Assembly: GCF_021134715.1 (NCBI RefSeq) | Contig: NC_060023.1 | Coordinates: 11,966,001-12,030,000 of the forward strand | Source: Daphnia pulex | Taxonomy: Eukaryota; Arthropoda; Branchiopoda; Diplostraca; Daphniidae | Direction of reading: 5' to 3' | DNA: 64,000 bases | Shown: one piece after another, positions 1 to 64,000 of the stretch | Layout of the letters: each line of letters starts with the position of its first letter | Numbering within the stretch: position 1 is the first letter of the stretch | The notes under the pieces: generated by a model | Databases searched by the model: none | What the model was told of the DNA's origin: nothing | What the model saw: only the letters and a program-made list of their open reading frames with translations | Position numbers and translations under genes: made by a program

Positions 1-259
1 GGTTTGAGGAAAAAAGGAAATAAATATCTGTTAAAAGTTATGCGTGTTTGATTGATTTTCCTGCACACAACTATCACGTTTTATTTAAGGCGCTCATATT
101 TTTCAGATATAAAAGAAGGCTGGTCGATAGCTCTATCGCAATCCGTAACATTATGACATTATGTAATAATCCGTGAATAATCAGTGAAGAGGATGGGTAT
201 AAACCTCGCCATGAAGTTTGTTCTCTCTTCACTAGAGAGTGCTGCAGTCTATTTGCAAA

Positions 260-1062
<803 letters not shown>

Positions 1063-2466
1063 AGCTTTCGATACTAGCAAAGTTTCACCAATGTAATATT
1101 ATAGTAAGAAGGTCCTTGATGGTGTCAATAGATGAATACGAAATCATCTCCGTGTTTCTCACGTTAGAGGTTAACACAGATTTTAACGGTGAAATATTCT
1201 GGATATTGTCTAGTTTAATCGATCGCCCCATCATAAACCTATCCTAAACCAAATGCAATATTTCCTTTTCCTTGATTTGTCCCATGACGTTGACATAATT
1301 CTTCCAACGTTTTTTTGGCGAACTTTGGTGCAAAAGGACCAAAAAAAAAGAGAGTACTGAAGTTTGATCAAACTATGTGAAAGTTCGATGCTATAACAGT
1401 TTGGAAAGTACGGAAACCTTATACTTCTACCCAACTACCGAGTTCCGCTTAGTTATATTTGATGAACAAAGAAGTTACTCTGAAATTCTGAAAGTGACGT
1501 TATCGATCCCATTTCCGAATGCCGGCCTCACTGACATGTCAACTAAAACTAACCTTTCCTGTTTTTTCGTTTCGGTTAGACGTCATGGATGACGTTTGGA
1601 TTTTATAGATCTGTTTTACCTTATCCCTGCTTTTGTTCACCATCAAACCAAGTGTATCGCTCGAATATCTTCCGTGAAAGGATTCCACCGGCCAATTGAT
1701 TATTCTCAATCGCAGTTGGTCTCATCGACGGTGATCCGGTTTTGGTGTGAAAGGTAGGCCCATTCCACAATTTCTCTTTAGTGTTACTCTTTTATTGGTA
1801 GTAGTTGATTTTAAAATCGTCACGAAAAATCGGTGACAGTAGTTGTAATCACCTCTTGTCATCGTGTTGTAGTTAAAATCCTCTGGCACAGTGATGGGCA
1901 TCCCAACGGTCATAGGGTAGATTAGGTTGAGGGACGGTCTCACGAAGCGTGCAATATTTAACAGTAACACGGGGTGGAATCGTGTGGAACTTGCGCGCGA
2001 TCGTGAATTTTGTTTTTAAATTGTATTTTGTACTCTGTGCGTGAGAGCGTGAGCGTAACAAAATTCGATGTTTACTACTGTTTGGGTTAAATTTTAATTC
2101 ATTTCAACGTTAAATCAATGTGTATTGATCGAACTGCCGGACATTGTCATGAATTCGTAAAACAGTTTTGTATTTTTCCGTGGAGAGCGCTTATGCTTAG
2201 TGCAAGTCAACATTAAACATTTATGTATAGAATAATAGAACAAGGCCACTTTAATGCCAACATAACACGCCTGACTACAACCTCTGATGACATTTCCCGA
2301 CCAGATGCCAAGTCGTTGTGCAACTGCGATTGTCAGGAAATGTGTAGCAGTTTTCGTGTAAATTTTACTGATGCATGTGATTTGGAATCGTAACATTGGT
2401 GTGGTGGTTGAGGTTTATAAAATGTGCAATTCAGTTAAAATTGAAATTCGTCTAGGGTTTGCGCCG
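1063..2466. other. Intergenic, no supported gene
   Basis: About 1.4 kb of AT-rich sequence between the convergent 3' ends of NDUFS8 and bestrophin. Short open frames exist on both strands, but none has a recognisable domain or plausible splice partners. It must hold both 3' UTRs. Confidence 0.6.
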
Positions 2467-4273
2467 TTAGATTTTTGATGAAACCGTTTTAAATCTGGCG
2501 GGATGGTTCGTTTGGGTAGTTGATCCTCTTGTCTGCTGGCGATGGCTAACGTCTTTGTGGTTTAGACGCATGTCTGATGGGTGGTGATCGTCTTTCAGCG
2601 GGGGGACTAAATCATACAAGTAATCTAGTCCCAGGTGAACAGTCTGTACAAGATATTTAGATTCAAGTTTTGGTACTAGTCGTTATCGTTTAAAATTGCG
2701 GACGTACTTTCAAATGACGAGTCAGGAGGAAATTAAGATCGAAATCTTCGTCATCATCTCCGAATGGATTTTTCATTTGCTCAGCCACCTAATTTCGAAA
2801 GTCAAATATCATTCATTTTTGTAGAATGAGCCGTGACACTTACTTTCAAAAGACCGACGTAGAAAACGAGTTCGAGAACCGTTCCGATAGGAAAGTAGAT
2901 GTCGATAGCTCCTATCGCTGTGCTGGGCCCAGTGTACTGCCGTGCCACGAGACAAGCGATGAAATACGAGTACGTCGCCAGAGTACAGACCTGTATTGAC
3001 CAATATCGACAAATGTGAATTACAGCCACTTTTATTTTTTGTTTGTTTATTATAAAAGTAGGAAACGCACTTGTGTGTAGACCATGGGGATCGATACCCA
3101 GTTGTAGCTCCACAGAGCTCCGCAGTTGGCACGGAATTCTAAAAATTCCTAGAAAAAGACGAAATTCTAACATTGGTCTTGTTTCACGCATTTATTGTAT
3201 TCCTTGTTGATTATTGTGCGTGAGCAATGTGCCCGTCTTTTTATGTTACCTCCATTATGAGTTTATTGCCTGCCGGATCCGTCAGAAGTCCGTCGCTAAC
3301 GGCCTCATTCAGAGCCGATGTGAACCATGTTGCGGGTACCCAAAACAAATTGACGACTGGCGAGATCGATTCGTAGCACTGCTTCTCCGTTCGAGTCATA
3401 ATTCCTTGATTTTGAACGAAAAGGTTGACAGAAATGTCTTGGGAATGTTTGAATTGATCTAATACCATTTTTCACCAAGTCTTGAAGCGTCGGGAAACGA
3501 CGACGGACGGACCGTGAAATCGAACGAAGCAACAGGGTCATCATCAATAACGCTCTTCGGACTAGTAATCGCCTGATTGCTCTCGAACGTTCGTCGGAAC
3601 CCGGTAAGTACATCTGAATTGTCAGCATCAACCTGTAGAACAATCAATTTGATGACTTTAGTTTGTTAGCGATTTGATTATGAATTATAATAGACTATAC
3701 TTGTCCGGCCAAGGGATCGTCATGTATCTAAATTGCAAATGGGAATGGATTAGTCAAAATCGCGAGTGAAATGTTTGAAATATTTTTCGTACTGTTGCCA
3801 CCATCGTCCGGCTACGATTGTGACGTAGAAACCGAGTAAAAACGGTAACGAAATCAATTTTGTATAATTTTCAAAAAATTTCTGCGAGTCACGAAACGAT
3901 CTGCACGTTTCCAATAGGAAAATTTAAATGTCATTTGGCTACGTAATATGGTAATAAAATGTACTAACCCTTTTTGATCGTCATCTAGTCCGTTGCGATA
4001 AACAGCACTAATTATTCCGAATAAAATTAGGAAAATTATAAATTCCCTGTAAACGACTTTGTAGACGGAACATCTCCAGCGTAGAAGCATTGAACCGATG
4101 CCCATGTTGTTGGACATTGCTCCCTTGTCCATTTCGTCATACCCAATGTGAACAGTGGCTGCTCAAAAACAAATTTACTTGGCACATCATTTACATACTG
4201 AAAGAAGTGATTACTTACGTATGGGTGACATATCGTCCAAACTTTCGTAGGGTTCAGTCTTGCGCTCAATCAT
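2467..4273 (-). CDS. Best: Bestrophin-family chloride channel
   Basis: Encodes a calcium-activated chloride channel of the bestrophin family, a pentameric plasma-membrane channel. Ten exons on the minus strand: 4219-4273, 3969-4158, 3793-3900, 3701-3727, 3466-3632, 3404-3250, 3071-3148, 2844-2990, 2708-2788 and 2467-2643. They join in frame to 394 aa. Family landmarks: [12 protein letters not shown] near the N-terminus, the pore neck [12 protein letters not shown] (I98, F102, F106 match the gate residues I76/F80/F84 of human BEST1), the SIPMVYTQV segment, and the acidic calcium clasp FGDDDEDFD at about 318-326. There are about 25 extra N-terminal residues before the first helix. The fourth exon is only 27 nt. 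The start chosen follows an in-frame stop. The C-terminus ends soon after the core, so the long variable tail of vertebrate bestrophins is missing. Confidence 0.92.
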
Positions 4274-4711
4274 ACAGCAATTCTTACAACTGACTTTCTT
4301 CCCGGTTACGTGCAGTCTGTCGATAGAACCAAAGATCTCACTAGTGGTAGTCGTGGCGTCTCTCCCTCGTGAAAGTTTGAACTCTACTATGTATCCCTCC
4401 CACCATCACGGTGCAGTAACCGCAGTAACCATAGTGGCCGACATGCTTTCCTTTGAATTATGAATTAACAAGAAGTCGATACGATCAATTGAATCGATGA
4501 AACGCGATTTCCCTACCTTTCGTTGACACTCTTAATTTTACGTTATCAAACTTTCCTACCGCGTTTTGACCAAGATGGCAACTTTTTCAATGCACATTCC
4601 TGAGTCGTTTTTACTTAACCCTTACATGTAACTAAAGAAAAGAAAATGCGAAAGTTTTCAGCACAAATACTCTGTATTCAACCGAATATACAAAGTATCT
4701 CGACCGACAAT

Positions 4712-5359
4712 TTAAGCTGTTTCCATCGGCGTCGTGGTGGCGGGGGAGGCTGCAGACTCTTCTGTGTACTTTCCCTTGTCTTTGCCCAATGCAGCAAGAC
4801 GGCCCTTAGCTCTTCGCTCAACAATCTTCTTGCGATCCTTATCCATCTTCAGTTTGACAATGACAACCTATCAGAATAACAATTTGATTAGTGAGACCAT
4901 AGAACAGTATTTCAAGACACACATGACTACTTTAGTGGCAAACAGCACAACACATAACCCTTTAAGTATACTCACTTTGGATGGGTGGATACCAACTGGA
5001 ACTGTGGCTCCATTGGCTTTCTCACGTTGGATCCTTTCAATGTAGATCATGAACTTCTTACGGTAGCACTGGATGACTTTGCCAACCTGCTGTCCTTTGT
5101 AATGTCCTCGAACAACCTGAAGCAAACATGATACATGGAATTACATTTTCCCATACTTGGACAGATCAATTGCATTGCAAGTTGGACATACCTGGACTTC
5201 ATCGTCTTTGCGGATGGGGATGTTTCGTACGTTGTACTTCTGTTTAAGTTCCTTCGACAGAGGAGCCGTCATCAACTTCCTGCGAATGTGGGAAGGGGCA
5301 CTAAAATGACGCTTGCGATTCTTGCGACGAGAAGCAGTTACTCTAGTGTTCAACTTCAT
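4712..5359 (-). CDS. RpL26: Ribosomal protein L26 (uL24)
   Basis: Large-subunit ribosomal protein near the peptide exit tunnel. Three coding exons, 5192-5359, 4976-5116 and 4712-4867, give 154 aa. The N-terminal [20 protein letters not shown], the KOW-type region around [20 protein letters not shown] and the basic [17 protein letters not shown] are family-diagnostic. The C-terminus ends in a Thr/Ala-rich tail. An acceptor-like site at about 5385 just upstream of the start suggests a 5' UTR intron, common in ribosomal protein genes. It is transcribed divergently from the acyl-CoA dehydrogenase gene. Confidence 0.97.
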
Positions 5360-5909
5360 TCTTTGTCGGTCGAAATCCGGTAAACCTGAATTTACGAAAA
5401 TGAAGACAAACAAACGTGAGCAATGTGAGTAGCAAGAGTCGGCACAGCGACAGTAGACTCGATTTAGAACTTCAAAGACACAAAAAACTATTTACACAAA
5501 AATATAGACTACAAATAATTCTTAAAAGCAATTCTAGTTTTAAGGTTACTTTCTGAACAAGCTCGACGATGGATTAGATTCGAAAGGATGAACGAGAGGA
5601 AACCTAACCTGGATTTTTGCTTCGAAGGAAAGGAAGAATGGCAGACGGGGAACAACGTTGCCTTTAAAGTAAAAACTTGTATAGAGGGCTCTCCAATCGC
5701 TTGCATTTATTTTGGATCATAGATGGTGCTGGTGGTTGTCAACACAGAAGAAAAAACACGTTCGTACTTGCAACGTTTGCATAATTTCTTAAGGAAGTTA
5801 ACTGCATTAAATTAACAGGAAAATGTTTAAAGTTTCTCGCTGCCTACCTTTAGTTCAGGTCCGTATTATTTTCAAATGGCTGACAAGGCTTTCATATTAG
5901 TTTTAATGG
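5360..5909. other. Divergent intergenic region, RpL26 / ACADSB
   Basis: About 550 bp holding the RpL26 5' UTR (probably with an intron) and the promoters of two divergent genes. No TATA box or coding segment could be supported. Confidence 0.55.
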
Positions 5910-7807
5910 ATGTTAAGGACCTGCAAGTTTCTATCTTCAAATTATGTAATGTTTCCGTTTGTTTTTTGTCTAAAGTTAACGTCGAAGTTATCAAAAAATG
6001 CCCAGGGTCTTTTACCTACAAGTCAACTTGCTTCTCGTCAAATTGCCACTAAAGTACAGCCCCTCACACAGTTAAATGAAGATGAACTGATGATGAAAGA
6101 GAGTGTGGCCAAATTGGCTAGTCAAATCATTGCCCCTTTTGTTAAGAAAATGGATATCCAGCAATCGTTTGAGCCAGATGTTGTCAATGCCTTGTTTGCC
6201 AATGGGGTAATATATACAGTGGTTTTCATTTATTTTGGCAAATAAATTTCATTAACCTTTTTCTTAAAAGCTAATGGGTCTGGAGATTGATGCAGAGTAT
6301 GGAGGTGCAGGAGCTTCATTCATGTCAGCTATTGTTACAATTGAAGAGCTGGCAAAAATAGATCCTGCTGTTAGCGTATTCTGTGACATTCAAAACACAT
6401 TGATCAACACACTCTTCAGAAAGTTGGGCACTCAAGAACAGAAAGACAAGTATCTACCAAAACTTGCCCAAGACACAGTAACTAGTTCAATCATTAATTT
6501 GAATACAATATTTTGCACCTATAATCTTTAATAAATTGTGTAGGTTGGTAGTTTTTGCCTATCAGAAGCAGAATCAGGTTCGGATGCTTTTTCGTTAAAA
6601 ACCCTTGCCATCAAAAGTGACGATCACTACATCATCAATGGTAAAACAAAAAATATTTCATTATGCTCTTTTGTACTAACTGTAAAATGGAGTCCTAAAA
6701 ATAATTAAAAAATTCTAATAAGTCTTAAGAAAAAACTTTTTTTTTCCAGGTTCTAAAATGTGGATATCTAGGTATGGAAGTAATTTTTATTTAGTTTCCC
6801 TTTCTTTATTTATAATATTTTATTAGCCAGCATTCAATTTTAAAAGATTAATTAAGTACATTGTATACAAATTTAATTTGTCTATCAATCTATTTATAAA
6901 ATAATGATTTGAAACTTTTGAAACCAAACATGGATATCTATCTAGTTCAGAGATTGCAGGAGTTTATCTGGTCATGGCCAACGTTAATCCAAAAGACGTA
7001 AGTTTTGTCTATGGTTAAAATAAAGACGCACTGACTTTTTAGCAATACGATTTAGGGTTACAAAGGAATCACATGCTTTATCGTCGATCAAATTACACCC
7101 GGTGTGTCAATCGGAAAAAAAGAAGACAAACTGGGTATCCGTGCTTCTTCAACCTGTGCTGTCCACTTCGATAACGTTCAAGTTCCGGCGAGCAACATTC
7201 TTGGCGAACTCGGTCAGGGCTACAAGTACGCGATTGGCATGCTAAACGAAGGCCGTATTGGTATCGGTGCTCAAATGGTTGGACTGGCCCAGGGTTGCTT
7301 TGATGCCACTGTTCCGTACACCCTTCAAAGGACTCAATTCGGCAAAAGAATATTTGATTTCCAGGTACTTGAGGAATTTAATTTGTTGTGTTTGTTCAAG
7401 TCCTACTGTTATTTCAACAAAAATAGGCCATGCAGCATCAGATCGCGCAGGTTGCAACTCAAATAGAAAGCGCTCGCCTTCTGGTCTATAACGCCGCTCG
7501 CTTGAAGGAAGCCGGTTTGCCTTTTGTTAAAGAAGCTGCTATGGCTAAATATTACGCAGCTGGTTAGAATATTTTATTCTTCATCTGATTCATTATTACT
7601 CTAACCGTGTTATGTTACTTGTTTTCAGAAGTCGCAACTTTGACAACATCCAAATGTATTGAATGGATGGGAGGAGTAGGCTTTACTAAAGATTATCCCG
7701 TTGAAAAGTTTTACCGTGACTGTAAAATTGGTACCATTTATGAAGGAACGAGCAACATTCAATTGAACACAATTGCCAAGTACATTGAACAAGAATACCG
7801 ATCATGA
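5910..7807 (+). CDS. ACADSB: Short/branched-chain acyl-CoA dehydrogenase
   Basis: Mitochondrial FAD enzyme that oxidises 2-methylbutyryl-CoA in isoleucine catabolism. Eight exons: 5910-6206, 6271-6477, 6544-6640, 6750-6771, 6946-6997, 7056-7364, 7427-7562 and 7629-7807, giving 432 aa, the same length I recall for the human enzyme. Landmarks: [50 protein letters not shown] and [20 protein letters not shown]. The catalytic base lies in [12 protein letters not shown] (E412). A basic leader precedes the enzyme and fits a mitochondrial presequence. The fourth exon is only 22 nt. In exon 5 the acceptor at 6944-6945 was chosen over one five bases downstream because only it keeps the WISSSEIAG frame. 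Confidence 0.93.
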
Positions 7808-8461
7808 ATCTCAAATCGCCTAATAATTTAAGTAATTCTGTATCAAGCTAATGATGGTCTTTTGCTATTCGGATGGTCGATTTTACGATATAGTCAATTT
7901 TAATGCTGTAAGCCTGTAAAAAGATCGTCGTATTTTGTTTCATTACTATATGATGAACTGCTAAATCAGAATTGAATCGCCATATGTTGTGATTTGAAAC
8001 ATTATACACGAAAATGATAATAAATATCGAGTTCCTATACACACATTGAAAGGCTCATGAAATTTCATTGAAGAATTTCTAAAATTCAGTTTATTTTTCA
8101 GTGATTAAAAAAAATCAGCGTATTTCAATTGTTTTGAATTATAACTCCAATAAAGTTCCGTGTAGTTTTGGCGTTTTGGTCTGTACTCTGTAAACGACAC
8201 ACGAAAACGAACTCTATACCCCTGCTTCCGGTACGCACGAAGTAGAAGAGACTTCTGCACACCCTCCTTCTGTTCAATTTCCCGCCTTTTTCACTCTAAC
8301 ACCAGATATCAAATCGAAATTGTGTTCAGCTGTCAGCATTTCAGTATTCTCATAATTTAATGTGTTTTTAGTGTAATTTTTAAGTGGGGTTTAACATGTT
8401 TTGATCTTTAATAGTATTGACACACTTGAAAGTTAAAAAATTTGGTGTTATTTGCTCAATC
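7808..8461. other. Intergenic, ACADSB 3' UTR and NSD promoter
   Basis: About 650 bp between two same-strand genes, AT-rich. It carries the 3' UTR of the upstream gene and the promoter and 5' UTR of the downstream one. No other gene or distinct motif seen. Confidence 0.55.
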
Positions 8462-11400
8462 ATGAATGAAAAAGAGGCAAAAAGTCAGAGGCTGATGTTG
8501 ATATCAAAATGGAGAAATTCGTCACGAAGGTCGTTATCTCGTGAAAGGCCTAAGTCACCAGATATTCCTCCAGATCCTCCAACTAAGAATGCTCAACGAA
8601 ATTCAAAGACCAGAGAATATCTCATTCCAATTGCAAATGAATCAACAGGTTTAATCGAGATGCAACCTTTGTTGATTGTTGATGATAACAAGTAAGAGTG
8701 ATATTTCCTGCAAAAATCAGAATGTTACTAAAGTCTTTTAAAAATTGCTTTTAGGTCTTCTACCAAAATTAGTGAAGATAAAGAAAACAAACTATTAACA
8801 CATGACGATTTGCAGCTATATGTGCAATCAGATATCACAAAAGTTGAATCAGTTCCAAACAACAATACCACAGTTGATAATAATGTTAATCAGCTTGAAG
8901 CTACTACTGATCTCAAGGATAATAATAAAGAAATGTCACCAGTCTTGGAGGTTCAAGACTTGAATCTCCCATTTGCCATTGGAGATTTAGTCTGGGCCTA
9001 TATTTCTGGATATCCCCTTTGGCCTTCGCTTATTACTCCAGATCCTGGGGAATCTATCTACACAAAAACCAGGAGTGAGTATTTTTTTTTTCTTTCCAGT
9101 TTATTTTTAAAACTTAATTTGTTTTGTTTTTGTTTTTTATTCCAGTAACTGGAAAGACAGAAAGCAGGTTATATCATGTTGAATTCTATGGGGATAATGG
9201 GTCACGAAGCTGGCTATCTGCCAATGTGTTGTTTCCTTTTAAAGGTGGTGTGGAAGAGTTATTGAAAGACAAAAATGGCTTTTTGAAACATGTAAAATAA
9301 TTATAATCTATCTTTTTTAATCATTTTTCTAATGTGTATATTGGAATGTGAATTCAGGTTCAGTCCAAAAGCAAAATCTTCAAGTCCCTTCAACAGGCCA
9401 TCAAAAGTGGTAGGAAAAATTGGCAGTTGGCTGTGGACGAAGCGAAACAGGCTGTGTCTTTATCAAGGTATGATTCCGAAATTAAGAAGCACCTCGTGAA
9501 AAATGAAACTCATGCCTTTTTAATTATTACTCAGGAATGAACGTTTGGTGTTATTCAGAAAACTTCTTCAATCCAAAGAAGAAGAGCAAATTCAACGAAA
9601 AAGAAAATCTGTAGATCAAAATGTGGACAGAAAACCTAAGCGTCGTCGCCAGAGCAAAGAAAGCTCGGAGGACTCCGTTTCCTTAGAAGATCAGCAATCA
9701 ACAGTTTCGAATGAACATATCCAGACGTTGAGTGATGTCAGTGAGCAATCGGAAGATATTCCTCAAGTGGAAGACAATAAGCAAACAGAGGTGTCTGTTC
9801 CAGAAGATGTGAGTAAAGAGGTAGCGAAGAAACGTGACAAGGAAATGCGTACGGAAGTTTGCGAGTGTTGCGGATCTCGAGAAGGTCAAACCATGCCATG
9901 CAACAAGTGTCGGTCAGTTTATCATCCCGAATGTATCAAAGAGAACTCGGAGGAAGCTTCAAATGCCGAAACCTTTTTATGCCTAAATTGCAATCCGTCT
10001 ACCAACTCAAATTGCTGCCTTTGCCGGAAATCGGATGGCGAGTTGCTTATTTGCAATTTAAAGCTGTGTGGTCGACGTTATCATCGCCATTGTTTGAAAC
10101 TCTTCCACTCGCCAAGCATAAAGCAAGAAAAGCCAGCTTCTCAGTTCTCATGCCCAGCACATTACTGCCACACTTGCGTTGCAGATTTAAATGAACTGAA
10201 TCAGGTAGAGAAGAAATTGTTGCGCTGCATTCACTGTCCAACTGCCTATCATCAAAGTATTTCTACTTAAACGTTTCTACCATTTTGACTTGACCTAATT
10301 GTGCTATTTTTTATAAGGTGAAAAATGTTTGGCGGCTGGCTGTGTTCAACTGTCCACTTTTCAGATGAAGTGTTTTAAGCATGTGGAAAATCGCGATGTT
10401 GTTAAGAAAACCAAGAAGGAGAAAAAGACGATTATACCTAATCATTACAATGTAAATTGGTGCATCGTTTGTTCCGAAGGTGGAAGTCTTATATGCTGCG
10501 AACGTTGTCCTTCGTCGCTTCACACTCATTGTGCCGGATTGGAAAAAGAGCCAGATGGATCGTTTATCTGCTATGAATGCACATCTGGCAAGACCATCCT
10601 CTACGGAGACATCGTTTGGATTAAAATGAGCATCTATAGGTCTGTCTTCTCATTTGTACGTCTTTAACCAAATACCAAGAATCAACATTTATGTTCGTAG
10701 ATGGTGGCCAGGCAGAGTTTTCCCCTTGGATGAAATTCCGCCTAAACATCAGAAATATCAGCCAAAGGCAGGCGAGTTCTTGGTCTATTTCTACGGCAGC
10801 AACAACAGCGCTTATGTGTATCGTGGCCAAGTATTCCTCTATCAGGACGGAGTAAGTTTTCTTTTTATCTTATTTCTTTCGAAACAAATACTGAGTTTTG
10901 TTATTTTCAGGACCAAGGATGTAAAGTGAAAAGTAAGAACAAATTAGGTGATGACTTCAAACGAGCCTTAGAAGATGTTACTCCTGCTTTTCAGCTACGT
11001 AAACAAGTACTGGTTGAAAGAACAGCCGAGCGTCAAGCGAAGATTAATGTAGTAAGTCTCATCATACTTCTTTGATAATAATAGTAATGTTAACGCCATA
11101 CTTCTAATTTCTAGAAACCACCACATTACAACAAAATCCGCAGTAACAAACCAGTGGGTAAAGTTCGTATGCAAGATTCTAGCCCTTTCTCGTCCGCTAT
11201 ATGTGACTGTGAAGTTATAGAAGGGCAACCAACGTGTGGACCGGATTCAGAGTGTATCAACAGGTTCGATCCAGTCCTTCAGTGGTTTTACTATAGGCAC
11301 CGACTAATTTTAATTATGTTATTTTAGAATATTGTTGTTTGAATGTGACCCGAATGTTTGCGCTGGTCGGAAATTGTGCCAGAACCAGCGTTTCCAGCAA

Positions 11401-12458
11401 CGTCTTTCGCCTCCTCTCTACCCGTTCAATACTGGAGGAAAAGGCTGGGGGCTTAAATCCCATGCTGACATAAAGAAAGGCGATTTCGTCGTAGAGTACG
11501 TTGGAGAAATCATCGATAACAACGAATTCCGGCGCCGTCTCAAAGCCAAACAAGACGCGCAAGATGAAGCTTATTATTTCCTGACGTTGGATAACAACCG
11601 AATGATTGACGCTGGACCCAGCGGAAATTTCGCTCGTTTTATGAATCATTCGTGTCAGCCCAACTGCGAAACACAAAAATGGACCGTTTTGGGTGATACC
11701 CGAATCGGACTCTTTGCTGTGGTTGACATTCCTGCCCATGCAGAGCTAACCTTCAATTATCAGTTAGAATGCGCTCAAGATGTCGCGAATGAGAGCAATC
11801 AAAGGCAGCAGCCTTGTCACTGTGGAGCTCCAAATTGCGCTGGATTTATTGGTGCCAAACCCAAACAATTGAAGGTAATTCAATTTCTTTATAATTTCAG
11901 CAATTAGTCCTTGATAAAAAAATCATCTTTAATTTCTTAGGTGGAAAAGGTTAAAGTAGTAAAAGGCAAAAAGAAAAAACAGCAACGGAAACTGGAAAAG
12001 GAAACAGTGTCTGAGGATTTTTGCTTCCGCTGTACCGAAGGCGGTGAATTGGTGGTATGTGATTTCAAGAATTGCAGTAAAGTTTATCATCTTGAATGTC
12101 TTAAATTGTCCGCTCCACCAAAAGGTAAAAACAAAATCTTCAGATTAAAACTTTTTTTTCCCGTATTATAATCGTACAAAATCTTTTTTCAGGTCAATGG
12201 ACGTGTCCTTGGCATCACTGCGATGTTTGTGGTCGCAAAGCCTCCCAGTTTTGTAGCGTTTGTCCCAACTCTCTCTGTTCGACTCATGCCCTAGAAGTGG
12301 ACATGCAATCTCACGACCAGCTTGGTTTAATCTGTAATGAGCATTCTCAAGAAGAAACGGAATTTTTTCTCAAGCGTCGGCTGGAAGAAGATGCTGCGAC
12401 TGTGGTGACTACATCGCCGGAACCTTCTAGTTCCCTCAGTGAGACAAGTAGCTGTTGA
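8462..12458 (+). CDS. NSD: NSD-family histone H3K36 methyltransferase
   Basis: Nuclear chromatin enzyme that dimethylates histone H3 lysine 36 (homologous to NSD1-3 and fly Mes-4). Twelve exons: 8462-8691, 8755-9074, 9146-9291, 9358-9467, 9535-10256, 10318-10639, 10701-10851, 10911-11051, 11115-11263, 11328-11874, 11941-12124 and 12193-12458; 1095 aa. Domain order: PWWP ([19 protein letters not shown], from ~148), lysine/arginine-rich linker, a cluster of PHD fingers from ~376 ([40 protein letters not shown]), a second PWWP (~600-690), AWS cysteine cluster (~740), SET with [16 protein letters not shown] and FNYQLEC (~793-915), post-[16 protein letters not shown] (~925), then a final PHD and Cys/His region (~970-1055). 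This is the complete NSD architecture. The start at 8462 is the first ATG of the open frame; a 5' non-coding exon is possible. Confidence 0.94.
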
Positions 12459-13174
12459 TTAAGCTTTATTTAATATGATAATGCATTTATTTAGATTTCA
12501 TCCATCGCTCTCTTTTTTATCGATGATGCTAGTAAATATGCTGAATACATAGTTGCCACTGGGTCTTCAACAGAGATATAATCTAAATTCTGCCCTTTTG
12601 CTGTTTTGACTTCCTGAGCCATAAAATTGTTTTTTTTTTCCATTTTCTTACTCAGTGCTTTGCTATATTGACGATAATTATATCATCGTATTTGTGCATA
12701 AATTTTGAACCGGATATTACTAAATAAAATACAAAGAAAACAAAGATATTCATGAAAAATGAAAAAGGAATTCCTTTTTTTGTATTATTTAAAAAAGCGA
12801 GGATGTCAAGTTGCGCATGGCGGACTGCAATTGTTTACTACAATTTAAAATGTAACAAGCCATTTACTGCAATCGCGTTTTTAAATTATTCTTTTATCTA
12901 TGCATATTTAATTAAAAATTTAATAAAGAATAGATTCAAGAAAAATTTACTTTTTTCGAAACGTCATCGACTTTTGGCCTGCCTCTAGCGGGCCTTTGCG
13001 GTAATATAGGCGCATGTCGCTTATCGCTCTTCATTTGTTCTGTTCATGCTTTGCTAGGAATCAGTTTCACATGCTTTCCATGGCTGAAACTCTCACACTG
13101 TCGACACGTGTTTTATGATTGAAATCGTGAAAATTTTAGTTGACAATTGTTAATCTCTGTTTTATATTTTGAAA
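12459..13174. other. Intergenic, NSD 3' UTR and NOP56 promoter
   Basis: About 715 bp, very AT-rich over 12480-12960, then more mixed towards the NOP56 start. No gene seen. A canonical E-box lies near the NOP56 start (separate entry). Confidence 0.55.
13105..13110 (+). promoter_or_regulatory. E-box CACGTG upstream of NOP56
   Basis: A perfect CACGTG lies 65 bp upstream of the NOP56 ATG. Promoter-proximal CACGTG sites are the known binding site of Myc/Max at ribosome-biogenesis genes in flies and vertebrates, so a similar role here is plausible but inferred. A six-base site also occurs by chance. Confidence 0.4.
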
Positions 13175-15404
13175 ATGGTAAGTTAACATCCGTAATTGTC
13201 ATTCTTGAATATGAGTTAAATCAATGGAAATAATATATCAATGTTTCATCTTCCAATTAGGCACAAATGTTCGTGCTGTTTGAGCATGCGGCTGGCTATG
13301 CGTTATTTCGCGTTAGAGAATTCGAAGACGTCGGATCTTTCCTGCCTCAAGTTGAGCAGTCCGTCACGGATTTAAGCCGTTTCAATGGAGTCGTTAAATT
13401 GGTTGCATTTGCCCCCTTTAAATCTGCTGCACATGCGCTTGACAACATCAATTCAATTTCCGAAGGTAGCTGATACATTTTTATTTTACTTCCCTGACCG
13501 ATAGTTACTATTGTATCATTTAATAAATTAGGTGTGCTCTCTGAGGATCTTAACCTCTTTCTGGAAACTAACTTACCCAAGCCTGAGAAAAAGGGAAAGA
13601 AGGACAGCTTTGTGTTGGGTGTTAGTGAACCTAAGCTAGGTGCTTCGATCTCAGAAATTTTGGGTATCACTTGCCAGCATGCAGGTGTAATCCCCGAAAT
13701 TGTTCGTGGCATCAGAGTACATTTTGCTCACCTAGTGAAAGGTATGTTTTTGATAATTTGGGTTAAGCTTTCAAGGTTTAAATATTTTCATGTATATTGG
13801 CAGGTTTCACTGTTCAAACTTCTGGAGTTGCTCAGCTTGGTTTGGGTCACAGCTACTCACGAGCCAAAGTTAAGTTTAACGTCCACAGAGTTGACAACAT
13901 GATCATTCAAAGTATTGCATTGCTTGACCAACTGGACAAAGACATCAACACATTTTCAATGCGTATTAGGTTAGTTTGTTTATTTAAAACCAGTTTTTGC
14001 AGATTTAATTCCATCTCTTAATATTTAAAAATTCTAGAGAGTGGTACTCTTACCACTTCCCAGAACTCATCAAAGTTGTTCCTGACAACTATGTCTTTGC
14101 CAAATGTGCTCAGTTTATTAAGAACCGCAAGGAACTGTCAGAAGAATCTTTACCTCAGCTAACTGAAATTGTCAATGATGCTGGTATTGCTCAGTCAGTT
14201 TTAGATGCCTCGCGCTCTTCAATGGGTAATATCAATAATAAAAATTTTAATTTTGCACTGAAATTTAACCCCTTATTTTCTTTAAGGTATGGACATTTCT
14301 CCTATCGATTTGATCAATATTGAACGGTTTGCCAAACGTGTTGTTGCGCTGGCTGAATATCGTAAAGAACTGCAAGAATACCTGAGATCAAAAATGCACA
14401 ACATTGCACCAAACTTGTCAGCCCTTATTGGTGAACAAGTCGGAGCCCGTTTGATTTCTCATGCAGGTTCTCTAACTAGCCTTGCTAAATATCCCGCGTC
14501 AACTGTCCAGATTCTTGGAGCTGAAAAAGCACTCTTCAGGTAACAATTATAATCTTCACTTGTGTGTGAATTTCTGAACTCTCGTAAATGTTATTGTAGA
14601 GCTCTGAAAACCAAAGGCAATACTCCGAAATACGGTTTGATTTATCATTCAACATTCATTGGTCGCGCTGGAGTTAAGAATAAGGGGCGCATTTCTCGCT
14701 ATTTGGCCAACAAGTGTTCCATTGCTTCAAGAATTGATTGCTTTTCCGGTATGTATTTTCTTCGATTTCGTAAAATTTTCTCCAACTAAATTGTCACGTC
14801 TTTCTGTCGTTTTCTTGTTCAGAGGAAACTTGCGATGTATTTGGCATAAAGCTTCGTGAGCAAGTAGAAGACCGACTTAAGTTTTATGAATCTGGAGACA
14901 TTCCTCGCAAAAATGTGGATGTTATGCAGGAAGCCTTAGCTGAAGCCAAAACTGTTTTGGTATGTTTATAATTTTTCATTGCGTAGTGAGTATTCCATAC
15001 ATTGTTCGGATGTTTAGGCTTCCCAGAAGAAAAAGAAGAAGAAGAAGAAGAGCATCTCAGCTGATATCACCATGGATGCCGCTACTGACACTACTCTTCC
15101 ATCCGATGGAGAAGGTAAAAAGAAGAAGAAGAAGAAAAGTATTTCTCAAGAAGATGTCGAAGCCATGGACACTTCACTTCCACTAAATGGCGAAGGCAAG
15201 AAAAAGAAGTCTCGGGATGAGAACGGAAATGGTGACGCTAAACTTGACGAATCTGTAGGTTTAGACAACAGCGTAAGTGAAAAGAAGAAGAAGAAAAAGA
15301 AGAATAAAGATGCCGAAACTACACTGGATCAATCAGCAATGGATGAAGATGATGAAGGAGCCTCACCGTCGAAGAAGTCCAAAAAGAAGAAGAACGCTGC
15401 CTAA
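13175..15404 (+). CDS. NOP56: NOP56, box C/D snoRNP core protein
   Basis: Nucleolar protein that pairs with NOP58 and fibrillarin to guide 2'-O-methylation of rRNA. Nine exons: 13175-13177, 13261-13465, 13532-13741, 13804-13969, 14038-14225, 14287-14539, 14600-14748, 14823-14959 and 15018-15404; 565 aa. The first coding exon is just the ATG. The N-terminal domain begins [17 protein letters not shown], followed by the central coiled-coil/NOSIC region ([20 protein letters not shown]) and the snoRNA-binding Nop domain with [20 protein letters not shown] at ~334-353. The C-terminal ~130 residues carry lysine blocks in an acidic, serine-rich tail, the KKE/D type found in NOP56 and NOP58. Frame is kept across all junctions. 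Confidence 0.96.
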
Positions 15405-16587
15405 TGAATGTCTTTCTTTACCTCGGCAATTCCTCACAATCTGTTGACCTTGTGAAACAGCTCACTATTTTAGTTTTTTGTAATGATGTAATCGGAATCA
15501 ATACAATTGGGCTAAGGTCACAAAACTGGGTATCTATTATTCCTTTTCCTAAGTTTCTATCACAGCAGTGACCAGTGAAGTGAATAAATATTCTTCTTAG
15601 TGTTTCGGTAAGATCATTTAACGTTAGAATTGTTACTTTTGAAACTAACAATTTATTTCTATTTAGGTCTCGTGATGGAGTGTTACTGTAATATTCGAAA
15701 AACCGCGGATGGCGTAGCGTTGGGGAAGGCTAGATGTGTAGGCAGTCAGATCCTGAAATCGTTATGGATATTTATAAATCTCTTCAACTTAAAAAGGTAC
15801 TTATTAGTTATTACTTTTGTTGTTGCCAAGTTATTTGCCTAACCTCGATTGAAAGCTGTTCGAAGTTCGTCGTTTGAGATCGCTTCATGTAACTTTTTCA
15901 CTACTGATCTTAAATCTTAATTTCTGTTTGTCCACATTTTACGTAAATCTTCCTTTGGAACGACTAACCAACTCCTTTTTATAACGACGGATCGAAGACG
16001 ATCGATCGAATCGAGAACACGCGGGAGGTGTTAGTGAATTGAAAGTAATAAATTCCAAATTCTATGACAATTACGAAGTTATGAATGTGAATTACTTTTT
16101 TAATCGTCTTTCTTTACGTTTTCAGATCTGGTTGTTTTCGCTAGATGTCATTATTTTTTATGACTTGATGTGTCTTGTTATTTAGGAAGTATACAATCAC
16201 ATGTTCGAAATTCAAATAGTTCAGATTGTACGGTGCAGTTCTAGTAACACATTAAGTCAGATAAACTGGTCCGTTTTACTAAAGTTTTTAAATGAAAATG
16301 TTCCGTAATCACATGTGTTTTGAGGTAAAAAAAAGTCTTTGAAATTTCCCGTAGGGATTCTAGTCACAGTCGAACGAGGCTCAGTTTCAACACGCCACCG
16401 CTACGATACAAATCGCTATTCAAACGTAAGAAAAAAGGTTGTATTCTTCAACACGAAACGTACGGAAATGTTACGCAAAATGCCTTCACTTTTTATAGAC
16501 ATAGATTGCTCGCAGAAATCTCTTTCAGATAGATGTAATTTCCAGGGGTATCTGTGTTTTTACACAGCGTTTTTCCTGTAAAATTGC
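15405..16587. other. Intergenic, no supported gene
   Basis: About 1.2 kb downstream of NOP56. A 70-codon open frame near 15630-15842 begins after an acceptor-like site but has no domain, no donor and no splice partner. No other structure seen. Confidence 0.5.
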
Positions 16588-16712
16588 AGTCGCCAAAGAC
16601 GCGCCACTAGCTTTCGATGGCCACCGCTATTCCCGCCAAAGACGCACTAATCTTTATTTTATGCCGCTAGATGCGCCACATTGGGGCTCATTTTCCCCGC
16701 TTGAAGCGCGTC
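16588..16712 (+). repeat. Direct repeat copy A (~115-125 bp)
   Basis: Contains GCCACTAGCTTTCGATGGCC, a CCGCTATTC block, CCAAAGACGC, then an AATCTTT...TTTTATGCCGCTAGATGCG segment and ends near GCGTCAAC. The same blocks recur in order and orientation at 19484-19598 with scattered differences. The two copies bracket both pseudogenes. Confidence 0.8.
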
Positions 16713-17009
16713 AACCCAAGAAGCTAGTTTGCAGGCCTACTAGAAGTGAGTTCGGTAGTAGTTTTTACGGCTGTCCGGCGGCCTTGTAATCTTGTATATA
16801 TGTAGATCCCCACCCAACGTGAACAGATTAGCGTCCGGTTTGTTTACGTTTAAAAGCAAAGCAAGTTTTACTACTGGTTTAGACAAACAAATTGGTTATT
16901 TACACATTTTTTGGTATTCTTCAAGTCCATAGATATGTAGAATTTCAATTTTTGAGTGTGATCTACTACAATTGACAAACATTTCTTACTGAAATATTTT
17001 CCTTTTTAG

Positions 17010-17700
17010 ATGCCTGTAGAAGTTCAAAAGGAAGACGAAGCTGAGACTTTCACATTTCAGGCCATGATTGCTCAGCTTATGAGCTTGATTATCAACACGT
17101 TCTATAGTTGATCTCCAACTCCTCTATGTCCTAGACAATATCTGTTATGAATCCGTGACTGACCCAAGCAAGTTGGACAGCGGTAAGGATCTTATTAGAA
17201 TCAAGATTGTCCTCAACAAGAATGACTCACTCTCATGGATACGTAAGTAGAAAAATTTTGTTCCTCCTATTTGAACACGTATTTGACTGTTCTGTTTCTC
17301 TTTAGTGGTATTGGCATGATCATAAGGCTGATTTGGTTAACAACTTGGGTACTATTGCCAAGTTTGGAAGTAAAGCTTTCATGGAAGGCCTCTCTGCTGG
17401 AGCTGACATCTCCATGATTGGTCAGTTTGGTGTGGGTTTCTACTCTGCTTATCTGGTTGCCGACAAGGTGACAGTTCATTCCAAGCATAATGATTGAAAC
17501 CTCTCTGCTGTCATCTGGTTTCTCCCTGGAAGAGCCAGCCGTCCATGCTTCTCGCATCTCCCGCACGATCCCATTGGGTTTGGGTATCGATGAAGATGAT
17601 GTCCCTGCTGGTGGTGAGGAAGCCGAAGCCGAAGAAGAGATGCCGCCATTGGAGAATGATGAAGATGCTTCTCGCTGGAGAAAGGCGATTACACGTGTCA
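17010..17700 (+). pseudogene. HSP90 (Hsp83-type) pseudogene, non-processed
   Basis: Remnant of a cytosolic HSP90 chaperone gene. The N-terminal ATPase part is recognisable from the ATG at 17010: [14 protein letters not shown], then a premature stop and frame changes, then [20 protein letters not shown] and [20 protein letters not shown]. At about 17493 it jumps directly to the C-terminal [14 protein letters not shown]-type segment and GLGIDEDD, so roughly 500 residues of middle and C-terminal domain are missing. A GT-AG intron survives at about 17242-17305 between LTLMDT and GIGM, so this is a duplicated gene rather than a retrocopy. It also kept an acceptor before the ATG. It lost the MEEVD end. 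It sits head-on to the RUVBL1 pseudogene inside a pair of direct repeats. Confidence 0.9.
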
Positions 17701-18149
17701 ATTACTGTTCTAAAACTTAAAACCCAAACTCAGTTTCTTTCAATTGTTCTTATTTCAGCGTTTTGGCGAACTGGAATGAGGGCATTCATATGATAAAATT
17801 AGTCTTATTGTCTTAAAATCATGGCTTCACTTCATTGTGTTGCTCCCTCGTTCCTGGCATTGTATAACTACGTGTTAAGTATTTGAATTCAATACAACCA
17901 ATCGCGGTTTGCTGTATTAAAACTTTGTTTGATTTCTCTCCATACCCCTGCTTGTGACATCCAACGACATATCGACTTTCGAATGGAAAAGCGGTACATA
18001 GAGCTTAGGTTTTTTGTTATGAGAAATGTTTTTAGAAAAATGGAAGCGGAGTGGCTTGACGAATGGAATTGGTTATTCGTGGAGGATAATTTTATTAGGA
18101 AAAAATGGAAAAAAAACCCACACAGACCAGCAAATTTTACTCCGATTCC

Positions 18150-19290
<1,141 letters not shown>

Positions 19291-19483
19291 TAGATCTGAT
19301 CCAACCCATCACTATACCAGCTGCATGTGAAATGTAGCGCAAATGTAACCATTTTCACAATCTTGTGAAGAAATTGCACCTCATTCATGGAGCAAAACAC
19401 GATTAGACATATTTGGTAATGAAAAAAAAAACAATTGTTAAACTGTTGTGTATTTTCCCAGTAACATCTCAATCAATCACCGA

Positions 19484-19598
19484 AAAAGCGCCACTAGCTT
19501 TCGATGGCCACCGCTATTCCAGCCAAAGACGCGCCAATCTTTCTTTTATGCCGCTAGATGCGACACATTGAGGCTCACTTTCCCGAATAGATATGCGT
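19484..19598 (+). repeat. Direct repeat copy B
   Basis: Second copy of the repeat at 16588-16712, same orientation. It shares GCCACTAGCTTTCGATGGCC, CCACCGCTATTCC, CCAAAGACGCGCC and TTTTATGCCGCTAGATGCG, with substitutions and a different stretch just before the final GCGTCAAC. No element ends or target-site duplication could be defined. Confidence 0.78.
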
Positions 19599-20514
19599 CA
19601 ACACAATTGGGTTGAAATAGGAAATAGTTTGCAACAAAGGCAAGTAAAATTGAAAAGGCAAGCAACATTATAACTCAGCAAATTTTCAATCCTTGTTTAT
19701 GAGTTAGTATTTCAGAACTCACATAAAGGAACAAAATAAAAACAACATAGACACACTACAACAATTTCATCACACCACACTCCCCAAAAGACCCGGAGGG
19801 AAACTGGCGACGCTAGGCGCGAGGCACAATGAAAACATTGTAGTTTTTACAGATGTATTTGTGAATTTCAGGTTATCGAGTTGGAGATTTTGCTGCAACC
19901 TCACTTGGAATTGGAAGCCTTGACTGCCCTGATAGGATATGGTATGGATTAGTGACACCTAAAATAAATGACACGATTTTTTTTTATTTCTTGCAACAAA
20001 TAATTCACTTTGAGAGAAAAAAAATAGTTGGATAAAAGTGTGGTTTCCAAGTAAGTGTTTTAAATTCTCACAACCTTTGCTTTTAAACACATTGCGAAAT
20101 TTGTATTGCAACTATCAATGAGAGTTTCAGAATCTGTAGTTGTTATTAAGAAATAAAACTGAAACAATTGATGAGTGAAATAAAGTAAATTTGTAAACTA
20201 ACCTTTTATAAATTTTTCCCATGTTCATCATCGGACTGACTACAAAGATTGTTCAAATGTTGACATTTTCGCTTCCGATTTGCGACGTGCTTATTGACCA
20301 AGAAAAAGAATTTAAAAATAAGGCTCAACTGTGTGCACATCATGAAATGAATATGGATTGATCATATGTTTGAAACTTTATAGATAAGCAGTGGAATATT
20401 TTCGAAGAAGCCGACTATCCTTCAAACGGTTCGAAATGGAAGATTTTATTCATTAACCGAAGAAACAAGTTTAATTACTTAAATGTCAATTTGGATAAAG
20501 TGAGTTTTAAGCCA
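19599..20514. other. Spacer before the palindrome, no supported gene
   Basis: AT-rich sequence. A short exon-like stretch at about 19870-19958 follows an acceptor-like TTTCAG but has no recognisable product and no partner exon. Confidence 0.5.
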
Positions 20515-20880
20515 TAACCATTTGGTATTCATTTTTATATTGGTTTTAGTAGACCCATCCCCAGCAACGTCAACCTGCAGGAGAAAAGGCCAGTTTTGAT
20601 GTCCTTCAACCGGAGGTCACTGAGATCATTACGTAAAACTGTCAATGTTGTGGTGTAGAGGTTGGGTAAGAACGGAAAGTTTTACATAACCATTTGGTAT
20701 TCATTTTGATAATGTTTTTTTGTAAACCCATCCCCAGCTACGTCAACCTGCGGGAGGAAAGGCCAGTTTGTATGTCATTCAACCGAAGGTCACGGAGATC
20801 ATTACATAAAATTGGTAAAACGTTTCCTGCAGTGGTGTAGAGGTTGGGTTAGAACGGGACGTTTTCCATCATTATCAAAA
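20515..20880 (+). repeat. Tandem pair of ~175-190 bp promoter-proximal units
   Basis: Two adjacent units, about 20515-20686 and 20687-20880, both start with TAACCATTTGGTATTCATTTT and share CCCATCCCCAGC, ACGTCAACCTGC, AAAGGCCAGTTT, a CAACCG-AGGTCAC-GAGATCATTAC block and GGTGTAGAGGTTGGGT. They lie directly upstream of a TATA-type promoter. A related but more diverged pair lies at the other end of the palindrome (about 29085-29390, reverse orientation). Confidence 0.75.
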
Positions 20881-20932
20881 AGGTAAAATACCCACAAGGC
20901 TTGAGTTGAGAGGTAAGGGTGAGAAAAAGTCG

Positions 20933-20970
20933 TATAAAAGGAGAGAGAAAAGGCGATAGAGATCAGTCGA
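20933..20970 (+). promoter_or_regulatory. TATA + initiator core promoter, left copy
   Basis: TATAAAAG at 20933-20940 is followed about 31 bp downstream by GATCAGTCGAG, which contains the arthropod initiator TCAGT. The spacing is right for a start near 20965, about 110 bp upstream of the first ATG of the YYTTK-repeat gene. The same pair is kept in the right arm. Confidence 0.7.
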
Positions 20971-22371
20971 GTGAGAATTTCCGACACGGCAACAACTGCA
21001 GCACTATTGGTCTCCAACTGCAGCACTATTGGTCTCCAACTGCCTTCTTCATCTCATTATCAGTTTGCAATCATGGGTAAACATTCAGTTTAAATTCGAT
21101 TCGTGAATGAATTCTATCTTATTTTTAGTTATTGATTCAGTTATATTCGAAAATTTATTTTTCAATTTGTTTATTTTAAAGTTAACTATGGCGCCGTGCT
21201 CCTTTTGGGTGTTGGATCGTTGATGGCTGGTGCGACCACTGGTGTACCGATGTCTCCTGCGCATGGTTGATAAGAAGCTTCGGCAGCAAAAGAATACTAC
21301 ACCGACTTACTGCTGCCGACTTACTAAAAAACAACATTAACTCTTCCTATACCGAAGACTCCAACACCAAGTCTCCTGAGTATTAAACTTCAACCTACGA
21401 TGTTCTATCTTAGGAAACATGGGTAATTATTCTGTCTTTTTTTACATGAATTGTGAATCATTACATATTTTTCTATTCGTTAATTTACTAGTTACAACTG
21501 AGAATTAATGGCATTAAAATTATTTACTATCTAGTTATCTGTGGGACATGTTGCTGTTGGGTGTTGATGGCTGAGCCAGGGGACCACGGGAGTACCGATG
21601 TCTTCTGGGTATGGCGGATACTAAACCGCAACGCCGTCGTTTTACAAAACAACGACATACGCAACTGGATACTACACCACCAAGACCCCCGAGTATTACA
21701 CCACAACTTGTGATGTCCCGAACTACTACACCGAAGCCTCAAAGTATAATTCTGTCCCGAGTACTACACCACGAAGGGAGCCGAGTACTACACCACGAAG
21801 GGAGCCGAGTACTACACCACGAAGGGAGCCGAGTACTACACCACGAAGGGAGCCGAGTACTACACCACGAAGGGAGCCGAGTACTACACCACGAAGGGAG
21901 CCGAGTACTACACCACGAAGGGAGCCGAGTACTACACCACGAAGGGAGCCGAGTACTACACCACGAAGGGAGCCGAGTACTACACCACGAAGGGAGCCGA
22001 GTACTACACCACGAAGGGAGCCGAGTACTACACCACGAAGGGAGCCGAGTACTACACCACGAAGGGAGCCGAGTACTACACCACGAAGGGAGCCGAGTAC
22101 TACACCACGAAGGGAGCCGAGTACTACACCACGAAGGGAGCCGAGTACTACACCACCATGTATGCTGCCATTTTACACCGAAGCTCCTGAGTATTACACC
22201 AAAGAGGTTGCATATTACGCTTCAACCCGCGCTGCCCTCAGTTGCTATCCCGAGGTTCCCGAGTACTACACCACCAAGGCACCCAAGTATTACACCACAA
22301 ACGCTTCCGGATTTTACTACAAGGAGATTCCTAAATTGCTAGAGCCGAAATATCTATTTTATTTTATTTAA
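20965..22371 (+). pseudogene. Degenerate YYTTK-repeat secreted-protein gene, left copy
   Basis: The first ATG is at 21073, interrupted after ATGG by a GT donor; the next exon (from 21182) encodes a signal-peptide-like VNYGAVLLLGVGSLMAGATT and stops at 21268-21270. A second, related signal-peptide exon follows at about 21536. A long repeat region and a tail with PEYYTKEVAYYAS and PEYYTTKAPKYYTT follow, to a stop near 22371. The repeat and tail lie in different frames and the leader exon stops early, so the gene is probably no longer functional as a full protein. The pattern of signal peptide plus Tyr/Thr repeats suggests an extracellular or cuticle-like structural protein; that is inference. 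The leader exon and its ATG-GTAA donor appear tandemly duplicated. Confidence 0.6.
21758..22157 (+). repeat. 24 bp tandem array, 16 units (left)
   Basis: Sixteen full copies plus a partial of a 24 bp unit containing GAAGGGAGCCGAGTACTACA, with no visible variation between units. In the biologically likely frame each unit encodes EYYTTKGA; another frame is also open throughout (RVLHHEGS). The mirrored array in the right arm has only seven units. Confidence 0.93.
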
Positions 22372-22868
22372 ATTGGTTGGTTGACTTCATGATCATTGGT
22401 CACTGGGAATTAACTGTTGATCTCAAATGAGAAAATAAAAATTCTAAGAAGGGTAATTCTTTTGTAAGACTTTTGGTTGTAACTTAAAGCCTGTCTTCAT
22501 TTTGATAGGCGTCTATTGGTGTTGGACTTCTTCAAGGCCAGTATCCTGCGCTGTGATACGTCTGTTTCATATTTTGGAGGTGATTACTGCCTTAGTCACT
22601 CTACGTACGGACATGTTCTTGTGTTTTGACGATGGTACAAGGGTAAGTTACGAAAGAAACTTGTAACTGTTGGTATTTTCAAATCTTATCAGTAAAAGGG
22701 AAGTGGTTGATCTTGGTATAAATGAAAGACTTTGAAGTTGAGATAATTCCTAAACAATACTTGGTATAAATTACTTGATGTAAATAAAAGACAATGAACA
22801 AAATACTTGTAAAAAGAATTGTGTTATATTGTCCCACCTCCACCCACAATTCCACCACATTTTACAGT

Positions 22869-22903
22869 CACATACACATATACATACACATACATACATA
22901 CAC
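22869..22903 (+). repeat. (CA/TA)n microsatellite
   Basis: Short imperfect CATACA repeat just before the MITE. Its mirror copy is at about 27333-27367. Confidence 0.8.
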
Positions 22904-22912
22904 TTGAGTTAA

Positions 22913-23175
22913 CCCGTTGGCTGCCACGCCATACAACCCGTAGGTTGCTTTCTACTAATCTACGTGCCACGTCTGAAGGATCCATGACCAAGTGGGACTT
23001 GCCATTGCTGACAAGTCCGTGCTGACAAGGGGAGGACTAAGGTGCATTGCCTTTTAACAGGCTTGCCTTGCGGCAAAGTTTGGGCTTGGCGACTCCCCGA
23101 CCCCGCGGCTTTTAAACCACGAGACCGAACAGCGCGGCCCGTGCAGTGGAGAACAAAGGTGTGGCAGCCAACGGG
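22913..23175 (+). mobile_element. piggyBac-like MITE, left copy
   Basis: A 263 bp non-coding element with perfect terminal inverted repeats CCCGTTGGCTGCCAC / GTGGCAGCCAACGGG, flanked on both sides by TTAA. TTAA target sites and termini starting CCC are the hallmark of the piggyBac superfamily. The interior is GC-rich relative to its surroundings and has no transposase, so it would need an enzyme in trans. An identical-looking copy sits at the mirror position 27061-27323. Confidence 0.85.
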
Positions 23176-23523
23176 TTAACTTACACTAACACAATAATAC
23201 CAACAATACGATGATCCACGTTGATGACGAGTCTCGGTGTCGGTCGCGATTCCACCGAGTTTCGTTCGCACCAGGAGCAGGGGCAACGTCCAACGGAGAC
23301 CGGTGACGATTGTTAAAGATGAGAAAATCCATCTTCTCGACGTCTCCTCTGCATTACCTGAATCAAGACAAACAATTCTTATTAAGTGACATGCCAATAA
23401 AAGTTACATAATAGTCACATAATACATATGGGATCATTGATCTGTTTTTTTTTTGCTCAAAACTTCAAAGGCGCGCTTTAAATTGCTTAAAATCTACCTA
23501 AGAATATTGAGAACTGTACACAT

Positions 23524-23913
23524 AACAAAGCTCACTTGCTAGTCTAAAAAAAAAAATTCCGGAAGTAGACCGGAAGTAACCACAGCGCCTCAACCATTGA
23601 GCTGTCATCAAATTAAACCACATATTCGTGATCTCCATGAAATTTGGGGTCGATTAGGTGTGATTTAAACGAAATCCAAAATTTGGCCAAAATCGAGAAT
23701 TTTCCTGAACTATAGTTCAGGAAAATTTTCGAAACCGGAAGTACGAAAACGTAAAAAATATAACATGAACTTTACCACAAATTTTACGAGGATCACGAAT
23801 ATGTGGTTCTTTTTCTCCTCAAATGAATATTTACTAAACTACAGACTGAAATGAGCAAACCGGAAGTAGAAAAAAAAAGCAAAATATCGAAAATTTAACA
23901 AGTGAGCTTTGTT
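23524..23913 (+). mobile_element. Non-autonomous TIR element with CCGGAAGT motifs, left copy
   Basis: A ~390 bp segment bounded by 15 bp inverted repeats AACAAAGCTCACTTG / CAAGTGAGCTTTGTT. Inside are several CCGGAAGTA motifs near both ends, paired CACATATTCGTGAT motifs and a 30 bp perfect palindrome at 23698-23727. It has no coding potential. No clear target duplication was found, so the superfamily is unassigned. Mirror copy at 26336-26725. Confidence 0.7.
23698..23727. repeat. 30 bp perfect palindrome inside the TIR element
   Basis: TTTTCCTGAACTATAGTTCAGGAAAA is the centre of a 30 bp self-complementary sequence with no loop, in the middle of the TIR element. It is repeated at the mirror position (about 26522-26551). 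Confidence 0.85.
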
Positions 23914-25040
23914 GCTGGCATAGTAATCGTCAGTTATCACTAAATATTTCAAAAGAATAACTGCCGATAAATGTTAAAGACATGTGCAAAGTTTCTGAAA
24001 CTGACTGTTTTGACAGCTGCAAATTTTCAAAAAGCCATCTAGCGTTGGAAAAAAGAAACTTCAATGTTAAACTTCGTTGGCGCGTAAGTAAGGCCTGATT
24101 TTGGAAACTACTACACAGACAGAGTCTAACTCAACTAGACAATTGGTAGATAACCTACGAAAATAAGTCAATTGTTGGGTACCTGGGCATAATCCCGTGG
24201 CGAGTGACTGCAGGTACTTCACAGCGGGCGGAAGCGAACACTGAAGTGATTTAATTCGCCAATGAAGCACAAGAAGCAGCGTACGTGGTGAAGATAAGGA
24301 CCCGAACGTTGGTAAAAGTCCCTCTTCTGTCATGGACAAAAGCCAGCGTTGGCTCAGGACTCACGATTCCATGAAGAATCTGCGTTGTAGATTGAAACTG
24401 GCGGCCGACTCGCGATCTCAGAGGACGTCATAAATAGTTCTGTAAAAATGAGTTGGGAATTAAACTTAAACAAAATTAACTCATAGTAGCATGGTAAAAG
24501 ACTAAAAGGTGATAATGATGTTTACCTTTATCATTTGGGTGATGAATTCAGAAAGACATTAGACTTTGATCAAGCAGATCTGGAAATGTACTAAATACAC
24601 TTCACACTCTTCATGTACATTCACTGAAACTGGAACTGTAATTAGCAATTGGATAAGGAAAATTATCTATATTATTTACAAATTTACATATGAAAAACAA
24701 AACTCTACCTATCTCTCAGCTGGGTTGCCTTCTGAGCGGCTGTAGAAACAGTTGTACACTCGACAAACATTCTGACACAGGTTACACTTGCAAGATTCAG
24801 AAAAGATCCATGGTCCATGCACAAAAACTTTTGTCTAATTCCACTGTATGCAGGCTTCCTATATGAGTTTCAGGCTTTTGACAGCATAAGGATCTAATGG
24901 ATGGAAAGTGACTGAGCACTAAGTCAACTTGTTGGAATGACGGACTGACTTTCTAGAATTTAAAGAGATGGATGTAATATTTCAAAATAAAGAAACTAGG
25001 TCAAGATAAACTTACACAAACGAAGTTCAATTGAGAATTC
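23914..25040. other. Inner left arm, unassigned sequence
   Basis: About 1.1 kb between the TIR element and the spacer. The minus strand has a 90-codon open frame (24067-24339), mirrored on the plus strand at 25910-26182. No domain is recognised and no coding call is made. Confidence 0.5.
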
Positions 25041-25208
25041 GGAATCACAAAAGCCCAAAAGGGTTCTACTAACGGTGGAGATCTTCTGTCAGCAACCCTT
25101 ATTTACTGACCGCTAGATGCCACTGTCTTCAGTTGATTTTGTCATACAGCCTGCTTCATGAAACATGGCGAAACAAATTGTTGCTATTGTATATACTTAT
25201 TTTTATGT
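25041..25208. other. 168 bp spacer at the palindrome centre
   Basis: Unique sequence between the two arms. The left arm ends and the right arm begins at a GAATTCTCAATTGAACTTCG-type sequence. The spacer contains CCGCTAGATGC, a short string also present in the direct repeats at 16.6 and 19.5 kb. No gene. Confidence 0.85.
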
Positions 25209-26335
25209 GAATTCTCAATTGAACTTCGTTTGTGTAAGTTTATCTTGACCTTGTTTCTTCATTTTGAAATATTACATCCATCTCTTTAAATTCTAGAAAG
25301 TCAGTCCGTCATTCCAACAAGTTGACTTAGTGCTCAGTCACTTTCCATCCATTAGATCCTTATGCTGTCAAAAGCCTGAAACTCATATAGGAAGCCTGCA
25401 TACAGTGGAATTAGACAAAAGTTTTTGTGCATGGACCATGGATCTTTTCTGAATCTTGCAAGTGTAACCTGTGTCAGAATGTTTGTCGAGTGTACAACTT
25501 TTTCTACAGCCGCTCAGAAGGCAACCCAGCTGAGAGATAGGTAGAGTTTTGTTTTTCATATGTAAATTTGTAAATAATATAGATAATTTTCCTTATCCAA
25601 TTGCTAATTACAGTTCCAGTTTCAGTGAATGTACATGAAGAGTGTGAAGTGTATTTAGTACATTTCCAGATCTGCTTGATCAAAGTCTAATGTCTTTCTG
25701 AATTCATCACCCAAATGATAAAGGTAAACATCATTATCACCTTTTAGTCTTTTACCATGCTACTATGAGTTAATTTTGTTTAAGTTTAATTCCCAACTCA
25801 TTTTTACAGAACTATTTATGACGTCCTCTGAGATCGCGAGTCGGCCGCCAGTTTCAATCTACAACGCAGATTCTTCATGGAATCGTGAGTCCTGAGCCAA
25901 CGCTGGCTTTTGTCCATGACAGAAGAGGGACTTTTACCAACGTTCGGGTCCTTATCTTCACCACGTACGCTGCTTCTTGTGCTTCATTGGCGAATTAAAT
26001 CACTTCAGTGTTCGCTTCCGCCCGCTGTGAAGTACCTGCAGTCACTCGCCACGGGATTATGCCCAGGTACCCAACAATTGACTTATTTTCGTAGGTTATC
26101 TACCAATTGTCTAGTTGAGTTAGACTCTGTCTGTGTAGTAGTTTCCAAAATCAGGCCTTACTTACGCGCCAACGAAGTTTAACATTGAAGTTTCTTTTTT
26201 CCAACGCTAGATGGCTTTTTGAAAATTTGCAGCTGTCAAAACAGTCAGTTTCAGAAACTTTGCACATGTCTTTAACATTTATCGGCAGTTATTCTTTTGA
26301 AATATTTAGTGATAACTGACGATTACTATGCCAGC

Positions 26336-26725
26336 AACAAAGCTCACTTGTTAAATTTTCGATATTTTGCTTTTTTTTTCTACTTCCGGTTTGCTCATTT
26401 CAGTCTGTAGTTTAGTAAATATTCATTTGAGGAGAAAAAGAACCACATATTCGTGATCCTCGTAAAATTTGTGGTAAAGTTCATGTTATATTTTTTACGT
26501 TTTCGTACTTCCGGTTTCGAAAATTTTCCTGAACTATAGTTCAGGAAAATTCTCGATTTTGGCCAAATTTTGGATTTCGTTTAAATCACACCTAATCGAC
26601 CCCAAATTTCATGGAGATCACGAATATGTGGTTTAATTTGATGACAGCTCAATGGTTGAGGCGCTGTGGTTACTTCCGGTCTACTTCCGGAATTTTTTTT
26701 TTTAGACTAGCAAGTGAGCTTTGTT
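26336..26725 (-). mobile_element. Non-autonomous TIR element, right copy
   Basis: Mirror of 23524-23913 with the same 15 bp inverted repeats and central palindrome. Its presence at the same place in both arms shows the element was inserted before the arms were duplicated, or was copied by gene conversion. Confidence 0.7.
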
Positions 26726-27060
26726 ATGTGTACAGTTCTTAATATTGCAAGCTTGTTTTTAAGTTTTAAAAATTGCATTTTTAAATCTTTGAGCTAAAAA
26801 ACCAGATCGATGTGCCTATATGTATTATGTAACTTTTATTGGCATGTCACTTAATAAGAATTGTTTGTCTTGATTCAGGTAATGCAGAGGAGACGTCGAG
26901 AAGATGGATTTTCTCATCTTTAACAATCGTCACCGGTCTCCGTTGGACGTTGCCCCTGCTCCTGGTGCGAACGAAACTCGGTGGAATCGCGACCGACACC
27001 GAGACTCGTCATCAACGTGGATCATCGTATTGTTGGTATTATTGTGTTAGTGTAAGTTAA

Positions 27061-27323
27061 CCCGTTGGCTGCCACACCTTTGTTCTCCACTGCACGGGCC
27101 GCGCTGTTCGGTCTCGTGGTTTAAAAGCCGCGGGGTCGGGGAGTCGCCAAGCCCAAACTTTGCCGCAAGGCAAGCCTGTTAAAAGGCAATGCACCTTAGT
27201 CCTCCCCTTGTCAGCACGGACTTGTCAGCAATGGCAAGTCCCACTTGGTCATGGATCCTTCAGACGTGGCACGTAGATTAGTAGAAAGCAACCTACGGGT
27301 TGTATGGCGTGGCAGCCAACGGG
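27061..27323 (-). mobile_element. piggyBac-like MITE, right copy
   Basis: Mirror of 22913-23175 with the same 15 bp TIRs and flanking TTAA on both sides. Same length, no coding sequence. Confidence 0.85.
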
Positions 27324-27864
27324 TTAACTCAAGTGTATGTATGTATGTGTATGTATATGTGTATGTGACTGTAAAATGTGGTGGAATTGTGGGTGGAGGT
27401 GGGACAATATAACACAATTCTTTTTACAAGTATTTTGTTCATTGTCTTTTATTTACATCAAGTAATTTATACCAAGTATTGTTTAGGAATTATCTCAACT
27501 TCAAAGTCTTTCATTTATACCAAGATCAACCACTTCCCTTTTACTGATAAGATTTGAAAATACCAACAGTTACAAGTTTCTTTCGTAACTTACCCTTGTA
27601 CCATCGTCAAAACACAAGAACATGTCCGTACGTAGAGTGACTAAGGCAGTAATCACCTCCAAAATATGAAACAGACGTATCACAGCGCAGGATACTGGCC
27701 TTGAAGAAGTCCAACACCAATAGACGCCTATCAAAATGAAGACAGGCTTTAAGTTACAACCAAAAGTCTTACAAAAGAATAACCCTTCTTAGAATTTTTA
27801 TTTTCTCATTTGAGATCAACAGTTAATTCCCAGTGACCAATGATCATGAAGTCAACCAACCAAT

Positions 27865-28987
27865 TTAAATAAAATAAAATAGATATTTCGGCTCTAGCAA
27901 TTTAGGAATCTCCTTGTAGTAAAATCCGGAAGCGTTTGTGGTGTAATACTTGGGTGCCTTGGTGGTGTAGTACTCGGGAACCTCGGGATAGCAACTGAGG
28001 GCAGCGCGGGTTGAAGCGTAATATGCAACCTCTTTGGTGTAATACTCAGGAGCTTCGGTGTAAAATGGCAGCATACATGGTGGTGTAGTACTCGGCTCCC
28101 TTCGTGGTGTAGTACTCGGCTCCCTTCGTGGTGTAGTACTCGGCTCCCTTCGTGGTGTAGTACTCGGCTCCCTTCGTGGTGTAGTACTCGGCTCCCTTCG
28201 TGGTGTAGTACTCGGCTCCCTTCGTGGTGTAGTACTCGGCTCCCTTCGTGGTGTAAGCTGGGGCAACGTAGATTGTAGTGCAGTACTTGGGCGTTTCGGT
28301 GATGTAACAAGTTAGATCCTCGGTGTAGTAGCTGGGAACAGAATAGTACATGGGAGCATTAGTATAGTTAGATGAGGCATCGGTAGGTTTTAGTTTAATA
28401 CTTAGAGCCTTGGTGGTGTAGTATTTAGGGGCCTCGGGAAATAGATGTTCCGTATGTTGACTTCGTTGTGTAGTAAAGCGGCGGCGTTGCGGTTTGGTAC
28501 CACCATACCCAGAAGACATCGGTACTCCCGTGGTCTCCCCAGCCATCAACGATACAACACCTAACAGCAGCACGATCCACAGTTGACTAGACAGTAAATA
28601 ATTTTAACATTAATTGTCAGTTATAACTAGTAAATTAAAAAACTGAAAAATATGAAATGATTCACAACTCCATGTTAAAAACAAACAGAATATTTACCCA
28701 TGTTTTAAGATGGAGCAGAGTATGTTGCAGTATGGTTTTCTCTCGTGGTCGACATCAACGATGCAACACCCAACTGCAGCACGGCGTCATAGTTAACTAT
28801 ACAATAAACGATTTAAAAATTAATTTTCGAATACAACTAGTCATTTCAAAAACTAACATAAGATAGAATTCATTCACGACTCGAATTAAAATTGATTATT
28901 TACCCATGATTGCAGTGATAATGATGAAGAAGGCAATTGGAGACCAATAGTGCTGCGGTTGTTCCCGTGTCGGAGATCCTAACTCGA
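27865..28987 (-). pseudogene. Degenerate YYTTK-repeat secreted-protein gene, right copy
   Basis: Mirror of the left copy. First ATG at 28905-28907 with a GTAA donor one base after it; the next exon reads VNYDAVLQLGVASLM and then stops. A second leader lies near 28500-28590 and opens a 175-codon frame (28046-28573) with LLLGVVSLMAGETTGVPMSS, EAPKYYTTKALS, YYSVPSYYTEDL and seven GAEYYTTK units. It then shifts frame before the PEYYTKEVAYYAS tail that ends at 27865. This copy is more complete than the left one between leader and repeat but is still broken at the leader and before the tail. An expressed isoform that starts at the second leader cannot be excluded. Confidence 0.6.
28079..28255 (-). 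repeat. 24 bp tandem array, 7 units (right)
   Basis: Seven copies of the same 24 bp unit as the left-arm array, in reverse orientation. The unit encodes EYYTTKGA. The copy-number difference (7 against 16) is the largest difference between the otherwise nearly identical inner arms. Confidence 0.93.
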
Positions 28988-29022
28988 CTGATCTCTATCG
29001 CCTTTTCTCTCTCCTTTTATAT
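28983..29022 (-). promoter_or_regulatory. TATA + initiator core promoter, right copy
   Basis: On the minus strand, CATATAAAAG (about 29014-29022) followed about 32 bp later by GATCAGTCGAG (28983-28993). This matches the left-arm promoter with one base changed in the TATA flank. Confidence 0.68.
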
Positions 29023-30959
29023 GACTTTTTCTCACCCTTACCTCTCAACTCAAGCCTTGTGGGTATTTTACCTTTTTGATAATGATGGAAAACGTCCCGT
29101 TCTAACCCAACCTCTACACCACTGCAGGAAACGTTTTAGGTAATGATCTCCATGACCTTCGATTGAAAGACATTAAGACATACAAACTGGCCTTTCCTTC
29201 TGCAGGTTGACGTTGCTGGGGATGGGTCTACAAAAACCAAAAATCAAAATGAATACCAAATGGCTGAGCCTTGCGGCTATTGTACCTGCTTGATAATGAT
29301 GTAACACGTGTGACGTGTCGTTCTCACGCAACCTCTACAACACAGCATTGACAGTTTTGCGTAATGTTTCTCGTGACCTTCAACCAAATTAATAGGAAAT
29401 TATACTGGTCGATAATTTTAGCCAAATATACAGATCAATTCAGAAAATGGTTTTTAAATCTCCTACTATTTGTTTAATTGTTGATTGAGCAATAGTAACA
29501 AACTCTAATCTCACCTCCATATGAAAATTCCAAGCAATTAGCTTTCTAAATAATCACCATTTATTTGGGTCGTTTTCTCATTATGATACTGGTCTCCTTT
29601 TGGAAATACATTATCTTTTAATTAAAAAACATTTCCCCGGAAAATCGATTTAGAATTTGTGTTCGTACATGTTGAACTAACAGAATCCTATAATTAACTC
29701 AAGACCATAAATAAAGAGAAAATAAAACAAAATAAAAACACGTGGTTTTCAAACAATGATGACAAGCCACTACGTCACCAACTTAAAGGCAGCGATGTTT
29801 AATGGGCATAGGTATTGCATTATTGATTGTCGGTGAGACTGAGGAGCTAGTGGTTCAACAGAAGAGGTTGGATCTTGGATGTATCATTTAACCTACGAGG
29901 TCATCCCAATGCAGCCAACATAAACTCTAGTCTAGCACAAAACTACTTGTTTGCACAATTAGCACTAACCACGATAACTCCACTAGGTTTTCCATGGTCA
30001 ACAGCATTATCTACCAAGACACTTGTGAAATCTACTCATCATCAGTGTCTCCTCAAGGAAGATAATTAATATTTCATGTCATATTAATACTTCAGGTTCT
30101 GAGACTTCAGTGACATCACACATCAACTATCGAAGAAGGATTTGAATAATTTAACTGTGATGCTTAAAATTGCCATGTTCCCCACAGAGTAGTTGACTTC
30201 GCTTTGACTCTAGTGAAAGACTTTACCTTTTCTTGTTTTTCTTGCTCTTTGTTGGATTGCCAGAAACGGATTCGACAAATGACACAACATTTTCTTTTGG
30301 TGAATTGGGGATGGTGTAGATATCGGCACGACTTCACTCAAGGCTGAAAACTGTTCTTCACTCATCACAACACTCACATTATTAGCAATTCGTTTTCGAA
30401 ATTATCTCGGCAGAGCTAATTGATTCATCTCCAGGTACTGTAGTTAATTCTTCTTGCTTTTTTTGTTTATATTGTTCTCTGAGCTAGTGCAACTGCAGCC
30501 TGCAGGTATCTAGCAGAAGCTTTTTCCACGCATGACGCAACAACGCATCTAGCGGTAATCTTTCCAACTAGACAATAAATGCAAGTTTTGGATTTTAAAA
30601 TCATGTTGAATACAAAACTACTATCTTTCTTTCTTGAATGTCTGAGTGGAACTAAATATTCACAATGTTACTTGAAGAAATTGTCGAATAATCTGATTAC
30701 TATAATCTGAAAACAAGGTTCTGTATGGTTTTATTATATTCCTACCTTGACCGTTACTAGAATGGGCTGAAAGATTACTACTACAGTGTTAAGTAAAAAA
30801 GCAACAAAACGGTTGAAAAAATACATGGGGTTTTAACAAATACGAAAAATGAACTGTGGTTTTCAAACCGTTAAGCATCACTTCTAGAGCCCCTGTTTAA
30901 GTGTTTAAGGAGTTAGTTTAGGGAGAAGAGGGGAGAATGGGAAGAAGAGGAAATATGGG

Positions 30960-31170
30960 TCCCTTTGTTTCAAACGCCCTCTTCTTCCCATCTTCGCCCA
31001 TCCCCTCCCAAAATAAACCGACCCCCTTCCCAACCAACCCCCCCGCAAAAAGAGCCCCCTCCCACCCACCATCCTAAAAAACCGACCCCCTTCCCATTTC
31101 CTACCCACCCCCGCCAAAAAATCGACCCCTTCCCCCAATCCGAACCGCAAAAACGAAAAAAGCGGTTTAA
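30960..31170 (+). repeat. C-rich low-complexity tract
   Basis: About 200 bp made of short CCCC-containing words with almost no G over long stretches (ACCGACCCCCTTCCC-like motifs repeat irregularly). An open frame across it is a by-product of composition, not a gene. Confidence 0.75.
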
Positions 31171-31335
31171 TGGAAAGCGCTCACGATCCGCTGAACGGAT
31201 CGGGATTATTTTAGTGTCAACTTGTCCGTCTCATCAAGCCTGACTTCATCTACCCACCACAGACAGGATCAAAGAGACAATTTGTACGAAACCCGCAAAT
31301 TGTCCGAAAAACCGGTCCTAATAACACCCCCCAGG

Positions 31336-31358
31336 ACCCTCTTGGAAACCAAGAGGGT
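31336..31358. repeat. 10 bp stem hairpin
   Basis: ACCCTCTTGG, three A, CCAAGAGGGT: a perfect 10 bp stem with a three-base loop, lying in unassigned sequence. Function unknown. Confidence 0.7.
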
Positions 31359-32136
31359 ATAATAAGCTCACTCACTGAACTTTGAACTAATTATTTAAGG
31401 AAATTGGCTGAAAATTATTTTCGTAATATGATTTTTTTTTTCAGAAACCCCTTTTTTGTCCCATAAGAATTACAATTACACGTAGGGAAACAGAGATCTC
31501 TGTAGGAAACAACTGAACGATCTAAACATGGCGGCAGCCGCATGAGTGCGTTCAAAAACCAGCTGGTTTGCTGGTGGCGTCATCACGCTTCCTCTATAAC
31601 TTTAAAATGGCGCTTGGAAACGACTAACGAGACAAACTTTACCTTATAGAAGTAGCAAGCTGCGAGAGATCTTTTGTCGATGCCTACAGAAATGAACAAA
31701 CTCCTATTACACGATAACCAACACCGAATACTGATTACCAGAAGAGAACAGAATATATCCAAAAATCGAGAAGACGTTCGTCCTCCGTTGGCGAAAAGCG
31801 ACGAATGTTGCACCAATGTCGTAAAAATTTATAAACACAGGCCTTGTATTTCTGGGTATGCAAGGATAATTCAAGAAAAGAAATGAAACTTGGTTTTTTT
31901 CTTAAGGAACACATGAGGCATGACAACCGCATTACATTAATGTAAGTCGATGAACAAAGAACAGAGATGGATGATAATGACCAAAAATAAAAACAATTTC
32001 AAGTTTTAAATTAAGGCATGAGGTTAACACAAAGAAATATTTTGGATATCTCTGCTGTCTTCCTTACGCCCTAACCACATCAAACCGAATAGAAATCACA
32101 TTTATTTGCGTAAAAATTGTAGCGGCCCCACTGAAT

Positions 32137-32969
<833 letters not shown>

Positions 32970-33798
32970 GACTGAGAGAACTTTATCTTTTAGTTGATTT
33001 GGAAATAAACTGGTCAACTAAAATCCAATAATGTTTATGTAAAATCGGTTTTATGCTGTCATATTATTGAATAAAATGCATACCTGAACAACGAAAAATT
33101 GCTGCAGATTAAGTTGAACTGTAAAAACTTACACACACAGTTACTCAATTAGACAGAAATATTAGTAACGTTGCCTATAGACTAACACTAAAGACGACTT
33201 TACTCGTTTGATCTGCTCTCGACTGTGATCTGTGAACACGCGAAGCTGCCGAAGAGTCGAAATTCAGACGACGCTGAAAGCATCTATACTCTGCTCGCGG
33301 ATTGGCTGAACATCACGTGAGATAAAATACATATGTTAGCCTGAGGCACCCGCCAAAATTTTACGAGCTCTATTGCCATACATATTTACAACCTAAAAGG
33401 TCTTCGTCCCTGGTTTTGATTTGGTTTGGCTCGAGTTTCGGGTAAATTGAGAAGATATGCCTCATGGCCACATGGGAACATTCAAGGACATACGGAATTG
33501 ATCGTTGATTTTTGTAGACTTCGAGTGTGCCTTCAATGTGAATGAGGTTAGAATTTTACTTTTCATCCAAAGAACATTCACAGTCGCTGTTTACACCACT
33601 AGAGTAAAAAAAAAGTCAAATACCACAATAACGGATCAATTTTCATGGAATGGTGGAAATCAGTAATGAATTTAGTTTTGAATACAGGATTATTATAAGA
33701 AATCGTAACAACTAGATCTTAGTGTCGGGCATAAACAAAATAAATTTGATCGCTTCCGTCCTGCTTTCATTGATGTCAGTGCATTTAACGCCAAATTG
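32970..33798. other. Intergenic, triple-chromodomain promoter
   Basis: About 830 bp upstream of the triple-chromodomain gene. A 5' UTR with an intron is possible. No other gene seen. Confidence 0.5.
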
Positions 33799-34935
33799 TT
33801 AACAAATGAATGTAAAGTCAACCTTTTTTTTCAATTTTGTCAACGAATTATTGCCCTTTAATTCCGAAACGGAAAAGAATCGCGCATCTACAAAGAAACA
33901 ATATTTAGCATAATTAATTGCCTATGATTCATCAGTTGTTTAAAAATGTGTTTCACATACTTGATTCATTGTTTGGTTTGCCAGCTTTGGTGCGAGTTTT
34001 CAATCCCGTCACCAAATCACGTTTGTCCTAATTTGAGCAAAAAAGAGAAATGCAAGGCTATTAGCATTCGACCGAAAGGACATGAATTAATAAGAACATC
34101 TCAACCTTAGCGTGAATTAAATCGAGAGCCATTTGCAGTCCCAACTGCTTTTAAATCGGTCGGTCAGCTTTAAATCGGTTCAGTGCACTTGTGATGTACA
34201 AGTACATGTGCAAATCGAGAAATCGGCCGAGCGCGCTACCCATTTCAGCTTGCTCCATTTCCAGTGGCGATAGCACCTCGACGAACGACGAACACTCAGC
34301 AGCTTTGTAGAAAAGATTTGAAAGTTCCGCGTTAATAACAAACGTTAAATACCTGTGGAAAATTGAGTGACAACTAGCCGATTCGAGACAAAACAATAGT
34401 TAGTTTTTTCGACATGAAGCGAACATTTTAAAACAAATACTTATCCGGGACTTCCGCACTGGCAAGAGCTACTATCTCTTTTCTACTTGTTCAAGTCTTG
34501 AAGAGTTATCTTGCAGTTTGCGGGCAGTAGTTACGTGGAGATCAAAATTGCACAGCTGAAACCTATAAACTGTTTGAAACTGATGAACCAAAGGTAATAA
34601 ACGGCATTCAATCTGTATGCATGGCCGAAAGAATAACAACATTTAAGAACTGATAATTAACTTGGTGTACAAACATCATAAATGCTGCTTTCTTCCTTAA
34701 TTCTGCAACATTTTACTTACCTTTTAAGCTTACATTTCGTCCAGAAAATGACAATTGTTTTTTTTTCTTTTTAATTCTGCATTGGAGGAAGTTGATATGT
34801 TGATGGAAGGATGTGGGAGGGATTAACCTATACTGTTTTATTAAGACATTATACTTTTGAAACAGATCTAAATCATACTTACCTCATGTGCTGATAGCAT
34901 GGTGACTTCTAATTTGTCTTCAGTTCTAATAAAAT
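33799..34935 (-). pseudogene. Sorting-nexin-4-like gene remnant (BAR region)
   Basis: Exon-like blocks on the minus strand read in order: EDKLEVTMLSAHE (about 34880-34925), LCNFDLHVTTARKLQDNSSR (about 34500-34560), EIVALASAEVPDK, LTFVINAELSNLFYKAAE and SPLEMEQAEMGSALGRF (about 34190-34350), LGLQMALDLIHAK (about 34095-34135), KRDLVTGLKTRTKAGKPNNE (about 33965-34025) and a last short block to a stop at 33799. Several pieces resemble the BAR-domain part of SNX4 (pattern LxMA-DL-K-LVTG), an endosomal sorting protein. There is a frame change between the second and third blocks and an in-frame stop after a 19 bp local duplication near 34149. No phox-homology domain was found. The identification is from memory of the family and is only moderately sure. 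Confidence 0.45.
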
Positions 34936-35302
34936 GTGAGTTTAAGAATATGAAAGGTGTTGACAATTCAAAAACAAGTTATAAGACATCCGTTTTATTT
35001 CTGGTTCTGTGAACCTAGCGCTAAAAAACATCGATTTACTCTAGCTTCAAAGACAAATGAGTATAATGAACATAAAAGCTGTTTCATCACTTGCTAGATA
35101 ATACTAAGATATGGTTGATAAGAGAAAGATGTGGAGGGCTAAACAATAGAGAAGGAAGAAAAAGGATCTGTGTTTCTGAAGTGGGCAGTAAGATCAGGAT
35201 CTATCAACCAGCTCATTCTTCTTAAACATGGCATTGCACGATCGTGCATTTTTGAAGATTAAAATAAAAGGGGAATTATTTCTGTAAGCATTCGTCTTAC
35301 TT

Positions 35303-36154
35303 TTAATTTTTTTTTTCACCCCAAATAAGTTTGCTTTCGTAGAATTTGATGACCATTTGAGGAAATAAAACATATGCTTTTTCAGCAGGAACAAATTCAG
35401 GCACATCTTGATCTTTCCTATAAGATTTGAAACCATGTTAGTAAATTCAATGAAACATTTGATAAGCTGGGATAGAAAATTATTAAAAGGAGAAACGAGA
35501 AGAGCTAACCATCTGATGAGGAAATGAAGTTCACCAGGCTCGTCGTCATCATAAGTATCGGTTAAGCCTAAAATCGCCTCAGCCTCAAGGCCGAGTTCGA
35601 CTCCACGTGGTGGTTGGGGTTGGTCCTGTTACATAGTCAAATATGGGGAAATAAAAATAGTTTAAATCTTAAGTTCTTTACATCAAACAAGAATTTCCCC
35701 TTAAATGAATTAAAGATTGAACACTAAAAATCTAACCTCTTGGTCTTTTTTCTTTCCAGCTGCCTTCACTTTTGCTGGTTTGTCTTTGATGGATGTTGAA
35801 CGTTTATTTTCCTTGATGGTACCTTCTGTTTTCTTTTTGGGTTGGTCCAATTTTTCTTTTCTCTTTTTTTCAAATTCAGCAATTAATTCATGGCAATCTA
35901 ATGCATCGACAGGCTCCCAGGTGTTCTCTTCATCTTCATAACCTTTCCATTTTAAGAGGTACTCCACCTTCCCTTGAATTTCTCTAGAATAATTATAAAA
36001 TAAGATGGTTATTTTCTTATCAAGAAAAGCAATCTGCAAGTAAGCTAGCTTACCTTCTATCCACAACTTTTTCAACTTCGTATTCTGGCTCCACTACACT
36101 GACTTCCTCAGGTTCAGAATCTTCAGACAATTTCTTTTTATTAACTCGGCCCAT
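35303..36154 (-). CDS. HP1: Heterochromatin protein 1 (HP1) family protein
   Basis: Binds H3K9-methylated nucleosomes through a chromodomain and dimerises through a chromo shadow domain. Exons: 36054-36154, 35737-35983, 35510-35625 and 35303-35417; 192 aa. Chromodomain at ~24-75 with [30 protein letters not shown] and [11 protein letters not shown]; basic hinge rich in KKK and [15 protein letters not shown]; chromo shadow domain from [18 protein letters not shown] to [17 protein letters not shown]. The protein ends right after the shadow domain. The N-terminus is acidic after MGRVNKKK. The chromodomain intron is at the same site and phase as in the triple-chromodomain gene 2.3 kb downstream on the same strand. 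Which HP1 paralogue it is cannot be told from sequence alone. Confidence 0.93.
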
Positions 36155-37148
36155 GGTGGAAATGAATATTTTAAGTCTCTCTTGTCAACTCTTTTCCTAA
36201 AACAATCTTCCAAATAAAAATAAAAAAAAATTCAGTTACATTATGAAACGATGCAATATGAACAGTTGCAATGGAGCACATGGCGCTGATGACTCATAGA
36301 TAATTGATTTAAGCTGTTTCTCATTTCATTTTGTAAATAAATTTGAGTTTGTTTGTTTATAGCAGGTTAATACTGTACTTAAAATTAAGAAAACACCCAC
36401 TCAAAATCATCAATTACCTACAAAATCACCGTGAATGAAGATTACGGAAGCGTGGTTTAAGAAACAGAGACGTACAGAGACGTTCTAACACGTTGGCTGC
36501 CACAGACGAACTGACGATGTCGACTGTAATGTACTTCAAGTCCAACCCTGGTGGGCTGGTGGTAAATTTTTAAATTGTAACTTAAACGCTTAAACAAAAA
36601 ATAATAGTAATAAAGAAAAAATGTTAGGAAGGAGACAAGTAAAACAATCTATTCTTAATTTACATAATCGTTTTTTTTAACTGAAATTTTTCAAAAGATG
36701 CAAGAACGTTTGAAGAGATTACAGGGTGATTGGTCGACTAAATCACGTGATCAATGGTTCGTGACCTTCGACGATCATCAATTGTTTTTATAGAATGTTG
36801 TGGAAACACTGAAACACCAAGCGACGCACAATATAGTAATTTGAAGAACTAGAAATCAACAGTGAAATATGCTAACTTGTTTTGCTGTTTAAGTCAGCAC
36901 TCAGCAGTTTGTAACATTTTACAACCGAATCCTCTGGGCTCTGTCTCGAGTTTCAAAAAACGATGGAGGGAGTGGGGGGGGGGGATAGAGCCATTTAATA
37001 AATAAAATAAACGAAAATAAGAACTGTAAATTTGTGTTTTATTAGCTACGTTGACGTAACAATTGAATGAATCGTTTAATACCAACAGGGGAGGGCAGAA
37101 ATCGGTGTTAATATATCCTTCTTCCCGTTGTCTTTCGATGCCGACAGT
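36155..37148. other. Intergenic, HP1 promoter and small-gene 3' UTR
   Basis: About 1 kb. At 36486-36503 there is TAACACGTTGGCTGCCAC, which resembles one terminus of the piggyBac-like MITE of the palindrome (14 matching bases), without a visible second end. A run of G lies at about 36973-36984. No gene seen. Confidence 0.5.
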
Positions 37149-37481
37149 TTAGGCAGGCGGATCACGTCCAGCTGTTGTCAAATTTTCAAAAGAGAAAGTC
37201 GAGTTGAATGTGTTCGTAACATATTGAAATCCTCGTAGAATGGAAAATCTGCCCAAGTACATGAAAAACCAAGCCATACCAATAATGCCGAAGTAAAATA
37301 TCGCTACTGTAAGGAGAAAATAGCGACAGCCATATGTGCTGCAGTGCGATTCCTGCTGATCATCTTCCACTTCAGGATTCTCCGATTCTGTTTCTACATC
37401 ACTTTCGTCCTCCTCGGAGACCTCTAGGATTTCGGAGTCTTCAGTGTTTTCGGTCTCTGTGATATCTTTCGGATTAGCCAT
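37149..37481 (-). CDS. Small acidic single-pass membrane protein
   Basis: An uninterrupted 110-codon frame with its own TATA-type promoter. The first ~48 residues are strongly acidic (EVSEEDESDVETESENPEVE), then a Cys pair (HCSTYGC) and a hydrophobic segment YFLLTVAIFYFGIIGMAWFF at ~54-73, followed by ~35 residues that include two NxT/NxS-like sequons (NST, NLT). The layout fits a single-pass membrane protein with a cytosolic acidic N-terminus and a short outer tail. No family recognised. Open frame, promoter position and clear topology support a real gene, but a first- or last-exon alternative cannot be excluded. Confidence 0.6.
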   Translation of the reverse strand: MANPKDITETENTEDSEILEVSEEDESDVETESENPEVEDDQQESHCSTYGCRYFLLTVAIFYFGIIGMAWFFMYLGRFSILRGFQYVTNTFNSTFSFENLTTAGRDPPA

Positions 37482-37497
37482 TTATTCGCCAGACAAT

Positions 37498-37540
37498 GGA
37501 TAAGTATCTATGATGACTCACCGACGGCTTTATATAATGT
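37498..37540 (-). promoter_or_regulatory. TATA-type core promoter of the small membrane protein
   Basis: On the minus strand, TATATAAAG at about 37529-37537 lies about 50 bp upstream of the ATG at 37481, leaving room for a start about 30 bp downstream and a very short 5' UTR. Confidence 0.55.
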
Positions 37541-37839
37541 GTCATCTGCTCGACATCATACGCAAACCAGTTTCATGACCTTTGCACAGGCCATAAACAT
37601 AATTGATATTTAGGTGGATTAAGGATTCAATCATATTATCAAAAATTTTAAATTTACAAATAATGTTCATTGAAAAACCATTGAAATATTAATTATTTGA
37701 AAATATAGGAAGTGTTTAAAGGATACATCACGTACTTTCACGGCCCGACGTATGCTGGACGTATGTAACCCTTTCAACTGAAAATTATCGATTAATAAAA
37801 TCATTCAAGTTTGTTCGAGATCGTCAAGTATATTGTGTT
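37541..37839. other. Intergenic, AT-rich
   Basis: About 300 bp between the small membrane protein promoter and the FRA10AC1 stop codon. It holds the FRA10AC1 3' UTR. Nothing else seen. Confidence 0.5.
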
Positions 37840-39167
37840 TCAAAGAAACAAATCTTCTAAAAACTCTTCAAACTCGTCGTCGCGTGATTTGTCTTCGGTT
37901 GTCTGTTGGCCCTCGCGCCAAATATCTGTACTGTCGCTGAGTTCTTGAGTTTTACCAGGATTAGCAGAAGATGGCTCGTCAGCTTCAGTCACGCCATCTT
38001 TACTGGTTCCCGGAGCCGGTTCCTCGGTGCTTGGCTCACCGCCTTCACTCTTTCTTCGATCCTTCGATGATCGCTTACTCTTCGTTTCCTTCTTGATCTT
38101 CTTCTTCTTTGTAACTTCTTTCCTCTTGTGATGGAAATTAAGATTATGTGAACAATCGTTACACAAACCTTTAAATTAAAGTTGCAAATTAAATCGAAAG
38201 AAATATGAAACTTGTGTAACTTACGAATTTTTACTAGCGAATTCTTTCTCACTCCATGTTCCACGTAGGCAAAATTAATCTCCCAAGTCCTCAAGTTATC
38301 CTTTTGTGGGCAATTCTGTTCCCCGCAACTGAATTGCCCTTTACCCGTGACGACCTCCTTTTCAACTCTCCATCGAATGCCAACCTAGCGGATGAAATAA
38401 TAAAAATACATATTTTGAATAATTCGAGATTTTCATTTCAGTATACCTTGTTTTCCTTGTATCTTCTGAGGTCACAAATACAGTATTCTTTGAAAAGCTT
38501 GTCGTGGTACTTTTTGGCTATCTGTTTTCCCCAGGTGTCGATCGTGTCGTCTTCTTCCCACAAAAATTGATGATTCTCTTTGATGATGTCAAAATCTCTT
38601 TTATCTCTTGTCCTAAAGTAAAGAGTAAAAAATTACTGTAATTAAATTGTTTGGGTAAGAAGAAGAATATTTCACATACTTGTCACGTTTCAGCATATCA
38701 GCTCCTCCAGGTATGGAGAGGTAGTATTCGTTGATGAGAAGCTTGTGCCTGTCGTAAGCTGTTAACCCCCTCAATTGTGATTGCATACTTCGTCTGGCTT
38801 CTTGTGCATATTGCTCAGTGAAAGCAGATTTGGAAACTAAACCTGTTATTTAAAAAATGTATTCAGAGTAAAAGTTTGTGAGACAGTCAGTACTGCATTA
38901 AAAAACTACACATTACCTTCACTTTTTGGTTTTTCTTTCACAACCCAATCCTTCTTTCTTTTTTTCCTTTTGTTTTCCTCTTCATCTCCTTCATAACTGG
39001 AATCATATCCTCCAGCATCTAACTAGGATGATTTCAAATCAGATAAAGAGTTATTCAAAATTGTTCAGTTCCACTAGACTTTTGACTAGGGGAAATGAGA
39101 TCTGATAAATGAGATCTTAACGACCAACCTCAAGTGGAGAACCTCGCCGCGAGTTACGAGATGACAT
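37840..39167 (-). CDS. FRA10AC1: FRA10AC1 homologue, nuclear splicing-associated protein
   Basis: Conserved nuclear protein reported in late spliceosome complexes; molecular role poorly known. Six exons: 39129-39167, 38917-39022, 38680-38842, 38447-38612, 38225-38384 and 37840-38168; 320 aa against about 315 in human. Conserved core: YDRHKLLINEYYLSIPGGAD, KKYHDKLFKEYCICDLRRYK, GIRWRVEKEVVTGKGQFSCG, NLRTWEINFAYVEHGVRKNS and LCNDCSHNLNFHHKRKE; the last two hold the C-x-C/H zinc-like pattern. The C-terminal third is a low-complexity basic/acidic tail that ends with the family-typical EFEEFLEDLFL. All junctions keep frame. Confidence 0.92.
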
Positions 39168-40010
39168 GCTGTATTCAAAATTATAGTTAGAGTTGATAGG
39201 ATTAGAAGTTAGATCTGAAAGTACGAAGTTCTCACAACCGTCAAAACAATCCCGGTTTGTTTTTATTTATTTACTTCCGTCGACAACGCCATCTATGTTC
39301 CGTTCTACCATTCACATTCAATTAGAATGCAAAACGTTACACGCGGCAAAATTGTTTTGAATAATGCAAACGGCAATATAAGAGAATCTCGGTCAGTAGC
39401 CCAAAGACACGATAATAACCAATTCATTCGTATCAAAATAATGGTGAAAAACTACCCAAATTCATAAGGACTCTTCCTCGCACGGACCGGTTGCCGTGCC
39501 AATTTCACGAATACAAAATGCGACAAAATGTTATGATTGTATATAATTTAAAGAAATAAATCCTAGAAAAAAAGACTACAACAGAATACAAAGAATTAGT
39601 CTCTTTTCAAAAGTAAACGACACGTCACGGCACTCATCTTTCCATCGGCCATACGTAATTTGATAAGTGATTGAAATGTTCCATATGCAATCTCGCTTGA
39701 TACACAGTCCAATTACCTTATTTACCCCTAAAAAAAAGGTAAAAATTTTTTCTAAATGGGACATCGTTTGGAAAACAAAATAACTAGGTATGATAATTTG
39801 ATTTCAGGAATTATGGTACCTTAATGGATATACTCTCGTTGACTTTTTAGGCAACCCTATTCATTCCGCACTGTTAAACTCAAAAGATTGTACGATTGCA
39901 GTCATTTTGTATTTCTTAGAAAAGAAAGAGGTACACATTCTTTTTTAAAAGAAAAATCTTTGGCTGAGTGGAAATTTGTCAAGTGTCAGACGTTTACGAT
40001 ATCATCGATT
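39168..40010. other. Intergenic, FRA10AC1 promoter and viperin 3' UTR
   Basis: About 840 bp. A 62-codon minus-strand frame near 39576-39764 has no support. Nothing else recognised. Confidence 0.5.
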
Positions 40011-41309
40011 TCACCACTCTAACAGAGATGGAGACATATCGGACTTACTCCAAGTATATTTGCCTCCACGCTGGAAGAACATTTCTTCGTCAAAACCACT
40101 CCAGTGGATGGCCGCTTCCACACCGACGTCCAGCAGGGACGGCGATGGAGTCTTTTGCCCGTTTGTACAATCAAGGAATCTCATCTGAAAATTAAAATGA
40201 ACAAATTATGTTGATTTAATCAAAAATTACATCTTTTAATAACAGATTACCCTCTCGTCCAAAATCAAATAAGAATTGCGCATCTAAAAATAACAGCACA
40301 TTGAATTAAAATGTAAAATAATCAAGAATTTTAAAAAGTTATTTACGTACTTTGATATTGGATTCGGGAACCAAACAAGCCACGCCCGAATGACGCTGTA
40401 GAAAAGTCTCAAACTGTTGATCTGAAATAACTAATTTCTCCGCGTTACGTAAAGCCTCCTCACCTTGATTTTCTCCGCCGATGAGCAAACATTGGAACAC
40501 CTGTAAATAATTATTCTTTATAATCATTTCACGACATGCTTATTTAAAAAAAAAATGATTTTCTTACTTTCCAACGGACGGGATTCAGTTGATGGATCTG
40601 ACTGTTCATGTCCTCGTCGACATTGTGTACATTAATGACGGAATTGATTTTGAAGGCGACTCGATAATCCCGACACCATCCTCTCACCCGTTCCAAACTT
40701 TCCAGGTGTTCACTTCCTTCGTCACCGGTTTGAATTTTGTTGCCATTCCGGTGACGGCCAATCAAATGATTGGTCTCGACCTTAAAACTGTCGCAAGAAA
40801 CGGCCAAAATGTCGAGATATTCACCGAATCGAATGAACCAGTCTTCGGTGATGAGACTGCCATTGCTGACGATACTGACGCTGGCCAGTCCCAGTTCCCG
40901 CTTGCAGAATTGAACAAGCTGGCCCAAATAGCGACCTTTCTGATGAATAAACGGCTCTCCACCCGAGAAGTTGATCTTTTCCATTCCTGCGTAAACGTAC
41001 GAATTCAACAATGGAGAAATCAATGATTGAAATATGACCAGCTCAATTCTTACCTGCTTCATGGAGGAGCCGGAGTCCCCGCATGGCTTCTTCCAGAGGT
41101 AAAACGAAACTCGATTTGGCCGTGTGAAAACAGAATCCACACTTGTAGTTGCATTGGCGGGTAAAATGGTAATTGACGCTGGTCGGCCGAGGTGACAAAT
41201 AGGACGAAATTCGTTTCGATTTGTCATCGACTCGCTGGTAATAGATGCGAAAGATCCATTTAACAACGGATTGCCAAAATTGGCGGATCCAGATCTCCAA
41301 AAACGTCAT
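40011..41309 (-). CDS. RSAD2: Viperin (RSAD2), radical SAM antiviral nucleotide dehydratase
   Basis: Radical-SAM enzyme that in animals converts CTP to the chain terminator ddhCTP and sits on the ER and lipid droplets. Exons: 41054-41309, 40568-40986, 40351-40500, 40251-40283 and 40011-40184; 343 aa (human 361). The N-terminal ~25 residues ([19 protein letters not shown]) can form an amphipathic helix, as in viperin. The cluster motif CNYKCGFC gives C53, C57 and C60. SAM-binding FSGGEPF is at ~92-98. Other landmarks: [27 protein letters not shown]-type [25 protein letters not shown] and [11 protein letters not shown]. The C-terminus is LEW; the terminal Trp is needed in vertebrates for iron-sulfur insertion by CIAO1. 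Compared with the vertebrate end, about four residues (SPSL) are inserted before LEW. The fourth exon is 33 nt. All catalytic features are intact. Confidence 0.94.
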
Positions 41310-42248
41310 GTTCCTAATTACGCCGAGTGTTGCTTACTAATCGGACCGATTAATTTGAATGTCAGCACTTGCCAAGAGTCACATAACCGTGTGTGAGGTC
41401 TTTTCCGACGTCCTCAAGTACTTGTAGTCCGCATTTGTATACAACTTGTAGGGGCGTGGCTTCTTGTCTGCGTATCATCGTTCCCAAACCAAAAAGTGCA
41501 CGTGGCAGCTCAGCGTCATTTTGATAAGTTGATTTTTCACGGGCTGGAAACGGGATCGTTGAACACAAAGGCACGTTTTATTGCCTTTTCAAGTTTTCCA
41601 CGAATTGTGATCCATGCCGCCGCTATGTAACTTGAAGATTGATTAGAAAAAATAGTTACACGGAAAGATTATTAAAGGCGAATGAGTCAGTTGGCAAACA
41701 AGTAAACTGGCCAGCGCGGCACTTTAAACGATCCGTTTACAACGATATAAAAGTAGACGATAATACGTTGAGATAAAATGAAATAGCGATGAAGAAAAAT
41801 ACCCATATTGTTCAAATATTGTGTTGGTGACTCAGTAGCTCGGTTTTTACCATAACACTCTCAACGATTATTTCTCTGCAAAAGCTCTAAAATTGACTAA
41901 ATTGGATTAGTTAAGAAAAGTATAGTAACAAACGTGATTGGCGGTAAAAATTAAAACACTCGTATGTTGTATTTTGCATCCTGTAAATTCACCAGTCAAA
42001 ATATTATGATGATAACTCATTGAGACAGCTCATACCTTTTGTGATTTCTTTTTGCCTCAACGACTGATTTCATTCTGAGGTAAATGCTAATTATTTAAAA
42101 AGCAATCGAGATCTCCACCACATCGATTTAATAAAAGGCGAAAGGTACTGGAATTGGGAAGACAGCCTGGGATTTTTGTTCTTTCTTCATTAGGAACGAC
42201 TAGGTAAATTGTTGTGTCCACACTCCTGCCACATGCGAATCAGATCTT
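41310..42248. other. Intergenic, viperin promoter and ELMO 3' UTR
   Basis: About 940 bp. A plus-strand TATAAAAG at about 41746 has no gene downstream on that strand. No interferon-type element can be claimed. No coding segment supported. Confidence 0.5.
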
Positions 42249-44843
42249 CTACTTGATCTCCACGGCGAAATCGTAATTGGTGGGTTCGCGGGGTATGGCT
42301 GGCGGCTCTTCGGGCAAGTCCAATCCTTCCACGTCGAGCAACCTGAGTTTTGTGTTCATCGACAGTAGAAATTCCAAATCGGCCATGGCCTCTTTGCTCG
42401 TCATTTTATTGCCTGTAAAGTTTGAATTTGTAAAAATTGTGATTGAATTGTATTTTATCTTTGAAATACGGACCTAGAAGTGCATTGATTCCATCTACCC
42501 AGTAGTCGAACGTTTGCTGATCGGGTGCCACGAAATCCAGCGATCCCACATCATGAGAATCGAGCATCAACGAAAATGGAAATTGCGACGTTGTCTTCTT
42601 ACCCCTAAGAAAAGAATTTCATTGTCAATGTTATTTATTCTTTAATTGTTGGTCAGGAAACTCACTTTAGATCTTTCATGTGTGGGCAATCTTTTCCGGT
42701 GACCAGAGTGCGGATGTCGACAATGGACAATTTCTCCTTCAATTCGTCTAGTGCCGGAACGCTCTTTTCATCGCAATCGCCGTAATGCAAGACTCGGTGA
42801 TTAGGCGACAGGCGAACGTACCAAAACTTGTCCTTGACCCTCTGTCAATGATTAATTATATTTTATTGATGAATTTTGTAATAGAACACTTTTTGATTAC
42901 CCCTCGATTGGTGTACTTGCTGAAGCGAGTGCCCTCTGTGAGGAATCCTAGTCTCTGTTGCTGAATGAGTTCGAGAATTTCCGGCTCGATTTGTTGGCGC
43001 AATTCCATAATGGGCCGTGACCTGGACTCCCATTTCTCACGACTTGTACGCTCCTGTTGCCACAAATCCGTGATTTCAGCGTAGGTGAGTGCAGCTATCC
43101 GCTCCTTGAATATTTCCTGTGACGGAGGGCGTCCGGCTAGAACGCGCGTGATTTGCTCGCGAACAACCGAGAATACTTTGGCGAAATCTTCAACTGTTGC
43201 TCGCATTTCCTTCCACGTCTTGTTCACCACCACCAGGCAAATGCAAAAGAGCTCCTCAAACGGGTGGTCGTGATTAAAGAACATGGGGTGAAACGACGTC
43301 CCTTGCTCAGTCGGTGCTTCCCCAATCTGTTGGAAATTTCAGAAATATATTTAAAATGATACTTGGTGTAACCATGAAGATGGTAGATTTCAATTACCTT
43401 GAGAATTTCGCACAATAATTTGGTTAGTTCGATGGCGGCTCGGGCAAATGGACAATCATAGTCGTCGCCTCGTCCCGAATTCTCCAGCACCACTCTCGAG
43501 TATTTTTCCGGATGGTAGAGAGCAAAGTAGTGCATTGCATCGAGAGCTAATGCACCCGGTGGAACCTGAGCTGTACGAGACAAGTTTAGTAATCAAGGAT
43601 CCGCGCCCACGGATTTTTTTTCTCTCGAATATTCTTACCGAAATCGTTGAGTGGAGTTGCGTCGTTCCTGAATCCTAATTTGCGGAAATCTCGCGGAATG
43701 ACCTGTTTGCGAGTGACCACGTCTTTGACGGGAGTGACAGAGTCGCTGCCGTCGTTGTCAAATGCAATTCGCCGCAGTTCTCTGATCTTCTCGAGAGCCT
43801 CGACGTCTCCCGATTCAATTGGCCGGTTCATTGGCTCTTCCAGCACGTTCAACAGCAGCGTTTGGAGTACGTGCAGTTGGTGGGCAACCTCATTACCGCT
43901 CGCTACTCCAGGCACTAGAAAATAACACAGAAAGTCGTCTCACCAGCGGAACAAAAGGTGTTTAATCAACGAAAATACCTTGAATGATGCTCATGACGAT
44001 CGTATTACGAATCTGGCGAGAGTTGATGGTTTTGCTCATGGCTGTTCGCTTGGAATCATCGGCTTTGAGGAAAAGAGCGTTGATCAACGCCAAAGTGTTT
44101 TGCTGAATGGCTGCCGATGCGTTTTGCAGATGCATCGCCAGATTGGGAATGGTCAACTCCTTTTCGACTATCGCGTACTTGGTACTCGAATTATGTGCAA
44201 TGCTCTCCAGAATGGACAGGGCCGCCTGAAGAGTCCGCGGATCCTGTGCGCTCGCCTGACTGTTGATGTAAAATGCGATCTTCTTGATGAACGACGGTTC
44301 CAAGACATCCCACTGCGTTAGTCCGTGATCCATCAGATCGACAAAGGCCGGGAGAAGAAGGGCTGTAATCTGGTCGGATGGTTTGCCCGTCTCCATGTTT
44401 TCAATGTAGGCAATCAACATTTTCATGCCTTGCTTCTCTGTGAATTCGGCCGTGAAAGTAGGATCGGTGGCATGGCCTGCCAACTCTTGGACAGCCTTCA
44501 TTTTATCTTCATGAGCCGACTGAGGAGAAAGTTGATCGAGGATGCTCTGCGTGATTTTGCCAGGTGAAAATCCCAACTGCAGAACATGGCCGTTCTTGAC
44601 GTCCAATCGGTTTTGTTCGCTGACAAAGGCTCGATTTGCTTCCATGTTAAATCGCAGCGCATACGTCTCAGCATCTATTAGATTCCAATAGTTGCACAGA
44701 TCTTGAATGATGGTAGACAGAGGTTGCTTTTGATTGAGCTCAATCAACTGTGGCGTCTTGCCGGCCATTTCAACGGCAATCTTGACAACGTTGTTGTCTT
44801 TTGGTGTGGGGAGGGCTTTTGACCGCAGCAAGGTGGAATCCAT
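42249..44843 (-). CDS. Elmo: ELMO / CED-12 engulfment and cell motility protein
   Basis: Adaptor that binds DOCK-family exchange factors to activate Rac in phagocytosis, cell migration and myoblast fusion. Seven exons: 43979-44843, 43639-43914, 43398-43570, 42901-43326, 42666-42841, 42474-42604 and 42249-42412; 736 aa against ~727 in human ELMO1. Order: N-terminal ubiquitin-like/RBD region ([20 protein letters not shown]), armadillo repeats, the ELMO domain ([19 protein letters not shown] to [18 protein letters not shown]), a PH domain (from ~580, [20 protein letters not shown]), and a proline-rich tail [12 protein letters not shown] that fits the PxxP ligand for the DOCK SH3 domain. The first exon is unusually long (865 bp). 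Divergent from RpS13, with ~860 bp between starts. Confidence 0.95.
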
Positions 44844-45700
44844 TTTTGCTTTTCTAAATCAGATCGGAAAAGGTAATGATGATGTATATCGGGAACTGAA
44901 TGGCACCAAACGATTACTGACACTTGCACTACAAACTTTTAGATTTATCGATAAGGACATGCAATTATTTTTCTTCTCTGCTGATATTGTTGCTAGGCTA
45001 TTTAAATTAGTTCAACACAAACTGTATGCGATTCACAGTCGTTAAAGTGAGAACCTAGTCAAGCGTTTCGATATTGAGATTTACGATCTTGGAATCCCCA
45101 AGTTGGCGATAAGTTATTTGAAAATGTCTTACGAGAGAGAAGGCCCTTTAAGGCTTCGTTATTAATTTCCAGGGGCGATATTTTAAGAAAAGTGTCTTAT
45201 TGTGACCAATGACAAGTGACAGCTTGTTTCCTGGGCGTAGCGGGTTTTTTCCTGTGTGTGAAATTGTAAACACCGTAAGCGTTGTCAAACTTTTCAACAG
45301 TTAAATAAAAAAATTATTAATGTATTGGAAACCTTGTAGTATTTTTAATTAGTATTTAATTATTTCAAAGAAATCTAACCAGTATTAGAAATAGTTTATA
45401 TAAAATAAGTACAATCAGAATGGCAACGCCATATCTCTCGCTTTTCCATTCCTGACGTCACATCCTCGCCGCTGAAGTTTTAGTCTTTTCAGCCATTTTC
45501 TCGTCTGTGTCGGAACTAACGTGGTTGGTGACTATTTGGCTATTTCTATTAAATTTTGCGTTTCTCCTACTTAATATTTGTCATTTCTACTTAAAAATTA
45601 TACCCCATTTCGCCCCGTTAGTTTTATTAATTTTATTTCAATCACCACCGGTCTAATACCTCAATTAACTTGTTTTATTTTTGATTTTCAGTAAGCCATC
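44844..45700. other. Divergent promoter region, ELMO / RpS13
   Basis: About 860 bp. Near 45480 pyrimidine-rich TTTTCTCGTCTG-type sequence resembles a ribosomal-protein transcription start, and an acceptor TTTTCAG just before the RpS13 ATG points to a 5' UTR intron of about 150 bp. No other gene seen. Confidence 0.55.
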
Positions 45701-46605
<905 letters not shown>

Positions 46606-46933
46606 AAAAATAATTACCATTTTCAAGTTGTGTATGTGAGCTGTCTCCTCGCCAAGCTGACGGAATACATTCGGTCAACTTCAATTTTTTCCCCATTTGA
46701 CTTTATTTTAATGGTCGTCATATAATTTTTCAGGAAAGATGTAAATTGGTGTAGGTTAACCAATTAGCGGAGACTAAATTAGAATACCAAAAATCGTAGA
46801 TAATTATGTGTATTTTTTATAGAATAATAATCAATTTTATTTGCGGGGATTATTTGTCAGTTGGACTTTAAATCGGAAAAAGAACATTGACATGGAAAAG
46901 AGATTCAGCGACATATCACGACATTTAAAACGA
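46606..46933. other. Convergent 3' intergenic region
   Basis: About 330 bp shared by the 3' UTRs of RpS13 and neuroligin. Nothing else seen. Confidence 0.6.
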
Positions 46934-49900
46934 TTAGACGGTGATTTCTCGAATGGATTTGGTTGTTGCCTGGTGATAATTCGTCGCTGTTGATTGTTGC
47001 GATCTCCTGTTGCCTGGCAAGGTGGACGTTCTCCTGTTACTCTCGTCTAACAAAAACTGGGAATCCGAAAAACATTTCCGTGTTTTAATAATAGCAATTG
47101 ACGTAAGAAAATAACAAAAGTTACCTGGTGGTGAGGTGGAGGCGCTTTGAGCAAGTAGGGCGGAGAAGGTGGCGACATTCTAGCGGCGGCCAAATCGGAA
47201 TACTGTTGCGGCGGCGGATGCTGGATGACGGCCGACGTGATGTCCGGGTGGTTGTCACGTGAACTGTGTTGCAGGCAGTGGCGGTTGCTGCTGCTGCTGG
47301 CGACCATTTGACGCAGATCCGTCATGGATTCGATCGATTCCGTGGCAACGCGGCCCTCCAGTCGACTGACGTCCCTCTGCAATCAAAAAGGGAAAATCAT
47401 GTTCCGCTCTCATTTTTATTTTTATTTTATATTTGATGCCAATTGAATCTTGTCAGTTGGCAATCAAGTGGAATGGAATCGCAGGATCGTTTTGATTCAC
47501 TCTCGATGCTTCCCTACCACCGCCTTTTGCATTTTACGGCCGACACTGTCGTGTCTAATCCAAAGTCTGGCAAATGTGTCACGGCCGCAGCCCAGTCTTT
47601 TTTTACGAGAGAATAAACAAACGCCGGGCCGGACGTAAAAAACATGTGAAAAGACGAGTAGGAGTAGAATCACATCAAGTACACTCGTGTGTAGATGGAT
47701 CGACATGATGGCGCGCGTCAGCCGGAGCGTCAGAAATGAAATGATTCCAGGGTACTTGTCCAGTGAATAGGAAAAGAAAATTGATTTGGTTTTTGTGTGC
47801 GTGCGTGTTCTTACTTGGAGACTAGTGTCGTCGTCGTGTCGCTTGTCGCCGTTGGGTCGCCGACCGCAGGCCATCCGGCGTCGATAAATGGCGACAAAGA
47901 GGATCAGATTGGCGGCCAGGAAGAAAACGCCCAGCACCAAGGTGATGCACAGGGCTGTTTCGTTGGTCCAGAAGAAGCCCAGCATGTTGCCACCAGAGGC
48001 AGTGGCCGCCACCGTGTTGTTGTTGTTGCCCGTTTCCGACGCCATGACGTTGGGATTCACCAGAGTCCAGTCGCTCCCGATCCCTATTTCAAAAGAAAAA
48101 GAAAATTCAAGTGTTTATATTTTTTCGACGACGACGACTGGTTGCCATGGCAACAGCTCATCAATCCATTGATGGCGGGAAATTCAACATTCAACGCCTT
48201 GAGTCGTCGGTAGTGGACGCTGGGAGATCCCGCGGGACTTTAAAGCCGTTAACTCTGACTTTTCTTGTGTCCGTTTCCAGAAATCAAATGACTCTGTAAT
48301 AAACGCCCCCGGGATAACATTGCAACCCCTTATTCCTGTGCGCACTCGGTTCAATTTGTTACACTCTCTACTCGACTTGTACCACGGCCAGGATCGTTTT
48401 CTTCTTCTTCTTTTCAATTTTGTTGTTGCATTCTGCTTCCGGCCTAACGGGCATCTTCATTGTGTCTATAGCAAGAAAGAGAGGGGAGAAGAAGAAGAAG
48501 ATGCTTCCGGGGCGGATTGAAAGGATGAAAATCGATCGATTTGCATATCATCATCCGAGGTGGATGATGCGGAAAAATCTCATCAGGATCACCACCGACG
48601 TCTCTACTATATACTACACCACACCGCGGTGTAGTAGACGAATAATAAGACGCAGTCGCTCCGCCCCCCAGGCATTTTCAAATGGTTATCCGTCCAATTT
48701 GTTATGGAAAATTGGAAAATGTTGGGATAGAAAAGAAAATCATTTCACTTTTTTGTGTGTGGTGGGAGAGAGAAATGCAATCAACGTCACGGGTGGTGAT
48801 TGTCTCTCGACAGCGGCAACAACATTACGAGTCCCCCCCCCCTCCTTTTTCATCCGATTCCGGCTGATAATTACGGCCGTGGTGGAACAAATGCCACCGA
48901 CATATCACGAACGGCAACGTTCACAATTGATTCGCCAATGTTTGATCATGGCCGGGCTACTCACGTCCATTAGCCGATGAGAGAAACGCAGCGCCCGTGT
49001 GGGAGGGGCCTAATATTCCGGCGTGAATTCTAACCCAGCGCCACTAGAAAGGGGATGGAAGAGAGACGGGCTTAATTATCGACGGCCCGTGGGAATTGTC
49101 GCAGTGCTCGACAGGCCGGCGTCGCTTAAAACTTTGAAAAACGACAACCGGAACAATTTGCGGGACCAAAAAAGAAAACGACGACGACGGCTGTCAATAA
49201 ATGGGAGGGGGGGGTGATTACGTTAAACCCTTTGATCGACGATCATCAGACGAATATGCAAATTTGTCTAGGCGTCCGATATTTACCCGAGGACGTGGCG
49301 TTGAGCGTGAAATTGTTGGGGACGCGCTGGAAGTTTCCGGAACTGCTACACTCGACGGGCATTGCCCCGCTGAATGCCGTTGGTCCCGTGCCAATCGACG
49401 GCCAGCCCGTCGTCGCATTTCCGGTGCCGGGCAAGTGATACGGTTGGCGGACGACTCCTGATCCAGCCGACGGAAGATATAAAAAGAAAATGTGAACGAT
49501 GCGGACAAAATAATATAAAAATGAGGGAGGCAAATACCTTCGTAGAATTGTTCGACGGGCGTGTTTTTGCGATCGAACCGGTGGTGGTTGGAATAGGAGG
49601 AAGCCGTTGCGTAGGAAGCCGGATCGCCGCCCGGTTGATGCAATTGCGGAATCAACTGGAGCCAAACGGCAATGTGGTGGCCTCTGTAGTGCGTCTTGAG
49701 ATGGGCGTGTTGCTGCTGTTGTCCTCCTTTTGAAAAAAAATGTCGTTCATTAGAAGAAGACAACAACAACTACATTCCGGGTCGTTTTCTTTGACTCTTA
49801 AAAGAAAAAAGAGAAAAAAGTGGGTGGACGACTGATTTATATCACTGCAGTTCCTGGGCACTGGGCACAACTTATTCTCCCCCTTTTTAGACGTCGGTAG

Positions 49901-52900
49901 GGGGTGGGAGTTCAAAAAACATCAAATGAATTATTCTGGCGATGCGCCAACCGTTTCGGACTCTTCTTCTTCTTCTTCTACAGATTCTGAGTATATAAGG
50001 AGGCGAGCTCCTCCTCCTCCTAACATAAAAGTTGTTTCAACTTTATTTTTGTGTTTTCCCTTTCAAAAAAATAAAATAAAAAAAGTTGCAAAGAAGGAAC
50101 GAACGAAGAAATCCTTTTGTTTTGTAACAACTTTTGAAAAAAAGAAGGAGACAAACTTTTCTTTCTTTCTTCTTCCTTCGCCAGGATCGGAGTAGGAGGA
50201 GGCGTGTAATGAACTGGAAGAAAGGATAGAACGAATCGGATAGAACGAGGAGGAGCACATCTAGCTCTGAAAGATCAAAACTTGCAAGGAGCATCAACTC
50301 GTTATCTATTGCCACGTGAAACCCCGGGCAACGCTCGACTCCCATCCCATCCCATCCCCCATACTACTACTACATTCGACTGCCATCCGGCAGGGATAAA
50401 AAAAAAAGGATCGTCTGGGGCTAGGAGAAGAAAAAAGAAGAGATCTGTACCGGGGGGGGGGGTGAGGAGCGGGACTGGAAGAGGATTTTGATGATGACAC
50501 TCTTACCAAAGACCATGTAGTATTGCGAGTGCAGGTTGAACGGCTCCCAGCGGAGTTTCGATCTCGGAATCAGCTCGCCTTTGCTGCCAATCTCCAAATT
50601 AGGATCCCTATTGTTTCGAGATATTCCAGGAGCAGGAATAATAGCCGAGCGGGTGCAGGATCGGGGGGAAAGAGAAAGAGAATTAGACTCTGTTAGTTAA
50701 TTGGCCCATCTTTACTGGACTAGACAAGAAAAGCTCATCATCTGATTAGCCCGTCGCTTCTAGGGAAATGGCATTTTGATCAAGAGGAGGAGAGAGTCGA
50801 GACTTGCCCGGTGCTGGCGAAGGCCGTCAGGAACGGCAGGAACTGCGATCCGCTCATCGCTGTTCCTTCGTGATGATGAATCGTGTTGTTGTTGTTGCCG
50901 TTGCTGATGATGTTGAGGATGTAACTGGTCTCTTCGTGGTCGTCGTCCCAATTGTACCAAGGGGCCCCGTTGGCCGTGGCGTCCAGCTCCAGAGCTTCCA
51001 GCTCGTCTCCCGTCACGCTCCCCAGTCGCTGTCGGACCCAAAAAAAAAGAAGAAAATCAAAAAAGGAAAACGTGAACTGCATTAGCCAGCCCATGTCCAA
51101 TCCGCTCATGTGCAAACATCGACACAATATGGAGCAACACTCTTAAGCAGGGCCGTTTCCGCCTCGACGCCAATACCATCGTCGTTGCGCAGGGCACATC
51201 CATTGAAAACAATTTGATTTTGATGTAACTGAATAACCCAACCGTCTGACTGATGGTAATTCCAACCCAACGGTGATTGTGAGACTGACGTACACCTTCA
51301 TCTGTTGTGGAACTGGATGCCTACGACACGAAGACTGGGACATGGAGACAGACATTTTTCCCAATTCCTGTTCCAGCTAACGTCCATTTTGATCAAGCGG
51401 TTGGTCACCAAATTCTACTAGTCATTCATTCTAGAATATAAATAGTAGAGTCCTTGAAACTGCGATGGTGGAATCAATTCTACTCAATCGGCCGCAACTT
51501 GGAAACGAGTGCGACTATTTCCCGGTAATTGACGGCAATCCATCCGCATTTTAATTCCCGATCAAGTTCACAGTTCAGATTTGTAATGAATCAACTCCCG
51601 CAGTCAATAATTTGCCGATTGATACCATCGCTGGACGCCAGAATCACGACGAGCCAATCGTTTGAAAAGGGCCAAACGGGAGACCAACGAAATAATTGGT
51701 GACGTTGACGCATCGGCGGCGATATCCATTTCCGCCTTGGTAATTGCATCCGCATCGCATCTTCTTCTTCTTTCCAGTTCTATTGGCCGTATCTCGTTGC
51801 GCGGCGCTGGGCGAGAGCGTCGCCGTTTGATGGATGTCCCCGTTGACGACCCGCCCGGCACAACTTGATTGCCCGTCACTATCCCAGTCTAATCAATTCC
51901 TGCCCGCAAAACATTGCCCTGATGGATGGCCGGATCGTTTTCTTTTATTTTTAAAAAGACAAAAGATAAAAGAAAAAATCATCTCACGTTGTAGTCAGAG
52001 AGATCGGCGTCGGCGGAGAGCTGCTGGCCGACGTTGGCCATTGGCGGTTGGGCGAGAATGGCCGGCGGTTGTTGCTGCTGCTGCTGGCCCTGGTAGTGGT
52101 AGAAGAAGGTGCCGGACGGGTTGGCCGAACGCTGTGCGTGCAAGTGGACGACGTGCATGAGCGGCGCCACCACCAGCGAGTCGCTGAGGGCCAGCGAGAG
52201 GCTGTCGCGCATCGACAGGGCGTCCAGGGCCGACGGCCGGTCCCAGTCCGTGTACTCGTTCCTCAAGACGTAAAAGATTTCGTTGAGGTGGAACTGGTAG
52301 AAATTGCGGATCAGGGTGCGCAGGGTACGATCGCGGCGATCCTCACTGATTCCCTCACGCAGATCCTTGTCCCTGAAATAGAAAATCAAATCAAATCATT
52401 GGTTAGGACAGCCGAATAAACTTTGATATTTCCCCGAGAAGAGACTAAATAAATGTTGGCATTCTTCCTCTTGGCTGAATGTTGAGTCGTTCGGGATTTA
52501 CATGCGACGACCGGACAAACTGGGCCAAAACAGCAGGAAAAACTGGGAGGAGGAGGAGGATAAAAAAATGTTTTTCTTTTTTTTTTTTTGCTTGTCTGTC
52601 CGTCGTTGAAGGCGGTCGTGACTGACATCCTTTATAACTTGTAAGAAATAACCCCCCAAAAAAAGGGAAAAAAAAGGACCTCCGTTCTGATCTCCTTTTC
52701 GGCTCACATCATCCGTGCCGGCCTTCTTCTTCTTCTTCTTCTTTTAGATATTTATTTAGAAATGGGACAAGCATTCCATGTAATATAAAGAGCATAAACC
52801 TCTTCTTCTTCTTCTTCTTTTTGGACAGGGTCCGACTTCTTCTTCTTCTTTTGGTCCCAGTGTTTAGTATTGATGAACCGTTGGTTCCTTCGTTATTCCT

Positions 52901-55900
52901 TTCTTTCCTTTCTCTTTCTTTTCTCTCCTCTTTGTCGCTTGTCCTAGTCTCTCTTCTCTCTCGGCTGGTCAATACGTGACTTGATCAGCTCCTTTTGACT
53001 GGGTCGCCGGTCGCCTAGACTCCCTTCACTTCTGTTTGGCTGGGCCGCTCGCCGTGTGTGTTGTCGACTATTAGACTCGACTGTCTCCATTCATTAATAG
53101 ACGGACAGGACAAACGCGTGTATAGTCCCTTGATTGCAGCAGCAGTAGACTCCAACCCCCGTTCCTCCGGGCGGAATAACCCCTTTCAGTTGGGCTCCTA
53201 TTTGGGCCTTGAGCAGCAGAGAGAGAGAAAGTCAAGTTCATCGCGTGTTTATAAATGGCCTGATATTCGACTTTTTCCATCAGCTCAAATGGATGCAGCT
53301 ACCAAACTCTATGGATGCTTCCGTATATTACGGAGAAGAAGACGAAGGCCTTGTTGGATGGATGGATTGATAGTTGGAGAGGCTAGATGGAAACTCTTTT
53401 GAATATTGGAAGGGGGGGGCAGCAAAACAAAAGACTCTGGCTGTTTCTCCAAATGTCTTTCGACGCAGCCCTGGATGGGCTTCCCTCGGAGGGCGGATGC
53501 ACTGGAATAAATGAGCGTTTTATGCATTCAGGAGGCCGACGTGTAATCCCCCCTAGCCCGGCTGGAGCCAGCAGCCAGCGCACTTGGAAAAAGGAAGGGA
53601 GGGCGATCCGTTTCCTTTTCATTTGCCAAAAAGGAGCCAGGAAAAGCATCAGCCACCGCATTTGCATGTGACACAATTCAATGTAGTAGTAGTACTGTAC
53701 AGCCCAGGCCCAGGCCTGAATTGAACTGCCGGCCGCAGTCGTTTCGTTTCCAGCGGCTGGGGGCTTTTCCTTTCATCGAAAAGTGTAAAGGCCACTACTC
53801 CCCCCAAAGTCTTTCTATTCTAATACGCCAAATGGAATAAATCCGCCGTCCAAAACTCCAGCCAAAGTGTGCGAGAGAGGCCAAACATTGCGCACACACA
53901 ACACAAATGATATTGGCGACATTGACGAATGAATATGCCAAAGTTCGTTTCCCCCCCACCGGCGACGGCTCCTGGCTCCTTATTATTATGCACAAGAAAT
54001 ATCTGCAGCACAGCACTGTTCAATTCATCAAAGGGAATTAAAACTTGGATATGATATTACGTATTTCCCTGAGAGATATTATTAGCGCTCCCAATTTGTC
54101 ACCTCGCAAGGTTCCTGTTTCGCCCAGGCTCCTGAAATTCAATTTCTCCGGTTCACGGGATGAAATTGTGCCGCAGGCTAGCTCGTTATTTCCACTGAAC
54201 TCGACGAAATAATAAAGATCCTCTTTCTTGATTTAGACTAGAAGAAAAGAGAAAACTTAATCAACTTCTTTTCTCTCTCTACGAAAAAATAATTTGAATG
54301 AAAAGCTTTTTCCATCCTTTTGGTGGTAAGAAGAAGAATCCCGCGATCCTTGTCAAATGAGGTTCGTTAGAATCCCCTCCCCTCCTTGGGTATGACGCAA
54401 ATGACAACTCACCCGGTGTGTCGGTAACTTTCGATGGATGTGACGCCGGCCACTAGCGGAATGCGGGCGAAATCCTGACTGGCCGACTGCATGGCGTGAA
54501 GGGGATCGACGGCCACGATACCTGCCCCGTCCACGAAGGGGGCGAATGTCGTGCAGAATCGCGGAGTCGGCGGAAGCCGGACGGCCATCAGCGATTCGAG
54601 CGGCCGTTTTCTGAGACAATCGCCAATGTCGGCCATCATCAAACTCATTTCCTTGTTGTTGGACTGCTGCTGTTGTTGATCCGACGGAGGGCCGCAGTCC
54701 ATCTGGCGTGCCACTTCCGCCTTGAGCCATCCGGCCTCATGATTTAACGCCCAGGGGCTCAAAGCCGAGCCAGACATGAGCACAGCTCGTTGAAACAAAC
54801 CTGAAAAAGAGTTAGGCAAAAATGTCAAAATTAATTCCCATCTTCCGGAATTTAAAGACAATAAAGTTCTAGGCTGAAAATATCCATCCGCCCACCAGGT
54901 TCTGCGTCCAGAGAGATAAAAGGATAGATGGATATTAAATGGTTGCCATTTGGAAGGAAAAAAAGAAGAAAAAAGTCGTTCCCAAAGCGGAAGTGAAACG
55001 GGTCCGCCCATTCCAACACGGGTATTAAGACAATGCACTCAAGAGTGGTGCTGAATTATTCCTTTTGCAGAGTGCCAGTCAATTAAAGACAAGTAGCCAA
55101 CATGATCACACAGTTTACGGGTTTCGTCTACTCCTCCGGGGCACATGATATAGGCCCCTGCGGCCTTCCGGGGGGGTTTAATGCACAAGTAGAAACTCGA
55201 CGTCATTAAAAGTGAACAGCAGTTGCATCATTTTCAGTAAACAGTCTATCTGCCTATTTGCATAACTCCTGGTACAATTCACAGCGGGGGTGTAGACCTG
55301 CCAGGCGAATTCAGTCGCTTCATTCACGATTTAGATTTAGTCGGCCCATTGACAAAAAACTGGAGGAAATTGAACAAACAACAAAGAAACTTTGTGATCA
55401 TTTGTCGAGAGACACGAGTTGCAAACGCTTGCGGCCCTTTACACACACAGCACAGATAGGGTGAGAGAGTCTTATTGATCCAATGCAAAAGGGCATCGGT
55501 TGCAGTAGACATATTCTTACAGTAATGAGCTGCTCGCAGTCAGTGCAGACTGTTTTTTCATTTCCAAAAGAAACTCTTAAAAATTCGTGCAGGGCAAGCT
55601 GTTCTATTATTCGCAGCTTTTCTTATTCCGAAAACAATTCCGAGAACCCGGTGGAAAACCAATTGGCAACTGTCTGCCACGCGAGCTCATTAATGACATC
55701 GTCCACGACGAGAAGCAGCTCATTATTATATAAGAATATTTCTACGACAAATACCAGCCAATTTTGTGGGGAATTAGACTATTTAATCCAAAGAATTGTA
55801 TATAAAATAAATACCATTTCCTTCTTTGTTCGAGCCAAAACACACATGTTCACCATCGCCTCCTGAAATGTCTACTAGCAGACTAACTTTTATTTTGGGC

Positions 55901-58900
55901 GACACCGTTGCCGAAAAATAAATATCATTCCATATTGATTAATTAAAATTAAAATGAATTAAAATTAATAATTAGGTGGGGAACACTATTTGCTAATCAA
56001 AAGCAGGAAATTCAAATGCCATAGGAGATTCAATCGAATTTCGAAAAATCGTTAGTCCATAACTTGACGTTGCATTAGCCAGTCGTTGTCGAGTTTACTG
56101 CTCACAATAAAAATAAAAAGGCGATTTTTTATTTGTTGGTGACCAGTCCGGCAAAGTGCGAATTTAACGGCGATTATTTCGATACGTATAAAACTTTGTT
56201 CCCAAACTCCGTGGACTGCGTGTGAGAGAGTTTGCCGGTGAACGAGTCAAGTTGGCGATGATGGCGGCAATATCGGTCCCGATCGATTTTCCTTTTACTT
56301 AGACCACGTGATCCATATGGGAGAGTCTGTAAGGTCTTTCTATAGAGTCTTTGATGTAGAGTCGTACCACCTCGTCAACTTTTGTACGCCAAGTTGCACG
56401 TAGATCTGGTCGACCTTGTGGCGTTTGGCTATTTCCATCGTTCATTGTGTAGAGAAAGAAACAGCAGAGGTGATTTATGTAAGAACGTTGGCCTTGTACC
56501 CACTTTCGATCTAATCAACGGACAATCTTGTCGTCGTGACATGGAAATACTTTTGGAACTGGAACTCGACGTGTTTGCCCGTCTCCTTCAAGTTCCAATT
56601 TCAACCGACTGGCGTCGAATACGAAAAAAAGGAAAGAAAAACGATTATTTATTCGCCATCCGGCGTGCATCCTTATATATGTAGATCCTTGGAGCAGCGC
56701 CGGATGTAGACCCAAACATCACATCTAGTTCCTGCTGTTATTCCTGTGCTGCATGCTGGCTGGGCGAAATCCAATCATCTCCTTTCGATTCTTTTATTCA
56801 ACGACGACGACAATGTTTTCTCTAGACTCGACACGTTTTCAAATGGGATTTTGCCATCCAGCGCAGCCAGCTCAACGTCATGTGTACTACTACATCACAC
56901 AGATAGACTGCATGTATATTTACATTGCGGGATCACGTCTCGACCGTTTCCTGTTGTGCAATAGATATAAAGTAGACCGCCGGAATTGGAAGGAAGAAAA
57001 AATGTTGTACAACCAACACCGCCCGGCCCCTTTTTTGTATAGTTTGTCGTCGAATCAGATGAACACGTTCAATCAAAAAACATCAAAGGAGCTCGTCAAG
57101 AAAAGCCAAGAAAATGAAACCACGCACACACACACAACTATACAACATCATCCAAAAAATGTTTCATCAGGGGGGAAAAAAGGAAATGTGTGTCAATGAT
57201 CATTATACGACGACCTACGCAAATCCCCCAAAAAATCCTGGCGGCCGGCTAAAAGCAGAAGAAATGTAATTACAAATTCACATGCCAGAAATAGGAGCCA
57301 GGAGCTAAAAATATAAGGGAAAAGTCTGTGATGAATAATTTGGTGGACATTTTGGCGCAGTGTCTAGTCTAATGTGATTTTCATCTAATGTATTCTTTTA
57401 GACATGCCGTGTATACGAACCACCGTGCATATTCCAGTTGGCGCCAATTAAATATTTATTTGCGCAATTTCCCTTTTGAAACATTCAAATGCGTCGAATG
57501 GATGATACCATGGCGTTGAAGTTATATATATATATTTGGATTTAAAAGGATCGATCCTGAAGGAGTCAAAAGTCTATTTTCTATTTTTTCGAGCCAGGGT
57601 TGGTGCCTTTGGATGACATTCAGCCGCGTTGGATCGACGGCGATAAATGTGAAACAAGAGAAGAATGGAACTGTAGCGATCCTGAAGTCCTGAACTGTGT
57701 GCCAGTATATAGTGCTGGCTCGCAGCAGGAAGAAAAAAGCTATTAGATATCTCATCTAGATCCTTGGCCTCCATATCTTTTCAAAGCAAAAAAGTTGCTT
57801 CTTTTCTTATAGGCTGCTCCTAGCTGCTCCTGGCGGGGTGTTGCCATCAGCTATTGATGCTCCTGCCATGTGGCAGGAGCTCTATATAATGTTTCCTTTT
57901 CGTCGAGGGACCCTTCATCCTCATCCCGTCTATAACCGAGCCCCTCCTCTGCCCATATCAGACGGAACGACCTTTATGGAAAAATAAAAGAGATCCCAGC
58001 ACAGCTCATGCCAAAAATCGTTCCGTAACATCGGCCCCAGCCCCGACATCTAATCGAAGCCAAAAAGAATAAAAGAAAAAAAAACTGAATTTTTCAACTT
58101 ACCGGCCGCTAGAGGCGAAATCATCAGGAGGTTGACCAGGGCCGCTCCCGTTCCGTGTCCGCTCAAAGTGATGCGATTCGAATCGCCGCCGAAACCGCCA
58201 ATGTTGTCCTTCAGCCACACCAGGGCCGCCACTTTTGAGAATTTACCCAAATTGGATTTAATTTAATTTAATGAATTGAAATGTATTATATTTACTAATG
58301 TCGAGTAATCCGTAGTTGCCCTGAGTGGGAATGGCGTGTTTGCTCTTGCCTCGGGTCTGGCCGGGCGTGGGACTGGCGGCCGTCTGCAGGAACCCTACGG
58401 TATTATACGCCAATATGTGAAATGATTAAGTGTACGAGTCCGTCTGCACAGCTGCAGCTGGAAAGTTTGAAAAATACCTAAAATGCCGAGACGGTAGTTG
58501 AGGGTGACGACGACCATTCGACTTTTGGCGGCCAACATTCCGCCGTCCATCAAATGCCCAGCACCCCACGAGTACGACTCGCCGTGAATCAGAACGACAA
58601 CGGCCAACGACGTGCTGAACGGCGTCGTCGTCGATCCCGACCCGCTAAATCCTGAATCATTCAATTCATTTATTTGATTATTAAGCGTGAAAATATGAAA
58701 TAAAATAATCCAGCCGGGCTGGGCGGGAGAATGTTCCGGCCTGTGAATGGCTCCCAAAAAATAAAACGACAATGGCCCCGATCGAAAATGGTGGATCGTC
58801 GACGAGAATAAGGATCTATTATGTGATGAGAATGTCTAATAATTGATCAAGAGCAGCACAATGGCGGCAAATGCCGTTGAGCGCCGCCGTCTATTCTATA

Positions 58901-60720
58901 TGCCAATATATAATAGGCAAGTTGCTGGCCATTTTTCTCTTCTTCTTTTTATATCCAGTCCAGACTCTTCCGGGCTGGATCCGGCGGAATAAAAGAGGAA
59001 AGGAATCCTGCATCACAAGGATCGATATTCGCCAAAAGAAAAATTTGAAATTGGCGGGTTGAGCGCTAGTGGGCTCTAAAGGAAAGGCGGAGTGGGTGGA
59101 TTCGATTTTCTACTCCTTCCGCTGGATGTGTCTAATTGGCAGCTGGGCGTGAATCAAAAAAGCACCAGACACTCGATACCCCCACCCCAGTAGTACCACC
59201 CCACAAATTTCAAAAGAGAAAAAAGGTCCGTCTCGTCTTTCTTATTGTCACGGCCAGCAGTCACCGCTCAATGATTATATACGTCGATCCTGAACGTATC
59301 GATCCTCCTGCCCCCCATGCAATGGATCAAAAAAAGAAAAAGTAAAATGGCAAACCTTCGGAAGGAGCGTAAATGTTGAGGAAGAGACAATCTTCGCTCT
59401 GATTAGCCAACATCAACTGCATCCTCTTGAGTTGGTAGTAACGAGCCCGGGGCATCGACTCCAAACTGGCGCTCCTGCAAATTTTTCCATGTCAGAAGAA
59501 TTAGACTGTAATATTTTGATGGATCGCATTTTCATCCAATCAGGCGCCAGCGTGTCTAGCCGGCGGCGGTGGGCCAAACAAACAAAAAACAGACAACAAC
59601 AAAATGTATAAAAATAGGAAAAAACAGGATCGATTTATACGATCCTGGTCGAGAGGATTTTGCTTCACAGCAGCTGGATGGATGGATGGATGGATATATG
59701 TGAAAATGGAAATGTATAGTATCTTTTTCTCCTCCTCCTCCACCGGCTCAATAAAAAGAGCCGCGGGACTATTTGCATCTCAGGAAGGAGGAGTGAAATC
59801 GATCCTGTTCCTACTTTTGGGGTTGGCGCGCAATATGTCGTTTTTATATATTGGCAGATTTATGTAACCGTCGTGGATTGCGCACGAATTGAAAATGACA
59901 AATGAGCCGGACGGATCGATATGGCCGGTTGCATCAAATGTTATAACCGAAACCGATCCTGAACAGCCGACGTAGTCATAATAATAATAACTCGTCTGAA
60001 CGTTCAAAATAATTCTCACCTGTTGGACAGCGGCGGCATTTGCTGTGGACAGGCCGGCGGCAGAGAAATGGCCGGACGAATGGACGGACCCCAAGGTCCG
60101 GGACTGGCCGGCGGCAGGTAACGCAGGGAACCAATCGGCGCCGCCGCGTACGGGATGCCCAGAAAAGCCTCGACATTGTTGTTGTTGTTGTTGCTGCTGG
60201 ATCCTGCAGGAGTCGCTTTACTGCGATGGTTGTTGTTTCCTGTTTAATCGGAAATGTGCGGAGGTTGGCTCATTAGCTATTCACAAAATCCCGCCATTGT
60301 CCCGTTCCTATTAAATCCCGTCGTCCGTCTATATATAAATACAAAAGGCGATCCTGTACCTGAACTCTGCTGGGACGTGATGACGGGCAGAATGAATCCG
60401 CGCAAATTTCCGTATTTGGTTCTGACGACTCGACCGGAAGGAGACGGGCCACTGGCGTTGGCTCCCGCCACCGAGGCCGTTGCTGGTGGGCGATCGACGC
60501 CGATGGACGCCGCACTTGCCGACGCCTTGATGACGCCAGCCAAAGAAGACGGGCAGCACTGGAGGGTGATCCAGGCCACGACGAGGAGTAGCAACAATTT
60601 GACGAGAGCAACAGCCACAGAGTCCAGCACGGTCCTCATTTGCTGGCCGTCGCTTCCGGACGCCTTTGCTGTCCGGCTCTTTTTCTTCTTGTTCTTGTTC
60701 TCTTCCGGCTGTTTCTTCAT
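46934..60720 (-). CDS. Nlg: Neuroligin, synaptic adhesion protein
   Basis: Postsynaptic cell-adhesion protein of the cholinesterase-like family that binds neurexins. Fifteen exons: 60360-60720, 60020-60239, 59356-59474, 58478-58651, 58296-58394, 58103-58231, 54413-54800, 51988-52372, 50808-51028, 50507-50607, 49538-49726, 49287-49457, 47815-48083, 47125-47376 and 46934-47056; 1066 aa. A hydrophobic leader (VAVALVKLLLLLVVAWITL, ~35-53) follows a long basic N-terminus. The esterase fold shows VEAFLGIPYAAAPIGSLRY, SEDCLFLNIYAP, VVVTLNYRLGILGF and NYGLLD. The nucleophile elbow reads SGHGTGA, with G351 where esterases have Ser, so it is catalytically dead as in neuroligins. NEYTDWDRP and AVWLQLIPQLH match the C-terminal part. 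One transmembrane segment is at ~896-918 (CITLVLGVFFLAANLILFVA), then a ~145-residue cytoplasmic tail that ends EITV, a likely PDZ ligand. Intron 9 has a GC donor. Two introns exceed 2 kb. Confidence 0.92.
50608..50807 (-). other. GC-AG intron in neuroligin
   Basis: The exon 9 end (ACCGG|GCAAGT on the minus strand) has a GC donor with the strong consensus GCAAGT and joins in frame to an AG acceptor before GATCCTAATTTGGAG, giving STG-DPNLEIG. No alternative GT donor was found that keeps the frame. Confidence 0.7.
52373..54412 (-). other. Neuroligin intron 7 (2.0 kb)
   Basis: Long intron with several (TTC)n / (GAA)n tracts, notably about 52719-52744, 52802-52820 and 52838-52852. One candidate cryptic exon near 54110-54138 has both splice signals but is not needed to keep the frame. 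No nested gene seen. Confidence 0.6.
54801..58102 (-). other. Neuroligin intron 6 (3.3 kb)
   Basis: The longest intron of the gene. No nested gene, mobile element or conserved motif could be supported on either strand; open frames here are short and without domains. Confidence 0.6.
59676..59695 (+). repeat. (GGAT)5 microsatellite
   Basis: Five perfect GGAT units in neuroligin intron 2. Confidence 0.85.
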
Positions 60721-63598
60721 CTTCACGTCATACCACCACGACCACCACCGCGTGTCACTTTAAGAGATTGAACACAAAAAGAAACTGCTGGATCTTTAAT
60801 CCGCCGCTGGAATCAAAGATTTCAATGCCAAGAACTTGGGCGGTTGTCTCTCCTTATTCTTCCGCCAACGGATTCCATCTAATTCAAAATGGATAAGAAA
60901 CACAGGAGGAGGAGAAGATGGGCGGAATTGGAAATGAATGCGGATGTTTTTGGGTAGATCCGATCCCTAGTCGAATAAATAAACAATCCAGCAGGATCTT
61001 TTGTGTTTTGAATCTTTTTTCGTGGATGAATGGGACGACACGGCGCCAATTCCCCCCAAAAAATTCTTTGATTTGAATTTCCCGCTTTCTTTTTTGTTTT
61101 GTTGTCAGCCGAACAATGGCAATTGGCGATCCTGATGATTAGCCAACGGTTGTTTTCCGACTTACCCGATCCGATCAATTGGGAAGAAATCCAAAATGTT
61201 TTGTGTCCAGTTGCCTATATGGGAAGGGGGGAAAGTTTGATCCTGGGCAAAAAAGACGCACCGTTACACCTTATGACCATCAATGACACACGACGTGCAT
61301 TCACGCTCGGTTGCCTTTCTCATCTCGTCGTGAAAAAACGGACCGACAAAACCAAAATCCAAATGGAAATCGAACCGACGACGACCAGTTGACGATGGGA
61401 TGACGGGAGCGACTGCAAAACCATCCTGGACTTTTCTTCTTCTTCCGTCGTCGTTGACGGGACCGGCGCCGTGGAGTGCGACGCCTCCTCCTCCTCCCGG
61501 ACCGACCAAAAGATGCGCCGTCGAGCGTCGCCGCCGTTCGATAAATGCCTCAACTATCGTCTGCTGCTGCTACTGCTGCTGCGCTCCTTGAAATTATTTC
61601 TGATCTAATTAAAGAGTCCAGGGAAGAAGAAGTAGAAGAAGATAGTTATGTATTCCGGCCGAGCCACCAGGTGCGGTACTATTTCTTCTTCTTCTTCTTT
61701 TTCAAATGATCATTTGATGAAGGTGAAGGGCCCACAATGGATTATTATTTTTCTATTTTCTATTTTTTCGGTGGTGGGGTGGGATGGGTGGAGTGGAGTG
61801 GGATGACACAAGCGAAGGCAATTGGGCCCAACACGCCAAAATGTTTTCTTCGTTCAATTGCATCGGGACAGTGCGGATGACAGGCGGATGACACAACAAC
61901 ACGAGGAAGAAGAAGAAGGAAAAAATAAGGATCGGAAACGGTGGCGGCCCAGCAGTTTTGTATCTTTTCTAGGACATCAGATGGTTTTGACACACACGTA
62001 CCGAAAGACCCACCCACTTCAATTGTTATTTTTAGTCAAAAGAAAGTAACGGGGGCCAGTGTTGTAACAAACAAACTGCATCTTTCGTGCAACCGACACA
62101 AATATCTAAAGATAATAATAACGAATAAAAGATAATAATCTTTCTTCTTTCTTAACAGCCTTGGCAATTATTATTATTATTATCTCAAATAGTTTTCTTC
62201 TGTTTCTTCTTTTTCTTAGAATTTATTGAGCTGGGGAAAAGAATGTCTATAGAGATGGGAACCGCAAAGCAAAGGGGAATCGATATCTGATGCTCACAGT
62301 TCACCGCGATCGAAATGGCCGAATTATGCGGCGATTATTACATAGCACAGCAGAGGCGGTGGCAACACTTTTGGATCGTCCATCTCGCCATCACTCCCGA
62401 CGGGATTTCTCCTTCTCCCGATAAATAATTCACCGCATATTACACAGACAGACGGGCGGTTTGAATACAATTGGCGGGTCAGAGATTTAAAACATCTCGT
62501 CACACGCAACTGTCCGTTATACTCTCGTGCCGAGTTGTCATATATCTATAGGCATCAGCACATGTTGTCGGTCGTGTTACATCATACAGCGGGCGGGTGG
62601 GGAAGAAGAAAAATGGACGTCGCAGCTGCGGTTGATGTGTTTTTCTCTACAATATCTCCGTCGTGTATATAGTCGACGGGCTCATCGTAAAAGAAAATAA
62701 AAAAGGGACGAACCGACATCCAAAAGGATTAGATATCCACGCGCATTGTATAGCTGATGGGCGTGGCCTAGTGAATATATAGATAGATAAACTTCCCGCT
62801 CTCTCCATGTAATTCACATTTCATTCCGGCAGCAGCCAGCGCAACTCTTATGGGCTCTATTTATTGCCCATCTTCTTTCATGGCCCGCCGGGTCTTGCTG
62901 GTCTATTCCATGACATTCCGTGGCGGATGGACTCGTCGACATGCCCACGCCCAGTTATTATCAACAAAAATGAAATGAATTCGAATCTAAACAGCACAAA
63001 ACTCGTCGTCTCGTCTCTCTTTCCCTCCTATTCATCGCCGGATGAAATTGTACAGTGCAATTATTCCATTAGAACTCCCAGCTGGTAATGGATTTGGAGA
63101 TTCCGCCCAGGAATAAAAAGAAGAAGAAGGAAAACATTAAAAGATGTTTCGTTTGTCAACTTTTGGCATTCGCCATTGCGACGTCAATCGTCGGCTGAGC
63201 ATCCATCATCCGGACAAATTATATTCGAAAATCCCGCCAAAATAAAAAAAAGGAAAAATTCCGGTTTGAAAAAGACAAGGAAAAAAGATTGAGCGGATGC
63301 GGTGGAGAGCCGGATATTATCGGCCCAGTTGAAATAGCCGCCGGAATATATATAACAAAAGTTGTAAATCCTCTTACACACACACACACAGAGACACACG
63401 CCGGACCCGTAAAACTTTGTCTTTGTTTGCTCCGGATTCCGGATGGGGAAAAGATTATAGACTTTTTGTTTCACCCTCCACCGGCTCGACTTTTTAATGA
63501 CATCCAGCATTATTACACACACGCTCAAATGTCCCATTATCTATATAGTTAATGCCAATTAAACTTAACTTTTATAGGGTAGGGGGGGTTGGGCACAC
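60721..63598. other. Neuroligin upstream region, no supported gene
   Basis: About 2.9 kb between the neuroligin start and the protease 3' end, both on the minus strand. It probably holds the neuroligin promoter and non-coding first exon(s). There are scattered (TTC)n/(GAA)n tracts and a short (CA)n near 63374-63388. Open frames have no recognisable domains. Confidence 0.5.
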
Positions 63599-64000
63599 CT
63601 AGATCATGTTGGATGCGATCCATCCGTTGTTGATGAAGGATTGGACTCGGGTGAAGACGGAGCCTTGGTCGCCAGCAGATGACGAACGGTCGTTGTTGGC
63701 GTATTTAACGACCCTCCCGAAAATGATTCCGCCGTTAGAGTAGCTGATGATTCCGGCCTGGTATCCGTAAATTTTGTCCCAATTAAACTGAAAAGTGCCT
63801 GGGATTTTTTCGTATTTCTGCCACAGCAGCGGACCGCCGCTGTCGCCCTGGACAAAACCAAAAAGAAATGAATTTTCAATTTCAATTTTAAAAATGAATT
63901 AAACTATATTATTGGAATGATATTTGACCAGGTAAGCGTGAGTATCCGATGCAGAGGTGCAGAGTTGAATGTCGTGATTGTAATTGACTCCCCATTGAGC
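63599..64000 (-). CDS. Trypsin-fold serine protease, 3' part only
   Basis: The last two exons of an S1-family protease that runs off the window: 63929-64000 (partial, 24 codons) and 63599-63847 (83 codons with stop). The second begins exactly with GDSGGPLLWQK, the motif around the catalytic serine, then YGYQAGIISYSN and the C-terminal helix VFTRVQSFINNGWIASNMI. The upstream exon gives HDIQLCTSASDTHAYL, the region before the active serine. The residue corresponding to position 189 of trypsin (specificity pocket) lies in that T/S/D-rich stretch, so specificity cannot be told. The catalytic His and Asp are outside the window. Likely secreted. Confidence 0.85.

Follow-up and report, generated by a model that had tools for sequence, protein, structure and literature searches.

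The window, a stretch of 64,000 nucleotides of the Daphnia pulex genome (contig NC_060023.1, positions 11,966,001 to 12,030,000), contains a long palindrome in which the inner parts of the arms are nearly identical and the outer parts have diverged. This locus raises the question of whether an older inverted gene pair has been homogenised by gene conversion, or whether a second, more recent inverted duplication is nested in an older one. Long palindromes are considered unstable, and have mostly been studied on sex chromosomes and one at a time.

Geometry and gene content of the palindrome

Two methods concur in placing the inverted inner arms at 21981-25040 (plus strand) and 25209-28255 (minus strand). 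These arms are 98.59% identical over 3,060 aligned columns (30 mismatches and 2 gaps) and are separated by a spacer of 168 nt (25041-25208), so that the locus has highly alike inverted arms of kilobase length around a short centre. The axis falls at about 25124.5, as the original prediction had placed it. That prediction described an 8.8 kb near-perfect palindrome: its mirror arms and its 168 bp spacer hold, but the near-perfect mirror is limited to the inner 6.3 kb (21981-28255). Further out, the left (about 20518-21988) and right (about 28080-29263) pieces are only 72-83% alike and rich in gaps, in agreement with the two-tier identity that had been proposed. Four of the substitutions between the inner arms (22455, 24749, 24989 and 24997) lie outside an island at 23406-23509, and all the others lie inside it. 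Perfect arms of 1,433 nt rule out a chance origin. When the whole window was searched for inverted repeats of 120 nt or more lying up to 20 kb apart, 16 pairs were listed, every one of them part of the palindrome, and no further arm-like sequence was found in the window at E 1e-6 with the low-complexity filter on. The two flanks of the palindrome are unlike each other. Likeness of the left flank to other loci extends to 20290, in a comparison of short flanks in which the outer ends of the palindromes are partly seen.

Both arms bear paralogous gene units with YYTT-repeat coding parts and predicted core promoters. The diverged left outer arm (20518-21980, plus strand) comprises upstream repeats, the core promoter, leader exons and the start of a minisatellite, and the left inner arm continues with the end of this minisatellite, the rest of the 3′ part of the gene and a 3′ flank of about 2.7 kb; the right inner arm mirrors it, and the diverged right outer arm (28256-29263, minus strand) was delimited by alignment to its left counterpart. 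The minisatellite has a 24-bp unit that encodes YYTTKGAE repeats in one frame, with 16.7 copies on the left (21757-22156, plus strand) and 7.3 on the right (28080-28255, minus strand). The switch from identical to diverged sequence falls within this coding array, whose right copy marks the outward limit of the homogenised tract. Among 16 loci where each arm has an array, 10 differ in copy number between the arms. Pattern matching placed what we take to be a TATA box followed by an initiator-like TCAGT at 20933-20967 (plus strand) for the left gene, and a corresponding putative TATA and initiator-like core promoter at 28987-29021 (minus strand) for the right one. The right gene copy retains an open stretch of 185 codons (28046-28603, minus strand) with a signal-like start and YYTT repeats, the open stretch of the left copy is broken across several frames, and at several loci the visible frames are broken alike in both arms. 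Comparison of four frames of the palindrome with Pfam gave a single, sub-threshold match to a mucin-like repeat (18.5 bits against a cut-off of 27), no Rfam family matched the window at gathering score, and a literature search with three peptide strings of the YYTT-repeat family found nothing.

A family of inverted pairs, several with a common centre

At least 36 adjacent pairs of this gene family on opposite strands are present in the 133-Mb genome, and related copies, paired and single, occur on at least seven contigs. Every adjacent pair among the matches listed (40 of 77, 40 of 95, 40 of 123 and 150 of 229, from which orientation was counted) is tail-to-tail, and no head-to-head neighbours occur among them. 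We compared 16 pairs at sequence level. L015-L024 served as single units and L031 was excluded from the gradient described below, its second core arm not being found; comparisons by segment omit loci lacking one arm at 85% coverage, leaving 9 loci for the promoter, 16 for the 3′ flank, 16 for the mid-arm and 12 for the core. Arm length varies among loci and is about 5.8 kb at L014.

The centre of the window's palindrome is asymmetric: in the spacer, the right unit's 3′ tail is joined to a truncated left unit. The same junction is found at L009-L012, it is altered by an insert at L013 and a similar one is present at L014, so that six or seven loci have one asymmetric junction in common. This points to a single formation of that palindrome, followed by its spread. 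Under such an origin, the two arms of a locus are expected to differ at least as much as the loci differ from one another; the arms are not as different as the loci, which argues for arm-to-arm gene conversion. Close to the axis, no more than about 40 bp away, an 11-bp indel is found in five of five truncated arms and in none of five full arms at L009-L013; the window's own truncated arm carries the full-arm state, as if it had been converted. Within this one genome, the shared junction and the side-specific markers of the core show that the palindrome predates the present likeness between its arms.

Likeness within and between loci

The arms of a locus are each other's reciprocal nearest relatives in the promoter at 8 of 9 loci, in the 3′ flank at 15 of 16, in the mid-arm at 12 of 16 (the failures being L009, L014, L026 and L029) and in the core at 4 of 12. 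To account for the four failures in the mid-arm and the eight in the core, conversion needs to have been old or patchy. In the window, the arms are more alike to each other than to other copies in the 3′ flank, the mid-arm and the core, but not in the promoter segment, where they are 91.2% alike, the right arm is nearer to L014 (91.7%) and the two are not reciprocal nearest; in the promoter tree the two form a modestly supported group (78/99, not starred). In the core tree, the left arms of L025 and L026 group together (100/99), as do the right arms of L025, L026 and L033 (100/99), and forcing the L025 arms together is rejected (p-AU 0.0009, for a group chosen after the table had been seen). 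The arms of L025 are identical in the 3′ flank. The cores of two loci cluster by side and their outer arms by locus. Long arms are at or near 100% identity in many loci; assembly polishing may inflate exact identities.

In 14 of 16 palindromes, the arms resemble each other less next to the axis than they do in the mid-arm. The window is an exception, apparently converted up to the axis, with a tract that ends outward in the coding minisatellite. The proposal that the pair is homogenised from the centre therefore fits the window but is not general, since across the palindromes compared the gradient runs the other way. The divergent island, 104 bp long in the left arm, has two old alleles that are divided between the arms both here and at L009. 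The left allele (23406-23509, plus strand) is also found in L010-L014 and in the left arm of L009; the right one (26740-26830, minus strand) is found in the right arm of L009 and is 93-95% alike to L027, L029 and L031. The island is an old, unconverted remnant with homogenised stretches on either side.

The shared junction, the nearest arms within most loci and the side-grouped cores of two loci support the view that gene conversion has acted on an inverted gene pair that is itself older. The abrupt shift from nearly identical to diverged sequence could also be read as a recent inverted duplication that arose inside an earlier one, the inner arms being identical because they are young, yet the centre junction is present at other loci, which makes the inner palindrome old, the two-allele island persists in the supposedly new part and is also split between the L009 arms, and the sharp limit falls within a minisatellite, a kind of sequence in which conversion tracts can stop. 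The shared junction and the surviving island led us to reject this duplication as the main account, and we hold it to be highly improbable. Assembly fold-back is unlikely. Long arms of about 100% identity at many loci are prone to errors by assemblers and polishers, and fold-back reads or joining could have made the mirror, or polishing equalised the arms; the differences between arms are nevertheless ordered (outer divergence, island, minisatellite copies and core markers that are specific to one side and recur at several loci), the palindrome in the window has unlike flanks and polishing would not spare the core. We consider an artefact highly improbable.

The dispersal of paired and single copies over at least seven contigs would suit a mobile element bounded by long inverted ends, of foldback or terminal-inverted-repeat type, each move copying or remaking the arms. 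This is improbable given that the four palindrome frames compared with Pfam contain no transposase domain, that arm lengths are unequal (as at L014) and that promoters and gene parts are held in common. Selection on the hairpin itself, for example where read-through from either gene yields a long hairpin RNA by which the family is silenced or tuned, would explain why the adjacent pairs listed are all tail-to-tail and why arms stay alike despite the same frame breaks in both, and a structural role is proposed for nematode pairs in PMC1803023. Conversion accounts for the likeness without selection, however, and the tip of the would-be hairpin is its least alike part, so that we regard such selection as having little probability.

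We consider it very probable, reading conversion from comparison within one genome rather than from direct events, that these tail-to-tail inverted YYTT-repeat gene units derive from an ancestral asymmetric palindrome that was copied to several loci and whose arms are kept alike by gene conversion. A palindrome would have arisen in an ancestor with its asymmetric centre and subsequently been copied, and at each locus arm-to-arm conversion would hold the arms nearly identical. The arms may pair by folding back on the same chromatid, or they may pair between sister chromatids, a damaged arm being repaired with the opposite arm as source; sequence next to the axis would seldom be covered, presumably because pairing there is not easy. 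In the window, the tract would have reached the axis, and the outer arms would have gone without recent homogenisation.

Relation to known palindromes

Palindromes of this type are already known from the Y chromosome and from C. elegans. In arthropods, the inverted Hsp70 and Amylase pairs of Drosophila are inverted duplicates under concerted evolution, like the pairs described here, but are confined to one or two loci each, unlike this dispersed family. The study of Zhao et al. 2007 (PMC1803023) describes long inverted repeats of Caenorhabditis as paralogous gene pairs, convergent or divergent, whose intergenic arms are closer within a genome than between orthologues, and names conversion as a mechanism. 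The Daphnia pairs resemble them in their inverted paralogous genes, short spacer and arm likeness; they differ in being only convergent among the matches listed, in their dispersed shared junction and poorly converted core, and in being many in one genome where a few examples were traced across species. According to PMC3723533, human Y palindromes such as P6 also have multi-kilobase arms maintained by arm-to-arm conversion, with tracts of about 2 kb, but they lie on a sex chromosome with far longer arms and spacers, whereas those described here are small, lie on at least seven contigs and belong to one gene family. Primate X palindromes, as described in PMC8981503, likewise undergo arm-to-arm conversion over long times, have structurally unstable spacers and were tested for GC bias; they are unrelated and treated one by one, in contrast to a related family. 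Titles and abstract openings of the Daphnia literature on palindromes, gene conversion, inverted repeats or duplicates and concerted evolution gave no account of these palindromes, and D. pulex is one of three species that a palindrome survey of parthenogenetic animals names as lacking the annotation its method required (PMC7953838).

The many related autosomal loci, the convergent layout and the poorly converted core are new here. Within a single gene family there are many palindromes, several of which share an origin, and they display tracts, islands, a minisatellite in coding sequence and a core that conversion reaches poorly. They make it possible to study where conversion tracts begin and end, whether a palindrome must be asymmetric at its centre to be stable, and whether palindromes multiply as whole units. 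Daphnia alternates clonal and sexual reproduction, and conversion could be compared between these two modes. More tentatively, and with less than even probability, the pair rather than the single gene may be a unit of duplication in this family: palindromes would beget palindromes, the convergent layout would be kept, conversion would cover the arms without reaching the axis, and such palindromes would survive thanks to a core that is diverged and asymmetric. If this is true, the family would represent natural replicates of the birth, stability and spread of autosomal palindromes.

Structure and gene content of the palindrome

The original prediction was of an 8.8 kb near-perfect palindrome. 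When the inner arms (21981-25040 and 25209-28255) were aligned in inverted orientation around the 168-nt spacer, they showed 98.59% identity over 3,060 aligned columns. The near-perfect part thus covers 6.3 kb, the rest of the 8.8 kb being diverged outer arms. In 100-column bins, identity is 99-100% nearly throughout the inner arms, with a dip at ~23.4-23.5 kb, and outward of ~21.98 kb the alignment becomes low-identity and gappy. Only 4 inner-arm substitutions lie outside an island at 23406-23509, and exact 100% arm identities may have been raised by assembly polishing. A scan of the whole window for inverted repeats 120 nt or longer and no more than 20 kb apart listed 16 pairs, all of them parts of the palindrome. 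The palindrome is set among single genes: ordinary-gene exons lie on either side (9545-11907 and 43962-44843), with the PHD and SET domains of an NSD-like histone methyltransferase and an ELMO domain. G+C content is higher over the final 24 kb (40000-64000), at 41-50% after ~35-41% before it.

From outside to inside, each arm carries ~170 bp upstream repeats, a TATA box followed by an initiator-like TCAGT, leader exons, a coding part and a 3′ flank (~2.7 kb in each window arm); the two genes of the window are convergent and face each other. The coding part is rich in Tyr and Thr and contains a 24-bp minisatellite, with 16.7 copies in the left arm versus 7.3 in the right; its repeats and a signal-like start suggest that these YYTT proteins could be secreted structural proteins. 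The promoter pattern was present in both arms at seven of ten loci scanned (the window and the palindromic loci L009, L013, L014, L026, L032 and L033), in one arm of L011 and in neither arm of L010 and L025. The left gene copy of the window is spread across several frames and the right copy has a 185-codon open stretch; at several other loci (for example L010, L012 and L028) both arms share the same broken stretches. The broken-frame copies are not termed pseudogenes here, as introns may interrupt the frames. A ~270 bp segment at 22909-23179, mirrored in the right arm, has a 19-bp inverted repeat at its borders (read by eye), like a small non-autonomous transposon.

A dispersed class of tail-to-tail pairs

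The genome that holds the window (C7:11966001-12030000) has 13 contigs totalling 133,188,837 bases, and in it DNA searches gave 77 matches to the core (the segment next to the axis), 95 to the 3′ part and 123 to the promoter. Among the best 40 of each, respectively 11, 15 and 13 pairs of neighbours no more than 20 kb apart were plus-then-minus, none was minus-then-plus, and one, on C1, was on the same strand. A protein search gave 229 matches, 150 of which formed 86 clusters (same-strand hits within 2.5 kb were merged, which hides tandem copies inside one arm). These yielded 26 neighbours in plus-then-minus order at distances up to 15 kb and none in another orientation, with 34 of the 86 clusters lacking a plus-then-minus partner; related loci are not independent in any of these orientation counts. 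Both sets combined give at least 36 tail-to-tail pairs, distributed among the matches listed as 17 on C7, 7 on C10, 4 each on C9 and C11, 2 on C2 and 1 each on C3 and C4. Sixteen of the 36, the window among them, were checked at sequence level with both arms. Two further units (C7:11318785, plus; C7:11377716, minus) resemble the window's 3′ part at 89% and 88%; they are oppositely oriented and separated by ~57 kb, and may represent a broader inverted arrangement or a palindrome that has been split.

The centres of these loci bear on their origin. In single units, the tail past the arm end continues in a single direction. The window and L009-L012 keep this tail in one (full) arm, and the other (truncated) arm is cut ~9 bp into the tail and joined to the tail's far end, reversed; the window has a few additional bases at this junction, L013 an insert, and L014 a similar join. 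Moreover, an 11-bp indel at most ~40 bp from the axis distinguishes the sides at L009-L013 (truncated arms 5/5, full arms 0/5), the window's truncated arm carrying the full-arm state. The shared junction and the side-specific indel therefore imply that the palindrome predates its copying to these loci. The centre of L025-L034 differs from theirs, so at least one further palindrome lineage exists. At L013 (C7:12067080-12077070) the spacer is enlarged to 871 nt (4557-5428) and contains short self-complementary repeats. Zhao et al. (PMC1803023) point out that long palindromes become stable after their centre has turned asymmetric, and the truncated arm at the centre (spacer 25041-25208) fits this.

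Probable arm-to-arm transfer and the identity gradient

Segment by segment, arms of the same locus were reciprocally nearest among sampled arms at 15 of 16 loci in the 3′ flank, 12 of 16 in the mid-arm, 8 of 9 in the promoter (the sole miss being the window) and 4 of 12 in the core. Because the first palindrome already existed before it spread, this within-locus likeness requires transfer from arm to arm. The core tree has one group of left arms, from L025 and L026 (100/99), and one of right arms, from L025, L026 and L033 (100/99). A core tree that joins both arms of L025 was rejected (p-AU 0.0009, for a group chosen after the table was seen), although in the 3′ flank these arms are identical. 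Core likeness was 99.4% and 98.2% between same-side arms versus 93.1% within the locus, and the core is therefore not merely fast-evolving.

At 14 of the 16 palindromes, arm likeness is lower over the 400 bp adjoining the core end than over the part 800-2400 bp away (p 0.004 by sign test and 0.0008 by Wilcoxon test, both optimistic given shared ancestry), median arm identity rising from 94.8% at 0-50 bp to 99.9-100% past 1.6 kb. The proposal that arms are homogenised from the centre runs against this opposite gradient, although the window itself is an exception, apparently converted to the axis. The other exception is L034 (C2:898740-908730), whose centre near 4983, among the most symmetric, has a 1,058-bp perfect stem and a 72-nt loop. 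A poorly converted core could arise if axis-adjacent sequence is hard to pair for repair; a further contribution may come from the loss of those palindromes whose centre was symmetric.

In the window, the left arm carries the full-arm state as far as the axis, suggesting that a conversion tract originating in the right arm extended to the centre. The island at 23406-23509 holds two alleles, ~71% alike: the left one is shared with L010-L014 and the L009 left arm (96-99%), the right one with the L009 right arm (98%) and with L027, L029 and L031 (93-95%). The island is an old difference, bypassed by conversion on either side. The island ends just before a stretch (23525-23911) bordered by inverted CAAAGCTCACTTG-like ends and containing internal inverted repeats. 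Outward, the homogenised tract ends within the minisatellite, and at other loci arm likeness extends past it. Copy number differs between the arms at 10 of the 16 loci where each arm has an array, and therefore seems to change faster than conversion resets it. The promoter tree places the window's two arms as sisters, modestly supported (78/99, not starred) and on branches of 0.04-0.06, indicating outer arms without recent homogenisation.

Relation to known palindromes

Inverted paralogue pairs that are similarly maintained have been described in Caenorhabditis (PMC1803023), and conversion tracts in human palindrome P6 have a mean minimum length of ~2 kb (PMC3723533). In the portions available of the literature on Daphnia palindromes, inverted repeats, gene conversion or family peptides, no description of these palindromes was found. 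Compared with the Caenorhabditis pairs and P6, what is new here is the number of related loci, their single convergent layout among the matches listed, the common asymmetric origin and the poorly converted core.
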